Source of the DNA: Bacillus sp. FJAT-22090
Lineage (GTDB): Bacteria; Bacillota; Bacilli; Bacillales_A; Planococcaceae
Assembly: GCF_001278755.1 (NCBI RefSeq)
Contig: NZ_CP012601.1
Coordinates: forward strand, 2,480,001-2,544,000
Reading direction: 5' to 3'
DNA: 64,000 bases
A program made the position numbers and the translations under genes. The number at the start of each line of letters is the position of its first letter. The first letter of the stretch is position 1. The notes beneath the pieces are model-generated. The model made no database searches and was not told where the DNA came from. It saw only the letters and a program-made list of their open reading frames with translations. Shown here in pieces: positions 1 through 64,000 of the stretch.

Positions 1-369
1 GATTTCACGAATAGCAGATTCTTTTAAACGCGCTGCTTCAGAACGAGCAGTTGTGATAATTTCTTCACGAGACGCTTCGCCTTGCTTTTTCGCATTTTCT
101 ACAATCGCTAGTGCTTCCGTGCGTGCTTCTTTAAGTAAGTCACGTTGTTCTTCTAGTAATCGCTCTGATTCTTGGCGGCTAGATTCAGCTGCTTCAATTT
201 CACTTGCGATTAATTCTTCACGTTGAGTCATAATCCCCATTAATGGACCCCAAGCTACTTTCTTTAAAAGTACAAGTAGTAAAATAAAGAAGAATAATGT
301 AGCAAAGATATCCCAAGTGTTAAAACCACTATGGGCTTCAGCACCAAGTACAAGGTAATCAAAAGACAC
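1..369 (-). CDS. atpF: ATP synthase F0 subunit b (partial, runs off left edge)
   Basis: This is the peripheral-stalk b subunit of the F1F0 ATP synthase, which holds the F1 head to the membrane sector. Translation from a GTG at 367-369, behind a GGAGTG-type ribosome binding site, gives 123 codons before the window edge. Residues about 20-37 form one hydrophobic membrane helix (run FFFILLLVLL), followed by a charged Glu/Arg/Ala-rich helix typical of the b dimer. It follows atpE in the usual order (atpI-atpB-atpE-atpF, all minus). The C-terminus lies outside the window. Confidence 0.95.
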   Translation of the reverse strand, partial: MSFDYLVLGAEAHSGFNTWDIFATLFFFILLLVLLKKVAWGPLMGIMTQREELIASEIEAAESSRQESERLLEEQRDLLKEARTEALAIVENAKKQGEASREEIITTARSEAARLKESAIREI

Positions 370-455
370 GATTGTTTCACTCCTTTCAAACGCTAATAAG
401 AGATCTTGCTTCTATAATGTATAAATGTATTTATTGTTTTCTAATTCATAAAGAG

Positions 456-480
456 AATGGCGGATAAAAAACCCGCCATT
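456..480 (-). promoter_or_regulatory. atpE-atpF intercistronic hairpin
   Basis: AATGGCGG at 456-463 and CCGCCATT at 473-480 form a perfect 8-bp stem in the gap between atpE and atpF. There is no U-tract after it on the minus strand, so it looks like an RNA-processing or stability hairpin rather than a terminator. High expression of atpE relative to its neighbours in other bacteria makes a stabilising role plausible; that is inference. Confidence 0.55.
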
Positions 481-500
481 ATAGATTTTGTAAGTGGTTC

Positions 501-770
<270 letters not shown>

Positions 771-791
771 CTAGTTTCCTAAACAGTTATA

Positions 792-1508
<717 letters not shown>

Positions 1509-1537
1509 TCATTCACCTCTCTTTCACAATCTCATAG

Positions 1538-1906
1538 TTAATGTCTTGCATGAAACACAATTCTTTCTACTATTAGTAGAACATAGGGAATCATTAATCC
1601 GATAACTGTGCTGATCAGATGTATGTACTCTGGAAGGGCAAGGGCAATTGCAACAGCTGCAACGCCTGATGCGAAGCGAAAAGTTGTGCCGAGACCTGCT
1701 CGTCCTTTTCCATTTGTCAACACTCGATCAAATTTCTCCATTCTACGTACTAGAATCCAGAAATTATACAGACCAAATAAAGAACCTAGTGCTAAGCCCG
1801 CAAATATTGGCGAATATGGGGTAAATCCCCAACCTAGCGCACATGCTCCGAGCAAAAAAAATATGTACTTTTTCTGCTTCGTATAAATACGTTGCATTTC
1901 CTGCAT
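1538..1906 (-). CDS. atpI: ATP synthase subunit I
   Basis: This 122-residue, four-helix membrane protein is of the AtpI family, which is encoded at the head of atp operons and is thought to help assemble the c ring or carry Mg2+. Hydrophobic segments lie at about 14-30, 34-52, 76-92 and 96-114. It is seven bases downstream of the AtpZ-like gene and upstream of atpB. The family is poorly conserved, so the call rests on position and topology as well as sequence. Confidence 0.85.
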   Translation of the reverse strand: MQEMQRIYTKQKKYIFFLLGACALGWGFTPYSPIFAGLALGSLFGLYNFWILVRRMEKFDRVLTNGKGRAGLGTTFRFASGVAAVAIALALPEYIHLISTVIGLMIPYVLLIVERIVFHARH

Positions 1907-1912
1907 GGGTCT

Positions 1913-2131
1913 TCAGTCTCCTGAATCATATTTTCGAATGGTAGTAATAATGGCGAACACACCAACCGTAAGGCCAGCGAGTAAACATATTACTAAAAAT
2001 ACTGGAGTGGTTCTAAAAGTATCGTCTATCCACATTCCTGTGAATATACCTATTAAGATAGAACCTACAAGCTGTGAGAGAATCGCAGAATACATCGCTA
2101 TCCCTTGTAACGGACGTCTATTTCGACGCAT
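1913..2131 (-). CDS. AtpZ/AtpI family membrane protein, first gene of the atp operon
   Basis: A 72-residue protein with two membrane helices (about 13-35 and 42-63) separated by a short loop with GMWIDD. This matches the small AtpZ proteins encoded before atpI, which have been implicated with AtpI in Mg2+/Ca2+ handling. The ATG at 2131 follows GTGAGGA. Nothing lies immediately upstream in the same direction, so the atp promoter should be within 2132-2383, although I could not identify a convincing one. Confidence 0.75.
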   Translation of the reverse strand: MRRNRRPLQGIAMYSAILSQLVGSILIGIFTGMWIDDTFRTTPVFLVICLLAGLTVGVFAIITTIRKYDSGD

Positions 2132-2383
2132 AAAAGAGTCCTCACGTTTTTCCTATTTAAGTAAAAACTGTGAAACTAGTAGAAAGTTGATACGACAAGT
2201 GTTTCGAGCATGAAACCCCTATCATTGATATCCTTTGTAAGCATACAATAGGGGCAATTTGATGTCAATTAGAAGTAGTGAAATTCTTCACATATACTTC
2301 ACAATTGACATCTTATCGACAAATTTAATAGAGTCAATTTACTTCTTTTTCTTGAAAAGCCATAAATGATTCTATTTACCCAA

Positions 2384-3034
<651 letters not shown>

Positions 3035-3274
3035 TTATTTGCAATTCTACTAATTATAACAAAAGAATATGGTTACATACTAGTAATCCTACGTTCTTAA
3101 TATTGCGTCTATTTTAAGCCGACATAGGATTGTAAATATATTGTCATTGATTGCCTTTGTTCTTTTTCCCACTCCTCACATATTGCCCAATAGTCTTTTT
3201 TAAAATTCATTCAAAAATAAAATATAAGAACATCCATTTTACAAATTGAAGTGAAAGGTTAGAAAGTATACAAG

Positions 3275-3304
3275 TAAAAAGCTACTTTTCCAAAGAAAAG
3301 TAGC
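3275..3304 (-). terminator. Rho-independent terminator after glyA
   Basis: GCTACTTTTC at 3281-3290 and GAAAAGTAGC at 3295-3304 form a perfect 10-bp stem with a 4-base loop. On the minus strand it is followed by TTTTTACTTG. It lies 19 bases past the glyA stop and ends the ywlG-glyA (possibly rpiB) transcript. Confidence 0.9.
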
Positions 3305-3322
3305 CTTCATATTACTAAACTA

Positions 3323-4558
3323 TTAATTGTATAATGGGAATTTTGCTGTTAATGCAGAAACACGTTCTTTAGATTCTTTAAGTACAGCTTCGTCTTCATG
3401 GTTTTTCAGAAGTTTTGCAATGATTGAAGCGATTTCTTTCATTTCTTCTTCTTTAAATCCACGTGATGTAACTGCTGGAGTACCAATGCGAACTCCTGAT
3501 GTAATGAAAGGACTAGATGTATCAAATGGAATCGTGTTTTTATTTACTGTAATTCCAACCTCATCAAGTACATGCTCCGCTACCTTACCTGTTAAATCTA
3601 AAACAGAAACGTCTAATAGCATAACGTGATTATCAGTTCCACCAGAAACAATACGTATACCTTCTGCAGTTAAGCTATCTGCAAGAGTTTTAGCATTTGC
3701 AATCACTTGTGCTTGATACTCTTTAAATTCAGGTTTTTGAGCTTCCCCAAATGCTACAGCTTTTGCAGCAATTACATGCATTAATGGTCCACCTTGAATT
3801 CCAGGGAAAATTGTTTTATCAATTTTCTTAGCGAACTCTTCAGTTGTTAAGATTAATCCACCACGTGGTCCACGTAATGTTTTATGTGTCGTCGATGTAA
3901 CGAAATGTGCATATGGAACTGGATTCGGATGAAGTCCAGCTGCTACTAAACCTGCAATATGTGCCATATCTACAAACAAGTAAGCTCCTACTTCATCAGC
4001 AATTTCACGGAATTTAGCAAAGTCGATCGTACGTGAATACGCACTTGCTCCAGCGACGATCATTTTAGGCTTATGTTCTAATGCAATCGCACGAACATTT
4101 TCATAGTCGATCGTTTCTGTTTCTTTATCCACACCATAATCGATGAAGTTATATTGAATTCCACTAAAGTTAACTGGAGAACCGTGCGTTAAGTGACCAC
4201 CATGGGAAAGATTCATACCTAAAATTGTATCACCTGGTTGTAATGCAGTCATATATACTGCCATATTCGCTTGAGAACCTGAATGTGGTTGAACATTTGC
4301 ATGCTCAGCTCCAAAAATTTCTTTTAATCGATCACGAGCGATATTTTCCACTACATCAACATGCTCACAGCCACCATAGTAGCGTTTACCTGGGTAGCCT
4401 TCTGCATATTTATTTGTCAGTACAGAGCCTTGCGCTTCCATAACTGCTTCTGATACAAAGTTTTCTGAAGCAATTAACTCAATATTTGCTTGTTGACGTT
4501 TTTTCTCTGCCAGCATAGCTTCATGTACCGCTGGATCTTGTGCTAAAATCTTTTCCAC
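3323..4558 (-). CDS. glyA: serine hydroxymethyltransferase
   Basis: A PLP enzyme that interconverts serine and glycine while loading tetrahydrofolate with a one-carbon unit. The PLP lysine is in [13 protein letters not shown], and the N-terminal core ([21 protein letters not shown]) is intact. The open frame extends to an ATG at 4582, but that ATG has no ribosome site. A GTG at 4556-4558 lies after GGAGGAGG at good spacing and gives 411 residues, matching the family. I chose the GTG. It lies closely downstream of ywlG. Confidence 0.93.
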
Positions 4559-4578
4559 TCTTAGTTCCTCCTCCAATA

Positions 4579-5124
4579 TCATCCGTAAAATGCACGTTCT
4601 CCGCCAATTAGCTTTGGACGTGTTCTCGCAATCGTAACGATCGCTTCCCCAATATGCTTTGTGGACACGCGAATCGGAACAGCAACAGGTTTCAATTGCA
4701 TACCGATAAGCGTTTGTCCTATGTCAATGCCGGCATGTGCTTGTACATGCTCGACAACTACAGGGTCTTGAAATTGAGTGTACGCATAGGCAGACATAGA
4801 GCCACCTGCACGAACAACTGGAATAACCGAAACTTCTGGTAATCGATAGAGAAGCTGAGTCTCTCTTTCCATTGTTATTGCTCGATTTATATGTTCACAA
4901 CCTTGAAATGCTAAATGAACCTTATTTCGATCAGCAAAAGCACGCAAAGGTTCATATAAAACCTCGGCTACCTCTAAGCCACCAGCAGTACCAATTTTCT
5001 CGCCGATAATTTCCGAAGTTGAACAGCCAATAACAAATAGATCATTCTCTTTTAAGAACGCTTGCTGCTCAACCTCGAGTAGAAGCTGTTCTATTTGTTT
5101 TTTCCACAAACTTTTTGCTTCCAT
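4579..5124 (-). CDS. ywlG: TIGR01440/DUF436 family protein YwlG
   Basis: A conserved protein of unknown biochemical function found between rpiB and glyA in many Bacillota. The 181 residues include family segments [23 protein letters not shown] and [13 protein letters not shown]. The cysteine- and histidine-containing motifs hint at an enzyme, but no activity is established. The start at 5124 lies 28 bases downstream of rpiB, and the gene probably shares its transcript with rpiB and glyA. Confidence 0.85.
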
Positions 5125-5152
5125 CTAATAATCGCCTTCTTCTATTTATAAA

Positions 5153-5590
5153 TTAGTTCTCTAATGCCGAAATTTTTTCTACACGGCGCTCGTGACGTCC
5201 ACCTTCAAAGTCTTGTGCAAGCCAAGTAGCTACGATTTCTCTAGCAAGTCCTGGACCTATTACACGTTCACCCATTGCAAGAACATTAGAGTCGTTATGA
5301 CATCTTGTTGCTTTTGCAGAAAATACATCATGCACTAATGCACATCGAATACCTTTTACTTTATTCGCCGCAATCGACATACCAATACCTGTACCACAAA
5401 TTAATATACCACGATCAAACTTCCCATTTGCCACACCTTCTGCTACCGGCATTGCATAATCAGGATAATCGACTGAATCATCGTTTGTTGGACCGAAATC
5501 CTCATAGGAAAGTCCAAGCTCTTCTAATTGTTGAATAATTTCTTTACGGAGATTATTACCACCGTGATCGGAAGAAATCGCTATTTTCAA
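5153..5590 (-). CDS. rpiB: ribose-5-phosphate isomerase B
   Basis: It interconverts ribose 5-phosphate and ribulose 5-phosphate in the pentose phosphate pathway. The 145-residue RpiB/LacAB fold starts with AISSDHGG (Asp8, His9), and the catalytic cysteine is in ILICGTGIGMSIAANK. The C-terminal HERRVEKI segment is typical. It is the B. subtilis ywlF equivalent, first gene after the terminator at 5643-5682. Confidence 0.95.
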   Translation of the reverse strand: MKIAISSDHGGNNLRKEIIQQLEELGLSYEDFGPTNDDSVDYPDYAMPVAEGVANGKFDRGILICGTGIGMSIAANKVKGIRCALVHDVFSAKATRCHNDSNVLAMGERVIGPGLAREIVATWLAQDFEGGRHERRVEKISALEN

Positions 5591-5642
5591 ATCGTTCCCT
5601 CTTTTCTGTTCATATTCCTACTCATCATACCATTATTCTGCA

Positions 5643-5682
5643 CAAAAAAATACAATTCACACGAAGTGAATTGTATTTTTTG
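5643..5682 (-). terminator. strong terminator after the chemoreceptor gene
   Basis: TACAATTCAC at 5651-5660 and GTGAATTGTA at 5666-5675 form a perfect stem extended by flanking A and T runs (CAAAAAA/TTTTTTG). With T runs on both sides it could work in both directions. It separates the ywlE-chemoreceptor transcript from rpiB. Confidence 0.93.
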
Positions 5683-5807
5683 ACGAATTTCTGTCATTTC
5701 TTTAAAAATACTTGTTATTTTAATATATTCTTCAATAAAAAACGAACAATAAATATTATTATAACATTAATATTCGGTTTTTGCGTTTTACGAACATAAT
5801 GTATACA

Positions 5808-7112
5808 TTATTTTGTATTACGATCAAAAAGGCTTATTACATTATATAGTTCTTCAGATTGTTTCTTCAAATCAACTGATAAGTGATCGATTTCTTCAAT
5901 AGAACGTGCTTGTTCATCAGTAGCACTTCGTACCTCTTCTGCTCCTGCGGATGTTTCTTCTGCTATTGCAGCAACTTCTTGTGATTGTTGGGCTGTACTT
6001 TCAATATTTGTTAACTGCTTTTCAACCAATGAAGATATTTCTACTACTGATTCGGCCATCTCATGTATTTTATTGGACATACCTTCTACTGCCTCGTTTG
6101 TCTCAGAAACACGCTTCGCTTCACCTACAGCAAAGCTTACTTGATTTGTCATTTGTTGAACGACAGTTTGCACATCCGTTTGGATAGCAAGGATAAGCTC
6201 AGATATTCCTTGTACCGCCTTAGCACTTTCATCCGCTAGTTTGCGAACTTCTTCAGCTACAACTGCAAATCCTTTTCCATGCTCCCCCGCACGTGCAGCT
6301 TCAATAGACGCATTTAATGCAAGCAAGTTCGTTTGAGCAGCGATATCTCCAACTAACTGAATAATACTTTCGACTTTTCCTGCGTTTTCTTCTAATTGGT
6401 GCACATTTCCTAATGCTGCCTCACTACCAGAAGCAATCTTCTGGATCCCATTTACAAGCGATTGTATAGCTTGCGTAGTTTGGGCTAGTCCATGAATCAT
6501 TTCCTGCGATTGTACAGAAGACTTTTCAGCACGTTTATTTACTTCTGAAGCAAGCGTTCTGACGTCTTCTACAGATTCTGCTGTTTCTTGCACTGCTATC
6601 GCTGATTGTTCTGCACCTTGTGAAATTTGTGCAATCGTACTTGCGATTGCTTCTGCTTGCTCCGATGCCACAGATGATTGCGCTGATAGTTGTTGAACAG
6701 TATTATTTGTCTTCTCAAAGTTCTTTTCAATGCCTTGAACCATTTCTCTTAAATTCACAAGCATCGCCTGAAATGCTACTGCAACGGATTGAATCTCATC
6801 TTTGGATTTGGGAACTTCCACATCCACTCCAATTTTTCCTTCTGAAGCAAGATTTGCAACTTTTTCTAGATTAAATAAAGGCTTAATAAGTAATCCACTA
6901 AAAAAGTAAGCCAATATACCAGACCATAAAATACCTAAAGCGTACATAGCAATCTCAAAAGGTACAGATTTAGTAGTAGTATCAAAGATAAGCGGTTGTA
7001 TAAAATTAATAAAAATAGCACTTGTTGTATATGTAATTAAAGCTAAAACAGTGACAAACAGCACAATCTTCTTTTGTATTCCGAACGCATACTTCTTCTT
7101 TTTTTCTTTCAT
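5808..7112 (-). CDS. methyl-accepting chemotaxis protein without an extracellular sensor domain
   Basis: A 434-residue chemoreceptor. Two membrane helices (about 14-38 and 52-80) are separated by only about 15 residues, so no periplasmic-type ligand domain exists. A HAMP-like linker (about 76-128) and a long coiled-coil signalling domain follow, with the conserved hairpin tip [20 protein letters not shown] that contacts CheA and CheW. The gene begins three bases after the ywlE stop, so the two are co-transcribed. In B. subtilis no chemoreceptor lies at this point between ywlE and rpiB. It may sense membrane state or a cytoplasmic signal; that is inference. Confidence 0.92.
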
Positions 7113-7114
7113 CC

Positions 7115-7555
7115 TTAATCCCCCTGAAGTTTTTTCACTAGTTCATCCGTTAGTACATTCAATTCTCTATACGTAGCTTCATATGTACGCAAGTCTCCAC
7201 CATATGGATCAGATACATCATGTACAGCTTGGGGTGTTACGTACTCAGTGTACATGTAGACTTTTGATATCGCATGCGGAAATGCAAAGATGATGGCTTG
7301 TTTATGGGATGCCGTCATCGTTAATATGATATCTGCCCAGTCAACTATTTGTTCATTTAATGCGGATGATTTATGTTTAAACTGGATAGATTCATTCTCC
7401 AATACTTTTTGCCCATTTGAAGACATATTACCTCCATCCATCGCATAAATACCTGCTGAACGCACCTCCACACCATTTAAATGACGCTCTTTCAACAATG
7501 CCTCTGCAATTGGACTACGACACGTATTTCCCGTGCAAACAAATAATATATTCAT
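7115..7555 (-). CDS. ywlE: low-molecular-weight protein arginine phosphatase
   Basis: A 146-residue LMW-PTP fold protein. The P-loop begins at Cys7 (CTGNTCRS), with Thr11 at the position that, in B. subtilis YwlE, favours phospho-arginine over phospho-tyrosine. The general acid is in the DPYGG loop at about Asp116. It is predicted to reverse McsB arginine phosphorylation, which marks proteins for ClpCP. mcsB is not in the window. The ATG at 7555 follows GGGGA. It is directly followed by the chemoreceptor gene. Confidence 0.92.
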
Positions 7556-7655
7556 CGTACTAATTCCCCATCTCTAGTATATAATAAAAAGTCCTATAAT
7601 TGTTTTAAATTTTATGATTATTTTTGACTATATTTTGTGAATCTACATAATTCGG

Positions 7656-8159
7656 TTAATTATTTTGTAACGTTAAAATTCCCATTATTAATAATATCAG
7701 TCCCGCAAATCTCATGATGAAAGCTCGGTTCATAATTGCATATTTATATATTATATTTTGCGCAATAAACACTGCTAAAAATGAAAAAATTCCCGAGCTG
7801 AGTATGAATATAAACTTCTCTACTTTTAGCATACCAAATGAAATACTTACTGAAAAGGTATCAACGCTTGCTACGACGGCCAATAGAAACGGAGATAAAA
7901 GAGGAGCTTGCTTTGGAGATTGTGTAAGAATCATTTGTAATCCCAGTAATGAAAGAAGAACTCCAGATAAATAGGGACTTGCATGCTGAAGATAATTCTG
8001 CACGATAATCCCTGCGTAATAACCGATTAAAGGAAAAAGCATATGTAATGCCGCAACCCATGCAGCTAGAGTAAATACTTGTTTCCTATAAGATACAAGA
8101 GAAAACAATATTAGTACATCCACAGACATTAATACACCAGCCAAAATTTCACGCCACAA
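7656..8159 (-). CDS. mntP: manganese efflux pump, MntP/YwlD family
   Basis: A 167-residue membrane protein with about six helices arranged as an internal repeat. Each half carries an Asp in a membrane motif: SVDVLILFSL near residue 12 and SVDTFSVSISFG near residue 98, matching the DxxxxS signature of MntP exporters. The start is a TTG at 8157-8159, seven bases after GGGGGAG. Position next to ywlE and tsaC agrees with B. subtilis ywlD. Confidence 0.85.
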   Translation of the reverse strand: MWREILAGVLMSVDVLILFSLVSYRKQVFTLAAWVAALHMLFPLIGYYAGIIVQNYLQHASPYLSGVLLSLLGLQMILTQSPKQAPLLSPFLLAVVASVDTFSVSISFGMLKVEKFIFILSSGIFSFLAVFIAQNIIYKYAIMNRAFIMRFAGLILLIMGILTLQNN

Positions 8160-8218
8160 AAAAATCTCCCCCGTCCATTTGCATAATTAACTATATGCAA
8201 ACTATTAGGAGAGAATAC

Positions 8219-8336
8219 ACTCAGACTGTATGAGAAACGCTTTCATTCTTCGTTGCTAGCACTTCGTTGTAAGCTCATGAACTTAAGTTCTATTCGCTTT
8301 CGCCTCGCCTGACAAGTGTTTCATTACAGTCTTTAA
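8219..8336. repeat. dispersed MITE-like repeat, copy B1
   Basis: Terminal inverted repeats AGACTGTATGAGAAACGCTT (left) and AGACTGTAATGAAACACTT (reverse complement of the right end) bound about 115 bp. The inside holds CTTCGTTGTAAGCTCATG and CTGACAAG blocks shared with copies near 15.12, 33.58 and 61.09 kb. There is no ORF. It fills the gap between mntP and tsaC. Confidence 0.65.
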
Positions 8337-8378
8337 ACTATTCCTCTACATCTATATCGCTGATACTCAAAGAGATTA

Positions 8379-9404
8379 TTAACTATACCAATTACCTTTA
8401 GCAGCCTTTTCTAATCTATTCATGATCGCACTTCCAACTCCATGTTTAGGAAAAGCTGGTACAAGGACTAAATCAGCATCTGATTCATCACATTTTCTAA
8501 GAGCTTCGTACAATAGGTGTGCAGCATCTTCCAGTTGATTTTCCTTGCCTAATGTAAAAAAGTAATCCGCATTACTTTCACTGTATAGGTCACTTGCAAT
8601 TAGCGCTACTTTTTTATGATCACTATGTATGCTTTCCACTGCTTTTTGAACTTCAATTATAGAAGCTTCTATTAAATAGACTGGAGCATCCGGTGCGTAA
8701 TGTGCGTACTTCATTCCTGGCGCTCTAGGAGCTTCTGCTTTGTCAGTCAGTTTTGCTTCATTTACTGGACCAATCACTTTTTCAAGCATTTCTTTTGTAA
8801 CTCCACCTGGACGAAGAATTGTTGGTTTGTCTGTTGTAACATCCAAAACTGTAGATTCTAAGCCAATCCCTGTTGTACCTCCGTCTACTATTAAAGGTAT
8901 CTTTCCTTTCAAGTCATGTAGCACGTGGACTGCCTGAGTCGGACTAGGTTTTCCGCTTCTATTTGCACTCGGAGCAGCAACTGGTTTTTTTAAACGTCTA
9001 AGTAATTCCAGGGCTACTGGATGCTCAGGCATTCTCACACCAACTGTATCTAATCCGGCTGTAACGTTTTCAGCAAGAGTATTTGGTTTTAATGGCAAAA
9101 CCAACGTTAGGGCTCCTGGCCAAAATGCATCCATACATTCCATTGCAAGCTTCGGTATATTCATCGTAAATGAATGGAGATCTTTTTTATCACCAATGTG
9201 AACAATTAATGGGTTATCCTGCGGTCTTCCCTTCGCCTCGAATATTTTTCGGACAGCAGTTTCTTTGGTAGCATCAGCACCTAATCCATACACTGTCTCT
9301 GTTGGAAATGCGACCGTTTCTCCATCATTTAATAAATCCACAGCTTGTGTATAACCATGTTCTTTTGTGGATAAGTTATCCACACTCACAATTTGTGTTT
9401 TCAT
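8379..9404 (-). CDS. tsaC: L-threonylcarbamoyladenylate synthase
   Basis: Makes threonylcarbamoyl-AMP from threonine, bicarbonate and ATP for the universal tRNA modification t6A. It is the Sua5/YwlC form: a YrdC-like catalytic domain (about 15-210; FPTETVYGLGADA and APSANRSGKPSPT visible) plus a C-terminal Sua5 domain with the linker RAPGMKYAHYAPDAP. The open frame reaches 9440, but the ATG at 9404 has AAAGGAG upstream and gives the usual 341 residues. DnaA boxes overlap its 5' end. Confidence 0.93.
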   Translation of the reverse strand: MKTQIVSVDNLSTKEHGYTQAVDLLNDGETVAFPTETVYGLGADATKETAVRKIFEAKGRPQDNPLIVHIGDKKDLHSFTMNIPKLAMECMDAFWPGALTLVLPLKPNTLAENVTAGLDTVGVRMPEHPVALELLRRLKKPVAAPSANRSGKPSPTQAVHVLHDLKGKIPLIVDGGTTGIGLESTVLDVTTDKPTILRPGGVTKEMLEKVIGPVNEAKLTDKAEAPRAPGMKYAHYAPDAPVYLIEASIIEVQKAVESIHSDHKKVALIASDLYSESNADYFFTLGKENQLEDAAHLLYEALRKCDESDADLVLVPAFPKHGVGSAIMNRLEKAAKGNWYS

Positions 9405-9767
9405 GTCGTAATTACTCCTTTCTCTATAAGTTGTCCACATTTTGTGTATAACTATTAATTATATGTGGATTATTATGTGGAAAACTTCTTTTTTAACCAT
9501 TCCCATACAAAAAATTTAGGTTTCTCTTTTTTCTTTTCTTCATCCTTATAACAAACTTTTGGAAACAGTGCACACCACCAATTATCCCCGCGACCACTGC
9601 CTATTGTAATAACAATCGAATCTACGTGTGTTTGTGCTACTATCCCATCATTCCACACTTTCGGAGGAAATAATGCTTGTCCTGTGGATAAAGTGATTTT
9701 TTCTTCATATTTTTCTGACAACTTATCCACAACTTGCTCTAACTCGACATATGTTTCCTGTGGATTA
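9366..9767. promoter_or_regulatory. DnaA-box cluster at tsaC/spoIIR
   Basis: Four perfect DnaA boxes (TTATCCACA or its complement) lie at 9366-9374, 9376-9384, 9683-9691 and 9723-9731. One-mismatch boxes lie at 9431-9439, 9443-9451, 9464-9472, 9476-9484 and 9759-9767. They span the tsaC start, the gap and the 3' half of spoIIR. From memory, B. subtilis has an oriC-proximal DnaA-box cluster at ywlC (tsaC) that titrates DnaA, so this looks like the same conserved site. Confidence 0.7.
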
Positions 9768-10006
9768 CTTTGGTACGTTCTTAAAATGGGCTCAATACTA
9801 TCTCTTACTTCATTTTTAAATTGTTGATCTTCTACCGAATTGCTATTGGCAATAAGACGAAATCGTGTTCCATCTGTTTGCTCCATAGGTTGAAATAGAA
9901 TAAATAAACAAAATTGAATAAGTAGCAACATCCATACGAATAAAATAACCGCGTCTATTTGTTTGCCAATCCTTGGTGTTCTTTTTATCTCGTAATCTGG
10001 TAACAT
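9473..10006 (-). CDS. spoIIR: stage II sporulation protein R
   Basis: SpoIIR is made in the forespore and signals across the septum to trigger SpoIIGA processing of pro-sigma-E in the mother cell. The 177 residues have an N-terminal membrane segment (about 17-37) and the core RFRLIANSNSVEDQQFKNEVRD typical of the family, here split by the usual hydrophilic spacer. The ATG at 10006 follows GGGAGG; the frame could extend to 10048 but without a better site. It lies between prmC and tsaC. No sigma-F promoter was confirmed. Confidence 0.92.
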   Translation of the reverse strand: MLPDYEIKRTPRIGKQIDAVILFVWMLLLIQFCLFILFQPMEQTDGTRFRLIANSNSVEDQQFKNEVRDSIEPILRTYQSNPQETYVELEQVVDKLSEKYEEKITLSTGQALFPPKVWNDGIVAQTHVDSIVITIGSGRGDNWWCALFPKVCYKDEEKKKEKPKFFVWEWLKKKFST

Positions 10007-10051
10007 ATAACATTCCTCCCTTAGGAACATTGTTACCAATAGATTCATAAC

Positions 10052-10918
10052 TTATTCATTGATTGTACAAAAAACAAAACGATTTTTTTTATTAATGTCC
10101 TTAACCACTTCTACTGCCGCATTAGGAAATGCTTTTTGAAGCATCTTTTGAACAGCTGTGCCCTGCTCGTAGCCAATCTCAAAGCCTATTAAACTTGGGA
10201 TATTCATCATGGTAGGAAGCTGTTCTGCCATTTTTCTATATAATTGTAATCCATCTTCTTCTGCAAACAATGCTAGATGTGGCTCGTATTCTATTACGGT
10301 ATCGGAAAGGGACTCTGCTTCCTGTTGTCCAATGTAGGGTGGATTAGATAAGATGATATCCCATTTTTGATTTGCAATAGGCGCGAGTAAATCACCTTGT
10401 TCGAATTGAACTTCGGCGTCTAAACGCTGAGCATTTTTCATCGCAACTCGGAGTGCTTCGGTTGAAATATCGGTTGCAGTTACTATAGTATTCGGCATTT
10501 CTTTTTTTATGGAAATCGCAATAGCACCACTTCCAGTTCCGATATCAGCGACCTGTATTACTTTATTGGTACCAAACAATTTTAATGCACGTTTTTTTAC
10601 ATCTTCTATTAATTCTTCTGTTTCAGGTCGAGGGATTAAGACGTTTTCGTTTACTATAAAATCTCTCCCATAAAACGTTTCCTGTCCAATAATGTATTGA
10701 AAAGGACGACCAGTTGCATGCTCCTCCACATATGCCCAAAAAGTTTGGAACGCTTCTTGGGATATTTCTTCATACATAGCCATCATCAATTCAGAATAAT
10801 TTTTCTTTAATACATGCTGCAACAAATAACGAGCCACTTCTTTTTCTCGATTATTCTCTTCTAAAAAAGAAGAAGCCCGGGTTAGGGCCTCATAAGTTGT
10901 TTTACACATTCGTATCAT
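10052..10918 (-). CDS. prmC: release factor glutamine N5-methyltransferase
   Basis: Methylates the glutamine of the GGQ motif in release factors, using S-adenosylmethionine. The protein has 288 residues: an N-terminal helical substrate domain, then a Rossmann methyltransferase with [13 protein letters not shown] (AdoMet loop) and the catalytic SNPPYIG. It overlaps the end of prfA, its substrate gene, by 17 bases, which implies translational coupling. Confidence 0.95.
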
Positions 10919-11981
10919 TCATTCTTTCTAATTTTTCGGCTTGATCCTCCAATATTAATGCATCCACTACTTCATTCAGCTTTCCTTCTAAAATCTGGTC
11001 AAGCTTTTGAATTGTTAAACCGATGCGATGATCCGTCACACGATTTTGTGGATAATTATATGTTCGAATTCGCTCTGAACGGTCACCAGTACCTACGGCA
11101 GATTTACGAACTGCATCATATTCGGCTTGTGCTTCTTGACGGAATTTATCAGCAACCCGAGCACGTAGAATTTTCATAGCCTTTTCTCTGTTTTTAATTT
11201 GCGATTTTTCATCTTGCATGGAAACTGTAATGCCTGTTGGTAAATGCGTCATACGAACAGCTGACATTGTCGTATTAACGGATTGTCCACCCGCTCCAGA
11301 AGATGCAAATGTATCCACACGAACGTCCTTTTCATGGATATCAACATCCACTTCCTCCGCTTCCGGAAGAACAGCAACAGTTGCAGTGGATGTATGAATA
11401 CGTCCACCAGACTCTGTTTCTGGTACGCGTTGTACACGATGGGCACCGTTCTCATATTTCATTTTGGAATAAGCATTCGTTCCATTAATCATGAAAATAA
11501 TCTCTTTGAATCCACCAAGTCCAGTAGGAGAGGATTCCATAATATCAATTTTCCAGCCTTGTGTTTCTGCATATCTACTGTACATTCTGAATAAATTCCC
11601 AGCAAATAAAGCAGCTTCGTCTCCCCCAGCAGCTCCACGAATCTCCATAATAACGTTTTTATCATCATTCGGATCTTTTGGAATCAATAGAACTCTAAGA
11701 CGTTCTTCAAGCTCTGCAATTTGGTTCTCCAAATCATTTACTTCTTCTTTTACCATATCACGCATATCTGCATCGAGCTTTTCATCTAACATCAGCTTTG
11801 CGTCGTTATATTGACTTTTTACATCCTTGTATTCACGGTACGCATCTACTGTCGGCTGCAAATCTGATTGCTCTTTTGAATATTCTCTTAGTTTTTTTGT
11901 ATCATTGACCACATCTGGGTCACTAAGCAATTCATTTAAATTATTATAACGATCTTCTACCGATTGTAATCGATCAAACAT
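10902..11981 (-). CDS. prfA: peptide chain release factor 1
   Basis: Terminates translation at UAA and UAG. The stop-codon reading loop region and the peptidyl-hydrolysis motif [10 protein letters not shown] (GGQ) are both present, as is the coiled N-terminal domain. The frame opens at 11999, but the ATG at 11981 (MFDRLQ) sits behind GAGGTGAG and gives the usual length of 359. A perfect DnaA box at 11047-11055 within the gene is isolated and probably incidental. Confidence 0.96.
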
Positions 11982-12080
11982 CGAGCTCACCTCGTTCATT
12001 TAAGTCTATATCATTCCTATTATAAAGAAAAAGTCTCTTCCTCGCTACTTTTTCTAATGGAGAGTGTTTATTTTTAGTGA

Positions 12081-12481
12081 AGGGAGACTAATTTGTCTAT
12101 GGGAGCAACCATATTAAAATGAAAGCAACCAATTCCAATACATCAGCAACCATTTCTCATTCTCTGATAGATTACGCGTGTAATTATTTTCCTTTTAAAG
12201 TTGCAAAATAGCACTTCGAGACTAATTACGTTGCAACCGAGACCAATTCACAGCTATACGAGACCATTTCCCTCTGAAACGAGACTAAATCCAGAGTAGC
12301 CGAGACCATTTCTCAAAATAAGTCTCTGATAGATTACAGGTGTAATTATTTACCTTTTAAAGTTGCAAAATGGCACTTCGAGACTAATTACGTTGCAAAC
12401 GAGACCAATTCACGGCTATGCAAGACCATTTCCCTCTGAAACGAGACTAAATCCAAAGAAGTCGAGACCATTTCTCAAAAT
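12081..12481 (+). repeat. 21-nt phased GAGACC/GCAACC motif array, locus 1
   Basis: Two copies of a block of about 160 bp each hold five GAGAC(C/T)A motifs whose cores start at 12221, 12242, 12263, 12284, 12305 and at 12383, 12404, 12425, 12446, 12467, exactly 21 nt apart. A diverged block upstream has cores at 12087, 12108, 12128 and 12149. The array fills the prfA-tdk gap and has no ORF. It abuts the tdk terminator. See findings. Confidence 0.85.
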
Positions 12482-12509
12482 AAGAGTTATCTCACGTGAG
12501 ATAACTCTT
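12482..12509 (-). terminator. terminator after tdk
   Basis: AAGAGTTATCTCAC at 12482-12495 is followed directly by its perfect reverse complement, a 14-bp dyad with TTATTTTG on the minus-strand downstream side. It ends the tdk transcript 14 bases past the stop. The last unit of the phased array runs into its left arm. Confidence 0.85.
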
Positions 12510-12522
12510 TGAAGTTCATAAT

Positions 12523-13095
12523 TTATAGAGGTGGATTGGCGTGGCATTTTCGACATACAGGGTAATAAGTGTCATTGCCGCCAATTTGAATTTGCTCCCC
12601 AGTATATACAGGCTTTCCTGCTTCATCCACACGTAAATTCATAATTGCTTTTTTATGGCAGAACCAGCAGATCGTCTTCATTTCCTCGATTTTATCGGCA
12701 TAGATGAGCATATAACGGCTGCCTTCAAATAACTCATTTTGAAAGTCATTTTTTAATCCAAAGCCCATCACCGGAATGTCTAGCTCGTCCACTACTTTAG
12801 TCAATTGTAAAACATGCTCTTTTTTCAAGAATTGTACTTCGTCAATTAACACACAATAAGGTTTTGGTGAATGTTCTTTTACCAATTCATATAAATTCGT
12901 ATCATCATATGTAGCTGTTGCTTTTCTCTTTAAACCTATTCTACTAGAAACATATCCTACTTCATCTCTTGTATCGATTCCAGGTGTAAAAATAAGAACA
13001 GGTTTATTTTGTTCTTCATAATTATGTGCAACCTTCAGAATCTCAATAGATTTTCCGCTATTCATTGCACCGTGCTTAAAAAATAATTGTGCCAT
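12523..13095 (-). CDS. tdk: thymidine kinase
   Basis: Phosphorylates thymidine to dTMP (type II TK). The 190 residues contain the P-loop GAMNSGKS, the Walker B segment VLIDEVQFL and a C-terminal zinc site from two cysteine pairs ([14 protein letters not shown]). The ATG at 13095 is preceded by AAGGAG. It lies between prfA and rpmE as in B. subtilis. Confidence 0.96.
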
Positions 13096-13180
13096 TTGAA
13101 TTCTCCTTGTGAATCTTCTAATTTTCCTCTATTCATTTATAACATAAAGAGGCTGGCATCTACATAGATAATAATCAAAA

Positions 13181-13229
13181 AATCAAAAAAACAAAAATAC
13201 CTGCAAAACACAATTGTGCTTTGCAGGTA
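13181..13229 (-). terminator. terminator after rpmE
   Basis: TACCTGCAAA at 13198-13207 pairs with TTTGCAGGTA at 13220-13229, with a nested CACAA/TTGTG dyad in between. On the minus strand the stem is followed by a long T-rich run (TTTTTGTTTTTTTG). It lies nine bases past the rpmE stop. Confidence 0.93.
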
Positions 13230-13237
13230 CTTGGTAA

Positions 13238-13453
13238 TTAGTTTTTAGCTTCTTCTTTGATACCGTATTTTTTGTTGAAGCGATCAACACGGCCATCCGC
13301 AGCTGCGAATTTTTGACGTCCAGTATAGAATGGGTGACATTCGTTACAGAACTCGACACTGATGTTTGATTTTACAGAACCAGTTGTGAATGTGTTACCA
13401 CATGAACATGATACTGTTGCTTCTTTGTAATCGGGATGAATTCCTGCTTTCAT
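13238..13453 (-). CDS. rpmE: 50S ribosomal protein L31 (zinc-binding form)
   Basis: The 71-residue L31 starts MKAGIHPDY and has Cys16, Cys18, Cys36 and Cys39, the zinc-binding set of the C+ form that in Bacillus is replaced by a zinc-free paralogue under zinc starvation. The frame stays open upstream to 13603, but the ATG at 13453 has AGGAG eight bases before it and matches the family start. It lies between tdk and rho. Confidence 0.95.
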
Positions 13454-13612
13454 CTCTATCTCTCCTCTCGCCCTGAACCATCTGGAACAGAGTTGGTTAT
13501 AAAACTGATACCTTACACGATCCGATTGATTGCCAACCGTATATGTAGCAGAAAATTGTAAACTTACATTGAACATAATAGCATGTCTGTTATTAAAATG
13601 CAAGTTCTTCGA

Positions 13613-14896
13613 TTATAGAGAAACTTTCCCACTGCGATGCGCTTTCATTTCTACTGCCAGTTGCTCAAAGAATGCTTCGTTCGTTTTTGTTTGTCGAAGT
13701 TTCTTTAAGAAACGCTCCGCAAAATCGGATGAATCGGAAAAAGTTTTGCGAATAGCCCAAAGCTTGTCCAATTGATCTTTTGGAATGAGAAGTTCTTCTT
13801 TTCGCGTACCCGAGCGACGAATATCGATTGCTGGGAAAATACGACGTTCTGCAAGACTTCTATCTAAATGAAGTTCTAAGTTACCTGTACCTTTGAACTC
13901 CTCATAAATTACTTCATCCATACGAGACCCAGTATCAACTAATGCAGTAGCAAGAATCGTTAAACTGCCGCCTTCTTCAATATTACGGGCAGCTCCAAAA
14001 AATCTTTTTGGACGATGGAATGCTGCAGGGTCAATCCCTCCGGAAAGTGTACGTCCGCTTGGAGGGATTACTAAATTGTATGCACGGGCAAGACGCGTGA
14101 TTGAATCCATTAAAATGATTACATCACGTTTATGCTCTACTAAGCGCATTGCTCTTTCTAAAACAAGTTCCGCTACTTTCACATGATTTTCTGGCACTTC
14201 ATCAAACGTGGAGCTCACAACATCCGCCTTTACCGAACGTTCTATATCGGTAACTTCTTCTGGACGCTCATCTATTAATAAAACAATCAGTTCCGCATTT
14301 GGATGATTCGTCGTAATAGCATTTGCGATTTCTTTTATTAATAACGTTTTCCCTGCTTTTGGAGGTGCAACAATTAAACCACGCTGTCCGTATCCAACAG
14401 GTGCTACCAAATCCATTATGCGAGTCGATAGTTTTTCAGGAACGGTTTCTAATTTAATATGGCAGTCCGGATATAAAGGTGTTAGAGCAGGAAAATGAAC
14501 TCGTTCCTTCGCTATTTCTGGATCTTCACCATTTACTAGTTCCACATGAAGTAGGCCGTAATAACGTTCACTTTCTTTTGGAGGACGAACTTTTCCTGTT
14601 ACTTTATCACCATTTCGAAGGTCAAATCTTCTAATTTGAGATGCCGAAATATAAATATCCTCTGAACTCGGAGAGTAGTTAATAGGACGTAAGAATCCAA
14701 AGCCCTCTTGTTGAATAATCTCTAAAACACCTTCCATGAAGAAGAAGCCTTCTTGTTCTGCTCGAGATTTTAAGATAGCAAAAATAAGTTCTTTCTTTGT
14801 AAGCTTGCTATACGCTGCAATTTTGAACTTTCTTGCAAGTGTATAAAGCTCTTTTAGAGTCATACTTTCTAACTCATTAATTGTTGTTTGTGTCAT
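13613..14896 (-). CDS. rho: transcription termination factor Rho
   Basis: A hexameric RNA helicase that ends transcripts. The 427 residues have an N-terminal SAP-like segment (about 10-48), an S1/cold-shock RNA-binding domain (about 52-120), and the ATPase with Walker [10 protein letters not shown] and the secondary channel region [11 protein letters not shown]. It is followed by rpmE after a short gap. The 500-bp upstream region contains a repeat and a hairpin but no obvious autoregulatory structure that I could define. Confidence 0.96.
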
Positions 14897-15121
14897 TGGC
14901 GTTGCACCACTCTTTATTTTATTTTTATGTTCCTATTTATTTTTGGGAATCAAATACAACAAGTTGAATTTGCGACAACTATTGCTCTCCTTTAGATTTA
15001 CTACATTTTTTAATGGCTTCACCTAAATGGATTGTCTACACTTATCTATTTGTAACTGTTGATTAAGGTTAATAGGATTGAAGTTTGTTAAGAGGATACC
15101 CAATCAGAATTGGCTGATTAG

Positions 15122-15226
15122 AATGTTAACAAATGCAGTTTTAGATGTCGTGAACTTAGAATACCTCGACTGACAAGCGTTTTCAAGACTTTTTGAGGTC
15201 CGACCTTCTGATTTATGCATTTGTCT
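15122..15226. repeat. dispersed MITE-like repeat, copy B2 (degenerate), in the rho-glpX gap
   Basis: AACAAATGCA...AGATGTCG and its imperfect reverse complement (ending near 15226, around ATGCATTTG) flank about 100 bp. The core matches the other copies in CTCGACTGACAAGCGTTTTCA and GTGAACTTAG-type blocks. The rest of the 14897-15399 gap shows no ORF, only the hairpin described next. Confidence 0.5.
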
Positions 15227-15304
15227 CCAAGATGACCTAATCTGTTATGGAGGGTATTCATGTGAGAAGTTTTATTTTATCACGCTTTATGTAAGACTCT
15301 CATG

Positions 15305-15357
15305 AAGGAAGCACAACAAAGCTTATGTTGACAGGCAACATCTTTGAAAGCTTCCTT
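15305..15357 (-). other. two-level hairpin downstream of glpX
   Basis: AAGGAAGC (15305-15312) pairs with GCTTCCTT (15350-15357), and inside it ATGTTG (15325-15330) pairs with CAACAT (15336-15341). It lies just past the glpX stop in the glpX direction. There is no U-tract, so it may be a processing site or 3' stabiliser rather than an intrinsic terminator. Confidence 0.5.
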
Positions 15358-15399
15358 GGAGTCTAAACTACTATTTAAATTAAGCGATAAAAGTTATTC

Positions 15400-16362
15400 T
15401 TATAGAACTAAATTCGGTTTTTTCTTTAAGCTGTGTCTTCCTTCAACAAAACGAATTGTACCTGATTTAGCTCTCATAACGATTGAGTGCGTTGAACCAA
15501 ATGCGCCTTTGAATTGTACTCCACGAAGAAGTTCACCGTCTGTTACACCAGTTGCTGCAAAAATCGCATCGTCACCTTTTACTAAGTCTTCCATACGTAA
15601 AATTTTGTTTACGTCTAGTCCCATTTTAATACAACGAGCAAGCTCTTCATCATTTTGAGGCACTAGTTTTCCTTGTATTTCTCCGCCTAAACATTTTAAT
15701 CCAACTGCAGAGATCACTCCCTCAGGAGCTCCACCCATTCCAAATAAAATGTCAACGCCAGTATTATCAAAAGCGGTGTTAATAGCTCCAGCTACATCAC
15801 CATCATTAATTAGCTTAATACGTGCACCAGCAGATCTAATTTCATCAATAATTTTTTGATGACGGTCGCGACCTAAAATTGTTGCCACTACGTCTTGTAT
15901 GTCTTTATTTTTTGCACGTGCAACTGCTCGTAAATTATCAATAACAGGTGCGTTAATATCAACTTGACCAACAGACTCTGGACCTACTGCCAGTTTGTCC
16001 ATATACATGTCTGGAGCATGAAGTAGATTTCCACGATCAGCAATTGCAAGAACTGCAAGAGCATTCCATCCACCTGAAGCTACAATATTTGTACCTTCTA
16101 ACGGATCCACTGCCACGTCAACTTGGGGACCACCAGTTCCATGTCCAAGCTTTTCTCCGATATATAACATCGGTGCTTCGTCCATTTCACCTTCCCCAAT
16201 TACTACGACACCTTCCATTGGAATTGTGTCAAAAACTGTGCGCATTGCAGTAGTTGCTGCGTCATCTGCTTCATTTTTTAATCCGCGTCCCATCCAGCGT
16301 GCAGATGCGATTGCTGCTGCCTCTGTTACACGAACTAATTCCATTGATAAACTACGTTCCAT
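15400..16362 (-). CDS. glpX: fructose-1,6-bisphosphatase class II
   Basis: Hydrolyses fructose 1,6-bisphosphate to fructose 6-phosphate in gluconeogenesis. The 320-residue GlpX shows the metal and substrate motifs [17 protein letters not shown] and [10 protein letters not shown]. The ATG at 16362 is preceded by GGGAGG. It follows murA2 and precedes rho, as in Bacillus, and stands close to fba and tal, so the sugar-phosphate genes are grouped. Confidence 0.95.
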
Positions 16363-16450
16363 TTAATATATGCCTCCCGTTTTACGGTTTATATTCCGGT
16401 CTGTGTTTCTTCCTGTACCATTGTAGCATATTTGTCAAATAAGAAAAGTA

Positions 16451-16521
16451 AGGCGCCGGTTATCAGCAACGAGTTTGCTAACATGCAAAATGGGCATTTT
16501 GCCTTGTGCTGATAGGCGCCT
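16451..16521 (-). other. large multi-stem hairpin between murA2 and glpX
   Basis: AGGCGCC (16451-16457) pairs with GGCGCCT (16515-16521). After a 3-base bulge, TATCAGCA (16461-16468) pairs with TGCTGATA (16507-16514). An inner GCAAAAT/ATTTTGC stem sits at 16485-16502. On the minus strand the structure is followed by TTACTTTTCTTATTTG, so it may terminate murA2 transcription. It is larger than a usual terminator. Confidence 0.6.
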
Positions 16522-16541
16522 ATAGTCTGAGTGGAAGTACT

Positions 16542-17819
16542 TTATTCTGAGTTTACTTCTATTTCTTTAATTTCCACTCTTCTAATATCTGCTCCTAGTC
16601 CTCGAAGCTTTTCAATAATGGAACTATAGCCACGTTCTATATGGAAAATATCTTGAATCTCCGTTTCACCCTCAGCAATCAATCCAGCAACTATAAGAGC
16701 TGCTCCAGCCCGCAAATCACTCGCTCGAACAGTGGCGGCTTCAAGCTTGGCTGGCCCCGTAATAATAGCTGTTCTACCATCCACTCGCCCATTAGCGTTC
16801 ATACGGCGTAGTTCATCAATTTGCTTGAATCGAGCTGAGTAAATAGTATCGGTAATAACGGAAGTTCCGTTAGCTTGCGTTAACAATACCGAAAAAGGTT
16901 GTTGTAAATCCGTAGGAAACCCAGGATACACAAGAGTTTTCACATCGACTGCTTGTAAATTTTGAGCTTTCGGAATGAATATCTTCTCTTCGTGCTCCTC
17001 CACTTTTACTCCCATTTCTCGTAGTTTTGCTGTTAATGCTTCTACATGAAATGGAATCACATTGTCAATCGTGATACCGTCACCTGCTACAGCAGCCATA
17101 ATCATAAATGTTCCGGCTTCAATTCGGTCTGGAATGATTGTGTGCTTTGTCCCGTGTAATTCTTCAACACCGTCGATTCGAATGACATTCGTCCCAGCAC
17201 CTTTTATATTCGCTCCCATATTTGATAGCAATGTGGCAACATCAATAATTTCTGGTTCTTTTGCAGCATTTTCAATAATCGTTCTACCTTTTGCAAGTAC
17301 TGCAGCAAGCATAATATTAATAGTTGCCCCAACACTTACGACGTCTAAATAAATTTTCGTGCCAACCAATTTTTCTGCACGTAAATAAATAGCGCCATGC
17401 TCATTCGATACGTTAGCACCTAAAGCCTCAAAGCCTTTAATATGCTGATCTATTGGGCGAGGTCCCAAGTGGCATCCTCCAGGTAATCCAATAGCCGCTT
17501 TATTAAATTTTCCAAGAAGTGCACCCATTAAATAATAAGATGCTCGCAGCTTTTTAATATTGCCATTTGGCAAAGGCATATCCACCACATTTGTAGGATC
17601 AATTGTCATCGTTCCGTCTTCAAATGTGATTTTTGCACCTAATTCTTCTAGAATATCTTTCAATGTCCACACATCTAAAATCTCTGGCAGGCCTTCAATA
17701 GTTACTGGAGAGTTCGCTAACAAGGAAGCAGGAATTAGCGCTACTGCACTATTTTTTGCCCCGCTTACCTTAATCGTACCATGTAAACGATTAGCTCCTT
17801 TTATTTTATAAACTTCCAT
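16542..17819 (-). CDS. murA2: UDP-N-acetylglucosamine 1-carboxyvinyltransferase (second MurA, MurZ/MurA2 type)
   Basis: Catalyses the first committed step of peptidoglycan synthesis, adding enolpyruvate from PEP to UDP-GlcNAc. It is the target of fosfomycin. The 425 residues keep Lys22-Asn23 and the catalytic Cys116 in [12 protein letters not shown]; presence of Cys rather than Asp predicts fosfomycin sensitivity. The position beside tal, fba and spo0F identifies it with B. subtilis murAB/murZ, the second copy. Confidence 0.93.
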
Positions 17820-17838
17820 ACGTTTCTCCTTCGTCTTG

Positions 17839-18486
17839 TTACTCGCTCTTACGATTGTTCCAATCCGCTAGAAATCCTTCAATTCCTTTATCTGTTAAAG
17901 GATGATGGAATAGTTGTTTTAATACTTTAAATGGAGTTGTAGAAATATGAGCACCATTTAAAGCTGCATCCGTAATATGCTGAGGATGTCTGATGGAAGC
18001 TGCAATAATTTCTGTATCAATGTTGTGAATAGCAAAGATTTGAGCTATTTTCGCAATCAGTTCCATTCCATCATGCCCAATGTCATCTAAACGGCCTAAA
18101 AATGGCGATACATATGTTGCACCTGCGCGAGCTGCCAATAGCGCTTGGTTTGCACTAAAGATAAGCGTCACATTTGTTTTGATTCCTTCTGAACTAAAAA
18201 CTGCGCATGCTTTTAACCCTTCAGGTGTCATCGGTAATTTCACCGTAATATTCGGTGCAATTGCTGCAAGTTCTCTACCTTCTTTAATCATACCCTCTGC
18301 ATCCAATGCAATTACTTCTGCACTTACAGAACCATTTACTAATGCTGTAATTTCGCGAAGGCGATCGTGAAATGAAATATTTTCTTTCGCCACTAGCGAA
18401 GGATTCGTCGTAACTCCGGATAAAATACCCCATGCGTGTGCTTCTTTAATTTCCTCAAAATTAGCTGTATCTATAAAAAATTTCAT
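17839..18486 (-). CDS. tal: transaldolase / fructose-6-phosphate aldolase family (YwjH)
   Basis: The short transaldolase type of about 215 residues, starting [10 protein letters not shown]. The Schiff-base lysine lies in [25 protein letters not shown] context (the family lysine is in ITVKLPMT). The true activity within this family (transaldolase or fructose-6-phosphate aldolase) cannot be told from sequence here. The frame opens at 18558, but ATG 18486 has GGAGG upstream and is the conserved start. It lies between murA2 and fba. Confidence 0.9.
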
Positions 18487-18579
18487 CTTAATAAGTTCCT
18501 CCTTATGATGGAAAAATAGGAGAAGCTTCTGTATGTTCACTAGAAGACTTCTCCCCACATTCTATTATATCTTACTGAT

Positions 18580-19437
18580 TTATGCTTTATTAGAGCTTCC
18601 AAATTCGCGCATTTTACCAATAACGGTTGTTTTAATAGCATCACGTGCTGGTGTTAGGTATTTACGTGGGTCATACTGATTTGGATTTTCATCCAAATAT
18701 GCACGAATCGCTTTAGTAGCAGAAATTTGGTTTTCCGTGTTCACATTGATTTTAGCTGTCCCTAATGAGATTGAGCGTTTAATATCATGTGTAGGAATAC
18801 CTGTTCCACCATGTAATACTAACGGAAGATCTGCTAATTTTGAAATCTCTTCCATTTCTTCAAAACCTAAATTAGGTTCACCTTTATAAGGGCCATGAAC
18901 TGAACCAAGTGCTGGCGCTAAGCAATCAATTGCAGTACGTTTCACTAATTCCGCACATTCCGCAGGATCAGCATAAATAACGCCATCTGCTATTACGTCG
19001 TCTTCCTGCCCACCTACTGTACCAAGCTCTGCTTCTACAGAAACGTTGTGTGCGTGTGCATAATCCACTACTTTAGAAGTAATTTCTACGTTTTCTTCAA
19101 ATGGATGATGAGAAGCATCAATCATAACAGAAGTGAATCCAGCATCGATTGCTGCTTTACATTTATCAAAACTTGAGCCGTGATCTAAGTGAATTGCCAC
19201 TGGAACTGACGTTTTATAGTCTTCCATTAGACCTTTTACCATATGTACAACTGTTGTAAAGCCGCCCATATATTTTGCCGCACCTTCGGATACACCTAAT
19301 ATAACTGGTGATTTTTCTTCCTCTGCCGCTTGTAAAATAGCTTGAGTAAATTCAAGGTTATTAATATTGAATTGCCCTACTGCATAACCTTCTTTTTTTC
19401 CTTTTTCAAGCATTTCTTTCATCGATACTAAAGCCAT
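18580..19437 (-). CDS. fba: class II fructose-1,6-bisphosphate aldolase
   Basis: The zinc-dependent glycolytic aldolase that cleaves fructose 1,6-bisphosphate to DHAP and glyceraldehyde 3-phosphate. The 285 residues contain the metal histidine segment IHLDHGSSF, Glu and Asp in the HPFEENVE region, and [15 protein letters not shown] precedes the ATG at 19437. It lies between spo0F and tal as in B. subtilis fbaA. Confidence 0.96.
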
Positions 19438-19619
19438 TCCAATGGACCTCCTCTATTTTCATACACTCTCATTTGTACATCATTTTTCTCTCTCTAATTT
19501 ATCTGTTGCAGACGCCTGTTATTCAAGTTACAGAAATATATTGTTGTAAAAGCTAAACTGCGTCCTCCACTTTTCATCATAACAAAAAAAGGCCATGTTT
19601 TCCACTGCCTGCCTATGTA

Positions 19620-19979
19620 CTACTTCTTTAATATATTATTTACTGCATCACGCACTTCGAATATATCAAAAGGCTTAGTAAAGTAAAGAGAAGCACCTAA
19701 ATCCTTTGCTTCTTGAATTAGGTTTAACTCTCCATATGCTGTCATCATCATGACAGGTAAATTTGGATACTTTTCTTTAAGTAAAGTTAAGATTTTTATT
19801 CCATCCATACCTGGAATTTTCATATCTAATAATACACCATCTAAACTTTCCTCACTAGCAATATCCAAAGCTTCTGGGCCATTAGCCGCTAAGCTCACTT
19901 CGTAGCCTTCCTGTGAAAAAACTTCTTTTAAGAGCATTCGTATTCCTAGTTGATCATCTACGATTAATATGTGTTTCAT
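19620..19979 (-). CDS. spo0F: sporulation phosphorelay response regulator Spo0F
   Basis: A single-domain response regulator that passes phosphate from sporulation kinases to Spo0B and then Spo0A. The receiver fold has Asp8, Asp9 and the phospho-acceptor Asp52 ([11 protein letters not shown]), then Thr in MMTAYGEL and Lys in FTKPFD. There is no output domain. A TTG at 19988 is in frame, but ATG 19979 is better placed behind AAGGGG and gives 119 residues, as in B. subtilis. It is divergent from ywjG. Confidence 0.94.
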
Positions 19980-20120
19980 GATGTACAAACCCCTTTTATT
20001 AAATTTTCCCCTTCTATACTATTCGCTATTAATATACATATTCCTTCTAAAGATTCTAAAAAATACCCATTTTACGTTTATCTTTTCCTACACTATAATA
20101 AAAATTGAGGTGAAAAAAGA

Positions 20121-20639
20121 ATGAAAATGTTAACGACACAAGTGACAGGTCTCCTCCAAAGAATAGTAAATTCGGAGGAAGAAAATATTGAAGAAACTGC
20201 TAGACTTCTTGCACAAGCGGCTGCAAGAGAAGGCTTTATATACTTTGCAGCATTCGGTGAAATGGAAAGTATTACGATAAATGCAGAAAATGCCGTAGAA
20301 AAATTCCCAAGTTTGAGAGTTTGGACTTCCAATTCCGAACTTACAAGTGCAGATCGCGTTTGGATCATCACTAGATCTAGTGAAAACGAAGATGCTCTAG
20401 CGCTTGCAGAGAAATTAAGTGCAGAATTTATTCCGTTCAGTGTACTTGCTGCTGAAAATCATAGTAATGAAAACAAACTAGCGAATCTTGCTTATACATA
20501 TATTTCTTTGAAACTTACCAAAGGCTTACTACCTGCTGAGGATGGCAGCAGAATCGTTTTACCTTATGCGCTAAGTGCAATGTTCGTATACGAGGCTGTC
20601 AAAATGAAGCTAGACGAGATTCTTTTAAACGAAGATTAA
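20121..20639 (+). CDS. ywjG: DUF2529 family protein YwjG
   Basis: A 172-residue protein of the family encoded beside spo0F and pyrG in Bacillus. The fold is probably SIS-like (alternating beta strands and helices, IYFAAFGEME, RVWIITRSSENEDA), suggesting binding of a phosphosugar or nucleotide, but no function is known. GAGGTG precedes the ATG. It is the only plus-strand gene between 1 and 47.8 kb and converges with pyrG. Confidence 0.85.
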   Translation: MKMLTTQVTGLLQRIVNSEEENIEETARLLAQAAAREGFIYFAAFGEMESITINAENAVEKFPSLRVWTSNSELTSADRVWIITRSSENEDALALAEKLSAEFIPFSVLAAENHSNENKLANLAYTYISLKLTKGLLPAEDGSRIVLPYALSAMFVYEAVKMKLDEILLNED

Positions 20640-20653
20640 AAATTAGCATCAAT

Positions 20654-20690
20654 ATGCCCATGGAAATAAGAAATTTCCGTGGGCATTTTA
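20654..20690 (+). terminator. terminator after ywjG
   Basis: ATGCCCA-T-GGAAAT (20654-20667) pairs with ATTTCC-G-TGGGCAT (20673-20686), followed by TTTTATATT. It begins 14 bases past the ywjG stop. Confidence 0.9.
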
Positions 20691-20769
20691 TATTAACTTG
20701 GATTCTAAGGGTATCACCTAAAGATTAGTCGCTGTTTTTATTGTTAAGTTTCACTGTTAATAAATTTAT

Positions 20770-21580
20770 TTTGAGAAATGGTCGCTCTTATGATGGAATT
20801 GGTTGCTTTCAGTCGAGAATTGGTCTCGCTCATTGGGTAATTGGTTGCTCTCACACTTAGATTGGTCGCCATTTGCCATTTAATACCTAATTACCCAGAC
20901 TACTTCATAAGAAACCCATTTCTCAATTGAAGTTAACTCTATATTGTGAAATGGTCGCGCTTATGATGGAATTGGTTGCTTTCAGTCGAGAATTGGTCTC
21001 GCTCATAGGGTAATTGGTTGCTCTCATACCAATATTGGTCGCTCTTTGCCATTTAATTCCTAATTAATAGGCTCCTGCATAAAAAATCCATTTCTCATTT
21101 AAAGTAAACTCTATATTGTGAGAAATGGTCGCTCTTATGATGGAATTGGTTGCTTTCAGTCGAGAATTGGTCTCGCTCATAGGGTAATTGGTTGCTCTCA
21201 CACTTAGATTGGTCGCCCTTTGCCATTTAATACCTAATTACCCAGACTACTTCATAAGAAACCCACTTCTCAAGTGAAGTAAACTCTCCATTTCGAGAAA
21301 TGGTCGCTCTTATGATGGAATTGGTTGCTTTCAGTCGAGAATTGGTCTCGCTCATTGGGTAATTGGTTGCTCTCACACTTAGATTGGTCGCCATTTGCCA
21401 TTTAATACCTAATTACCCAGACTACTTCATAAGAAACCCATTTCTCAATTGAAGTTAACTCTTTGTTTTGAGAAATGGTCTCGCTTGCGATGGAATTGGT
21501 TGCTTTCAGTCGAGAATTGGTCTCGCTCACTGGGTAATTGGTTGTTCTCACACCGATATTGGGCGCTCTTTGCCGTTTAA
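20770..21580 (-). repeat. 21-nt phased motif array, locus 2 (five tandem blocks)
   Basis: Five tandem blocks have GGTCGC/GGTCTC-type first motifs beginning near 20781, 20954, 21128, 21303 and 21478, a period of 173-175 bp. Within the first block the GGT cores are at 20780, 20801, 20822, 20843 and 20864, exactly 21 nt apart, alternating GGTCGC, GGTTGC, GGTCTC, GGTTGC, GGTCGC. The blocks are separated by about 90 bp of A/T-rich spacer. Written on the minus strand the motif is GAGACC/GCAACC, as at loci 1 and 3. It occupies the ywjG-pyrG convergent gap. Confidence 0.88.
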
Positions 21581-21589
21581 TTCCAAATA

Positions 21590-21621
21590 AAAAAGCAGTT
21601 CGACAAGTCGAACTGCTTTTT
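21590..21621 (-). terminator. terminator after pyrG
   Basis: AAAAAGCAGTTCGAC (21590-21604) and its reverse complement (21607-21621) form a 15-bp stem with a 2-base gap, so the loop will open by a pair or two. T runs on both sides allow action in both directions. It follows the pyrG stop by five bases. Confidence 0.93.
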
Positions 21622-21626
21622 CTTTT

Positions 21627-23276
<1,650 letters not shown>

Positions 23277-23363
23277 TTACACTCAAGTAAAGATGATAAC
23301 ATATAACATTGCACCGAGCCCAATGATTTTTTCTTTACATAATCTGTAGCATTCGCCTTAGGC

Positions 23364-23402
23364 TATAACCTTATTCAGTAGGACTAGGTGAATAAGGTTA
23401 TA
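23364..23402 (-). other. second hairpin in the pyrG leader
   Basis: A 13-bp perfect stem (23364-23376 with 23390-23402, TATAACCTTATTC and complement) encloses a 13-base loop. It lies between the pyrG attenuator and the pyrG start. No U-tract follows, so it is not an obvious terminator. Its role is unknown. Confidence 0.6.
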
Positions 23403-23410
23403 AAATAACA

Positions 23411-23444
23411 AAAAGCGCCCCACCTGCTTTTGGCAGGGGAGCGC
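23411..23444 (-). terminator. pyrG leader attenuator, also the rpoE 3' terminator
   Basis: On the minus strand GCGCTCCCCTGCC pairs with GCAGGTGGGGCGC around an AAAA loop and is followed by TTTTTGTT. The left strand is C/U-rich. In B. subtilis pyrG the same layout lets extra G residues, added at the transcript 5' end when CTP is low, pair with the C/U-rich strand and block termination. Because it also lies past the rpoE stop it should end rpoE transcripts. Confidence 0.8.
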
Positions 23445-23477
23445 ATATGCACATGAGTAATGTCTCTTTAAAAAGAG

Positions 23478-23515
23478 CCCAATAAAATCTTATAGCGTTT
23501 GCGTATAGAAGTCAA
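23478..23515 (-). promoter_or_regulatory. pyrG promoter with GGGC start (CTP-sensing reiteration type)
   Basis: On the minus strand a -35 TTGACT (23510-23515), a 17-bp spacer and -10 TAAGAT (23487-23492) are followed, six bases later, by the initiating GGGCTC with +1 at 23480. This equals the arrangement of the B. subtilis pyrG start site, where reiterative G addition senses CTP. The -35 lies only about five bases beyond the rpoE stop codon. Confidence 0.8.
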
Positions 23516-23518
23516 GAA

Positions 23519-24076
23519 TTATTCTTCTTCGTCTTCTAATTCTTCATCTTCCAACTCTTCGTCATCGATGATATCAAATTCATCATCTTCTTCGTCGATT
23601 ATATCCTCTTCGATCACTTCATCGATTTCTCCTACGAAATCAATTACTGGATCATCGTCATCTTCGTCTTCATCCTCATCATCGTCTTCGATAAATTCAT
23701 CGAATTCTTCTTCGAAGATAATTTCATCTTCTTCTAATTCTAGATCTAAATCGTCATCGTCTGAAACTTTAGCTTTCTTTTTACGGACTTTAACAGTAGG
23801 AGCAGTCTCTTCTTCAATTTGTTCTACAGGATACCATTCTCTTAGTCCCCATTGATTTTCTGCAGTAGCTAAAAAGCGTCCATCAATATTCATATCTGTA
23901 TAAAATTGAGGTTTGCGAGCTGCCATTTCTTCATCTGTTAAACCATTAAGTTTTTGGATTTCACTAAAAAGTTCAGATAAAGTTAAAGAGTTTTTCTTAT
24001 CTTCTAAAATCGCAAATCCTAAATCTATTAACGATTCTTCTTGTAATTGTGCTGTTGTCATTTCACGAAAATTCAA
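23519..24076 (-). CDS. rpoE: RNA polymerase delta subunit
   Basis: A Bacillota-specific subunit that helps RNA polymerase recycle and release nucleic acid. A folded N-terminal HARE-HTH domain (about 1-85, with FYTDMNIDGRF and WGLREWYP) precedes a long, very acidic, disordered tail of Asp/Glu. The frame extends upstream to 24130, but no ATG with a good ribosome site exists. A TTG at 24076 follows GAAAGGAC and gives 185 residues, the usual length. I chose the TTG with moderate certainty. Confidence 0.9.
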   Translation of the reverse strand: MNFREMTTAQLQEESLIDLGFAILEDKKNSLTLSELFSEIQKLNGLTDEEMAARKPQFYTDMNIDGRFLATAENQWGLREWYPVEQIEEETAPTVKVRKKKAKVSDDDDLDLELEEDEIIFEEEFDEFIEDDDEDEDEDDDDPVIDFVGEIDEVIEEDIIDEEDDEFDIIDDEELEDEELEDEEE

Positions 24077-24148
24077 ATCGTGCACGTCCTTTCTATGTCC
24101 GTTTGCATACTTCCCATTATATACAAACAAGTATGTTATATGCTACAT

Positions 24149-24307
24149 TCATTTATTCTTTTTGAAAAGGAATAATTTATTAAAAGCTAAGGCGAATAAA
24201 TAAAACGAAAGTAATAGTAATGGAATAGCTCCCAGTTGTTTATTATAAAGGAGAATGGTTAGTAATAGGAATATTATCATAATCATTATGTGTATTGGGG
24301 TTTTCAT
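24149..24307 (-). CDS. small hydrophobic membrane protein, 52 aa, unknown function
   Basis: An ATG at 24307 after GGGAGATATGGA opens a 52-codon frame too short for the usual length cut-off. The product is almost wholly hydrophobic, with two predicted membrane segments (about 5-21 and 28-46) split by YNKQLG, and a basic C-terminus (FKKNK). I do not recognise a family. It lies upstream of rpoE and downstream of icmF on the same strand. The clear ribosome site and topology favour a real gene. Confidence 0.55.
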   Translation of the reverse strand: MKTPIHIMIMIIFLLLTILLYNKQLGAIPLLLLSFYLFALAFNKLFLFKKNK

Positions 24308-24348
24308 TCCATATCTCCCTCACTACTTAATAGTTCCATTATACAAAA

Positions 24349-24387
24349 TAAAAGGAAAAAAGTGTTCCGATATCTGATCGGAACACT
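24349..24387 (-). terminator. terminator after icmF
   Basis: AGTGTTCCGAT (24361-24371) pairs with ATCGGAACACT (24377-24387). On the minus strand a TTTTTTCCTTTT run follows; T residues on the plus side would also allow the opposite direction. Confidence 0.92.
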
Positions 24388-24396
24388 TATTTTTTT

Positions 24397-27300
24397 TTAC
24401 ATGTTTCTTCGATACTGGCCGCCCACCTCGTAAAGAGCGTTCGTAATTTGCCCAAGACTTGCTTTTTGGACAGTTGTCATAAGCTCCTCGAAGATGTTGC
24501 CACCTGTCATTGCTACTTGCTTTAGACGATTAAGAGCTTCAGCAGCTTCTAACTCATTTTTCTTTTGGAAGCTTCGAAGGTTCGTTATTTGAGTTTCTTT
24601 TTCTTCCTTTGTTGCACGTGCTAGTTCCATATTATCGATATCCTCTTCAGAAGCAGGATTCGGATTTAAGTATGTGTTCACACCGATGATCGGAAGTTCG
24701 CCCGTGTGTTTTTTCATTTCATAGTACATAGATTCTTCTTGAATTTTTCCACGTTGGTATTGCGTTTCCATTGCTCCAAGAACCCCACCGCGGTCGTTTA
24801 TACGATCAAATTCTGAAAGAACTGCTTCTTCTACTAGGTCTGTTAGTTCTTCTACAATAAATGCACCTTGTAATGGATTTTCATTTTTTGATAATCCATG
24901 TTCTTTTGTAATAATCATTTGAATCGCCATTGCTCGACGAACAGATTCCTCCGTCGGTGTTGTAATTGCTTCATCATAAGCATTAGTATGAAGTGAGTTA
25001 CAGTTATCCTGAAGTGCCATCAACGCCTGTAAAGTTGTTCGAATATCATTAAAGTCAATTTCTTGCGCATGTAGACTTCTACCAGATGTTTGGACGTGAT
25101 ATTTTAACTTTTGACTACGGTCATTTGCACCGTATTTATCACGCATCACAACTGCCCAAATACGACGGGCAACACGTCCGATAACTGTGTACTCTGGATC
25201 CAACCCATTTGAGAAGAAGAAAGATAAGTTTGGTGCAAAATCATCTATATTCATACCACGACTCAAATAGTACTCCACATAAGTAAAGCCATTTGATAAT
25301 GTGAATGCCAGCTGAGAAATTGGATTCGCTCCAGCTTCTGCAATATGGTATCCAGAAATAGAAACGGAATAGTAGTTACGAACCTTATGGTCAATAAAGT
25401 ATTGTTGAATATCCCCCATCATACGTAAAGCAAATTCAGTAGAGAAAATACATGTGTTTTGACCTTGGTCTTCTTTTAATATATCTGCCTGAACAGTACC
25501 TCGAACTACTTGGAGTGTCGCAGCCTTTACTTCTGTAAATTCTTCCACAGATAGAGTACGTCCAAGCTCCTCCTCGCGAAGGCGAACTTGCTGATCAATT
25601 GCTGTATTCATAAACATTGCCAAAATGATTGGTGCAGGACCATTGATTGTCATTGAAACGGAGGTTGATGGTGCACATAAATCAAACCCGTCATATAGCT
25701 TTTTCATATCCTCTAACGTACAAATGCTTACGCCAGATTCGCCGACTTTCCCATAAATATCAGGTCGATGATCTGGATCTTCACCATACAATGTTACCGA
25801 GTCAAATGCAGTTGAAAGACGTTTTGCATCGTCATCTTTAGATAAATAATGAAAGCGACGGTTCGTACGTTCTGGTGTTCCCTCTCCTGCAAATTGTCTC
25901 TTTGGATCTTCCCCTTCTCTTTTGAATGGGAAAACTCCAGCTGTATATGGGAATGAGCCGGGTACATTTTCTTTGTAAACCCATCTTAAAATTTCACCAA
26001 AATCAACGAATTTTGGCAGTACAACTTTTGGTATTTTCAGCCCTGATAAGCTTTCTGTACGAAGAATCGTGCGAATTTCCTTATCACGGATTTTTGTTAC
26101 GAATTCATCTCCAGCATATGCTTCTTTTAGAGCTGCCCAGTTCTCCAGTATACGTTTTGATTCAGCAGTAAGTTCGTCTCGTACTCCGTTAGCTAATGAT
26201 TCTAGTGAGTGAACTAATGTATCATCTGCCGCTTTTTCTTTTACTACTTCTATTGCACCTTCTAATTGGAACAATCTTCGTGCAAAAGCTACTTGTTCCT
26301 CGGATTTTTTATGATATCCACGAACAGTGTCTGTGATTTCACGTAAATAATAACGACGATCATTTGGAATTATTACGTTTTGCTTTTGAGTTTTCACAAA
26401 TTGCTCGTAGGTTGTCTCCCAGTTGGTGCCAGTTTTTTCATTCATCACAGCAACTAAAGCTGCAAATAAAGAATTGGTGCCTTTATCATTAAATTGGCTA
26501 GCAATCGTCCCGTAAACAGGCATTGTGTCCAAATCATCGTGCCATAATTCACGGCTGCGTTGATATTGTTTTTGTACTTGACGAAGTGCGTCTTCTGAAC
26601 CTTTTCGTTCGAATTTATTGATAACAATCAAATCTGCGTAATCGATCATATCAATCTTTTCTAATTGAGATGGTGCACCAAATTCACTTGTCATTACATA
26701 CATAGAAACGTCTGATACATTAGTGATTTCTGCATCCCCTTGCCCGATACCACTTGTTTCTACAATTATTAAATCAAAGCCCGCTACTTTAACAACATCA
26801 AGGACATCTGCAATCGCACCAGATAATTCTGTACGAGATCCACGTGTTGCCAAACTACGCATAAATACACGTTTATTGAAAATAGCATTCATTCGGATAC
26901 GGTCACCTAGCAGTGCCCCACCAGTCTTTTGTTTCGTCGGGTCAATGGATAGAACGGCAATCTTTTTATCCGGTAATTCGTGTAGGAATCGGCGAATTAA
27001 TTCGTCTGTTAATGAACTTTTCCCTGCCCCACCAGTACCCGTGATACCTAACACTGGTGTACCTTTTGATAAAGCTTTCGCTTGTTCTAGCATTTCTTTT
27101 GCTTCAGCATCATTTGTTTGATGCGCTTCCTCTGCTAATGTAATCAGATGAGCTAGCACTTCCGGTTTCTCCGTAGATACTTCGGAAATCTCGTCTTTTG
27201 CTCCTGAAGCTTTAGTCGGAACATCACATTCCATAAGCATTTGATTGATCATACCTTGAAGGCCAAGTTTACGGCCATCCTCTGGAGAGAAAATACCCGA

Positions 27301-27654
27301 TATACCGTATTCTTGCAGTTCTTTTATTTCTTTCGGAATGATTACTCCGCCGCCACCGCCAAATATACGAATATGAGGTGCACCACGTTCTACGAGTAAA
27401 TCCTTCATATATTTAAAATACTCAACATGTCCTCCTTGATAGGAAGATATGGCAATCCCTTGAACATCCTCTTGAATCGCAGCATTCACCACTTCTTCTA
27501 CCGAACGGTTGTGACCCAAGTGGATTACTTCCGCTCCGCTAGCTTGTAAAATACGTCGCATAATATTAATCGACGCATCATGTCCATCAAATAGACTCGA
27601 TGCTGATACAAAACGGACATGATTTTTTGGACGATATACTTCTACAGTAGACAT
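24397..27654 (-). CDS. icmF: fused isobutyryl-CoA mutase IcmF
   Basis: A 1085-residue adenosylcobalamin-dependent mutase fused to its own G-protein chaperone. Order: B12-binding domain (about 10-145; DGHDAS with His25 as the cobalt ligand), MeaB-like GTPase (about 195-440; P-loop GTGGAGKSS at 206-214), then the radical mutase barrel (about 540-1085). It interconverts isobutyryl-CoA and n-butyryl-CoA, linking branched-chain and straight-chain acyl-CoA catabolism; some members also act on pivalyl-CoA. It is downstream of the acyl-CoA dehydrogenase-TetR operon but separated by 660 bp of GC-rich repeats. Its cofactor can come from the B12 operon at 36.5-46.7 kb. Confidence 0.95.
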
Positions 27655-27734
27655 GTCGTTCCCCCTTTGTTTGAATAAATCTTATTGTCCAGACTCCAGC
27701 GTAATGCTGTCGCAGAAGGACCTTTCCCAACCCC

Positions 27735-28300
27735 GTTTGGAGGCACTGAAAAAGTTCTCCATGAGATTTCATAACAGTATGTGAACGACAAATTGTTCAG
27801 ATACTCGATTATTTATTTTAGACCCATTAATTTCCGTTCCAGGCGGACGCTTTCCACCGGCATGGCTTCAGCCGCTTCCCTCGCTACGCTCAGTCCAGGG
27901 TCTTCAGCTCATGCTATTCCGGTAGGAGTCGCCGCCCTCCACTCCAATTAACTATTATCCCTGTTCAATTAGAAAACCATCATGCCATTAATAGAGCAGA
28001 TTTTATCATATAAATTTTTTTTAATTAGTATTTATAGAAAATCCTTGAAAAAGGCGACACTCCTGCGGGAATAGCGTTAGCCGAAGACCCCGCAGCGCAG
28101 CGAGGAGGCTAAGGCAACGCCCGCGGAAAGGGAGCCGTTTCAACGATTTTCTTATTTATTGGACGACATGATTTATTAAAGTCAAATTCTATAGACTTTT
28201 TCAGTGCCCTCCCCCGTTTGCCTGTCTGATGCCTACACGAAGTGGGTCATACAGTCGTTGCGCAATGATGTTGCGAGCTTAGATTGTATTCCTCTACTAG
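27735..28300. repeat. GC-rich dyad repeat composite R1 (fills the icmF-TetR gap)
   Basis: The 27655-28315 gap holds no supportable gene. AGGCACTGAAAAAGT (27741-27755) and its complement (28195-28209) form outer arms. Inside lie a left module beginning near 27822 (AATTTCCGTTCCAGGCGG, GGGTCTTCAGCTC) and a right module near 28025-28200 (GCGACACTCCTGCGGGAAT, GAAGACCCCGC). The left-right pair is repeated at 47.39-47.78 kb, and the right module occurs inverted at 57.63-57.90 kb. A tail at about 28216-28292 resembles a block found inserted in the latter. Confidence 0.8.
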
Positions 28301-28315
28301 GCGCTTGCGCTTTTC

Positions 28316-28942
28316 TTATTTCCCCATCCCATTTAGTACAAATTCTATTTGTAGTTCCGTAAATTGTTCAATTGTAAATTCCTTACGCAATGCCCATCTT
28401 CTAAATGCCCACATTTGACCTTGGACTACAAGGGTATGCGCGTAAAGTTTTGCTTGGGCATCTGTCAATTTCAGTTCCCCAGTTTGTATACAACCATTAA
28501 GAATTTTATGGAAAATATCAACCATTTCTAATTCTTTCTTTAATACGTAATCTAGTGCGTTTTTTGGCAAGGATTTGGATTCTTGATACATGACAACGAA
28601 CTCATCTTGCATGTCATTAATTACCCCATAATAATGACGGATAGCATTTTTGAGGTCGTCTATCGTACCATTCTCCAACGTTATTTGTGAGAGCTTGTCA
28701 TGTACTTCATTGTATATACTATCGCAGACTAAATAGAGGACATCTTCCTTTGTGCGAATGTATTCATACAAGGTGCCTATACTAAACCCGGCTTCCTTTG
28801 CAATTTCTCTCGTTGTCGCTCGATGAAAGCCTTTCTCTTTGAATAAAGTAACAGCTGCACGAATCATTTGGTGACGTCTTTTTTCAATGAGGTTTTCATC
28901 TTTCACCGAAGTCTTTACTTCATGCTTTTTTTCCATAGGCAT
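28316..28942 (-). CDS. TetR/AcrR family regulator, probable FadR-type repressor
   Basis: A 208-residue TetR regulator: N-terminal three-helix HTH (about 22-68; MIRAAVTLFKEKGF, TTREIAKEAGFSIGTLYEYI) followed by an acyl-ligand type helical domain. It lies three bases after an acyl-CoA dehydrogenase gene, in the same operon, so it probably senses acyl-CoA and represses this block, like B. subtilis FadR. The start has only a weak ribosome site, suggesting coupling to the upstream gene. The ligand is inferred. Confidence 0.85.
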   Translation of the reverse strand: MPMEKKHEVKTSVKDENLIEKRRHQMIRAAVTLFKEKGFHRATTREIAKEAGFSIGTLYEYIRTKEDVLYLVCDSIYNEVHDKLSQITLENGTIDDLKNAIRHYYGVINDMQDEFVVMYQESKSLPKNALDYVLKKELEMVDIFHKILNGCIQTGELKLTDAQAKLYAHTLVVQGQMWAFRRWALRKEFTIEQFTELQIEFVLNGMGK

Positions 28943-28945
28943 CGA

Positions 28946-30085
28946 TTACTTTGTTAGCATACGAGAAATAACAAGGCGTTGAATTTCTTGTGTGCCCTCG
29001 TATATTTGTGTAATTTTTGCATCTCGCATAAAGCGTTCAACCGGGTAATCTTTTGTATATCCATATCCACCAAATACTTGCACTGCCTCTGTTGTTACTT
29101 TCATGGCTGTATCTCCAGCCATCAATTTTGCCATAGCAGATTCTTTCCCATAAGGAAGTCCGTTGGATTCTAACCAAGCTGCTTGATACGTAAGCAGACG
29201 TGATGCCTCTGTTGCAGTTGCCATATCAGCAAGCTTGAATGATACACCTTGATTTGCAACAATTGGCTTTCCGAATTGAACACGTTCCTTTGCATAACCT
29301 ACTGCAGCTTCAAGTGCTCCTTGCGAAATCCCCACTGCTTGCGCAGCAATACCATTACGTCCCCCATCCAATGTTTTCATCGCGATAATGAAACCTTCAC
29401 CTTCTTCACCAAGAAGATTTTCTTTTGGTACTCGGCAATTATCAAAAATAATTTCTGTTGTTGGAGAAGAACGAATTCCTAGTTTCTTTTCTTTTTTCCC
29501 AACAGAGAATCCTTCAAAATCAGCTTCTACAATAAATGCGCTCGTGCCTTTATGTTTGGATGTTGGGTCAGTAACCGCAAAAACGACATAGATATCTGCG
29601 ATACCACCATTCGTAATGAAGATTTTAGATCCATTCAATACATAATGATCGCCATCTAATTTAGCTGTTGTTTTCATACCACCAGCGTCAGATCCTGAAC
29701 CTGCCTCTGTTAAACCGTATCCACCAATTTTTGTACCTTCTGCCATTGGACGAAGATATTTTTGTTTTTGTTCTTCATTGCCATATTTGAAAATCGGCCA
29801 TCCTGCAAGAGAGGTGTGTGCAGAAAGGGTTACTCCTGTTGATGCACAAACTCGTGATAACTCTTCTACGGCGATGCAGTATGCAAGGTAATCAGAACCA
29901 ATTCCGCCGTATTCTTCTGGCCAAGGAATACCCGTTAAGCCAAGCTCAGCCATCTTATCGAAAATTTCACGATCAAAGCGTTCTTCCTCGTCGCGCTCTG
30001 CAGCAGTTGGTGCTACTTCGTTTTCTGCAAAGTCTCGCACCATTTTACGAATCATTTCATGCTCTTCGGATAGTTGAAAATTCAT
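28946..30085 (-). CDS. acyl-CoA dehydrogenase
   Basis: A 379-residue FAD enzyme that introduces the alpha-beta double bond into acyl-CoA. Motifs [15 protein letters not shown] and the C-terminal catalytic base segment [15 protein letters not shown] (Glu in YEGT) are present. It is about two-thirds similar by eye to the neighbouring paralogue at 30206-31342, differing in the substrate-pocket regions, so the two probably cover different chain lengths or branching. A 120-bp gap separates them. Confidence 0.93.
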
Positions 30086-30205
30086 TGTTTTCCCGCCTTT
30101 TTAGGTATATTTTTATATTCAGCTTCAATTTAATCGCTCTCGATGTAGAATTAGTTGTTGCTAATAAGAAAGGTTTGATTGCCCCTCTCCACTTTTAGGA
30201 AAAAA

Positions 30206-31342
30206 TTAATTAATCACATGCTTACCTATTACGATTCGTTGAATTTCACTAGTTCCCTCGTAGATTTCCGTAATTTTTGCGTCACGGAAATAACGTTCTA
30301 CCGGGTAGTCTTCTGTATAGCCATATCCGCCGAATACTTGAACTGCTTCTATTGCAACGTCAACCGCTGTTTTGGATGCGAATAATTTAGCCATTGATGC
30401 TTCTTTTCCGCAAGGAAGACCTTGTTCGCGAAGACTTGCTGAACGGTAAACAAGAAGCCTTGCTGCCTCTACTGCTGTCGCCATATCAGCAAGCTTAAAG
30501 CCAACACCTTGATTTGCTGCGATCGGTTTACCAAATTGCACGCGCTCTTTCGCATATCCTACCGCCGCCTCCAGTGCCGCTTCCGCAATGCCTAATGCTT
30601 GCGTAGCAATTCCGATACGTCCAGTATTTAAATTAGCCATAGCGATTTTAAAACCTTCGCCCTCTTCACCCAGTCTATTTTCTACTGGTATTTTCATATC
30701 TTCAAATGTGAGTTGGACTGTTCTTGAGCCATGCAAGCCCATTTTCTCTTCATCTTTCCCGACAATAAACCCTGGTGTATCCTTTTCAACGATGAATGCA
30801 GTAATGCCTTTTGACCCTTTGGATGTATCTGTTGAAGCAAACACGATGTTAATATCTGCTTCACCACCATTTGTGATAAAAACCTTAGACCCATTCAATA
30901 CATAGTGGTCGCCCTTCAACACTGCTTTTGTTTTTAATGCACCAGCATCCGATCCAGCTGAAGGTTCTGTTAAACAAAATGCTCCAAGGGATTCTCCAGA
31001 AGCAAGCTTTGGTACGTATTTATTCTTTTGCTCTTCATTTCCAAAATAAAGTATCGGACTTGTTCCTACGGATGTATGAACGGAGAGAATCACACCTATA
31101 ACAGCACTTACCTTTGAAAGCTCGTTGATCGCTATAACATAGCTCGTAAAATCCATTTCAGAACCGCCGTATTTTTCAGGAACCGTGATTCCCATCAAGC
31201 CAAGCTCACCCATTTTTTTAATAATTTCACGGGGGAACTCTCCTTGCTCCATTCGTTCAATAAAAGGCTCGATTTCCGTTTTTGCAAAGTCTCGAACCAT
31301 ATTGCGCATCATAAGTTGTTCTTCTGTGAATGTTAATTCCAT
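30206..31342 (-). CDS. acyl-CoA dehydrogenase (short-chain/butyryl type)
   Basis: A 378-residue paralogue of the previous gene with [15 protein letters not shown], the catalytic Glu in [11 protein letters not shown], and a [20 protein letters not shown] segment of the Bcd/MmgC-like family. It is 12 bases downstream of hbd and has a GTAAGGAG-type ribosome site. It probably oxidises butyryl-CoA or similar in beta-oxidation. Electron acceptors would be EtfAB, not in the window. Confidence 0.93.
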
Positions 31343-31354
31343 GATTCACGCTCC

Positions 31355-32206
31355 TTACTCGTATATGTAGAAGCCACGGCCTGACTTCTTCCCTAACCAA
31401 CCTGCTTTGACGTATTTTCTAAGTAGTGGACATGGACGATACTTACTATCTCCAAAGCCTTCGTGCAAGATTTCCATAATGTATAAGCATGTATCTAAGC
31501 CAATAAAATCTGCAAGTTGTAGTGGTCCCATTGGATGGTTCATTCCCATTTTCATCACATCATCGATTGCTTCTTTTGAAGCGACACCCTCATATAGTGT
31601 GTAAATAGCTTCATTGATCATCGGCATTAGAATTCGGTTGGAAACGAAACCTGGAAAATCATTTACTTCAACAGGTACTTTTCCAAGTTTTTTTGTCATA
31701 TCTTCAATCGCTGCATACACTTCATCAGAAGTTGCTAAACCACGAATAATTTCCACTAGTTTCATCACTGGAACTGGATTCATAAAATGCATACCTATTA
31801 CTTGCTCGGGGCGATTCGTTACTGCTGCAATCTCTGTAATTGGTAGAGAGGATGTATTTGTTGCTAGAATCGCATGCTTTGGTGTGATTTCATCTAGTTG
31901 CTTAAAAATAGATTGCTTGATTTCCATGTTTTCAACTGCTGCTTCGATGACAATATCCACATCGTTAGCATCCTCAATGGAAAGGGATTTTGTAATGTTA
32001 CTTAGTACTGCTTGTTTTTCCTCTTCAGTCATTCGTCCTTTTTCTACATTGCGTGACAAGTTTTTTGTAATCGTTTGGATTCCGCGATCGTAAAATTGGT
32101 CCTCACGGTCATTAAGCTTTACTTCAAAACCTGCTTGTGCACAAACTTGAGCAATCCCTGAGCCCATTTGCCCTGCTCCAATTACCATTACTTTTTGGAT
32201 TGTCAT
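31355..32206 (-). CDS. 3-hydroxybutyryl-CoA dehydrogenase
   Basis: A 283-residue NAD(P)-dependent enzyme oxidising 3-hydroxyacyl-CoA to 3-ketoacyl-CoA. The Rossmann motif is [12 protein letters not shown], the catalytic His region is [15 protein letters not shown], and the C-terminal dimer domain has [19 protein letters not shown]. The ATG overlaps the thiolase stop by four bases (translational coupling). It is equivalent to MmgB/Hbd. Confidence 0.94.
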
Positions 32207-33411
32207 GCGTCTTTCCCCCCTGTTTTAGGAACTTCAATCATAATAGCGTCGCCTTGACCACCACCGGAACAAATAGCTGCAATCCCAATCCCACCACCAC
32301 GGCGTTTTAATTCGTATGCAAGTGTAAGAATAATACGTGCTCCGGATGCTCCAATCGGATGTCCAAGTGCCACAGCTCCACCGTTCACGTTTACTTTTTC
32401 TTCATCTAGACCAGCTATTTCACTGCTTACTAATGCTACAGCAGCAAAAGCTTCATTTATTTCAAATAGATCGATTTCTGCAAGATTTTTCCCTGTTTTA
32501 TCTAACAATTTATTAATCACGATACCAGGTGTTTGTGGGAAGTTTTCTGGTTCAATCGCTACCTCTGCATGACCTAAAACGTATGCAAGTGGCTCTTTTC
32601 CAAGCTCTTTTGCTTTTTGTTCATTTGTCAAAACGATTGCACATGCCCCGTCATTTACTCCAGGTGCATTTCCTGCTGTAATCGTTCCCTCGCTACCAAA
32701 TGCTGGCTTTAGCTTAGCTAGTGACTCTAAAGATGTATCACGTCGAGGTGCTTCGTCCTTCTCAACAACGATTGGTTCTCCCTTTCGTTGAGGTATTTCT
32801 ACTGAAACAATTTCCTCTGCTAAAATGCCATTATCGATTGCTTTTAAAGCACGGTCATGACTTCTATATGACCATTCATCTTGCTTCTCACGTGATAATT
32901 CAAAAGACTCTGCTGTAGAGTTTCCGTACGTTCCCATGTGTACATTTTTGGGATGGAATGAACAAGAAAGTCCGTCATAAACCATTCCATCAACTAATTG
33001 GCCATCTCCCATTCGAAGGCCAAATCTCCCTTTTGGTAAATAATAAGGAGCATTAGACATGGATTCCATTCCACCTGCCACAATGATTTCTTCATCACCT
33101 ACACGAATTAATTGATCTGCAAGCGTGACACTACGCATTCCAGAAGCACAAACTTTATTAATCGTTTCTGTTTTAACAGACCAAGGAATACCCGCTTTTG
33201 TTGCCGCTTGTCGTGAAGGTATTTGACCTTGACCTGCTTGTAATACAGAACCCATTATGACTTCTTCCACTTGATCTGCGTCTATACCAGCACGAGTTAG
33301 TGCCTCTTTAATAGCTACTCCACCTAAATCAGAAGCGGTTAAACTACTCAGTGCTCCCCCAAACTTTCCAAATGCTGTACGTGCTCCATCCAAAATAACT
33401 GTCTTTACCAA
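32203..33411 (-). CDS. acetyl-CoA acetyltransferase (thiolase)
   Basis: Cleaves acetoacetyl-CoA or condenses acetyl-CoA. Catalytic Cys in [10 protein letters not shown], the NEAFA loop, [10 protein letters not shown] and the second Cys in [12 protein letters not shown] are intact. The frame opens with a GTG at 33420, but a TTG at 33411 with GAGGGG eight bases upstream gives the standard [14 protein letters not shown] start; I chose it. It is the first gene of the thiolase-hbd-acd-acd-tetR operon, with a cre site 22 bases upstream. Confidence 0.92.
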
Positions 33412-33432
33412 AATAGCCACCCCTCACTTTAA

Positions 33433-33447
33433 TGAAATCGCTTTCAA
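33433..33447 (-). promoter_or_regulatory. cre site (CcpA) upstream of the thiolase operon
   Basis: Read on the minus strand the 15-mer TTGAAAGCGATTTCA matches the CcpA consensus WTGNAANCGNWNNCW at every defined position. It lies 22-36 bases ahead of the chosen thiolase start, downstream of any promoter, and so predicts glucose repression of the operon, as for the B. subtilis mmg operon. Confidence 0.75.
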
Positions 33448-33503
33448 ATAAAATAAAAAAATTTAATTGACTGAACGCTCGCTCGACATGAAATGTTAGA
33501 AAA

Positions 33504-33525
33504 AAGGGAGTAAAAATACTCCCTT
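33504..33525 (-). terminator. terminator downstream of fadF
   Basis: AAGGGAGTA (33504-33512) pairs with TACTCCCTT (33517-33525), followed on the minus strand by TTTTTTCTAAC-type sequence. It lies about 150 bases past the fadF stop because a repeat copy is interposed. Confidence 0.85.
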
Positions 33526-33579
33526 ACTATTAATTCTAGTTTACGAAACTATAAAAATATTTGCAATATAAATATGTCT

Positions 33580-33683
33580 TGTTCAATCCGCTCGAGACAG
33601 AAGCGAATAGACTTAAGTTCAAGAGTTACCAATGAAGTGCCAGTACGCTCACTTGCTAAATTGAGCGGGAATATTATTGAACA
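33580..33683. repeat. dispersed MITE-like repeat, copy B3 (inverted), overlapping the fadF 3' end
   Basis: The left end TGTTCAATCCGCTC (33580-33593) and the reverse complement of the right end (33663-33683, TGTTCAATAATATTCCCGCTC without its central insert) are terminal repeats. Read on the minus strand the body matches copy B1 in GCACTTC, CTTGAACTTAAG and TATTCGCTT. The right arm covers the last three fadF codons and the stop. Confidence 0.65.
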
Positions 33684-35827
33684 GTTGGTGCCACTTCTTC
33701 ATCTTCCGCTGATGGCATAATTTCACCGAAAATAGATTTTTCTAGAAGCTCAGCGATATCGTATGTTCCAACTGTTTCTTCGACTTCCTTCGCTTTCGTG
33801 CCATCTGAGAGCATCGTTAAGCAATAAGGACATCCAGAAGAAATAATCGTTGGATTTACTTCTAAAGCCTGTTCTGTTCGAGCAACGTTGACTCTGTTTC
33901 CAACATGCTCTTCCATCCACATCAATCCGCCACCTGCTCCACAGCACATTCCTTTTTCACGGTTACGATCCATTTCAACTAATTTCACTCCTGGAATTGC
34001 TTTTAACACTTCACGAGGTGCGTCATAGACATCATTGTATCGCCCTAAATAACAAGAATCATGGAATGTAATTGTTTCTTCTACTGCGTATTGTGGTTTC
34101 AAGCGACCAGCTTGAACTAAATCATATAGCATTTCTGTGTGGTGAAGAACTTCTCCATTCCATCCAAAATCACTATATTCATTTTTAAAGATATTATATG
34201 CATGTGGATCAATTGTTACTATTTTAGTTACCCCAGCTTTTTCAAATTCTGAAATATTGTTCGATGCTAGCTCTTGGAATAAAAACTCGTTCCCTAGGCG
34301 ACGTGGTGTGTCTCCAGAGTTCTTTTCTTTATTACCAAGAATCGCAAATTTCACTCCAGCCTCGTTCATCAAGTGTGCAAACGATAAAGCGATTTTTTGT
34401 GAACGGTTATCGAAGGATCCCATTGAGCCAACCCAGAATAAGTACTCAAATTCTTCTCCAGCTTTTGAAACTTCTTTCACTGTTGGAATATGAATATCTG
34501 GACGTGCATCTCTCCAGTTTTCTTTTTCTTTACGATTTAATCCCCATGGATTACCTTGACGCTCGATATTTGTCATCGCGCGTTGTGCATCTGCGTCCAT
34601 TTTTCCTTCTGTCATTACTAAATAACGGCGAAGATCGATAATTTTATCAACATGCTCATTCATTACAGGACATTGGTCTTCACAGTTACGGCAAGTTGTA
34701 CATGCCCAAATTTCCTCTTCTGTAATAACATCTCCAATTAGGGATGGGCTATAAATGTCTTCGATTACTGCTCCTTCTGCCCCAGCAGCCATCGCAAGTT
34801 GATTACCTTTTGTTCCTTGGAACGCAAGTGTAGGTACCCAAGGTTTTTTCTTCGTTTCTACTGCACCAGTTAATGTTAAGTGATCACGAAGCTTCACGAT
34901 CAAGTCCATTGGAGAAAGCATTTTACCTGTTCCCGTTGCTGGACACATATTTGTACAACGACCACATTCTACACATGCGTAGAAATCAATCATCTGTGCT
35001 TGCGTAAAATCTTGAATGCGACCTACTCCGAATGAAGGCATTTCATCTTCATTTGCTTCTTCGTCTTCTTCCTCTTCAAAATTGATTGGACGTAGCTTTC
35101 CAACATTGTCTAATCGGTGGAAGTACACGTTTGCCGGACCAGTAATCAAGTGGAAATGCTTTGATTGCGGTACATATACTAAGAATGTTAATAGGAATAA
35201 AAGATGTACCCACCACATTGCATAGAAAACTACTGCTGCAGCTGTCGGTGGAACAAATCCAAAAAGGATTGCAATAGAAGATGCAATTGGCTCTGACCAT
35301 ACAGCCTCATGACCATGCCAAATCATTCCCATACCATTACCTACTAAAACAGAAACCATTAACCCGCCGATAAAAATCAGAACTAGTCCATTTTTCCAAC
35401 CACGTTTTAAACGTACTAATTTTTCAATATAGCGTCTGTAAAATGCCCACAAGACTGCTACTAAAATAACAAATGTCACAATTTCTTGGAAGAACGTAAA
35501 CGCTGGATACAATGGACCTAATGGTAAATGTGAATCTGGCGCTAACCCTTTCCAAATAAAATCAATTGCTCCAAACTGAACAAGTAAGAAACCATAAAAG
35601 AACATAACGTGAATCGTTCCACTTTTCTTATCCTTTAAAAGCTTCTTTTGCCCAAACACATACACCCAAATTTTGCGAAGTCTTTCCTTCACATTGTCTT
35701 CAAATTCGACTTTTTTCCCCAGTTTGATATATGCATACCTCGTTCTAAGTAGATATACGAATAAACCAATTGCATACAAAGTGACTGCGATGAACAGTAA
35801 CCAGTTTGCGATTAATAATGGACTCAT
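33674..35827 (-). CDS. fadF: FadF-type membrane iron-sulfur oxidoreductase (HdrD-like)
   Basis: A 717-residue protein linking acyl-CoA dehydrogenation to the respiratory chain; it is thought to take electrons from EtfAB to menaquinone. The N-terminal 240 residues have about six membrane helices of the NarI/HdrE type, then two 4Fe-4S motifs (CVECGRCTNMCP and CTTCRNCEDQCP), then two CCG domains (CHDSCYLG/CCGAGGG and SGCPYCLTML). The ATG at 35827 follows GGGGAG; an open frame to 35863 was rejected. B. subtilis has fadF in the same neighbourhood (rpoE-acdA-fadF). Confidence 0.9.
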   Translation of the reverse strand: MSPLLIANWLLFIAVTLYAIGLFVYLLRTRYAYIKLGKKVEFEDNVKERLRKIWVYVFGQKKLLKDKKSGTIHVMFFYGFLLVQFGAIDFIWKGLAPDSHLPLGPLYPAFTFFQEIVTFVILVAVLWAFYRRYIEKLVRLKRGWKNGLVLIFIGGLMVSVLVGNGMGMIWHGHEAVWSEPIASSIAILFGFVPPTAAAVVFYAMWWVHLLFLLTFLVYVPQSKHFHLITGPANVYFHRLDNVGKLRPINFEEEEDEEANEDEMPSFGVGRIQDFTQAQMIDFYACVECGRCTNMCPATGTGKMLSPMDLIVKLRDHLTLTGAVETKKKPWVPTLAFQGTKGNQLAMAAGAEGAVIEDIYSPSLIGDVITEEEIWACTTCRNCEDQCPVMNEHVDKIIDLRRYLVMTEGKMDADAQRAMTNIERQGNPWGLNRKEKENWRDARPDIHIPTVKEVSKAGEEFEYLFWVGSMGSFDNRSQKIALSFAHLMNEAGVKFAILGNKEKNSGDTPRRLGNEFLFQELASNNISEFEKAGVTKIVTIDPHAYNIFKNEYSDFGWNGEVLHHTEMLYDLVQAGRLKPQYAVEETITFHDSCYLGRYNDVYDAPREVLKAIPGVKLVEMDRNREKGMCCGAGGGLMWMEEHVGNRVNVARTEQALEVNPTIISSGCPYCLTMLSDGTKAKEVEETVGTYDIAELLEKSIFGEIMPSAEDEEVAPTVQ

Positions 35828-35916
35828 CTTATTCTCCCCCTCTAAGATGTAAAATGATATCATGGATAGAATACCATTAGGTTAATAGATTTATAAAGAA
35901 TTAATTTAATATTAAA

Positions 35917-35934
35917 ACTGAATGAGCATTCAGT
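35917..35934. promoter_or_regulatory. FadR-like operator upstream of fadF
   Basis: ACTGAATG (35917-35924) and CATTCAGT (35927-35934) form a perfect dyad with a 2-bp centre. Half-sites TGAATGA/TCATTCA are those of the B. subtilis FadR box (one central difference). It lies about 90 bp upstream of fadF and is a natural target for the TetR protein at 28316-28942. Confidence 0.7.
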
Positions 35935-36105
35935 CAACACTTATTTATTCTAAATTGCGCGAAATTAGTAGAAAATTTATTTTAGTAGTTCGGAAATGCT
36001 AGGTGATTAAATAAAATTGTACAAGTCACTACTTGTACAATATATGTTTCAGAATATGTAAACTTGCCTGGGATTATTTTCAATTAATAGGTATTATAAG
36101 ACACT

Positions 36106-36470
36106 TTGAGACCAATTGCTCCCTAACAGCAACCAATTGATTGCCCAACGAGACCAATTTACACCAATCCGCAACCAATTCCTACACAAGCGAGACCATA
36201 TCTCGTAATAAAGAGTTATGTTGATGTGATAAGAGTTAATTACTACTGGCCTTATATTCCTTCTGGAATTATTTTCTATTAAAAGTAACTATACGTCACT
36301 TCGAGACCAATTGCTCCCTAACAGCAACCAATTGATTGCCCAACGAGACCAATTTACACCAATCCGCAACCAATTCCTACACAAGCGAGACCATTTCTCG
36401 TAATAAAGAGTTATGTTGATGTGAGACAATATTTCTAACTCTATTCGGATTAAAGCAACCATTTCTCTAA
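36106..36470 (+). repeat. 21-nt phased motif array, locus 3
   Basis: Two blocks 195 bp apart each have five ACC(A) cores at 36111, 36132, 36153, 36174, 36195 and 36306, 36327, 36348, 36369, 36390, all exactly 21 nt apart, alternating GAGACC, GCAACC, GAGACC, GCAACC, GAGACC. A single GCAACC follows at about 36455, just before the cblS terminator. The rest of the fadF-cblS gap (35864-36505) shows only the operator described separately. Confidence 0.87.
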
Positions 36471-36497
36471 ATAAAAAGCTATCTCAAGTGAGATAGC
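36468..36497 (-). terminator. terminator after the cobalamin operon
   Basis: GCTATCTCA (36478-36486) pairs with TGAGATAGC (36489-36497), followed on the minus strand by TTTTTATTT. It is eight bases past the cblS stop and ends the long B12 transcript. Confidence 0.88.
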
Positions 36498-36505
36498 CCT
36501 TCTTT

Positions 36506-37168
36506 TCATCGAATCTCTTCAAAATATTTTTCAAAATGATTTTTCGCATCTTTTATTCGTTCGCTTGGAACTCCTAGTAAAACAGAAGTAGCCGGGCCAG
36601 CCGATTTTGTTATGTCCCACCCTGTTATTTCACCGCGCAAACCAAGTCGCACGCATTCACCGGCAATTCCATTAGAACCGACCGGCCAAACTTGTCTGAC
36701 AAATCCTTTTTCCATCGCATTCCATATCTTTTTTAAATCAGCAATTTTATCTGCATGATCCATTACCTCTTGCCCGACACATGGTTTCCCGTACACAAAC
36801 CATGTAATTTCTGATTCACTGGCCCATCGCTTTTCGCCAATCATCGTAACAGCCATCGCAGATTGCATTGTCTCCATATTGGATTCCGTACTTCCGGTAA
36901 TTGTTGGGCGGGGCCACTCTATTTCTTGAAACGCTTTTTCTATTCCTGCAACATATTTATCCCAGCTTTTATTGCCAGTAAAGTTGTGTACGATAACGGA
37001 GATTGGATGTGCATCTGCAGACCACTGCTCCAACAAAGCAACCCTTGTAGCAAAATATGCAACGATTTCGTCTTCCACTCGAACAATATCGTCCACTTTT
37101 TCTCCGATTCCCGCAGAATTATCAGTTGTCAAAACTAGCCCATTTGGTAATAAAACCGCGTTACGCAT
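36506..37168 (-). CDS. cblS: alpha-ribazole kinase CblS (PurM/AIRS-like), probable
   Basis: A 220-residue protein with an N-terminal LTTDNSAGIGEKVDDIV segment resembling the AIR synthase (PurM) nucleotide-binding domain, and a C-terminal Gly-rich GIAGECVRLGLRGEITGWD region. In Listeria and Geobacillus a PurM-like kinase (CblS) partners with CblT to salvage alpha-ribazole and make its phosphate. Here it overlaps the CblT-like gene by eight bases at the end of the operon, which supports the call. The assignment relies on this context as well as fold similarity. Confidence 0.75.
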   Translation of the reverse strand: MRNAVLLPNGLVLTTDNSAGIGEKVDDIVRVEDEIVAYFATRVALLEQWSADAHPISVIVHNFTGNKSWDKYVAGIEKAFQEIEWPRPTITGSTESNMETMQSAMAVTMIGEKRWASESEITWFVYGKPCVGQEVMDHADKIADLKKIWNAMEKGFVRQVWPVGSNGIAGECVRLGLRGEITGWDITKSAGPATSVLLGVPSERIKDAKNHFEKYFEEIR

Positions 37169-37643
37169 GCATTCTCACTCTCTCCATTACTCGCTCAACT
37201 ACTGGAGAGACAATCATTGCGATTCCTGCATTTAATATAGTTGCAATCGTAATTCCAGGTAACGCTCCAGCAAAAAATGCAGGAGAAATGATCCAGTAAA
37301 ATGGAAGTGTTGCTAGCAAACTATTGGCAACGATGAAAAATACCCATTTCATCAAATAATGGCCGGTTTGATGTAACTTCGTAAATACGAATAAAATAAG
37401 AAACATTTCTACTGCAATGATTATATGGAACGGTCCAAGTGGAAATCCTACGTACAACGACGAAGATAAATGTCCCACGAGTGACGCTGCTCCTGCATAA
37501 ACGGGAGGCAGAAAAGCCGCTGACACTAATGCAGGAACCGTATCGAGTGCGGCACTTCCTATTCCAACTGGAATTTTCACGAATGCACCTATTGTAGATA
37601 GGGCTGCGTACATTGCTGCAAGTGTAAGTAAACGAAGTTTCAT
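37161..37643 (-). CDS. cblT: alpha-ribazole transporter CblT, ECF S-component type, probable
   Basis: A 160-residue membrane protein with about five helices, starting with the LTLAAMYAALSTIGAFVKIPVG-type N-terminus of ECF S components and having GHLSSSLYVGFPLGPFHI. It should capture alpha-ribazole for the shared ECF ATPases encoded elsewhere. GGAGG precedes ATG 37643. Overlap with cblS and position in a B12 operon give the substrate. Confidence 0.78.
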   Translation of the reverse strand: MKLRLLTLAAMYAALSTIGAFVKIPVGIGSAALDTVPALVSAAFLPPVYAGAASLVGHLSSSLYVGFPLGPFHIIIAVEMFLILFVFTKLHQTGHYLMKWVFFIVANSLLATLPFYWIISPAFFAGALPGITIATILNAGIAMIVSPVVERVMERVRMHA

Positions 37644-37648
37644 CGCTC

Positions 37649-38239
37649 TTACGCCTCCTCTTTTTTCACGCTTCCTACATTTTTAAATACTTTTGCACTA
37701 CGCACATATTCAACATCAGACACATTTTCTCTAGCATTTGCAACCCTAGCTGCTGCAAATAAATAATCGGATAAACGATTCAAGTAGCGTTGTACAACTG
37801 CAGGAACATCCTCTTCCGTTTTCATTAGCGTCACCATTTGGCGCTCAGCTCGTCTCGTAATAGTACGAGCAATATGAAGCGTTGCTGCTGCAGGAGTTCC
37901 TCCTGGTAAAATGAAGCGCTCTAATACCGGGCCTTCCTCTACTAGCACATCAATACGTTTTTCCATTGCCTCTATAGGGGCATCCGTCATTTTATACACT
38001 CGACGGTTTGATACGTTCGCCAAGTCACCACCGCAATCGAATAATTCGTGTTGAATCGTTTCTAAGTCTTCTAAAATATCCGCAAAAATAGTAGTATCCA
38101 ACTCTGTCACTGCTTTTCCGATAAAGGAATTTACTTCATCAATTGTCCCATATGTTTCCACTCGAATATCATCTTTATCAGTTCTTCCTCCGATTAATCC
38201 TGTTTGCCCTTTGTCACCTGTTTTTGTATAAATTTTCAA
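37649..38239 (-). CDS. cob(I)alamin adenosyltransferase, PduO type
   Basis: Transfers the adenosyl group of ATP to cob(I)alamin or corrinoids. It has the N-terminal ATP motif KIYTKTGDKGQTGLIGG, the central RVETYGTIDEVNS, and the C-terminal RTITRRAERQ and YLNRLSDYLFAAAR segments. The open frame extends to 38281, but a TTG at 38239 with GGGAG nine bases upstream gives the expected 196 residues (B. subtilis YvqK is about that length). The product is needed by IcmF. Confidence 0.9.
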   Translation of the reverse strand: MKIYTKTGDKGQTGLIGGRTDKDDIRVETYGTIDEVNSFIGKAVTELDTTIFADILEDLETIQHELFDCGGDLANVSNRRVYKMTDAPIEAMEKRIDVLVEEGPVLERFILPGGTPAAATLHIARTITRRAERQMVTLMKTEEDVPAVVQRYLNRLSDYLFAAARVANARENVSDVEYVRSAKVFKNVGSVKKEEA

Positions 38240-38244
38240 CTCCA

Positions 38245-38625
38245 TCATCTCCCTTTTATCGTTTGTGAAATGCCATACCAAATTCTTGTGACACGTTCTG
38301 CCCTTGTAAAAAGCTGCTGATAAAATCTTCCGACGTCATCTCGCAGTTTACGCATGCTCGCTTCCATCGGGACGATTCCTCGCCCAATTTCAGTCGCAAT
38401 AACAATTACCTCAAAATTTTGATCCCATTGCTCCAGATGCTCAAATAACTTATTCAATTTGTCTTCTAATACATATTCCACTCCATAAACAATTACTACT
38501 TCAGCTATTGAAGATACAATCGGAAAATCCTCCATAGCATCCAACCACTGTGCCTCTTTATCTTCTACTAGTTGCTCTACATATGCTCTTTTTCCATTAA
38601 ATGCTCCACCGAAAATGACGTGCAC
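38245..38625 (-). CDS. short CobU-like protein (second CobU paralogue)
   Basis: A 126-residue protein with an N-terminal GGAFNGKRAYV phosphate loop and a C-terminal ATEIGRGIVP...RDDVGRFYQQLFTRAERVTRIWYGI segment that matches the end of CobU, the adenosylcobinamide kinase/guanylyltransferase. The middle, including the guanylylated-His RHxxxR segment, is missing. Start GTG 38625, six bases after GGAGGG. It overlaps cobC by 49 bases. A full CobU is encoded at 40726-41256, so this is a divergent paralogue of uncertain activity. Confidence 0.75.
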   Translation of the reverse strand: MHVIFGGAFNGKRAYVEQLVEDKEAQWLDAMEDFPIVSSIAEVVIVYGVEYVLEDKLNKLFEHLEQWDQNFEVIVIATEIGRGIVPMEASMRKLRDDVGRFYQQLFTRAERVTRIWYGISQTIKGR

Positions 38626-39176
38626 CGCATTCCCTCCAGTACATCTTTCTTTTCATTCCAATGCATTTTATAGCTGCAACCATGCAGCACTTTCCATTCC
38701 CAAAAGCTCTTTTCCACACTCCCAAACTTTGTTAATAAAAAACGAATGGGACCACCATGTGTAATAATTACTGGATTCTCATATTCACTAACAATATCAT
38801 ATAAACCTTGAAGCACACGCGCTTCCATCTTTTCAAGTGACTCTCCATTTGGAGGTGCTGCTTGCCGAGGGTTATCCAGCCATGCTTGATATAATCTATC
38901 TTCTTTTAATTCATTATATGTTTTTTCTTCCCAATCACCAAAGGAGCATTCTCGGAGATTTTCATTCGTCATATAAGGAATTTCATTAAATAACAATTCT
39001 GCTGTTTGTTTGCAGCGTGTCAGATCACTGCCAATAACTTGTTTTATTTCTGGAGATAATTTTTTCGTTTTCATTCCGGTTAAAATGGGTTCATCCGTCC
39101 AGCCGATATACTTTTTTTCTACGTTTCCTTGCGTTGGCAAATGTCTTATGAGAGTAATAGTAAAAGCGTCAGCCAT
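38577..39176 (-). CDS. cobC: histidine phosphatase family protein, probable alpha-ribazole-phosphate phosphatase CobC
   Basis: A 199-residue phosphoglycerate mutase-like phosphatase: TLIRHLPTQGN (phospho-His), GESLEKMEAR and VIITHGGPIRF. In salvage pathways CobC removes the phosphate from alpha-ribazole 5'-phosphate or from adenosylcobalamin phosphate. GGAGGTG precedes ATG 39176. It overlaps cobS upstream and the short cobU downstream. A general phosphatase activity cannot be excluded. Confidence 0.85.
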   Translation of the reverse strand: MADAFTITLIRHLPTQGNVEKKYIGWTDEPILTGMKTKKLSPEIKQVIGSDLTRCKQTAELLFNEIPYMTNENLRECSFGDWEEKTYNELKEDRLYQAWLDNPRQAAPPNGESLEKMEARVLQGLYDIVSEYENPVIITHGGPIRFLLTKFGSVEKSFWEWKVLHGCSYKMHWNEKKDVLEGMRCTSFSVEHLMEKEHM

Positions 39177-39898
39177 AATAGCACCTCCGTAATTTCAACA
39201 CTCGCCCCAAGAATATCGCCGGTCACACCACCAAAATTTTTAAGTGACCAATTACGATACAAGCAAATAAAAACTAGCACCACCGCTGTAACTGTAACGG
39301 GAATAAACCAACTTGACGACATCCATCCAATTAAAAAAAGACCAATAAACGTATTACATATAGTCGCTAGAATAACAACTTTCACATTCATCTTCTGCTT
39401 AAAAAAATATGCAAGCCCACTCTCTTTTGCGCTTCGCGTTAACCCAAAAAGCATTGCAAGTGTTGCTCTTGAGAAAAAAGGGAGAAGCAATACAAAAATC
39501 CAATGAAACGATTCCGCTGCCAATACTTCTGAAACAATAATCACTTTTCCGACGATTAATAAGACAACTGCCATCACTCCAAATGCTCCAACTCTTGGAT
39601 CATTGAGAATCTCAAACCGCTTCAATCGATCTCTATAGGAAAAAAATGCATCCGATGTATCTATAAAACCATCCAAATGGAGACCCCCAGATAATAGAAT
39701 TCCAACAAAAACAATACTGAATGCTGTCATTAATGGACTCCACTGGAAAGAGAGTAATACACAAGCAATTGCCCCTATACTCGCACCAATCCATGGGAAT
39801 AAGCTATACATTCCAGAGATTTGCCGCTCTTCCATCGGTAAATTTTTATGAACGGGAATGATTGTGAAAAACTGAAGTGCCAATAAAAGACTATTCAC
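39146..39898 (-). CDS. cobS: adenosylcobinamide-GDP ribazoletransferase (cobalamin synthase)
   Basis: A polytopic membrane enzyme joining alpha-ribazole(-phosphate) to adenosylcobinamide-GDP. The signature GGLHLDGFIDTSDAFFS is the metal/phosphate site, with about six membrane helices. The frame opens at 39964, but a GTG at 39898 after GAGGTGGG overlaps the cobQ-like stop (GTGA) and gives about 250 residues; chosen. Confidence 0.92.
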   Translation of the reverse strand: MNSLLLALQFFTIIPVHKNLPMEERQISGMYSLFPWIGASIGAIACVLLSFQWSPLMTAFSIVFVGILLSGGLHLDGFIDTSDAFFSYRDRLKRFEILNDPRVGAFGVMAVVLLIVGKVIIVSEVLAAESFHWIFVLLLPFFSRATLAMLFGLTRSAKESGLAYFFKQKMNVKVVILATICNTFIGLFLIGWMSSSWFIPVTVTAVVLVFICLYRNWSLKNFGGVTGDILGASVEITEVLLWLTLLLLLS

Positions 39899-40716
39899 TT
39901 GCCCACCTCTAATATATCCACTATTTTTTCCCATTTCACATGCTTCCGAAAATGTGCTGCCCATTCCTCTATTTGTTCATCGGAAGCAGCGTTCGTACTC
40001 TTTGCAACCCCGTCCTCTTCCTCCATTTCATTTGGAAAGTAAGGAACAGTGCCTAAAACCTTTACTCTAGTATAATTTTCAAGAAAATCAATTCCATCTT
40101 GGAATAGTGTAATGTCTCCTTGAAACTTGTTAATAATAATCCCTTTCACTCTTGCTCTTTGCGATTCTGGTAGCAATGCAAGGGTGCCAACGATGGAAGC
40201 AAACACTCCACCATATTCAATATTAGCGACTAATAGTACAGGTACGTCTGCCAAGTCAGCAACGCGCATATTCACTAATTCTCGATCTCTTAAATTCATT
40301 TCGACAGGACTTCCAGCACCCTCCAAAATCAGGTACTCATAGGAATCTGAAAGCTTCTTTAAACTTGTTTTAATAAGTTTTTGTCCTTCTTCAAAAAACT
40401 GTTCACGATAAAGCATTCCATTCATTTTATTTACTTTTTCGCCTAATAGGATAATGTCTGTTTCCATATTTCCATTTGGCTTTAATAATATTGGGTTCAT
40501 CTCAGGCAAATAAGAAGTTTTAGCTGCTCTAGCTTGTAATGCTTGCGAAACGCTTATTTCAAGGCCATCTTTCGTTTGTATGCTTAAACTGGACATATTT
40601 TGTGATTTAAAAGGTGCCACTTGTTTCCCTTCGTTCGCAAGTAATCGGCAAATAGCTGTACATACTAAGCTTTTTCCTACACTTGAAGCGGTTCCTTGCA
40701 CCATTAGTCCTTTCAT
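39895..40716 (-). CDS. CobQ/CbiP-like protein lacking the glutaminase domain
   Basis: A 273-residue protein equal to the N-terminal amidoligase half of cobyric acid synthase (usually near 500): P-loop QGTASSVGKS, PFKSQNMSSLS, LILEGAGSPVEMNL, VLLVANIEYGGVFASIVGT. After VLGTVPYFPNEM, where the glutaminase domain should begin, the chain passes to EEWAAHFRKHVKWEKIVDIL, which resembles the extreme C-terminal tail of CobQ. So the glutaminase seems cleanly removed. There is no frameshift; flanking genes overlap it tightly. Function is uncertain; see findings. Confidence 0.78.
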   Translation of the reverse strand: MKGLMVQGTASSVGKSLVCTAICRLLANEGKQVAPFKSQNMSSLSIQTKDGLEISVSQALQARAAKTSYLPEMNPILLKPNGNMETDIILLGEKVNKMNGMLYREQFFEEGQKLIKTSLKKLSDSYEYLILEGAGSPVEMNLRDRELVNMRVADLADVPVLLVANIEYGGVFASIVGTLALLPESQRARVKGIIINKFQGDITLFQDGIDFLENYTRVKVLGTVPYFPNEMEEEDGVAKSTNAASDEQIEEWAAHFRKHVKWEKIVDILEVGK

Positions 40717-40725
40717 TTAAACCCC

Positions 40726-41256
40726 TCATTTCCACTGATGACTTAAACCATATTCCATCTCAAAGGCATAATCTGCTTTCGCCACTAGCCATTGATGAAT
40801 TTGTCCGATCCACTTTTGATAGAGGATAACATCTTCATGGTTGGATAACGGCTCATCCAGCACTTCATTTGAAACAATGACCATAATTTTTGCTTTTTCT
40901 ACTACATGATCAATTGCATCATGGAGACGTTCTTCTATCAACTCCATATCTCCTTCATACAGCTCATTGGCAAGCCATGTGGTAACACAATCCCATAGGA
41001 CTCCGTCTCCATCTTGGATATGGGGTAGGATTTTCTCTAAGTGTCGAGGCTGTTCAATGGTCAACCACTCGACCGGATAATTTTCGCGATCCTGCTGATG
41101 CCGTTCAATTCGTTTCTTCATTTCTACATCCACTGCAACTCCTGATGCTACATACACATTGCGTTTAGCCTGCTCATTCATCAAATATTTCTCAGCGAAG
41201 CTACTTTTTCCGCTACGTACACCACCCGTTATGAAGACCAGTTTTCCTCGAACCAT
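40726..41256 (-). CDS. cobU: adenosylcobinamide kinase / adenosylcobinamide-phosphate guanylyltransferase
   Basis: Phosphorylates adenosylcobinamide and then attaches GMP. The 176 residues show Walker A TGGVRSGKSSFAE, the guanylylated His in RIERHQQDR, the DCVTTWLANEL segment and VIVSNEV. ATG 41256 is behind AAGGAG. The open frame to 41319 lies inside cobD. This is the full-length CobU of the operon. Confidence 0.92.
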   Translation of the reverse strand: MVRGKLVFITGGVRSGKSSFAEKYLMNEQAKRNVYVASGVAVDVEMKKRIERHQQDRENYPVEWLTIEQPRHLEKILPHIQDGDGVLWDCVTTWLANELYEGDMELIEERLHDAIDHVVEKAKIMVIVSNEVLDEPLSNHEDVILYQKWIGQIHQWLVAKADYAFEMEYGLSHQWK

Positions 41257-42305
41257 TCGTTCATCTCCTTCTGCAATCGCTCCATGTGTATTTCTTCTTT
41301 CATTCCTACACGAAACCATTTACCATCCAGACCTTTAAAGTTCTCCGTATGCCTTAGTACACAGCCCTTTGTTAATAAATACGTAAAGAATTCCTTAGAA
41401 CGTTCAGGATTAGAAAGTTGAAAGCAAATAAAATTCGTTCTTGATGGAAGTACTACACAATGCCACTTTTCTAGAAATACAGTAAATTTCTTTCGCATTT
41501 CTTTCGCAAATGCAATAGCCTGTAGTCTATAATCCTCTTCCTTCAGGCAAGCTGCACCTATCGATGTCGCTATGGCATTACTATTCCAATGTGGCATGGT
41601 TGCACGAGTTTCCTTAATAAATTGTTTACTAGCTATTGCATAGCCAAGTCGCAACCCTGGAATTGCATACATTTTAGTCATCGAACGAACAACGATAACG
41701 TTCGGAAAATTTTTTAAAAGAGGTATAAATGATTCTCCTTCATCGATAAAATCAAGAAAAGCTTCATCTAGAATGACTTCACATTTATATCTTTTCGCAT
41801 ACTCTGCTATTTGTATGATTTCTTTTAAAGGAATTAAATACCCAGTAGGATTATTTGGTCTGCAAATATAAATAACTTCTGCAAATTCTACTTCATCCAA
41901 TACTTCCTCTAAAGGTAAAGCTTGTATTGCAATAATTTCTTTTATGTACACATGATAGGGTGCTAACGTCGCAGCATATTCTGAAAACGTAGGATGGATC
42001 AAAACGGCACGCTTGTTTACATAACGTTTTGCAAGGCTTGAGAATATTTCAGCAGCCCCATTTCCTACTATCACCTGGTCGATGGGAACATTATGATATG
42101 TAGCTGCAGCTGATAAAAATGGCTCTCCGTATGGATCAGGGTATTTAGTGATTAAACTTGCATATGATGCCCAATGCTCTATAACAAAAGGTGGTGGTCC
42201 TAGAGGGTTCACGTTTTCACTATAATCTATTATTACTTCAGGTATGTTAATCCCAAGGCTTTCATAGAGATGATGAGCATTTGCACCATGATTAGGTAAT
42301 GACAA
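41229..42305 (-). CDS. cobD: threonine-phosphate decarboxylase, CobD type (PLP)
   Basis: Makes (R)-1-amino-2-propanol O-phosphate, the linker attached to cobyric acid by CbiB. It belongs to the HisC-like fold type I aminotransferases: SENVNPLGPP, RPNNPTG, LDEAFLDF and the PLP lysine in MTKMYAIPGLRLGY. A TTG at 42305 six bases after GGAGGAG is preferred over the ATG at 42320, which overlaps the ribosome site. It overlaps cbiB and cobU. Confidence 0.88.
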   Translation of the reverse strand: MSLPNHGANAHHLYESLGINIPEVIIDYSENVNPLGPPPFVIEHWASYASLITKYPDPYGEPFLSAAATYHNVPIDQVIVGNGAAEIFSSLAKRYVNKRAVLIHPTFSEYAATLAPYHVYIKEIIAIQALPLEEVLDEVEFAEVIYICRPNNPTGYLIPLKEIIQIAEYAKRYKCEVILDEAFLDFIDEGESFIPLLKNFPNVIVVRSMTKMYAIPGLRLGYAIASKQFIKETRATMPHWNSNAIATSIGAACLKEEDYRLQAIAFAKEMRKKFTVFLEKWHCVVLPSRTNFICFQLSNPERSKEFFTYLLTKGCVLRHTENFKGLDGKWFRVGMKEEIHMERLQKEMNEWFEENWSS

Positions 42306-43251
42306 GTAAAACTCCTCCAATCACCATCAACCAAAGCCAAAATAGAAATACTGCTGTATTTAAATGGGAGATGGTACTTAATATATGACTAGGGTTAAGC
42401 GGAATCTCTCCAATACCCATTAATGCCCGGTTAGAAATGATTCCTTTATATGTATTTATTCCACCTAGTTGAATTCCAAGTTGATAGGCAGTCGCAGCTT
42501 CCAAATAGCCACTATTTGGACTTGGATGTTTTTTCGCATCCAGCCACCATCCTTTCATCCGCTCTTTAAAAGGAAGTGTGCTTTCTTTATTACCCCAAAG
42601 AATGATGATATAGCCAGTCATGCGACTTGGAATGTAGTTTGCAATATCATCAAGTTTTGCAGATGCATAACCGAACTCCTCATACTTTTCATTTTTGTAC
42701 CCGACCATTGAATCTAATGTATTAATTGCCTTATAGGCCCAGAGTCCAGGGGCACCTGCAAATAAAAATGCATAAAAGAGAGGAGCAGTGATCCCATCGC
42801 TTATATTTTCAGAAACAGTTTCCACGACACCTCGCGTGATCTCTTTTTCATCTAATTTTTCAGTATCTCGACCAACAATCCACGAAAGTTTTTGTCTTGC
42901 TGCTGGTAAATCTTTATCCACCAATGGTTTATAAACTTCCATCGCAGCATCCTTCAAGCTTTTTTGAGCTAGCCCAGAAGCAATTAATATACTTTCCAAA
43001 GCAATCCCGACAATTACATGAACAGAATAAGCAGCAATTAAAACAACTACTGTAAAGAAGAAAGTAATTCCTACTACGATGAAAACAAGTAAAAACCCTT
43101 TTGCTTTCCGTCCATTCCCTCTATTTAGCAAAGCAGTAAGCTTTGAAATGAGATTACCAATCCATCGAACGGGGTGAGGCCAATTTGGCGGGTCACCTAT
43201 TATTTTGTCTAGTATTAGACCAATTGCTATGGCAATAATATGCGGACCCAT
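42292..43251 (-). CDS. cbiB: adenosylcobinamide-phosphate synthase CbiB
   Basis: A 319-residue membrane enzyme that attaches aminopropanol phosphate to adenosylcobyric acid. Signature LDKIIGDPPNWPHPVRWIG, the TAPLFYAFLFAGAPGLWAYKAINTLDSMVGYKNEKYEEFG region and ISDGI are typical. It follows btuD-cbiZ by one base. Together with CbiZ upstream it forms the remodelling pair: CbiZ removes the old aminopropanol tail, CbiB rebuilds. Confidence 0.94.
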   Translation of the reverse strand: MGPHIIAIAIGLILDKIIGDPPNWPHPVRWIGNLISKLTALLNRGNGRKAKGFLLVFIVVGITFFFTVVVLIAAYSVHVIVGIALESILIASGLAQKSLKDAAMEVYKPLVDKDLPAARQKLSWIVGRDTEKLDEKEITRGVVETVSENISDGITAPLFYAFLFAGAPGLWAYKAINTLDSMVGYKNEKYEEFGYASAKLDDIANYIPSRMTGYIIILWGNKESTLPFKERMKGWWLDAKKHPSPNSGYLEAATAYQLGIQLGGINTYKGIISNRALMGIGEIPLNPSHILSTISHLNTAVFLFWLWLMVIGGVLLVIT

Positions 43252-43252
43252 C

Positions 43253-44722
43253 CTACACCCAGCCTTTAACTTTTTTATAAGTTTGGATTGCTTCTACGGT
43301 ACATTCAAACACACCAAGTCCAATTTTCTTTCCTATTTCTGTGATTGGCCCAGCATATGGAATATAGCTACCTTGCTGCGTCGAAGCCACTAAAATGCTA
43401 TCTGTAGATGTACCAGTTGCGATTGTGCCTGTTCGTGGATCCATTACAGATTCAGCGGTTAGCGCTTTCGTTTTTGCTTCTGTTGCAGTTATCACCGCTT
43501 GTAGAAATGCTTCTTCAGCAAGAGTTCCGTTTATTATAATCCAAGTATTAATAGTTCCTACTACCGGAAAATTTTCAACTTCATACGCTTTTGATACATC
43601 TACTGCATTTCCAACACCCGCTGTCACCATGATGAAGACAGAACCAAAGTCTCCTTCATACTCCTTAATAACAGCATCTTTCGTTTGAACAGCTGTCATC
43701 ATTCCAACTGTCTCTGTTTCAGAAAAACCATGATTTGCAAGGAACTCCTGCATTTCCATCTGAGCATTATCAATATTATACTGTGCATCTACTCTTCTAT
43801 TTACAAATGATCGATACCAGCCACTTCCTGCATTTATGACAGCAGATGACCATGTTCTTAGCTGCTTTTCTGCTTGAAATACAACGAGCTCATCTGTAAC
43901 CTGAAAGTTTTCGGTTGTTATTTGGTCATTTACTATCTTTTCATTCACATCAGGAAGAATAGTGATCTGCGGCTTTGGAAGTTCTGGATGTGGATTCGTA
44001 CTAACTCGTGCTTGGTACACTGTTTCAATCTGATTTTTCTTAACTACTTCATGAGGCTCTCCGATTGCTTTAATTTCCCCTTGCTCCATTAATAACAGCC
44101 TATCACAATATAGGGATGCAAGGTTTATATCATGAAATACACTTATGACGGTAATTCCTTTTTCAATTGTTTGCGTTTTAATAGTATCGAGTAATTGTTT
44201 TTGGTGTGCAATGTCTAAATGGTTTGTCGGTTCATCGAGCAATAATATTGGTGCTTGTTGTGCAAGTGCTTGAGCAACAAATACTCGCTGCTGCTCCCCA
44301 CCGGACAATAGGTCTAGTAATTGATGCTCGTACACTTCCATTGCTGTTAGTTTCATTGCTTCCTTAACAGCTACTTCATCTTCATGTGACCAAGAGGAAA
44401 ACCATCCGCTTTGGTGCGGATATCGGCCAAGAGATACTGTATCCCTAACCGTATATGAAAATGCTTGACTATGTAATTGTGGCAAAACTGCCATTTTTTT
44501 AGCTAGCTCTTTAGATGAGTACGATTGCAGTGATTTCCCCTCTATTAATACGTCCCCAGAACTCATTGGTAAAATCCCACTCATCACCTTCAGCAAAGTA
44601 GATTTCCCACTTCCATTGGGACCAAGTATTCCAAGCATTTCACCCTTTCCAACTTCAAAGGAGACGTCTTTAACGATTAATTTATGGTCGTAACCACCTG
44701 ACAAGTTTCCTACCTTCAACAT
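43253..44722 (-). CDS. fused corrinoid ABC transporter ATPase (BtuD) and adenosylcobinamide amidohydrolase (CbiZ)
   Basis: A 489-residue fusion. Residues 1-255 are an ABC ATPase: Walker A GPNGSGKST, signature LSGGEQQRVF, Walker B LLLDEPTNHLD, His switch VFHD. Residues about 275-489 are CbiZ (WSSAVINAGSGWYRSFVNRRV, FIMVTAGVGNAVDV, GTINTWIIINGTL), which cleaves the aminopropanol arm to give cobyric acid. ATG 44722 has GGAGG; the open frame to 44782 was rejected. Such fusions occur in some Bacillaceae. It couples uptake to remodelling. Confidence 0.9.
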   Translation of the reverse strand: MLKVGNLSGGYDHKLIVKDVSFEVGKGEMLGILGPNGSGKSTLLKVMSGILPMSSGDVLIEGKSLQSYSSKELAKKMAVLPQLHSQAFSYTVRDTVSLGRYPHQSGWFSSWSHEDEVAVKEAMKLTAMEVYEHQLLDLLSGGEQQRVFVAQALAQQAPILLLDEPTNHLDIAHQKQLLDTIKTQTIEKGITVISVFHDINLASLYCDRLLLMEQGEIKAIGEPHEVVKKNQIETVYQARVSTNPHPELPKPQITILPDVNEKIVNDQITTENFQVTDELVVFQAEKQLRTWSSAVINAGSGWYRSFVNRRVDAQYNIDNAQMEMQEFLANHGFSETETVGMMTAVQTKDAVIKEYEGDFGSVFIMVTAGVGNAVDVSKAYEVENFPVVGTINTWIIINGTLAEEAFLQAVITATEAKTKALTAESVMDPRTGTIATGTSTDSILVASTQQGSYIPYAGPITEIGKKIGLGVFECTVEAIQTYKKVKGWV

Positions 44723-44723
44723 G

Positions 44724-45719
44724 TTAAACGCCTCCTTTTTTTCGCTGTCTAAAGAAAATAAATGCGAACACTGGTGCACCAATAAATGCAGTGATTACTC
44801 CAATTGGTAGTTCGGTTGGTGAAATTATTGTACGAGAAACTAAGTCGCAGATAATGAGTAAAGATGCTCCATTGATGAAGCTAAGTGGTAATACATGTCG
44901 ATGATCCGATCCAAATAAAAGTCTCGTCATATGTGGAACAACAAGCCCAACAAAACCAATTGTTCCAGATACTGCTACTGCTGTTCCCGTCAACATAGAC
45001 CCGCCGATCAAGATCATCATCTTTCTTCTTTTTACATTAACTCCAAGATGCTTTGCACGTTCTTCACCAAATAACAGTGCATTTAATTCTCTTCTGTTTA
45101 AAGCTAATAAAATCGAACCTATGACGATAAAAGGTAATGCCATCTGTACATAGCTCCAGCCTCGCATCGATACACTACCAAGCAGCCAGCCGATGATTTG
45201 CCTAAGCTCTTCTCCTGTTAACGCAATCATTAATGATATAACCGAGCCTAAAAAAGAACTAAAAATGATTCCAGTTAAAATAATCGTCTCCATTTTCATC
45301 GCACGATCGACTAATTTGGCAAATGTAATGACAAGAAGCATCGTAACTAATGCACCTATCATACTGAAAATGGGTAACGTATAAATTCCTAGAAATGGTA
45401 CCGAAATACCGAAAAAGAGCGTAGCCACGGCGCCTACTGAGGCACCGGACGACACTCCTAACGTATAAGGGTCGGCAAGCGGGTTTTTTAATAAACCTTG
45501 AAACGCGGCTCCTGCAATGGCTAGTGATGCACCAACTAACCCCGCAAGAACAACCCGCGGCAAGCGAATTTTCCAAACGATATTGGTCGCAATTTCATCT
45601 GCTCCCCTATCCCATAATGTGCTGATCGGTACCTTTACGGATCCGACCGATACACCTAGCCATATCGCCACTAAAAGAGCAATAATAGACAAGGTGTAGC
45701 CGATCATGGATTTACTCAC
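44724..45719 (-). CDS. btuC: corrinoid ABC transporter permease
   Basis: A 331-residue FecCD/BtuC-family permease with about ten helices and the conserved LPRVVLAGLVGASLAIAG, GVSSGASVG and GTIGFVGLVVPHMTR segments. A GTG at 45719, six bases after GGAGG, overlaps the btuF stop, and its stop lies one base before btuD-cbiZ. It transports cobalamin or cobinamide through the membrane with BtuF and BtuD. Confidence 0.92.
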   Translation of the reverse strand: MSKSMIGYTLSIIALLVAIWLGVSVGSVKVPISTLWDRGADEIATNIVWKIRLPRVVLAGLVGASLAIAGAAFQGLLKNPLADPYTLGVSSGASVGAVATLFFGISVPFLGIYTLPIFSMIGALVTMLLVITFAKLVDRAMKMETIILTGIIFSSFLGSVISLMIALTGEELRQIIGWLLGSVSMRGWSYVQMALPFIVIGSILLALNRRELNALLFGEERAKHLGVNVKRRKMMILIGGSMLTGTAVAVSGTIGFVGLVVPHMTRLLFGSDHRHVLPLSFINGASLLIICDLVSRTIISPTELPIGVITAFIGAPVFAFIFFRQRKKGGV

Positions 45720-46680
45720 TAAAAGCCTCCGGATAGATTGCTTTCGCTACTTCTTCTAATCCTTCTGCAAGACGTGGGCCTGTACGACTAGTTAAGTTTT
45801 CATCAACCTGTACTACTGCATCATTTTTAACAGCATTAATCGTATCAAAACCATCACGTGCCTTCACACTATCTACAATTCCTTCTACGTAGCTATACAT
45901 TACGATGATCACATCTGGATTACGGTTTACAATCTCCTCTGGAGCTATCATAAACCAGCCTTCTTGATCTGCCGCAATATTCTCCGCATTCACCATATCT
46001 AAAATTTCTTGCATAAATGTCCCTTTACCAGGTGTATAAATTTCCGGAACATCAGAAGTTTCAACGAACACAGTCTTCTTCGTTTCTACATTCGCCACTT
46101 TTTCTTTTACTTCTTCTACTTTTGCTTTCATATCTTCCACAATTTTTTGTGCCTCTGGTAATTTTCCTGTAGCACGACCAATTTGTTCGATAGTTGTATA
46201 TGTTTCATTAAAATCAGCCGCATTTTTTACGACAAACACTTTTACACCAGCATCACGGATTTGTTGTAAACCTGCATCGCCAGCTCCCAACATTGACTCA
46301 TGTGCAAATACGATTTCTGGATTCATGGATACAATTTTTTCTACGTTGAATTCCATACCACCGATTTTCTCTTTTTCAAGCGCTTCCTCAGGGTAGTTAT
46401 CGTAATCATTTACTCCAATAATTTCTTCATTAAGTCCAAGCGCAAATAAAATCTCTGTATTACTTGGCAACATCGAAACGATTGTTTTTGGTGCTTCTTC
46501 TAACGTTATCTCATTACCAACCGCATCGGTCATCGTAATCGGGAATTCTGTTTCTTCTATTGTTGCTTCCTCTTGAGTAGTGCCCTTGTCTTCAACAGGT
46601 TTTGCTTCTTCTTGAGAACATCCAACTAACAATAATACTGCAAGTGCGGATGTCATCCATAATTGCCATAACTTCTTCAT
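45712..46680 (-). CDS. btuF: corrinoid-binding lipoprotein
   Basis: The extracellular substrate-binding protein of the corrinoid transporter. A signal peptide with lipobox LLLVGC (cleavage before Cys at about residue 21) is followed by an Asp/Glu-rich linker and a periplasmic-binding fold (RIVSMLPSNTEIL-like segment TIVSMLPSNTEIL). The frame opens at 46773, but ATG 46680 with GGAGG eight bases upstream gives a proper signal peptide. It is the first gene after the B12 riboswitch. Confidence 0.92.
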   Translation of the reverse strand: MKKLWQLWMTSALAVLLLVGCSQEEAKPVEDKGTTQEEATIEETEFPITMTDAVGNEITLEEAPKTIVSMLPSNTEILFALGLNEEIIGVNDYDNYPEEALEKEKIGGMEFNVEKIVSMNPEIVFAHESMLGAGDAGLQQIRDAGVKVFVVKNAADFNETYTTIEQIGRATGKLPEAQKIVEDMKAKVEEVKEKVANVETKKTVFVETSDVPEIYTPGKGTFMQEILDMVNAENIAADQEGWFMIAPEEIVNRNPDVIIVMYSYVEGIVDSVKARDGFDTINAVKNDAVVQVDENLTSRTGPRLAEGLEEVAKAIYPEAFSE

Positions 46681-46703
46681 CTGTAATTCCTCCATTTTTG
46701 TGC

Positions 46704-46736
46704 AAATAAAAATCTCTCGTTCCATGAACGAGAGAT
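46704..46736 (-). terminator. riboswitch expression-platform terminator
   Basis: ATCTCTCGTTC (46712-46722) pairs with GAACGAGAGAT (46726-46736); on the minus strand TTTTTATTTGC follows. It lies between the B12 aptamer and btuF, so B12 binding should favour this stem and stop transcription. Confidence 0.88.
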
Positions 46737-46819
46737 AGAATAGGTATAAATCTGCTAGGTTAAAACATGCCAAGCGGACTTACACATAACCTATCCTCGT
46801 AGGTAGTAAAGTGTAAACG

Positions 46820-46936
46820 CATAAAGGCAGGTTTTCTGACTTGTGATCATGTACAATCACTTACAGTGGCGGGACCGCGCTGGACTTGCACCAGCTTCCC
46901 TTTTAACTTACTAGTAAACTAGCAAGCACCTTTATG
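46820..46936 (-). ncRNA. cobalamin (B12) riboswitch aptamer
   Basis: Minus-strand P1 is CATAAAGG at the 5' end (46929-46936) with CCTTTATG at the 3' end (46820-46827). Conserved class-I features follow in order: AAGGTGC near the start, GGGAAGCTGGTGCAAGTCCA, GCGGTCCCGCCACTGTAA, and the B12 box AGTCAGAAAACCTGCC. It heads the cobalamin operon and should repress it when adenosylcobalamin is abundant. Confidence 0.96.
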
Positions 46937-46964
46937 TTCAAAATATTCTTGATGCATCGATTTC

Positions 46965-46992
46965 ATTATACCTTAAAACATTTTATTGTCGA
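46965..46992 (-). promoter_or_regulatory. promoter of the cobalamin operon
   Basis: On the minus strand -10 TATAAT (46965-46970) and a -35 TCGACA (46987-46992) are separated by 16 bases. The start would lie about 20 bases ahead of the riboswitch P1 stem. Confidence 0.75.
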
Positions 46993-47084
46993 CAGAAGTT
47001 TTCATAGTATTCGACTGATATTATTTGTATTCAACCGATTATCGACTTTATTCGACCGATTCATTTAATATATATTAGAAAAGC

Positions 47085-47290
47085 GCAAGGGAGCCCTTTA
47101 AAAAGCAAAAACTGGTTACAATTGTTTCCGGATTGCTTTGTACAGACTTTGGCTTCAAAGTTACCGCAGGATTATTTTGAAGGGTTGGCCGTGACTGTCG
47201 TCAAGATCAACCCTTCTTTTTTCGGTAATCTTGTTGCTGCAGTCTGTTCGTCGCTCTCCTTTAACTTTTGAAAACTGGTTAATACCTTTT
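47085..47290. repeat. large imperfect inverted repeat with terminator-like core
   Basis: ACAGACT...TTACCG (from about 47150) and its complement ending near 47252 form long arms; within them GAAGGGTTG (from about 47198) pairs with CAACCCTTC and a TTTTTT run follows. Outside them lie direct repeats AAAAACTGGTTA (about 47107) and GAAAACTGGTTA (about 47270). No ORF. It is part of the gene-poor 46993-47865 gap. Confidence 0.55.
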
Positions 47291-47393
47291 TGGATAATTA
47301 GTGAATAGATGCTATCTTATTCAATTGCAAGCTACCGAATGCCCCAATGAAGAAAAAAGGCAGTTGGCTAATTAATATCGTTTTTTATTTCGG

Positions 47394-47778
47394 AACCGTT
47401 AATTTCCGTTCCAGGCGGACGCTTTCCGCCGGCATGGCTTCAGCCTCTTCCCTTGCTCCTGCGCAAGCTCGTCGCAAAAATTAATTTCGCTACGCTCAGT
47501 CCAGGGTCTTCAGCTCATGCACCTGACGCTTCGCTTTCGGTGCAGAAAACATTTGCTATTCCGGCTGGAGCCGCCACCTTCCACTCTAATCAACTATTAT
47601 CAGCTTTTCAATTAGAAAATCATTGCCATTGATTTTTTATCACATAATTTTTTTCAATTAGTATTTATAGAAAATAATTGAAAAACGCGAAACTCCTGCG
47701 GGAATAGCTTTAGCCAAAGACCCCGCAAGTCGGCGAGGAGATTAAGGTAACGCCGGCGGTAAGCTTCGGAAAACCAAT
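47394..47778. repeat. GC-rich dyad repeat composite R2
   Basis: Matches the left and right modules of R1 in the same order (AATTTCCGTTCCAGGCGG near 47401; CTCCTGCGGGAATAGC near 47692; AAGACCCCGCA), with extra inserts of about 30-40 bp in the left module (CCTGCGCAAGCTCGTCGC; CGCTTCGCTTTCGGTGC). Its right end (complement of GGTTTTCCGAAGCTTACCGC) equals the end of R4. Confidence 0.8.
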
Positions 47779-47805
47779 TCTAGCCTATATAATCAAAACT
47801 TTCAG

Positions 47806-47819
47806 TGAAAACGTTTTCA
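47806..47819 (+). promoter_or_regulatory. cre-like palindrome upstream of yyaC
   Basis: TGAAAACGTTTTCA is a perfect palindrome matching the CcpA cre core (only the outer W differs). A TATAAT lies at 47826-47831, so the site would overlap the -35 region of a vegetative-type promoter. Catabolite control of a spore-protease gene would be unexpected, so this stays tentative. Confidence 0.45.
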
Positions 47820-47865
47820 TGATACTATAATAAAAAATTTATTATTTTCAAGGGGGCGCAACGGG

Positions 47866-48478
47866 TTGTTTCCTTTTAAGAAAAAAAGAAGAGTGCATAT
47901 ACAAACTAAGAAGTTGTATTACAGTTATTCATTAAATTCTTCGACAGAAGAAGATATGAATGAGATGTCTTATCTGCTTAGTACATTATGTGAGACCGGC
48001 ACCATTGATATTGTCTTTTTATGTATTGGGTCAGATCAAATCGACTGGTGATTCTTTCGGTCCCTTTGTCGGAACGATGCTAAAAGAAAAAAACTTTCCA
48101 TATCATGTATTCGGAACAATCGAAGAGCCCGTTCACGCACTAAATTTAGAAGCTGTATTAAAAGAAATTAATAGCCAGTTCAATGAACCAATTATTTTTA
48201 GTGTGGATGCCTGTTTAGGAGATAATCACCAAATCGGATCAATTATATTAAAAGATGGTCCCCTCATTCCTGGAAATGCTATTAATAATCCGCTTCCCGA
48301 AGTGGGAAACTATCAATTAAAAGCGATTGTAAACTATTTAGATCCGAGCTTTCCTACAAACTCTTTAAATAATACGAGATTAAGCACTGTTATGAGCCTT
48401 GCAAAAATTACGTCTGCAATTTTATTGAAGTCAGTCCAAAACAAGAACAATATAAAAATGACGATGAATCCTTTTTGA
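47866..48478 (+). pseudogene. yyaC: YyaC family (Gpr-like) spore protein, split by a one-base frameshift
   Basis: The N-terminal part starts at a TTG (47866) nine bases after AGGGGG and reads in frame to IVFLCIGSDQIDW-stop (TGA near 48049-48051). The rest is in the +2 frame: STGDSFGPFVGTML, VHALNLEAVLKEI, SVDACLGDNHQIGSI. Removing one A from the AAA at 48038-48040 joins them as IGSDQSTGDSFGP, the conserved YyaC sequence. All other parts look intact. Either a recent mutation or a sequencing/assembly error. The stop lies within its own terminator. Confidence 0.88.
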
Positions 48479-48493
48479 TTCATCGTCATTTTT
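48454..48493 (+). terminator. terminator overlapping the yyaC stop (bidirectional with argS)
   Basis: AAAAATGACGATGAATC (48454-48470) pairs with its complement (48477-48493), giving a 17-bp stem with a 6-base loop. The yyaC stop TGA lies at 48476-48478. A and T runs on either side let it also end argS transcripts from the minus strand. Confidence 0.93.
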
Positions 48494-48536
48494 GTTTTAT
48501 CCAATTGTTATAACACCTAGAATGAAGTGTTCTTTA

Positions 48537-50204
48537 TTACATTTTTTCAGGAGCAGCTACGCCAATTAAACGTAGAGCGTTTGAGATTGTTTGACGAGCA
48601 GATGTCACTAAAGCAAGTCGAGCTTCTGATAATGCCATGTTTTCTGCGTCCAATACTTTATCGGCATTGTAGAAGCTATGGAATGTTGCAGCTAGCTCTT
48701 GAATGTATGTCGCCACTCGGTGAGGTGCACGAAGTTTTGCAGCGTCCGCTACTACTTGTGGGAAGTCACCTATTTTTTTCAATAAGTCTAATTCTTTTTC
48801 ACTTTGCAATAACTCAAGTGAATCGGTCGACGCTTTCATCTCTTGTGTTTCAGCTGAGCGTAAAATAGAGCAAATACGTGCATGCGCATATTGTGCATAA
48901 TATACTGGGTTTTCATTCGACTGGGAAACAGCTAAATCTAGATCGAAATCCATATGAGAATCACCAGAACGCATACCGAAGAAATAACGAACAGCATCCA
49001 GTCCAACTTCTTCTACAAGCTCGCGCATTGTAACTGCCTTCCCTGTACGCTTACTCATCTTCATTTTTTCGCCGTCTTTATACAGCTGAACCATTTGAAT
49101 AACTGATACTTCCAGTTTTTCACGCTCGTATCCTAGTGCCTCGATTGCCGCTTTCATACGTGGGATATAACCATGGTGGTCTGCTCCCCAAATATTAATC
49201 AGTTGGTCGAACCCACGAACTAATTTGTCCTCATGGTAGGCAATATCCGGTAATAAATACGTGAAAGAGCCATCACTTTTAATTAATACACGGTCTTTGT
49301 CATCTCCAAAAGTAGTAGAGCGGAACCATGTAGCTCCTTCTTCCTCAAAAATATGTCCGTTTGCTTTTAATTTATCTAAGGCAACGTCAATTTTTCCTGT
49401 TTCATATAAAGAAGTTTCTGAGTACCAGTTATCAAATCCAACTCGGAAATCAGCTAAATCTTTTTGTAATTTAGCAAGCTCTACTTTTAATCCATGCGCA
49501 CGGAACGCTTTATAGCGCTCTTCATCTGACATAGAGACAAATTTATCGCCATGCTCTTTCACAAGTTCTGCTGCAATATCGATAATATCTTGTCCACGAT
49601 AGCCGTCTTCTGGCATTTCTCTTTCTAGTCCTAATGCTTCAAAATAACGCACTTCAATGGACACTGCCAAGTTATGAATTTGATTACCAGCGTCATTAAT
49701 ATAATATTCGCGTGCAACATCGTACCCTGCAAAATCAAGTACATTACATAATGAATCCCCTACAGATGCACCACGAGCATGACCTAAATGTAAGTCACCT
49801 GTTGGATTCGCTGATACAAATTCTACTTGAATCTTTTCTCCAGCACCTGAAGTAGTACGTCCGTAATTCTCTTTTTCCGCAAGGACCGCTTTTACAACTT
49901 CTTGTAAATAATCTTTACGAACTGTGATGTTCATAAATCCTGGTCCAGCGATGTCGATTTTCTCCATCATCGTGCCTGACATATCCAGATTTTCAACAAT
50001 TGCTTCTGCAACTTGACGAGGATTTCTTTTCGCAAGCTTTGTTAATTGCATCGCAATATTAGTTGCATAATCGCCATTTGCTTTATCTTTTGGTGTTTCT
50101 AGATGAATAGAAGGAATTTGCTCTACCTCTACTAATTCCGCTTTTATAATTGCTTCTTGCAATGCCGTTTTAATGGACTGTTGTACCTTTTCTACCGCGT
50201 TCAT
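48537..50204 (-). CDS. argS: arginyl-tRNA synthetase
   Basis: A class I synthetase of 555 residues. The HIGH motif is HLGHAR in [13 protein letters not shown], the KMSKS equivalent is MKMSKRTG, and the C-terminal DALR anticodon domain ends with [16 protein letters not shown] precedes ATG 50204. It is adjacent to ywiB with no gap. Confidence 0.97.
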
Positions 50205-50624
50205 TTAATCCGCCTCCGTATAAATTAGTTCCAATGTATATGTACCAGCAACCTCATCATTGATCAGCAGTTCATATTCGACATGAAAATAGCCATCTTC
50301 AAAATGTAGATGCGTTGTATTTGTAGTTATCATTAATGTGCCATAATCCGTATCGTAGCTCCCAGTTTGAAGCTCACCGCTTTCAAACGGTAATCGCATT
50401 TTGACTCCACCACTTCGCAATATAAGAGCAGATTTACCGCCAAGCTTGACAGTTGTTCTGACAATTTTCTCATCCTGGACTTCCTCGTAAACTAAATAAG
50501 ACTGATTTCCTTTTAGCGTTAGTTCTCCAGTCGTTTCAATATCGAATGTTTCCTTCTCGACATTTGGATGACAAATGGTGGATTTCAAACGAACATGTAC
50601 TGATTTTTTTAATGGTTGAGCCAT
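50205..50624 (-). CDS. ywiB: DUF1934 family protein YwiB
   Basis: A 139-residue beta-barrel (calycin-like) protein of unknown function found before argS in Bacillus. It has alternating hydrophobic beta strands (SYLVYEEV, GTLMITTNTTHLHFED, HVEYELLIN). Of the two Mets, M4 of the open frame (50624) is better spaced from AAAGGA and was chosen. It lies immediately before argS and is probably co-transcribed. Confidence 0.85.
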   Translation of the reverse strand: MAQPLKKSVHVRLKSTICHPNVEKETFDIETTGELTLKGNQSYLVYEEVQDEKIVRTTVKLGGKSALILRSGGVKMRLPFESGELQTGSYDTDYGTLMITTNTTHLHFEDGYFHVEYELLINDEVAGTYTLELIYTEAD

Positions 50625-50812
50625 TGCTTTCATCCTTTTAACATTTTTACGTAAAATATCTCTTTTATGTACATTTTAAATAACTCATGGATATATATAA
50701 CCTTCACATTATATCTTAAAATTTACTTATGTGACAACTAATCCAAAAAGGAATACCTTATTCCACCTGAAGAGGTTATAATAGACGCAATCTGTCATTT
50801 GAGGGTGAATAA

Positions 50813-51898
50813 ATGCTTTTAGATATCATCATAAATTTTTGTATATTATTTACATTTGCTATTCTTACATATATTCCATTTCAAAATAAGTTAAATCTTT
50901 TCATCCCTTCCACTAAATATCATCCGTTTATACTTGGGATTTTAAGTGGTTTAACTGGGTGTATCTTAATGTTAACAGCCATAGCTGTATCAGAACATGT
51001 AATTGTTGATGGTAGAATGGCTGTCATTTCCTTATCGGCGGTCCTAGGCGGGCCTATCGCTACCTTTATTAGTGCAACGATTATTGGTATTTTTCGGATG
51101 TTTCTGTATGACTTTTCAATAGACTCTTTAATTGCTGGCGGAAATACGATTGTTATAGGAATTATTATAAGTTTATTTATTAGGAATAAACCAATTGAAC
51201 TTCGTATTCGGTATGTTCCCTATTATTTTGCATATTCAGTTATTCAAGCTTCTTTGGTAATTTGTTTATTAAATAACTGGTCATTTACTAGTTATTTGGC
51301 AGTCTTCGGTTTCGTCATATATTCTATTGTGTCATTTTCGATTGTTTTTATTATTTTAAAGCAATTAAATAATCTTTTTAATAAAATTCGCCAAATAGAA
51401 GAAATGTCCGTAACTGATTATCTGACAGAATTAAATAATAATCGGAAATTTCAAGAATATGCTCAAAATCTATTGAATACGAATGATAGATTTTCACTAA
51501 TATTACTAGACATTGATCATTTCAAAAAAGTAAATGATACATACGGTCACCCGATTGGAGACGAAGTGTTAAAGGAATTAGGGCTTCGATTAAAGGGTGC
51601 ATCGAATTTTTGGGGAGGAATCGTTTCTAGAAATGGTGGCGAGGAGTTTTCTGTCCTTCTTCCAAATGCAACGGTAGAAAGTAGTTTAGAAGCCGCTGAA
51701 ATAATTAGACAAGCTATTGAGAAGAGTCCTTTTCATGTTTCAACAGGAGATAATTTACATATCACCGTCTCAGGTGGAATAAGCTCCTACCCCGAAAATG
51801 GTGACAAAGTGAATGAGTTGTATAAGTTGGCTGATGATGCTCTTTATATCGCAAAGTCATCTGGAAGAAACCAAGTGATTCATATCCTACAAACATAA
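50813..51898 (+). CDS. diguanylate cyclase with 5TM sensor (5TM-5TMR_LYT + GGDEF)
   Basis: A 361-residue protein. Residues 1-180 form about six membrane helices of the LytS-like 5TM type; residues about 195-361 are a GGDEF domain. The signature is NGGEEF (274-279), and the Mg2+ site is LLDIDHFKKVNDTYGH. The RxxD product-inhibition site five residues ahead of the motif is missing (FWGG). It should make cyclic di-GMP in response to a membrane signal. It is monocistronic, on the opposite strand from its neighbours. Confidence 0.9.
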   Translation: MLLDIIINFCILFTFAILTYIPFQNKLNLFIPSTKYHPFILGILSGLTGCILMLTAIAVSEHVIVDGRMAVISLSAVLGGPIATFISATIIGIFRMFLYDFSIDSLIAGGNTIVIGIIISLFIRNKPIELRIRYVPYYFAYSVIQASLVICLLNNWSFTSYLAVFGFVIYSIVSFSIVFIILKQLNNLFNKIRQIEEMSVTDYLTELNNNRKFQEYAQNLLNTNDRFSLILLDIDHFKKVNDTYGHPIGDEVLKELGLRLKGASNFWGGIVSRNGGEEFSVLLPNATVESSLEAAEIIRQAIEKSPFHVSTGDNLHITVSGGISSYPENGDKVNELYKLADDALYIAKSSGRNQVIHILQT

Positions 51899-51914
51899 AG
51901 TTAAAATTAGAAAA

Positions 51915-51942
51915 ACGTGATGTCCAATTAAGGACATCACGT
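51915..51942 (-). terminator. terminator between the GGDEF gene and speB
   Basis: ACGTGATGTCC (51915-51925) pairs with GGACATCACGT (51932-51942). T-rich sequence follows on the minus strand (TTTTTCTAATTTT), so it best ends the speE-speB transcript; it may also stop the plus-strand gene. Confidence 0.75.
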
Positions 51943-51995
51943 CATACTGTAGACAAACTCAATTTTGGATGCATAGATTTGTATATTAAATTCGG

Positions 51996-52113
51996 CAAGG
52001 ACCACCACTTCGCTTTCCGTGGGCTTGGCTTCAGCCTCCTCGTCACTGCGTTCCTGCGGGGTCTTCTGCTCAAGCTGTTCCCACAGGAGTCTTCGTGGTG
52101 GTTCTTGCCTTAT
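51996..52113. repeat. GC-rich dyad repeat R3
   Basis: GGCAAGGACCACCAC (from about 51996) and the complementary GTGGTGGTTCTTGCC (ending about 52112) are terminal arms around a core with TTCCGTGGGCTTGGCTTCAG, CCTGCGGGGTCTTC and CCACAGGAGTC, the same family as R1 and R2. Confidence 0.75.
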
Positions 52114-52202
52114 AAACAATTTCCTTATAGATATCTACTATCTTTACTTATATTTGGATATAGCAACCTCTTTAGGAAGATTGATTATGGTTATTTTGCT
52201 TT

Positions 52203-53075
52203 CTATTTAACCCAACCTAGAATCATTTCTCTTAGTAACTTCGATGCAGTGTTAGCTGTTTGCTCCGATGAGTCGTAAATTGGGGCTACTTCTACTAAGT
52301 CAAAACCGACTACATTGACACCTGAGTTTGCGATTGCATGGATTGAAGCAAGTAGCTCGCGACTTGTGATACCACCGCAGTCTACTGTTCCTGTTCCAGG
52401 TGCATGAGCAGGGTCAAGTACATCTATATCAATCGTTACATAGACAGGTCGTCCTTCTAATGTAGGAAGCACTTCTTTCAAGGGCTCCAATACTTCAAAT
52501 TTAGCGATATGCATACCATTTTCTTTTGCCCAGTCGAATTCTTCTTTCATTCCAGAACGAATTCCGAAAGAATATACATTCTTTGGACCAATGTGTTCCG
52601 CAATTTTACGAATCGGTGTGGAATGGGAAAGTGGTTCTCCTTCATATTGCTCGCGTAAATCTGTGTGAGCATCCATATGAATAATCGCAAGGTTATCGTA
52701 TTTGTCCGCTACTGTTTTCATAACAGGCCATGATACTAAGTGCTCTCCGCCCATCCCTACAGGAATTTTACCATCTTGTAGCAACTGACGGATAAAACCA
52801 GCGATTAGATCCAGACTTTTGGAAGCATTTCCGAAAGGAAGTGGAATATCGCCCGCGTCAAAATAGTTTACATCTTCTAGCTCACGATCTAAATATGGAC
52901 TATATTCCTCTAAACCAATTGATACCTCACGAATTCGCTGTGGACCAAAACGAGAACCTGGACGGTAACTTACTGTCCAGTCCATCGGCATGCCATAAAT
53001 TACCGCTTGGGCTTCTTCGTAGTTTTGATTACTTTTGATAAATACATTTCCTGAATAAGCTTCATCAAATCTCAT
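52203..53075 (-). CDS. speB: agmatinase
   Basis: Hydrolyses agmatine to putrescine and urea. The ureohydrolase metal site is GGEH, DAHTDLR and DIDVLDPA (290 residues). GGAG precedes ATG 53075. It lies five bases after speE, and the pair forms the polyamine operon; arginine decarboxylase is not in the window. Confidence 0.94.
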   Translation of the reverse strand: MRFDEAYSGNVFIKSNQNYEEAQAVIYGMPMDWTVSYRPGSRFGPQRIREVSIGLEEYSPYLDRELEDVNYFDAGDIPLPFGNASKSLDLIAGFIRQLLQDGKIPVGMGGEHLVSWPVMKTVADKYDNLAIIHMDAHTDLREQYEGEPLSHSTPIRKIAEHIGPKNVYSFGIRSGMKEEFDWAKENGMHIAKFEVLEPLKEVLPTLEGRPVYVTIDIDVLDPAHAPGTGTVDCGGITSRELLASIHAIANSGVNVVGFDLVEVAPIYDSSEQTANTASKLLREMILGWVK

Positions 53076-53079
53076 CGGC

Positions 53080-53913
53080 TTACTCTCCTGCTAAATCCTT
53101 CACAAATTTCGGTAAAACGAAAGCTGCTTTGTGAAGCTCTTTTGTGTAATATTTTGTTTTAATATCAAAGAATTGCTCGTCCGGCACTTGTAGTGGATCG
53201 TATTTTTTCGAACCAATAGTGAAGCACCATAGGCCACTTGGGTATGTTGGGATGTTTGCCAAGTACATATTTGTAATTGGGAAGATTTCTTTCACGTCTT
53301 TTTGCACTTGTCTGATTAAGTCAGCCTTGAACCAAGGGTTGTCCGATTGTGCAACGAATATCCCATCTTCTTTAAGTGCTTTGGAAATCCCAGCATAGAA
53401 GCCTTTTGTAAATAGATTCACAGCAGGTCCCACTGGCTCTGTAGAATCTACCATAATTACGTCGTATTCGTTTTCAGATTCTGCAATGTGCATGAATCCG
53501 TCTCCAACTTGAACGTCCACACGTGGATTTTCTAACTCACATGCGATTTCAGGTAAATATTTTTTAGAATACTCGATTACTTTTCCATCTATATCAACAA
53601 GCGTTGCTTTTTTCACTTTCGGATGCTTCATAATTTCACGAATTACTCCACCGTCTCCTCCTCCAACAACTAATACGTTTTCTGGATTAGGATGTGTAAA
53701 TAAAGGAACGTGCGCAACCATTTCATGGTATACAAATTCATCTTTTTGTGACGTCATTACCATTCCGTCTAAAAAGAGCATGTTCCCCCACTCTTCTGTC
53801 TCTGCCATTTCTAACAGTTGAAAATCCGTTTGCTCTGTATGAAGTGTACGTTTTACCTTCATTGTGATGCCAAAATTCTCGGTTTGTTTTTCTGTAAACC
53901 AAAATCCAGCCAT
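53080..53913 (-). CDS. speE: spermidine synthase
   Basis: Transfers the aminopropyl group of decarboxylated AdoMet to putrescine. The 277-residue SpeE shows the binding loop [15 protein letters not shown], the gatekeeping [11 protein letters not shown] and [11 protein letters not shown]. It is followed by speB. GGGAGA precedes ATG 53913. It is divergent from pbpG. Confidence 0.95.
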
Positions 53914-54092
53914 TTATCTATCTCCCTTACCAATATGATTTTTTTGTTATTTGTAGTTTATCAAAAAAATAAATACAAAGGAAAGTATAGAGGTTTTTGA
54001 AGAAAGTGCAATAGTTTTTTCTTTCTCTGTTTAATTTGAATCTATTGTTCTCATACTAATGAAAACATCGAAAAAGAACGGAGTAGATTTTT

Positions 54093-56159
54093 ATGCGTCG
54101 TGCACAATACCGAAAAAAAGCCAGTCGTTCAAAACGCATGAAAAGGATTATTCTACTAAGTGTTGCTGCTATTTGCGCTTTTTTCAGTGCTTTTGTTACC
54201 CTTCGTATTTATGCACAAATCGTTGGGGCTCCTATTATTCAAGTACCAATTTCTTCGGTCTTTTTAGATAATCAAGGTAACGTGATTGGTGACCGATTTA
54301 ACGAACAACGTCGTTATTGGATTTCCTTAGAAGAGATGTCGCCTTTCGTTGCACAAGCTGCTATTGCAGTAGAAGACCAAGAGTTCTACGAACATAATGG
54401 ATTTGATTATTCTCGAATTGCTTCAGCATTATTAAAGGACGTAAAAGCGGGCAAAAAAGTAGAAGGGGCCAGCACAATAACCCAACAATATGCACGAAAC
54501 TTATTCTTAACACACGAAAAAACATGGAATCGTAAAATTAATGAAGCATTATATGCGTATCGATTAGAAATTTTTTACGAAAAAGATGACTTACTTGAAG
54601 GCTACTTAAATACCGTCTACTTTGGACATGGAATGTACGGTGTAGAAGCAGCAAGTAGATACTATTTTGGTAAAAGCGCAAAATCACTGACACTTGCAGA
54701 ATCCGCTTTATTAATGGCTGTACCAAAAGGACCAACCCATTATTCTCCGTTAGTAAATGAGGAAAAAGCAGTCACTCGACAACAGCTTATCTTGAAGCTA
54801 ATGGAAAACCAGAAATTCATATCAGCAGATCAAAGAAAACTGGCATTAGAGGAAAATTACATCTTAAAAGCAGAAGATTCTATTTTAACAAAGAAAACAG
54901 CACCATATTTTTTAGAAGAAGTTTGGAAAGAAGCTAGCCAAATTGTTAAAAGCAAAGGTCACCGTATAGAAGAAGGTGGCTGGACAATTCAAACAACTTT
55001 AAATAAGCACCATCAACAAGCTGCTGAGGAAAGTATTGAAAAGTGGATGCCAGAGGGCGAACTTCAAATTGGTTTTGTAAGCATGGAGCCGAAAACAGGT
55101 TATGTTACCGCAATGGTAGGTGGACGCAACTACGCAGAAAGTCCATTTAACCGTGTGACACAAGCTAAAAGGCAGCCTGGTTCGATTATTAAGCCATTAT
55201 TATATGCAGCTGCACTCGAAAACGGCTTTTCCCCACTCACCTATTTGAAGAGCGAGCGTACAATTTTCACTTATGATAGTGGGCGTCAAGAATATGAACC
55301 TAAAAATGTGAATGGTCAATTTGCAGATCATCCTATTTCTATGGCACAGGCCCTTGCAATTTCTGATAATATTTATGCTGTAAAAACACTAGAAGAAGTT
55401 GGGTATAAACGATTCCAACAATTAGTTGAACGATTTGACATCAATATGAAAGTTGCAGATACACCAGCAACCGCTCTTGGAACATCGGAAGTTTCTTTAC
55501 TAGAAATGACAAAAGCTTATAACACCATTTCTGCAAAAGGAATTCAAAGAAAACCAACTTTTATAACTAAAATTACAGATAATGAAGGCAAGGTTATTTA
55601 CGATGTGGAAGAAGAAAAATTGAAAGAGAAAAAAGTTTTGCTAGAACAAGATGCATTCCTTTTATCTCATTTAATGACAGGAATGTTTGACCCTATTTTT
55701 AATGATTATTCACCGGCAACAGGCATTAGCATTCGTGCGAAGCAATCTCGACCATATGCTGCAAAATCAGGGACGACCAATACTGATCAATATCTAGTCG
55801 GATTTTCTCCTCAATTAACTGCAGGTGTATGGAATGGCTATGACCAAGGAAAACAAGTAAGTGATGCAGAAGCTAAGCAAGTTACGAAGCAAGTTTGGAT
55901 TGAATTTATGGAGAAAGCCCATCAAGGATTGCCAGTGGAGCCATTTATATCTCCACCTGGTGTTCGAGGAGTTATTGTCGATATAGAAACGGGTGGAATT
56001 GCAACTTCTGCTTGCAGCAAGCAACGACTCGTCTATTTGAAAGAAAAAGATGTCCCAAAAAAGTTATGTACAGATCCTAAATTGAAGCAACATACATTTG
56101 AAGAAAATGAAGATGACGATCCGTGGTCCCTATTTCCTTTCTCCTTTTTTGGGGAATAG
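54093..56159 (+). CDS. pbpG: class A penicillin-binding protein (PbpG/PBP2d type)
   Basis: A bifunctional glycosyltransferase-transpeptidase of 688 residues. A basic N-terminus and one membrane helix (about 17-41) anchor it. The GT51 domain has VEDQEFYEH (Glu94) and GASTITQQ; the transpeptidase has SIIK (Ser364, Lys367), SDN (424-426) and KSGTT (558-562). Gene order with speE/ywhD is as in B. subtilis pbpG, which is forespore-expressed and helps direct spore septal wall synthesis. GGAG lies nine bases before ATG. Confidence 0.92.
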   Translation: MRRAQYRKKASRSKRMKRIILLSVAAICAFFSAFVTLRIYAQIVGAPIIQVPISSVFLDNQGNVIGDRFNEQRRYWISLEEMSPFVAQAAIAVEDQEFYEHNGFDYSRIASALLKDVKAGKKVEGASTITQQYARNLFLTHEKTWNRKINEALYAYRLEIFYEKDDLLEGYLNTVYFGHGMYGVEAASRYYFGKSAKSLTLAESALLMAVPKGPTHYSPLVNEEKAVTRQQLILKLMENQKFISADQRKLALEENYILKAEDSILTKKTAPYFLEEVWKEASQIVKSKGHRIEEGGWTIQTTLNKHHQQAAEESIEKWMPEGELQIGFVSMEPKTGYVTAMVGGRNYAESPFNRVTQAKRQPGSIIKPLLYAAALENGFSPLTYLKSERTIFTYDSGRQEYEPKNVNGQFADHPISMAQALAISDNIYAVKTLEEVGYKRFQQLVERFDINMKVADTPATALGTSEVSLLEMTKAYNTISAKGIQRKPTFITKITDNEGKVIYDVEEEKLKEKKVLLEQDAFLLSHLMTGMFDPIFNDYSPATGISIRAKQSRPYAAKSGTTNTDQYLVGFSPQLTAGVWNGYDQGKQVSDAEAKQVTKQVWIEFMEKAHQGLPVEPFISPPGVRGVIVDIETGGIATSACSKQRLVYLKEKDVPKKLCTDPKLKQHTFEENEDDDPWSLFPFSFFGE

Positions 56160-56184
56160 ATACCTTAACTAAATAAAGCAAAAT

Positions 56185-56227
56185 AAAAAGCTTTCTAATA
56201 CCTAAATTAGGTAATAGAAAGCTTTTT
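56185..56227 (+). terminator. terminator after pbpG
   Basis: AAAAAGCTTTCTA.TACCTAA (from 56185) pairs with TTAGGTA.TAGAAAGCTTTTT (to 56227), a long near-perfect stem. A-runs at the other side allow use from the minus strand for ywhD. The outer bases (TTAACTAA/TTAGTTAA) extend it further. Confidence 0.9.
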
Positions 56228-56425
56228 CTTAGTTAAGTATCTTGCAGAAAACTGTAGTAATCGGGATTGGGTTGTCACAATTCCACTAGTTCTTACATGG
56301 TGACTTTCACTAAGGTGTCCTAGCATTACTTTGAAGTAAGCTTTAAGTAAATTGTACTTTCTTTTTTGCATTAATTCAACCATATTAAGCATAAAACTGA
56401 AATGTCACAATTTCCAAGTAATAAT

Positions 56426-56941
56426 TTAAGCGTTCAAATCTTTGTGGAGCTTTTCTTCGCTTCGATCCCACATTTCTTTATTGTGAGATTGCAGAAAGTC
56501 ACGCAAAATAGCTTTGGAACGATCGTCCATAAAGTCTACAAGTATATGGCGTTTCATTGATTTATCCATTCGATTTACGTGATCAGCTAACATTTTATAG
56601 CCACGACGTTTTTCTCGGTTAATAACCATTTCACATGCTGCCACTCCAGCGTAATAAGGTCCTTCTTGTTTGTGATCTATTGTCACCCATACAAGCCAGT
56701 ACCCTTTCCCCCCCTCAGAATCCTCACGATTAGTCGTAAACTTGATACCTCGCTCTGTATCACTTCTTGCATGCATCGCTCCAATTTCTACTCTTGCAAT
56801 GCCTTCTTCTATATCAATAATGACTGGCGACACGTTCTCTAATGATAGAGAACCAACCCCAAATCCTTTATGTCCGTCCGTCGGATCATTTTTAATAATG
56901 GTAAAGCCCATTTTTTGTTTTGGTTTTTCTTCATTACCCAT
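56426..56941 (-). CDS. ywhD: YwhD family protein
   Basis: A 171-residue protein of unknown function conserved next to pbpG and ywhB in Bacillus. Its middle (GAMHARSDTERGIKFTTNRED) and C-terminus (RMDKSMKRHILVDFMDD) are the conserved family blocks. It is mixed alpha/beta, has no membrane segment or signal peptide, and is divergent from ywhB. AGGGAA precedes the ATG. Confidence 0.85.
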   Translation of the reverse strand: MGNEEKPKQKMGFTIIKNDPTDGHKGFGVGSLSLENVSPVIIDIEEGIARVEIGAMHARSDTERGIKFTTNREDSEGGKGYWLVWVTIDHKQEGPYYAGVAACEMVINREKRRGYKMLADHVNRMDKSMKRHILVDFMDDRSKAILRDFLQSHNKEMWDRSEEKLHKDLNA

Positions 56942-57007
56942 TCGAAAGTTCCCTCCGTTCTGTTATGATATTAGTATACAGAAAATCTCACTAAAGGAGG
57001 AAATGAA

Positions 57008-57193
57008 ATGCCATACGTAACAGTAAAAATGCTTGAAGGTCGTACAGAAGAGCAAAAAAAGGCATTAGTTGAAAAAGTAACAGCTGCTGTTGCAGAAACT
57101 TCCAATGCACCTGTAGAAAATGTAGTAGTCTTCATCGAAGAAATGCCAAAAAATCATTATGCAGTAGCTGGCAAACGCTTTAGTGATCAATAA
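57008..57193 (+). CDS. ywhB: 4-oxalocrotonate tautomerase family protein
   Basis: A 61-residue tautomerase subunit with the catalytic Pro2 exposed after removal of Met1 (MPYVTVKMLEGR). Arg12 and the Phe/Phe-rich core segment VVVFIEEMP are typical. In B. subtilis YwhB is a small enolpyruvate-type tautomerase of unclear physiological substrate. AAAGGAGG precedes the ATG. Its likely terminator is displaced by a repeat (57228-57424). Confidence 0.92.
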   Translation: MPYVTVKMLEGRTEEQKKALVEKVTAAVAETSNAPVENVVVFIEEMPKNHYAVAGKRFSDQ

Positions 57194-57227
57194 TCAGATT
57201 CGAATTTATTTTTTATATAGGTTAAAT

Positions 57228-57424
57228 CAGGTTTTCCGAAGCTTACCGCTCGCTTTCCGCGGGCGAGCGCCGAGCCGCTTGGGCCAACATGATGTTGGTC
57301 ATGAAGGCGTTGCCTCAGGAGGAGGCGCCCTTAGCCTTCCGTCCTCTAACACGCTCCTGCAGGGTCTCGTCTGTCTCGCTTTGCCGCAGGAGTCGAGCGG
57401 ACGCTTCTCCAAACCAATAAAATG
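57228..57424. repeat. GC-rich dyad repeat R4, between ywhB and its terminator
   Basis: Terminal arms GGTTTTCCGAAGCTTACCGC (left) and the complement of GGTTTGGAGAAGCGTCCGCTC (right) bound a GC-rich core with CGCTTTCCGCGGGCGAGCG, GATGTTGGTCATGAAGGCG and CCGCAGGAGTCGAGCGG. It has an arm identical to the end of R2. Confidence 0.8.
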
Positions 57425-57503
57425 CCACCTTATTATTTTCTAATTACTCAGTAGAAAATGTTTAAAAAACCATTTAGCCAAATTACTTTTGTCTACAATC
57501 TGC

Positions 57504-57533
57504 GAACCCCTTTCTATAAGGGGTTCTTTTTTT
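57504..57533 (+). terminator. terminator, probably for ywhB
   Basis: GAACCCC (57504-57510) pairs with GGGGTTC (57520-57526), followed by TTTTTTT. It lies 310 bases past ywhB because R4 is interposed. Confidence 0.88.
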
Positions 57534-57547
57534 ATTCACAATAAAGT

Positions 57548-57900
57548 TGAACTGTTAATCTTCCGCTACTGGCGGACGCTTTCCGCTGGCGTGGCCGATC
57601 CGCTCCTTCGCTCCGCACGATGTCAAAAGTCTATAGAATTTGATTAAACTAAATATGTCGTCCGATAAATAAGAAAATCGTTGAAACGGCTCCCTTTTCG
57701 CGGGCGTTGCCTTAGCCTCATAGGCAAACACGATGTTGGTCATGCAATCGTTGCCGCAAAAGTTCTTTTGCGACGAGCTTTGCGCAGGAGCAGGATGCGG
57801 CGAACTTAGATTGCCTTCCCCTCAACTGCGGGGTCTTCGGCTAACGCTATTCCCACAGGAGTGTCGCCTTTTTCAACGATTTTCTATAAATACTAATTGC
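57548..57900. repeat. GC-rich dyad repeat R5 with a nested insertion
   Basis: From about 57627 to 57895 the sequence is an inverted copy of 28025-28200 (AAAAGTCTATAGAATTTGA, TGTCGTCC, AAGAAAATCGTTGAAACGG, GGTCTTCGGCTAACGCTATTCCC). A block of about 105 bp (after GCCTTAGCCTCATAGG to before CTGCGGGGTCTTCGG) interrupts it and has no match in R1's right module itself, but resembles part of R1's tail and R4. The rest of the 57534-58115 gap has no supportable gene. Confidence 0.8.
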
Positions 57901-58099
57901 AAAAATGCTGGAGTCGCCATCCAAACAACGAAAGTATAATACAAAAGGTATTTTAGACGTCGCCCTCGTGATACCTTTTTATCAAGAACCTTTGAGAACG
58001 CCATAATAAAATTTTTTCACATAGGTTTAACCGCTTATAAAGTAATTTCAATCGATTATTTATTTTAATTCGACCGATTCAATATTATCATGAAAATTA

Positions 58100-58128
58100 A
58101 TAAAAAAAGCTGCCCTTATTGGACAGCT
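58100..58128 (-). terminator. terminator overlapping the ywgA stop
   Basis: On the minus strand AGCTGTCC pairs with GGGCAGCT (58108-58128), followed by TTTTTTTATT. The ywgA stop codon lies in the loop (58116-58118). Confidence 0.82.
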
Positions 58129-58631
58129 CGTTCATTCATTAAATTCATTACAAAAGAAAACGCCTCTTCAATTTCTTCTTCCGAAAAATTAAGTTTTCCT
58201 TTAACAACGTGAAGCTTTTCTATTTGCTCATCTTTAGGCAGATGATCGAAGTACAGCAAAGTGGAAACTAACTCTAAAAATCTAGAGCTTTTGTCTTTCA
58301 TCTGCGTAATACAAGAAACTAATGCTGGACTTGCTTCCTCTAACTGAGCCATTTGAGCAAAGTGCTCTCCCTCGTCAGTCATTTGGTATTTATACTGTAC
58401 GTATGACCCTTTATCTTGTCTTTCTTCATTCAAAAATCCCATATTGCATAGCTCTTCTACACGAGTTGTTAGCTCCACTGAATAGGGTCCATATACATGA
58501 AATTCATATTTTTCTTTGAATGAAAACTGTAGTTTTTTCGCTATATATACCATCTTTTGAAGTTTTTTTCTTCCGGTAATTCCGTCAGCTGCTCCGATAA
58601 ATTGTACAATTTTTGCATGTTCTTCTAGCAA
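58116..58631 (-). CDS. ywgA: YwgA family protein
   Basis: A 171-residue helical protein of unknown function. It resembles small winged-helix-like regulatory or stress proteins: KLQKMVYIAKKLQFSFKEKYEFHVYGPYS is the conserved N-terminal family block. TTG start at 58631 follows AGGTGGGG. It is 13 bases downstream of ywfO on the same strand, as in B. subtilis, so the two are probably co-transcribed. Confidence 0.82.
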   Translation of the reverse strand: MLEEHAKIVQFIGAADGITGRKKLQKMVYIAKKLQFSFKEKYEFHVYGPYSVELTTRVEELCNMGFLNEERQDKGSYVQYKYQMTDEGEHFAQMAQLEEASPALVSCITQMKDKSSRFLELVSTLLYFDHLPKDEQIEKLHVVKGKLNFSEEEIEEAFSFVMNLMNERAVQ

Positions 58632-58644
58632 TTTGACCCCACCT

Positions 58645-59940
58645 TTATGTTAACAAATCTAATATTTGCTTCTTCAAAGCTTTTTTCTTGCCGTCTTCTG
58701 TTAAAAAATCTTCTGGAAAATATAATTTATGGTCTGTTCGACGTTTTCCTGATATCGCTTCGACTATTTCTGATTCTCGGGAGAGCTCTCGAATTTCACC
58801 ATTTGGCATGAGCAGATGAATCGGAATTCTTTCTCCTTCTTCTCCAGGACGATAAAAATCGTATGGTAAGTCTGATGACGAATCAAAAACTAAATAATAC
58901 TCTGGGTCTATACCCGCTTTTTTAAATAATAACTCCAACTCTCTCATCTTCATATAATCCTTAGCCAAATCAAATTCAATGTATTGAAACAGCTTACGAT
59001 TGACAAAACGATCACATAAATCAGCTAAAATCGAGTCTTTTTCCGTTATCCATAGTTGAAAGTAAGTTAGTAAAACACCCTCATCTAAAGCGAGGTATTC
59101 TTTTAAGGAAAAAGTGCCATCAAAAAAAGATTTAAAATGAGTAGGTTGTTGCTCGAAATCATAACCACTTTCACTTAAAGCCTTTGCACGATGTAAAATT
59201 TTCGTTAAAATTACTTCTGCACTGCGAGATACTGGATGAAAATACACTTGCCAATACATTTGATATCTACTCATTATGTAATCTTCTACCGCATGCATCC
59301 CACTTGATTTTATAACTACTTGGTCTTCTCGAGGCCTCATGACACGTAAAATACGTTCCATATCAAAGTGACCATAGCTAACGCCTGTATAATAAGCATC
59401 ACGCTGTAAATAATCCATACGATCTGCATCGATTTGACTGGATATCAAGCTGACTACTTGTTTGTTTGAATAGGTTTTTGCGATGACATCTGCTACTTTT
59501 TGCGGGAAATCCTCGCTTACTCTCAGTAAAATTTCATTTACTTCCGTATCACCAAGTAATATTGCCCTCGTAAACTCTTCGTGATCAAGATCAAACACAT
59601 TTTCAAACGCATGTGAAAAAGGGCCATGTCCCAAATCGTGAAGAAGAGCCGCACATAATACTACAAGTCTTTCAGATTCATCCCATTCCAGTCGATTTTT
59701 AAAACTATCATCCACTATACGGCGAACAATTTCATAAACTCCGAGAGAGTGATTAAAACGACTATGTTCTGCGCCATGAAAAACTAGATAGGTAGTTCCA
59801 AGCTGTCTAATTCGACGAAGTCTCTGAAATTCCTTCGCTCCAATTACGTCCCATATTACTTGATCACGGACGTGAATATACCGGTGAACTGGGTCTTTAA
59901 ACACTTTTTCTTCTGCTAGCTTTTGTGATGCATAGCTCAT
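58645..59940 (-). CDS. ywfO: HD-domain phosphohydrolase YwfO
   Basis: A 431-residue HD-family protein (dGTPase-like branch). His and Asp metal ligands are in AEHSRFNHSLG and LHDLGHGPFSHAFE, with further residues at SSQIDADRMDYLQRDAYYTG. B. subtilis YwfO-type enzymes hydrolyse nucleotides; the exact substrate is not certain here. GGAGG precedes ATG 59940. A hairpin (59968-59991) precedes it. Confidence 0.87.
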   Translation of the reverse strand: MSYASQKLAEEKVFKDPVHRYIHVRDQVIWDVIGAKEFQRLRRIRQLGTTYLVFHGAEHSRFNHSLGVYEIVRRIVDDSFKNRLEWDESERLVVLCAALLHDLGHGPFSHAFENVFDLDHEEFTRAILLGDTEVNEILLRVSEDFPQKVADVIAKTYSNKQVVSLISSQIDADRMDYLQRDAYYTGVSYGHFDMERILRVMRPREDQVVIKSSGMHAVEDYIMSRYQMYWQVYFHPVSRSAEVILTKILHRAKALSESGYDFEQQPTHFKSFFDGTFSLKEYLALDEGVLLTYFQLWITEKDSILADLCDRFVNRKLFQYIEFDLAKDYMKMRELELLFKKAGIDPEYYLVFDSSSDLPYDFYRPGEEGERIPIHLLMPNGEIRELSRESEIVEAISGKRRTDHKLYFPEDFLTEDGKKKALKKQILDLLT

Positions 59941-59967
59941 TTAGCCACCTCCGTGATTTAAAGCATA

Positions 59968-59991
59968 AGCACCTATCTCTACCTAGGTGCT
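59968..59991 (-). other. hairpin ahead of ywfO
   Basis: AGCACCTA (59968-59975) pairs with TAGGTGCT (59984-59991), an 8-bp stem with an 8-base loop, 28 bases ahead of the ywfO start. There is no T-run. It might be a leader structure or stabiliser. Confidence 0.4.
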
Positions 59992-60020
59992 GAGCTGTAT
60001 GTATTTCATCTATTATAAAG

Positions 60021-60045
60021 AAAAAAACCGCTCTTTGAAAGCGGT
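60021..60045 (-). terminator. terminator after the DUF1450 gene
   Basis: On the minus strand ACCGCT...AGCGGT forms a stem and is followed by TTTTTTTC. It lies 12 bases past the stop. Confidence 0.88.
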
Positions 60046-60056
60046 ATAAGTTCTAT

Positions 60057-60284
60057 TTATGCTTCAAGTTTGGCTCGTACTTTTTCCATTAATTCATCTT
60101 CGGTCAAGGCAGCAACTGGACGGTTATTAATAAAGGCGAACGTCTTTTTTCGGCCTGGTCCACAGTAGGATTGACATTCTTTAATTTCAATTTCTGCCTC
60201 TGGATCTATCGCTTTGAGCTTTGGAATTAACGTTTTTAAATTAACGGCCTGACACTCATCGCAAACTCGAAAATGGTTTGCCAT
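60057..60284 (-). CDS. DUF1450 family protein (YuzB-like)
   Basis: A 75-residue protein with cysteine pairs CDEC near the N-terminus and ECQSYCG in the middle, then a thioredoxin-like [17 protein letters not shown] segment. Such proteins are small, soluble and redox- or iron-sulfur-like, of unknown function. ATG 60284 is the family start; the open frame to 60329 was rejected, though neither has a strong ribosome site. It is divergent from rsfA. Confidence 0.82.
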
Positions 60285-60442
60285 ATTGTCCACAACCCTT
60301 TCTATATATAGTAATAGTCTACAGGTCATTGTATCTTAAAGTTTATATTGCTATCAAGTGTATTTTACGTGAATAAAAGAGCACTAAGTTGTCCATTATG
60401 TTAATAGAACAACGAAACTATGAACATGGTAGGAGGACAAAC

Positions 60443-61066
60443 ATGGTAAAAATAAGACAAGACGCATGGATGGAAGAAAACGATGAAATGCTTGCAGAGA
60501 TGGTGCTACGACATGTACGAGAAGGCAGCACACAATTAAATGCATTTGAAGAAGCTGGGGATGAATTGAATCGTACAGCTGCTGCATGTGGATTTCGGTG
60601 GAATGCAGTAGTACGTCATCAATATGAAAAAGAATTGAAGGAAGCAAAAAAAGAACGCAAAGAAAAACTTCGTCTATTAGGAAAAGACTATAGACGTAGA
60701 GGAAATGGTATTTATCTAGCAAAGCCAGTTGAAAGCGGTGAGCGTCCAGCTTCTATACCAGTTTCTGCATTATCAATTGATATAATCATTGCGTATCTTG
60801 TTCGATTACAGCATAGTGATTCAGACATTTCAAGATATCGCCATTTAGCAAACGTTTCCACTGAGAAAATTAGAAAACTAGAAAGTGAAATTGCGAAGCT
60901 GGAAAAAGAAAATGCTGCAATTAAACAAGATTACGAGCAATTCGTTCAAATTATGAACCGTGCTAGACGATTGGTTACATTGAATGATGAAGACGCACCA
61001 ACTACTCCAGTATTTCAAATGGAGAAAAACGGCAACCTAATATCAAAAGAACCACCAACCATTTAA
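60443..61066 (+). CDS. rsfA: RsfA family prespore transcription factor
   Basis: A 207-residue regulator related to B. subtilis RsfA, which tunes sigma-F dependent genes in the prespore. The N-terminus is a Myb/SANT-like DNA-binding helical domain (about 1-60; DAWMEENDEMLAEMVLRHVREG and AAACGFRWN) and the C-terminus a coiled coil (about 130-175; TEKIRKLESEIAKLEKENAAI). AGGAGG six bases before ATG 60443 fixes the start; upstream ATG in frame lacks a site. Confidence 0.9.
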   Translation: MVKIRQDAWMEENDEMLAEMVLRHVREGSTQLNAFEEAGDELNRTAAACGFRWNAVVRHQYEKELKEAKKERKEKLRLLGKDYRRRGNGIYLAKPVESGERPASIPVSALSIDIIIAYLVRLQHSDSDISRYRHLANVSTEKIRKLESEIAKLEKENAAIKQDYEQFVQIMNRARRLVTLNDEDAPTTPVFQMEKNGNLISKEPPTI

Positions 61067-61085
61067 AAAGTTGGTGGTTTTTTTC
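61050..61085 (+). terminator. terminator overlapping the rsfA stop
   Basis: AACCACCAAC (61050-61059) pairs with GTTGGTGGTT (61070-61079), then TTTTTTC. The rsfA stop TAA (61064-61066) lies in the loop. Confidence 0.92.
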
Positions 61086-61214
61086 TTACTGTTGAGAAAC
61101 ACTTTCACTTTTCCTTGCTTGCAAAGAATCGCGTTTTGACTTCGTTGTAAGCTCATGAACTTATGTTATCTTAGCTTCCGACTCGATTGACAAGCTTTTT
61201 CATTCAGGCTGAAA
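61083..61214. repeat. dispersed MITE-like repeat, copy B4
   Basis: Begins just after the rsfA terminator (GTTGAGAAACACTTTCAC), contains CTTCGTTGTAAGCTCATG (identical to B1) and CTCGATTGACAAG, and ends near TTCATTCAGGCTG, the imperfect complement of the left end. It ends seven bases before the lipL stop. Confidence 0.65.
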
Positions 61215-61220
61215 GTAAAA

Positions 61221-62060
61221 CTACTTATCAAGCATCTTTTTGTTTCGATCTACTACCCGCTGCAAATAAAACATGTAGAGTTCCATTTCTTCTTGTGTGG
61301 CAGATTGAGAGACAACGTTAGTAGATAGATGTTGTAAGATTTGTTGGGTGCGAATGACGATATCTTCCACTGTAAAAGAGGCATCCAGTAATTCATTTAA
61401 AGATGCCATGACTTCTGGTTTGATTACTGGATAACTAAATTTAGTTTCTTCCCCTTGTACACCAATTTCATAAAATTGACGGATTAAATCTGCTCTCTCG
61501 CTTCCACTACCTTCCACACATAAATAAACTTGAACGGCGATTCCTTGACGTAGTCTTCTCTGAGAAATTCCAGCAAACTTCTTTCCACCAATACTTAAAT
61601 CATATGAACCTGGACAATACGATCCCACAATTTCATAAGCTTCAATTTTCCCTTCTGCTTCTGGGAATAATAGACGAACAAATTCAAGCATTACTTCATA
61701 TCCAGTAGGAATATCAATAGACTGATCGATTTCAGATAAGACAATTGAAATATTAAGAACTCCTTCATCCAAAACAACCGCAAGTCCACCAGAATTACGA
61801 ACTATCGGAGAATACCCTCGTGTACGTAAGAAATTCTGTGCATCCTCTACAAACGGGAGACGATGATCTTGAATTCCAAGCACAACCGTATTGTCGTGTA
61901 CCCATGTTCGAACCGTTGCGGGGGACTGCCCTTGCCCAACTAAATGGCATAGCAAATCATCCGAAGCAAAGGACTCTAAGGCAGAACGACTTTTTCCACT
62001 AAGCGATTGATCCCAAAATCGCCATGTTTCTAGCTGTAATAAATCTTCTATTTGAGACAT
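61221..62060 (-). CDS. lipL: octanoyl-[GcvH]:protein N-octanoyltransferase LipL
   Basis: A 279-residue LipL of the biotin/lipoate ligase fold. The catalytic cysteine is Cys149 in VGSYCPGSYDLSIGG, and the Lys of GGKKFAGISQRR is conserved. It moves octanoyl from GcvH to the E2 subunits of pyruvate and other 2-oxo acid dehydrogenases. The neighbour pta matches B. subtilis ywfL-pta. AAGGAG precedes ATG 62060. Confidence 0.92.
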   Translation of the reverse strand: MSQIEDLLQLETWRFWDQSLSGKSRSALESFASDDLLCHLVGQGQSPATVRTWVHDNTVVLGIQDHRLPFVEDAQNFLRTRGYSPIVRNSGGLAVVLDEGVLNISIVLSEIDQSIDIPTGYEVMLEFVRLLFPEAEGKIEAYEIVGSYCPGSYDLSIGGKKFAGISQRRLRQGIAVQVYLCVEGSGSERADLIRQFYEIGVQGEETKFSYPVIKPEVMASLNELLDASFTVEDIVIRTQQILQHLSTNVVSQSATQEEMELYMFYLQRVVDRNKKMLDK

Positions 62061-62072
62061 TTAGTTAACTCC

Positions 62073-63017
62073 TTAATTCAACACTTGTGCTGCTGTAATG
62101 TAAGCCAGCTTATATACATCCTCTGCAGAACATCCGCGTGACAAATCGTTTACTGGTGCATTCAATCCTTGTAGAATAGGTCCAATTGCTTCAAATCCAC
62201 CTAAACGTTCCGCAATTTTATATCCTATATTCCCAGCTTCCAGTGATGGAAAAACAAATACATTTGCATCCCCTTGCACAACCGCTTCAGGTGCTTTTTT
62301 TGCAGCGATTGCTGGGACGATACTAGCATCAAATTGCAATTCACCTTCTATCGCAACATTTGGGGCTAATTTCTTTGCCATTTCTGTTGCTTTCACTACT
62401 TTCTCGGTCTCTTCTGATTGTGCAGAGCCTTTGGTAGAAAAAGATAGCATTGCAACTTTTGGTTTTATTCCGAAAGCTGCAGCAGTTTTCGCACTTTCTA
62501 CTGCAATTTCTGCCAAATCTTCACTCGTTGGGGCTATTGTAATTGCACAATCTGCAAATACATAACGAAGGTCGTCTTTCACCATAATAAAAGCCCCGCT
62601 TGTTTTAGAGATACCTGGCTTTGTCTTAATAATTTGAAGTGCAGGTCTCACCGTTTCAGCTGTTGTATGTGCTGCTCCACTTACTAATCCGTTCGCTCTC
62701 TTTGTATACACAAGCATAGTTCCAAAATAATTAACGTCTTTTAATAGCTCTCTGGCCTCATCTTGGGTAACTTTTCCTTTACGTCGTTCTACTAATGACT
62801 GCACCAGCTCATCTATTTCTTCATACGTTTCAGGGTCAATAACGGTGAGATTTTTAGGAAGACTTTGAGAAGTGCCAATTACAACCGGCTTTATTATTCC
62901 TTCTTCTTGAAGTTTTAATGCAGCTTCAATAATACGTTCATCCGTTCCTTCAGGCAGCACAATGGATATATTGGCATTTCTTAATTTATCTTTTAACTCT
63001 TGAAATAAATCTGCCAT
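62073..63017 (-). CDS. pta: phosphate acetyltransferase
   Basis: Converts acetyl-CoA and phosphate to acetyl phosphate in overflow metabolism. The 314 residues of the Pta fold show VLPEGTDERIIEAA, VSGAAHTTAETVRPALQII and the C-terminal GPILQGLNAPVNDLSRGCSAEDVY. ATG 63017 follows GGAGGG; the frame open to 63071 was rejected. It is 12 bases from lipL, divergent from hemQ. Confidence 0.95.
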   Translation of the reverse strand: MADLFQELKDKLRNANISIVLPEGTDERIIEAALKLQEEGIIKPVVIGTSQSLPKNLTVIDPETYEEIDELVQSLVERRKGKVTQDEARELLKDVNYFGTMLVYTKRANGLVSGAAHTTAETVRPALQIIKTKPGISKTSGAFIMVKDDLRYVFADCAITIAPTSEDLAEIAVESAKTAAAFGIKPKVAMLSFSTKGSAQSEETEKVVKATEMAKKLAPNVAIEGELQFDASIVPAIAAKKAPEAVVQGDANVFVFPSLEAGNIGYKIAERLGGFEAIGPILQGLNAPVNDLSRGCSAEDVYKLAYITAAQVLN

Positions 63018-63168
63018 TTTTAGCCCTCCTACTATCTTTTTCGTTAGTTCAAGCATACACGACTTTGTCACACATTGTCATGCGTAAGTGCATGCTAAAC
63101 GGGAAAGTTTGGCGGTTGTATGATACACTAAAAATGCGAAATTTTAATTAAAAGGAGTGTCTTACTCA

Positions 63169-63918
63169 ATGAATGAAGCAGCAATTACACTAGATGGTTG
63201 GTACGTATTACATGATTTCCGACAAATGGACTGGGCATCATGGAAGCAAGTTGATCCAGAACTTCGTAAACAAGCTACGGATGAATTTGTCGCATTCCTA
63301 GACGAATTACAACAAGCAGATGACGCAAAAACAGGAGCACATGCATTTTACACAATTGTAGGCCAAAAAGCCGATTTCATGTTAATGACATTACGTCCAA
63401 CAGTGGACGAGCTTCAAGAACTAGAAGCAAAGTTTAATAAATTAACAATTGCGGATTTTACAATCCCTGCTTACTCTTATGTTTCTGTAGTTGAATTGTC
63501 TAATTATCTTGCTGGCGAATCTAACGAGGATCCATATCAAAATCCACATGTACGTGCTCGTTTATACCCAGAGCTTCAACGTTCACAATACATTTGCTTC
63601 TATCCGATGGACAAGCGTCGCGATGGCAATGATAACTGGTATATGCTTTCTATGGATGATCGCCGTGCATTAATGGCTAGTCACGGGAAAATCGGCCGCG
63701 GTTATGCAGGAAAAGTAAAACAAATTATATCTGGTTCTGTCGGATTCGATGATTTCGAATGGGGCGTTACTTTATTCTCAGATGATGTACTTCAATTTAA
63801 AAAATTAGTATATGAAATGCGTTTTGACGAAGTAAGTGCTCGTTATGCAGAATTCGGTTCATTCTTCATCGGTACCATTCTTGCAGGAGAAAAACGCTTA
63901 GAGTTTTTCAATATTTAA
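63169..63918 (+). CDS. hemQ: coproheme decarboxylase HemQ (chlorite dismutase family)
   Basis: Converts coproheme to protoheme in the last step of the coproporphyrin pathway used by monoderm bacteria. The 249-residue barrel has [15 protein letters not shown] near the N-terminus and the coproheme region [19 protein letters not shown] and [15 protein letters not shown] (the proximal His would be in the SHGKIGRG region). A GTG at 63157 in frame overlaps the AAGGAG site, so ATG 63169 is the start. Confidence 0.93.
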
Positions 63919-63925
63919 TCGTTAC

Positions 63926-63956
63926 AAAAAGCTGCAGCTTATGCAGCTTTTTTTAT
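63926..63956 (+). terminator. terminator after hemQ
   Basis: AAAAAGCTGC (63926-63935) pairs with GCAGCTTTTT (63943-63952), then T-rich sequence. It starts eight bases past the hemQ stop. The remaining 44 bases of the window show nothing I can name. Confidence 0.93.
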
Positions 63957-64000
63957 TTAGCATCCATGCATTTCGGTATGATGATAGATCTCCTTGCATA

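Follow-up and report, generated by a model that had tools for sequence, protein, structure and literature searches.

Organization of the ywjG-pyrG Gap

The window, i.e. the whole stretch of 64,000 nt that was analysed, covers positions 2,480,001-2,544,000 of the 4.21-Mb genome of Bacillus sp. FJAT-22090 (G000). Within it, a ywjG-type gene and pyrG converge on a gap that holds a tandem array of short cores phased at 21 nt (Table 1). A motif scan retrieved 23 good cores from this gap, in five blocks with a 21-nt step; they lie within 752 nt, and 18 of the 22 steps between them measure 21 nt. Blocks 1-4 contain five good cores each, and the two decayed cores of block 5 read GGTTGT at 21540 and GGGCGC at 21561. 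An earlier note on this DNA had placed the GGT of the first-block cores at 20780, 20801, 20822, 20843 and 20864, in the variant order CGC, TGC, CTC, TGC, CGC, within five blocks at 173-175 bp; we recovered the same positions and the same order, and the blocks start 173, 174, 175 and 175 nt apart. The periodicity was indeed clear upon autocorrelation, which reached 0.454, 0.446 and 0.362 at lags 21, 42 and 63, versus about 0.26 ± 0.016 in 200 shuffles, and 0.596 at lag 175. With at most one mismatch, the longer word RAATTGGTYKC matched the window 54 times, versus 13.2 ± 3.3 times in shuffled sequence, a count of 54 being reached in none of 100 shuffles. Two terminator-like sites flank the array (1.4 ± 1.3 in shuffles), and the one on the pyrG side presumably serves pyrG, on the opposite strand.

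Table 1. Arrays in the window and features of the ywjG-pyrG gap.
Feature	Position	Strand	Remark
Second array	12102..12473	-	Same core family; between release-factor gene (RF-1 domain) and tdk, both on minus strand
ywjG-type gene (DUF2529)	20121..20639	+	Left neighbour of array, convergent
Terminator-like hairpin	20654..20686	+	14 pairs, after ywjG
21-nt phased array	20776..21569	+	Five blocks; 13-nt cores AAWTGGTYKCKNT
Block 1	20766..20938	+	173 nt, five cores and linker
Block 1 cores	20776, 20797, 20818, 20839, 20860	+	
Block 2	20939..21112	+	174 nt
Block 2 cores	20949, 20970, 20991, 21012, 21033	+	
Block 3	21113..21287	+	175 nt
Block 3 cores	21123, 21144, 21165, 21186, 21207	+	
Block 4	21288..21462	+	175 nt
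Block 4 cores	21298, 21319, 21340, 21361, 21382	+	
Block 5	21463..21588	+	Three good and two decayed cores, ending at pyrG-side hairpin
Block 5 cores	21473, 21494, 21515	+	Then two decayed
Terminator-like hairpin	21590..21621	. (scan listed +)	14 pairs, separating array from 3' end of pyrG
pyrG (CTP synthase)	21627..23222	-	Right neighbour of array, convergent
Third array	36105..36464	-	Same core and step; two 195-nt-period blocks, each with five cores in CTC/TGC alternation, and one further core at 36452

Arrays in the Source Genome

The earlier note had made its reading depend on an enrichment of 21-nt phasing outside the pyrG spot, and a genome scan revealed such an enrichment, with two more arrays in the window and about 22 genome-wide. 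Pairs of TGGTYKC separated by 11-41 nt numbered 71 in the whole genome, 55 of them at 21 nt, 6 at 20 nt and 10 at other spacings (one at 22 nt), versus 9 pairs for the reversed pattern used as a control in the same genome. The array loci come from stretches that include all pairs spaced 20-21 or 40-41 nt apart; the 8 pairs falling outside these loci include none at those distances and one at 22 nt. The arrays of G000 form 22 clusters in 21 gaps, each cluster having a single orientation, and none of the 22 lay within an open reading frame (ORF) of at least 90 codons. Alignment of 90 units revealed a 13-nt core, AAWTGGTYKCKNT, and about 8 nt devoid of conservation.

The genes beside these arrays are diverse, including tdk, pyrG, mreB, murA, a topoisomerase and a transporter (30 neighbouring proteins were scanned against Pfam, two of which had no match). 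Three arrays (L055, L056, L058) directly follow the 5S gene of an rRNA operon, in the orientation of the rRNA, and arrays in two loci of G013 (L084, L104) are placed likewise. At L054:4338-5174, an array stands 48 nt behind a gene with a LytTR domain; being one of 22 arrays, this neighbourhood is probably due to chance.

Distribution of Core Words Among Genomes

Named records with the array pattern were Psychrobacillus soli, Bacillus sp. FJAT-22090 and one cyanobacterial MAG contig, and we infer the genus of the arrays to be Psychrobacillus. In the MAG contig, labelled Oscillatoriales cyanobacterium, one match stands at L086:4689-4722, which may reflect contamination or chance.

At least one array family was carried by 18 of the 19 genomes of the genus, weakly so by G014, and none was seen in G002. 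The earlier note had pointed to relatives as a place to look for the motif; 21-nt arrays are indeed present there, though with cores that depend on the clade. The invariant is thus the spacing and not the motif, the cores varying between lineages. Five core families, namely TGGTYKC, TTACTTGC, TCTCTCG, TTGTMGTRAA and TTTGTCGC, were found in the genus, each mainly in one clade or group of species.

Pairs of TGGTYKC at 21 nt, counted in 261 genomes of the family, numbered 31-337 in seven genomes of the genus, 6 in G011 and 0-3 in the remaining 11; among the 242 family genomes outside the genus, more than five occurred only in G201 (83) and G193 (10). At the level of the class, 397 of 398 genomes had at most 6 pairs, the exception being G000, in a scan that reads this core alone, is blind to the others and represents the genus by only two genomes. 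The four other cores were counted over whole genomes at 20-22 nt in 22 genomes, with 0-3 pairs per genome for reversed-pattern controls. Pairs of TTACTTGC were found in G008 (211), G003 (78), G006 (42), G007 (40) and G014 (2), and in none of the 17 others; those of TCTCTCG in G003 (51), G006 (38), G017 (35), G004 (12), G007 (8) and G014 (3), with 0 in 16 genomes; those of TTGTMGTRAA in G001 (68), G012 (58) and G018 (46), which belong to one clade, with 0 in the other 19. Pairs of TTTGTCGC numbered 22 in G011, 1-3 in seven others (G002 having 1, the same as its control) and 0 in 14. Both TTACTTGC and TCTCTCG arrays are thus present in each of G003, G006 and G007; in G000, TGGTYKC is the only one of the five cores to exceed single pairs.

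A five-protein tree groups the TTGTMGTRAA genomes in a clade (98/98) and the TTACTTGC and TCTCTCG genomes, G017 excepted, in another (100/100). The TGGTYKC genomes form a clade of modest support (81/92), inside which G011 and G017 carry other words. The ywjG-pyrG gap itself contains core pairs of four families across 12 of the 16 genomes with a readable gap, G004 and G016 having a single pair each; G013 also has an array there, masked by an open frame in the 16-genome comparison. At L134 (G008) and L129 (G003), TTACTTGC-type cores occupy both strands of this same gap.

Outside the genus, samples of at most 20 kb were taken from 20 Bacilli genomes belonging to other families, and lag 21 was detected in 0 of their 186 gaps; in samples from 20 genomes of the same family, it was detected in 4 of 167 gaps (G019 1, G201 1, G193 2), G201 and G193 having entered this sample because they were known to carry arrays. 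In these two genomes, which belong to another genus, a 20-nt step was observed (L145:17096, L146:16138), together with a 40-nt step composed of about 21 + 19 nt.

Constancy of the Step and Helical Phase

The main step was 21 nt in all nine genome-family sets (160 steps at 21 nt in G013). Other steps occur: the TCTCTCG set of G003 has 54 steps at 21 nt and 15 at 19 nt and, in spacing lists covering spacings seen at least twice, steps of 19, 20 and 40 nt also appear over the nine sets and 22 nt is absent. Phase is therefore not absolute, as steps of 19-20 and 40 nt are common in some families. At the TGGTYKC loci, overlapping loci being counted twice, we found 364 steps at 21 nt, 11 at 20 nt and 0 at 22 nt, as well as 61 at 42 nt and 22 at 63 nt corresponding to decayed or missing units. 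A lag scan that uses no motif, applied to the gaps near pyrG in 21 genomes, pointed to the same value: 16 genomes contributed 20 gap pieces with lag 21 (two G009 pieces belonging to one gap), versus 8 matches over the other 30 lags between 10 and 40 together. It also detected an array in G014, which yet has few core pairs.

Phasing may extend beyond the blocks. Inter-block gaps that depart by more than 1 nt from multiples of 21 preferred a 10.5-nt period (R 0.575, n = 45, best period 10.50, versus R 0.12 at 21). A value as high occurred in 0 of 3001 null draws, in 7 of 3001 when unique values were used, and in 89 of 3001 when unique TGGTYKC values were used; in new arrays, a test fixed beforehand gave 2 gaps as predicted out of just 3 usable ones (P 0.5). 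This 10.5-nt phasing, noticed after the fact, is no more than suggestive, and part of the signal may stem from the loss of 2-5 nt in the 21-nt register, e.g. gaps of 61 and 82 nt. In G001, an A/C position differs between neighbouring units in 51 of 68 pairs, by a hand count inflated by block duplication, which hints at a superperiod of 42 bp.

Core Constraint and Copying

Cores are conserved after block duplication and spacers are not. In 11 sets of tandem block copies (excluding one copy counted twice and the set at 12075-12500, which has no spacer columns), cores had a nucleotide diversity of 0.084, as compared with 0.205 for spacers and 0.229 for linkers. The ratio of core to spacer diversity, 0.41, compares with 1.12 ± 0.35 in neutral simulations that passed the same detection as the data and assumed a star tree, none of the 200 simulations being as low. 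Units carry 18-23 bits over 11-15 positions in the nine genome-family sets, partly by construction because they were located through their core.

Arrays have also been copied. Blocks of about 160-195 nt are duplicated in tandem and copies at separate loci have common spacers; units are not independent, as arrays are copied within genomes. Such copying is in line with a selfish or neutral satellite, generated by slippage and unequal recombination, spread by copying and tolerated away from promoters, with no host function; cores would then be alike through the recent common ancestry of the copies. The patchy species counts, from 0 to 337 pairs, and the under-representation of divergent gaps (see below), as for tolerated insertions, also agree with this explanation, which is the main rival to reading the arrays as protein-binding platforms. 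However, cores are conserved over spacers in duplicated blocks beyond the neutral simulation, the 21-nt main step is kept despite randomised spacers, and arrays recur in one gap with four different cores; we hold a satellite of this sort to be unlikely.

Placement Relative to Genes

Arrays sit 3' of genes, without a sense strand, in the sample examined. Among 105 array gaps from 13 genomes, covering the five core families, 43 were convergent, 58 tandem and 4 divergent, versus 26 convergent and 61 divergent among the 282 other gaps of the same stretches, a number obtained by subtraction (Fisher P 8e-12 for convergent gaps and 6e-6 for divergent ones). This count leaves out four arrays counted inside an ORF and did not mask tRNA genes, so that the L056 gap, behind an rRNA operon, was scored as convergent despite a same-strand tRNA cluster; for genomes other than G000, the stretches contain some but not all arrays. 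Cores in tandem gaps were on the strand of the genes in 27 cases and on the opposite one in 31 (P 0.69), and arrays occupied both strands in 1 of the 105 gaps. The 3' position and the lack of a sense strand speak against a role as an RNA linked to the transcripts of adjacent genes. Neither distinguishes function from tolerance: against the reading as protein platforms, convergent placement could be mere tolerance of insertions. A polarity toward the origin or terminus, like that of KOPS, was considered for the core orientation and dropped because nearby arrays lie on both strands.

Coding Potential and Transcription

As the earlier note had pointed out, stops break the reading frames of the pyrG array, and across arrays no frame is consistently open. 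Heptad repeats in a protein would nevertheless suit a unit of 21 nt, i.e. seven codons, and by a crude ORF call, ORFs of 100 codons or more overlap 25 of 136 arrays, some of which lie within ORFs of 312 and 290 codons; in frame +0 of G013, 10 stops were counted where 21.2 ± 3.7 were expected. Against a coding function, the open frame varies from array to array, stop counts in the other unit frames and genomes mostly deviate by no more than about 2 sd from column-shuffled controls or are too low to be informative, and steps of 19, 20, 40 and 41 nt shift the frame. Coding heptads, disfavoured by this analysis of frames and stops, are in our view scarcely credible. The two long open frames, at L061:12489-13427 (312 codons) and L099:6265-7137 (290 codons), consist largely of array DNA read in different frames, and may be listed as hypothetical proteins in annotation.

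The earlier note had also proposed an RNA repeat, in line with the notion that arrays are transcribed into sponges or small RNAs which bind a protein or mRNAs. A small-RNA role has been proposed for related satellites (PMC8161180), and the 52-nt satellites of B. coagulans appear in RNA-seq data (PMC8625621). Our results do not support this proposal. Ten folds, corresponding to five array regions on both strands, were not clearly better than shuffles (z from -1.4 to +1.6); no sigma-70-like site was found in 20600-21700, versus 3.1 ± 1.8 in shuffles, and the pyrG array is flanked on both sides by terminator-like hairpins. Moreover, arrays show no strand bias relative to genes (27 vs 31) and a helical step is unnecessary for an RNA. 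Repeat RNAs thus appear distinctly unlikely. An RNA hairpin was likewise rejected: a pyrG block of 175 nt folds at about -45 kcal/mol, but neither the 150-nt piece examined nor four other array regions folded better than shuffles.

Comparison With Known Repeats

Plasmid iterons are direct repeats with a step of about two helix turns, cooperatively bound by an initiator, and the arrays differ from them in being chromosomal and dispersed. An origin from plasmids or phages was set aside, as a blastn search with the 823-nt array retrieved no match from 72,556 plasmid and 50,697 phage records. CRISPR arrays have repeats of about 23-47 nt, spacers of similar length and cas genes nearby; the 13-nt core, the spacer of about 8 nt and the lack of a Cas domain in the Pfam scans of 30 neighbouring genes do not fit such an array.

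REP repeats share a 3' placement and are bound by gyrase. REP/BIME elements are dispersed intergenic repeats with hypothesised roles in supercoiling, termination and mRNA stability, REPs being palindromes of 20-40 bp (PMC3733652). The arrays, by contrast, are asymmetric direct repeats, and palindromic hairpins were not apparent in five regions, which fold no better than shuffles.

The repeats of LytTR sites are 9 bp long, which with a separation of 12 bp gives a step of 21 bp. These sites consist of direct repeats that are mostly separated by 12 bp; their spacing is conserved and their sequence poorly so (PMC6193735), which sets a precedent for a fixed spacing with variable words. LytTR sites are pairs located just upstream of promoters, whereas the 21-nt arrays lie behind genes; the pyrG array occupies a convergent gap with 0 promoter-like sites. 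Elsewhere, the tandem array gaps (58 of 105) could hold a promoter. LytTR proteins were set aside as a candidate partner of the arrays: they were present in all 21 genomes searched and do not track the arrays, because they also occur in G002, which has no array family; no covariation was seen.

The earlier note knew of no element with such a motif. This was mistaken as regards the kind, as constant-length, species-specific, non-coding satellites of 20-21 nt have been described in Bacillus (PMC8161180). There, Subirana and Messeguer (2021) report repeats of 20-21 nt and of 52 nt, of constant length and species-specific sequence, generally non-coding, with several families per genome and a short characteristic sequence per species; noting that 21 nt correspond to two helix turns, they suggest a polymerising protein or a small RNA and leave the function open (PMC8161180). 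Our arrays belong to this described and functionally unexplained kind, with which they have in common a constant unit of 20-21 nt, non-coding character and species-specific sequence. Indeed, counted from cores, the ywjG-pyrG array keeps its unit length constant to ±1 nt in at least 60% of units, with at least 4 units per 800 nt. The absence of a consistent open frame and the steps of 20, 40 and 41 nt agree with a non-coding nature, frame +0 of G013 being an exception. The five core families combine a group-specific sequence with a length common across species, several families of the same length coexist in G003, G006 and G007, and TGGTYKC is a short characteristic sequence of the G000 units, partly by construction since this core was used in the search. 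Satellites of 52 nt, found in B. coagulans and others, are also of constant length, variable sequence and non-coding (PMC8161180, PMC8625621); they differ from the arrays in unit length and in being reported as transcribed (PMC8625621), and we remark that 52 nt correspond to about five helix turns.

The main text of PMC8161180 does not mention Psychrobacillus, nor the words convergent or intergenic. What is new here is the occurrence of arrays in 18 of 19 genomes of one genus, with clade-dependent cores and the 21-nt step kept; also new, relative to what PMC8161180 sets out in the parts considered, are the constraint on core plus spacer, the different cores at one orthologous gap and the placement at 3' ends. 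The literature searched, which left most subscription journals outside its coverage, reports no binding protein for such satellites.

A Putative Protein on One Face of the Helix

Of the three suggestions of the earlier note, a protein array on one helix face is the best supported, by virtue of the 21-nt step, the core constraint, the lack of orientation bias and the lack of a consistent coding frame; what did not follow is the protein itself, as none was found. We regard the arrays as probably being phased, double-stranded platforms for a putative oligomerising protein whose specificity changes between lineages. This reading is drawn from the step, the motif-free lag scan, the core constraint, the replacement of cores, the four cores in one gap, the placement and the 10.5-nt gaps. 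From a mechanistic point of view, the ywjG-pyrG array would be one of many dispersed non-coding platforms phased at 21 bp on double-stranded DNA, where a sequence-specific protein would dock one subunit on each asymmetric core of about 13 bp. With cores two turns apart, all subunits would lie on the same side of the helix, and they could therefore touch and form a patch or a filament. The specificity of this putative protein would have changed between lineages, the cores following genome-wide and the step remaining unchanged. At the 3' ends of genes, frequently in convergent gaps and in some cases after an rRNA operon, a bound patch may act as a transcription barrier, or as an anchor for the nucleoid or its topology.

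DNA shape alone was weighed against such a protein. An AATT-type step recurring every two turns might create a phased bend or a supercoil anchor, favouring for instance gyrase, with no dedicated protein. The 21-nt phasing is compatible with this, as are the positions behind genes and some rRNA operons, where positive supercoils are expected. The repeated part is, however, a mixed-sequence word rather than an A-tract, and it depends on the lineage; such lineage-specific words are unnecessary for shape alone and argue against it. We consider this explanation very unlikely.

Returning to a protein bound on one helix face, the system would not be essential, as no array family was seen in G002 and pairs were few in G014. 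The coexistence of core families in G003, G006 and G007 would call for two or more proteins, or for one of relaxed specificity. It is conceivable, and we put it forward tentatively, that the arrays are a bacterial counterpart of the fast-evolving pairs formed by satellites and satellite-binding proteins, in which a dedicated DNA-binding protein would switch specificity between lineages and its platforms behind genes would be replaced in concert genome-wide, the two-turn geometry and the genomic home site being kept. Constant-length bacterial satellites had already been reported, and one genus now offers a natural series with a constant step and a word that depends on the clade. As one gap can be read with four words, the question of the partner becomes testable: the gene expected is one whose DNA-contacting residues change on the same branches as the core. 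If confirmed, this would constitute a chromosome-bound system, not recognised before, at the 3' ends of genes.

Other Elements Near the Arrays

Three copied intergenic stretches of G013 combine a 21-nt array with, after it, a sequence that we take to resemble Bacillaceae-1 RNA (RF01690). This known dispersed element also occurs in the window, at 28232-28298, 57284-57350 and 57725-57825, all on the minus strand. The window further contains, on the same strand, a cobalamin riboswitch at 46809-46948 and, to the right of tdk, an L31-Firmicutes ribosomal protein leader at 13462-13492.
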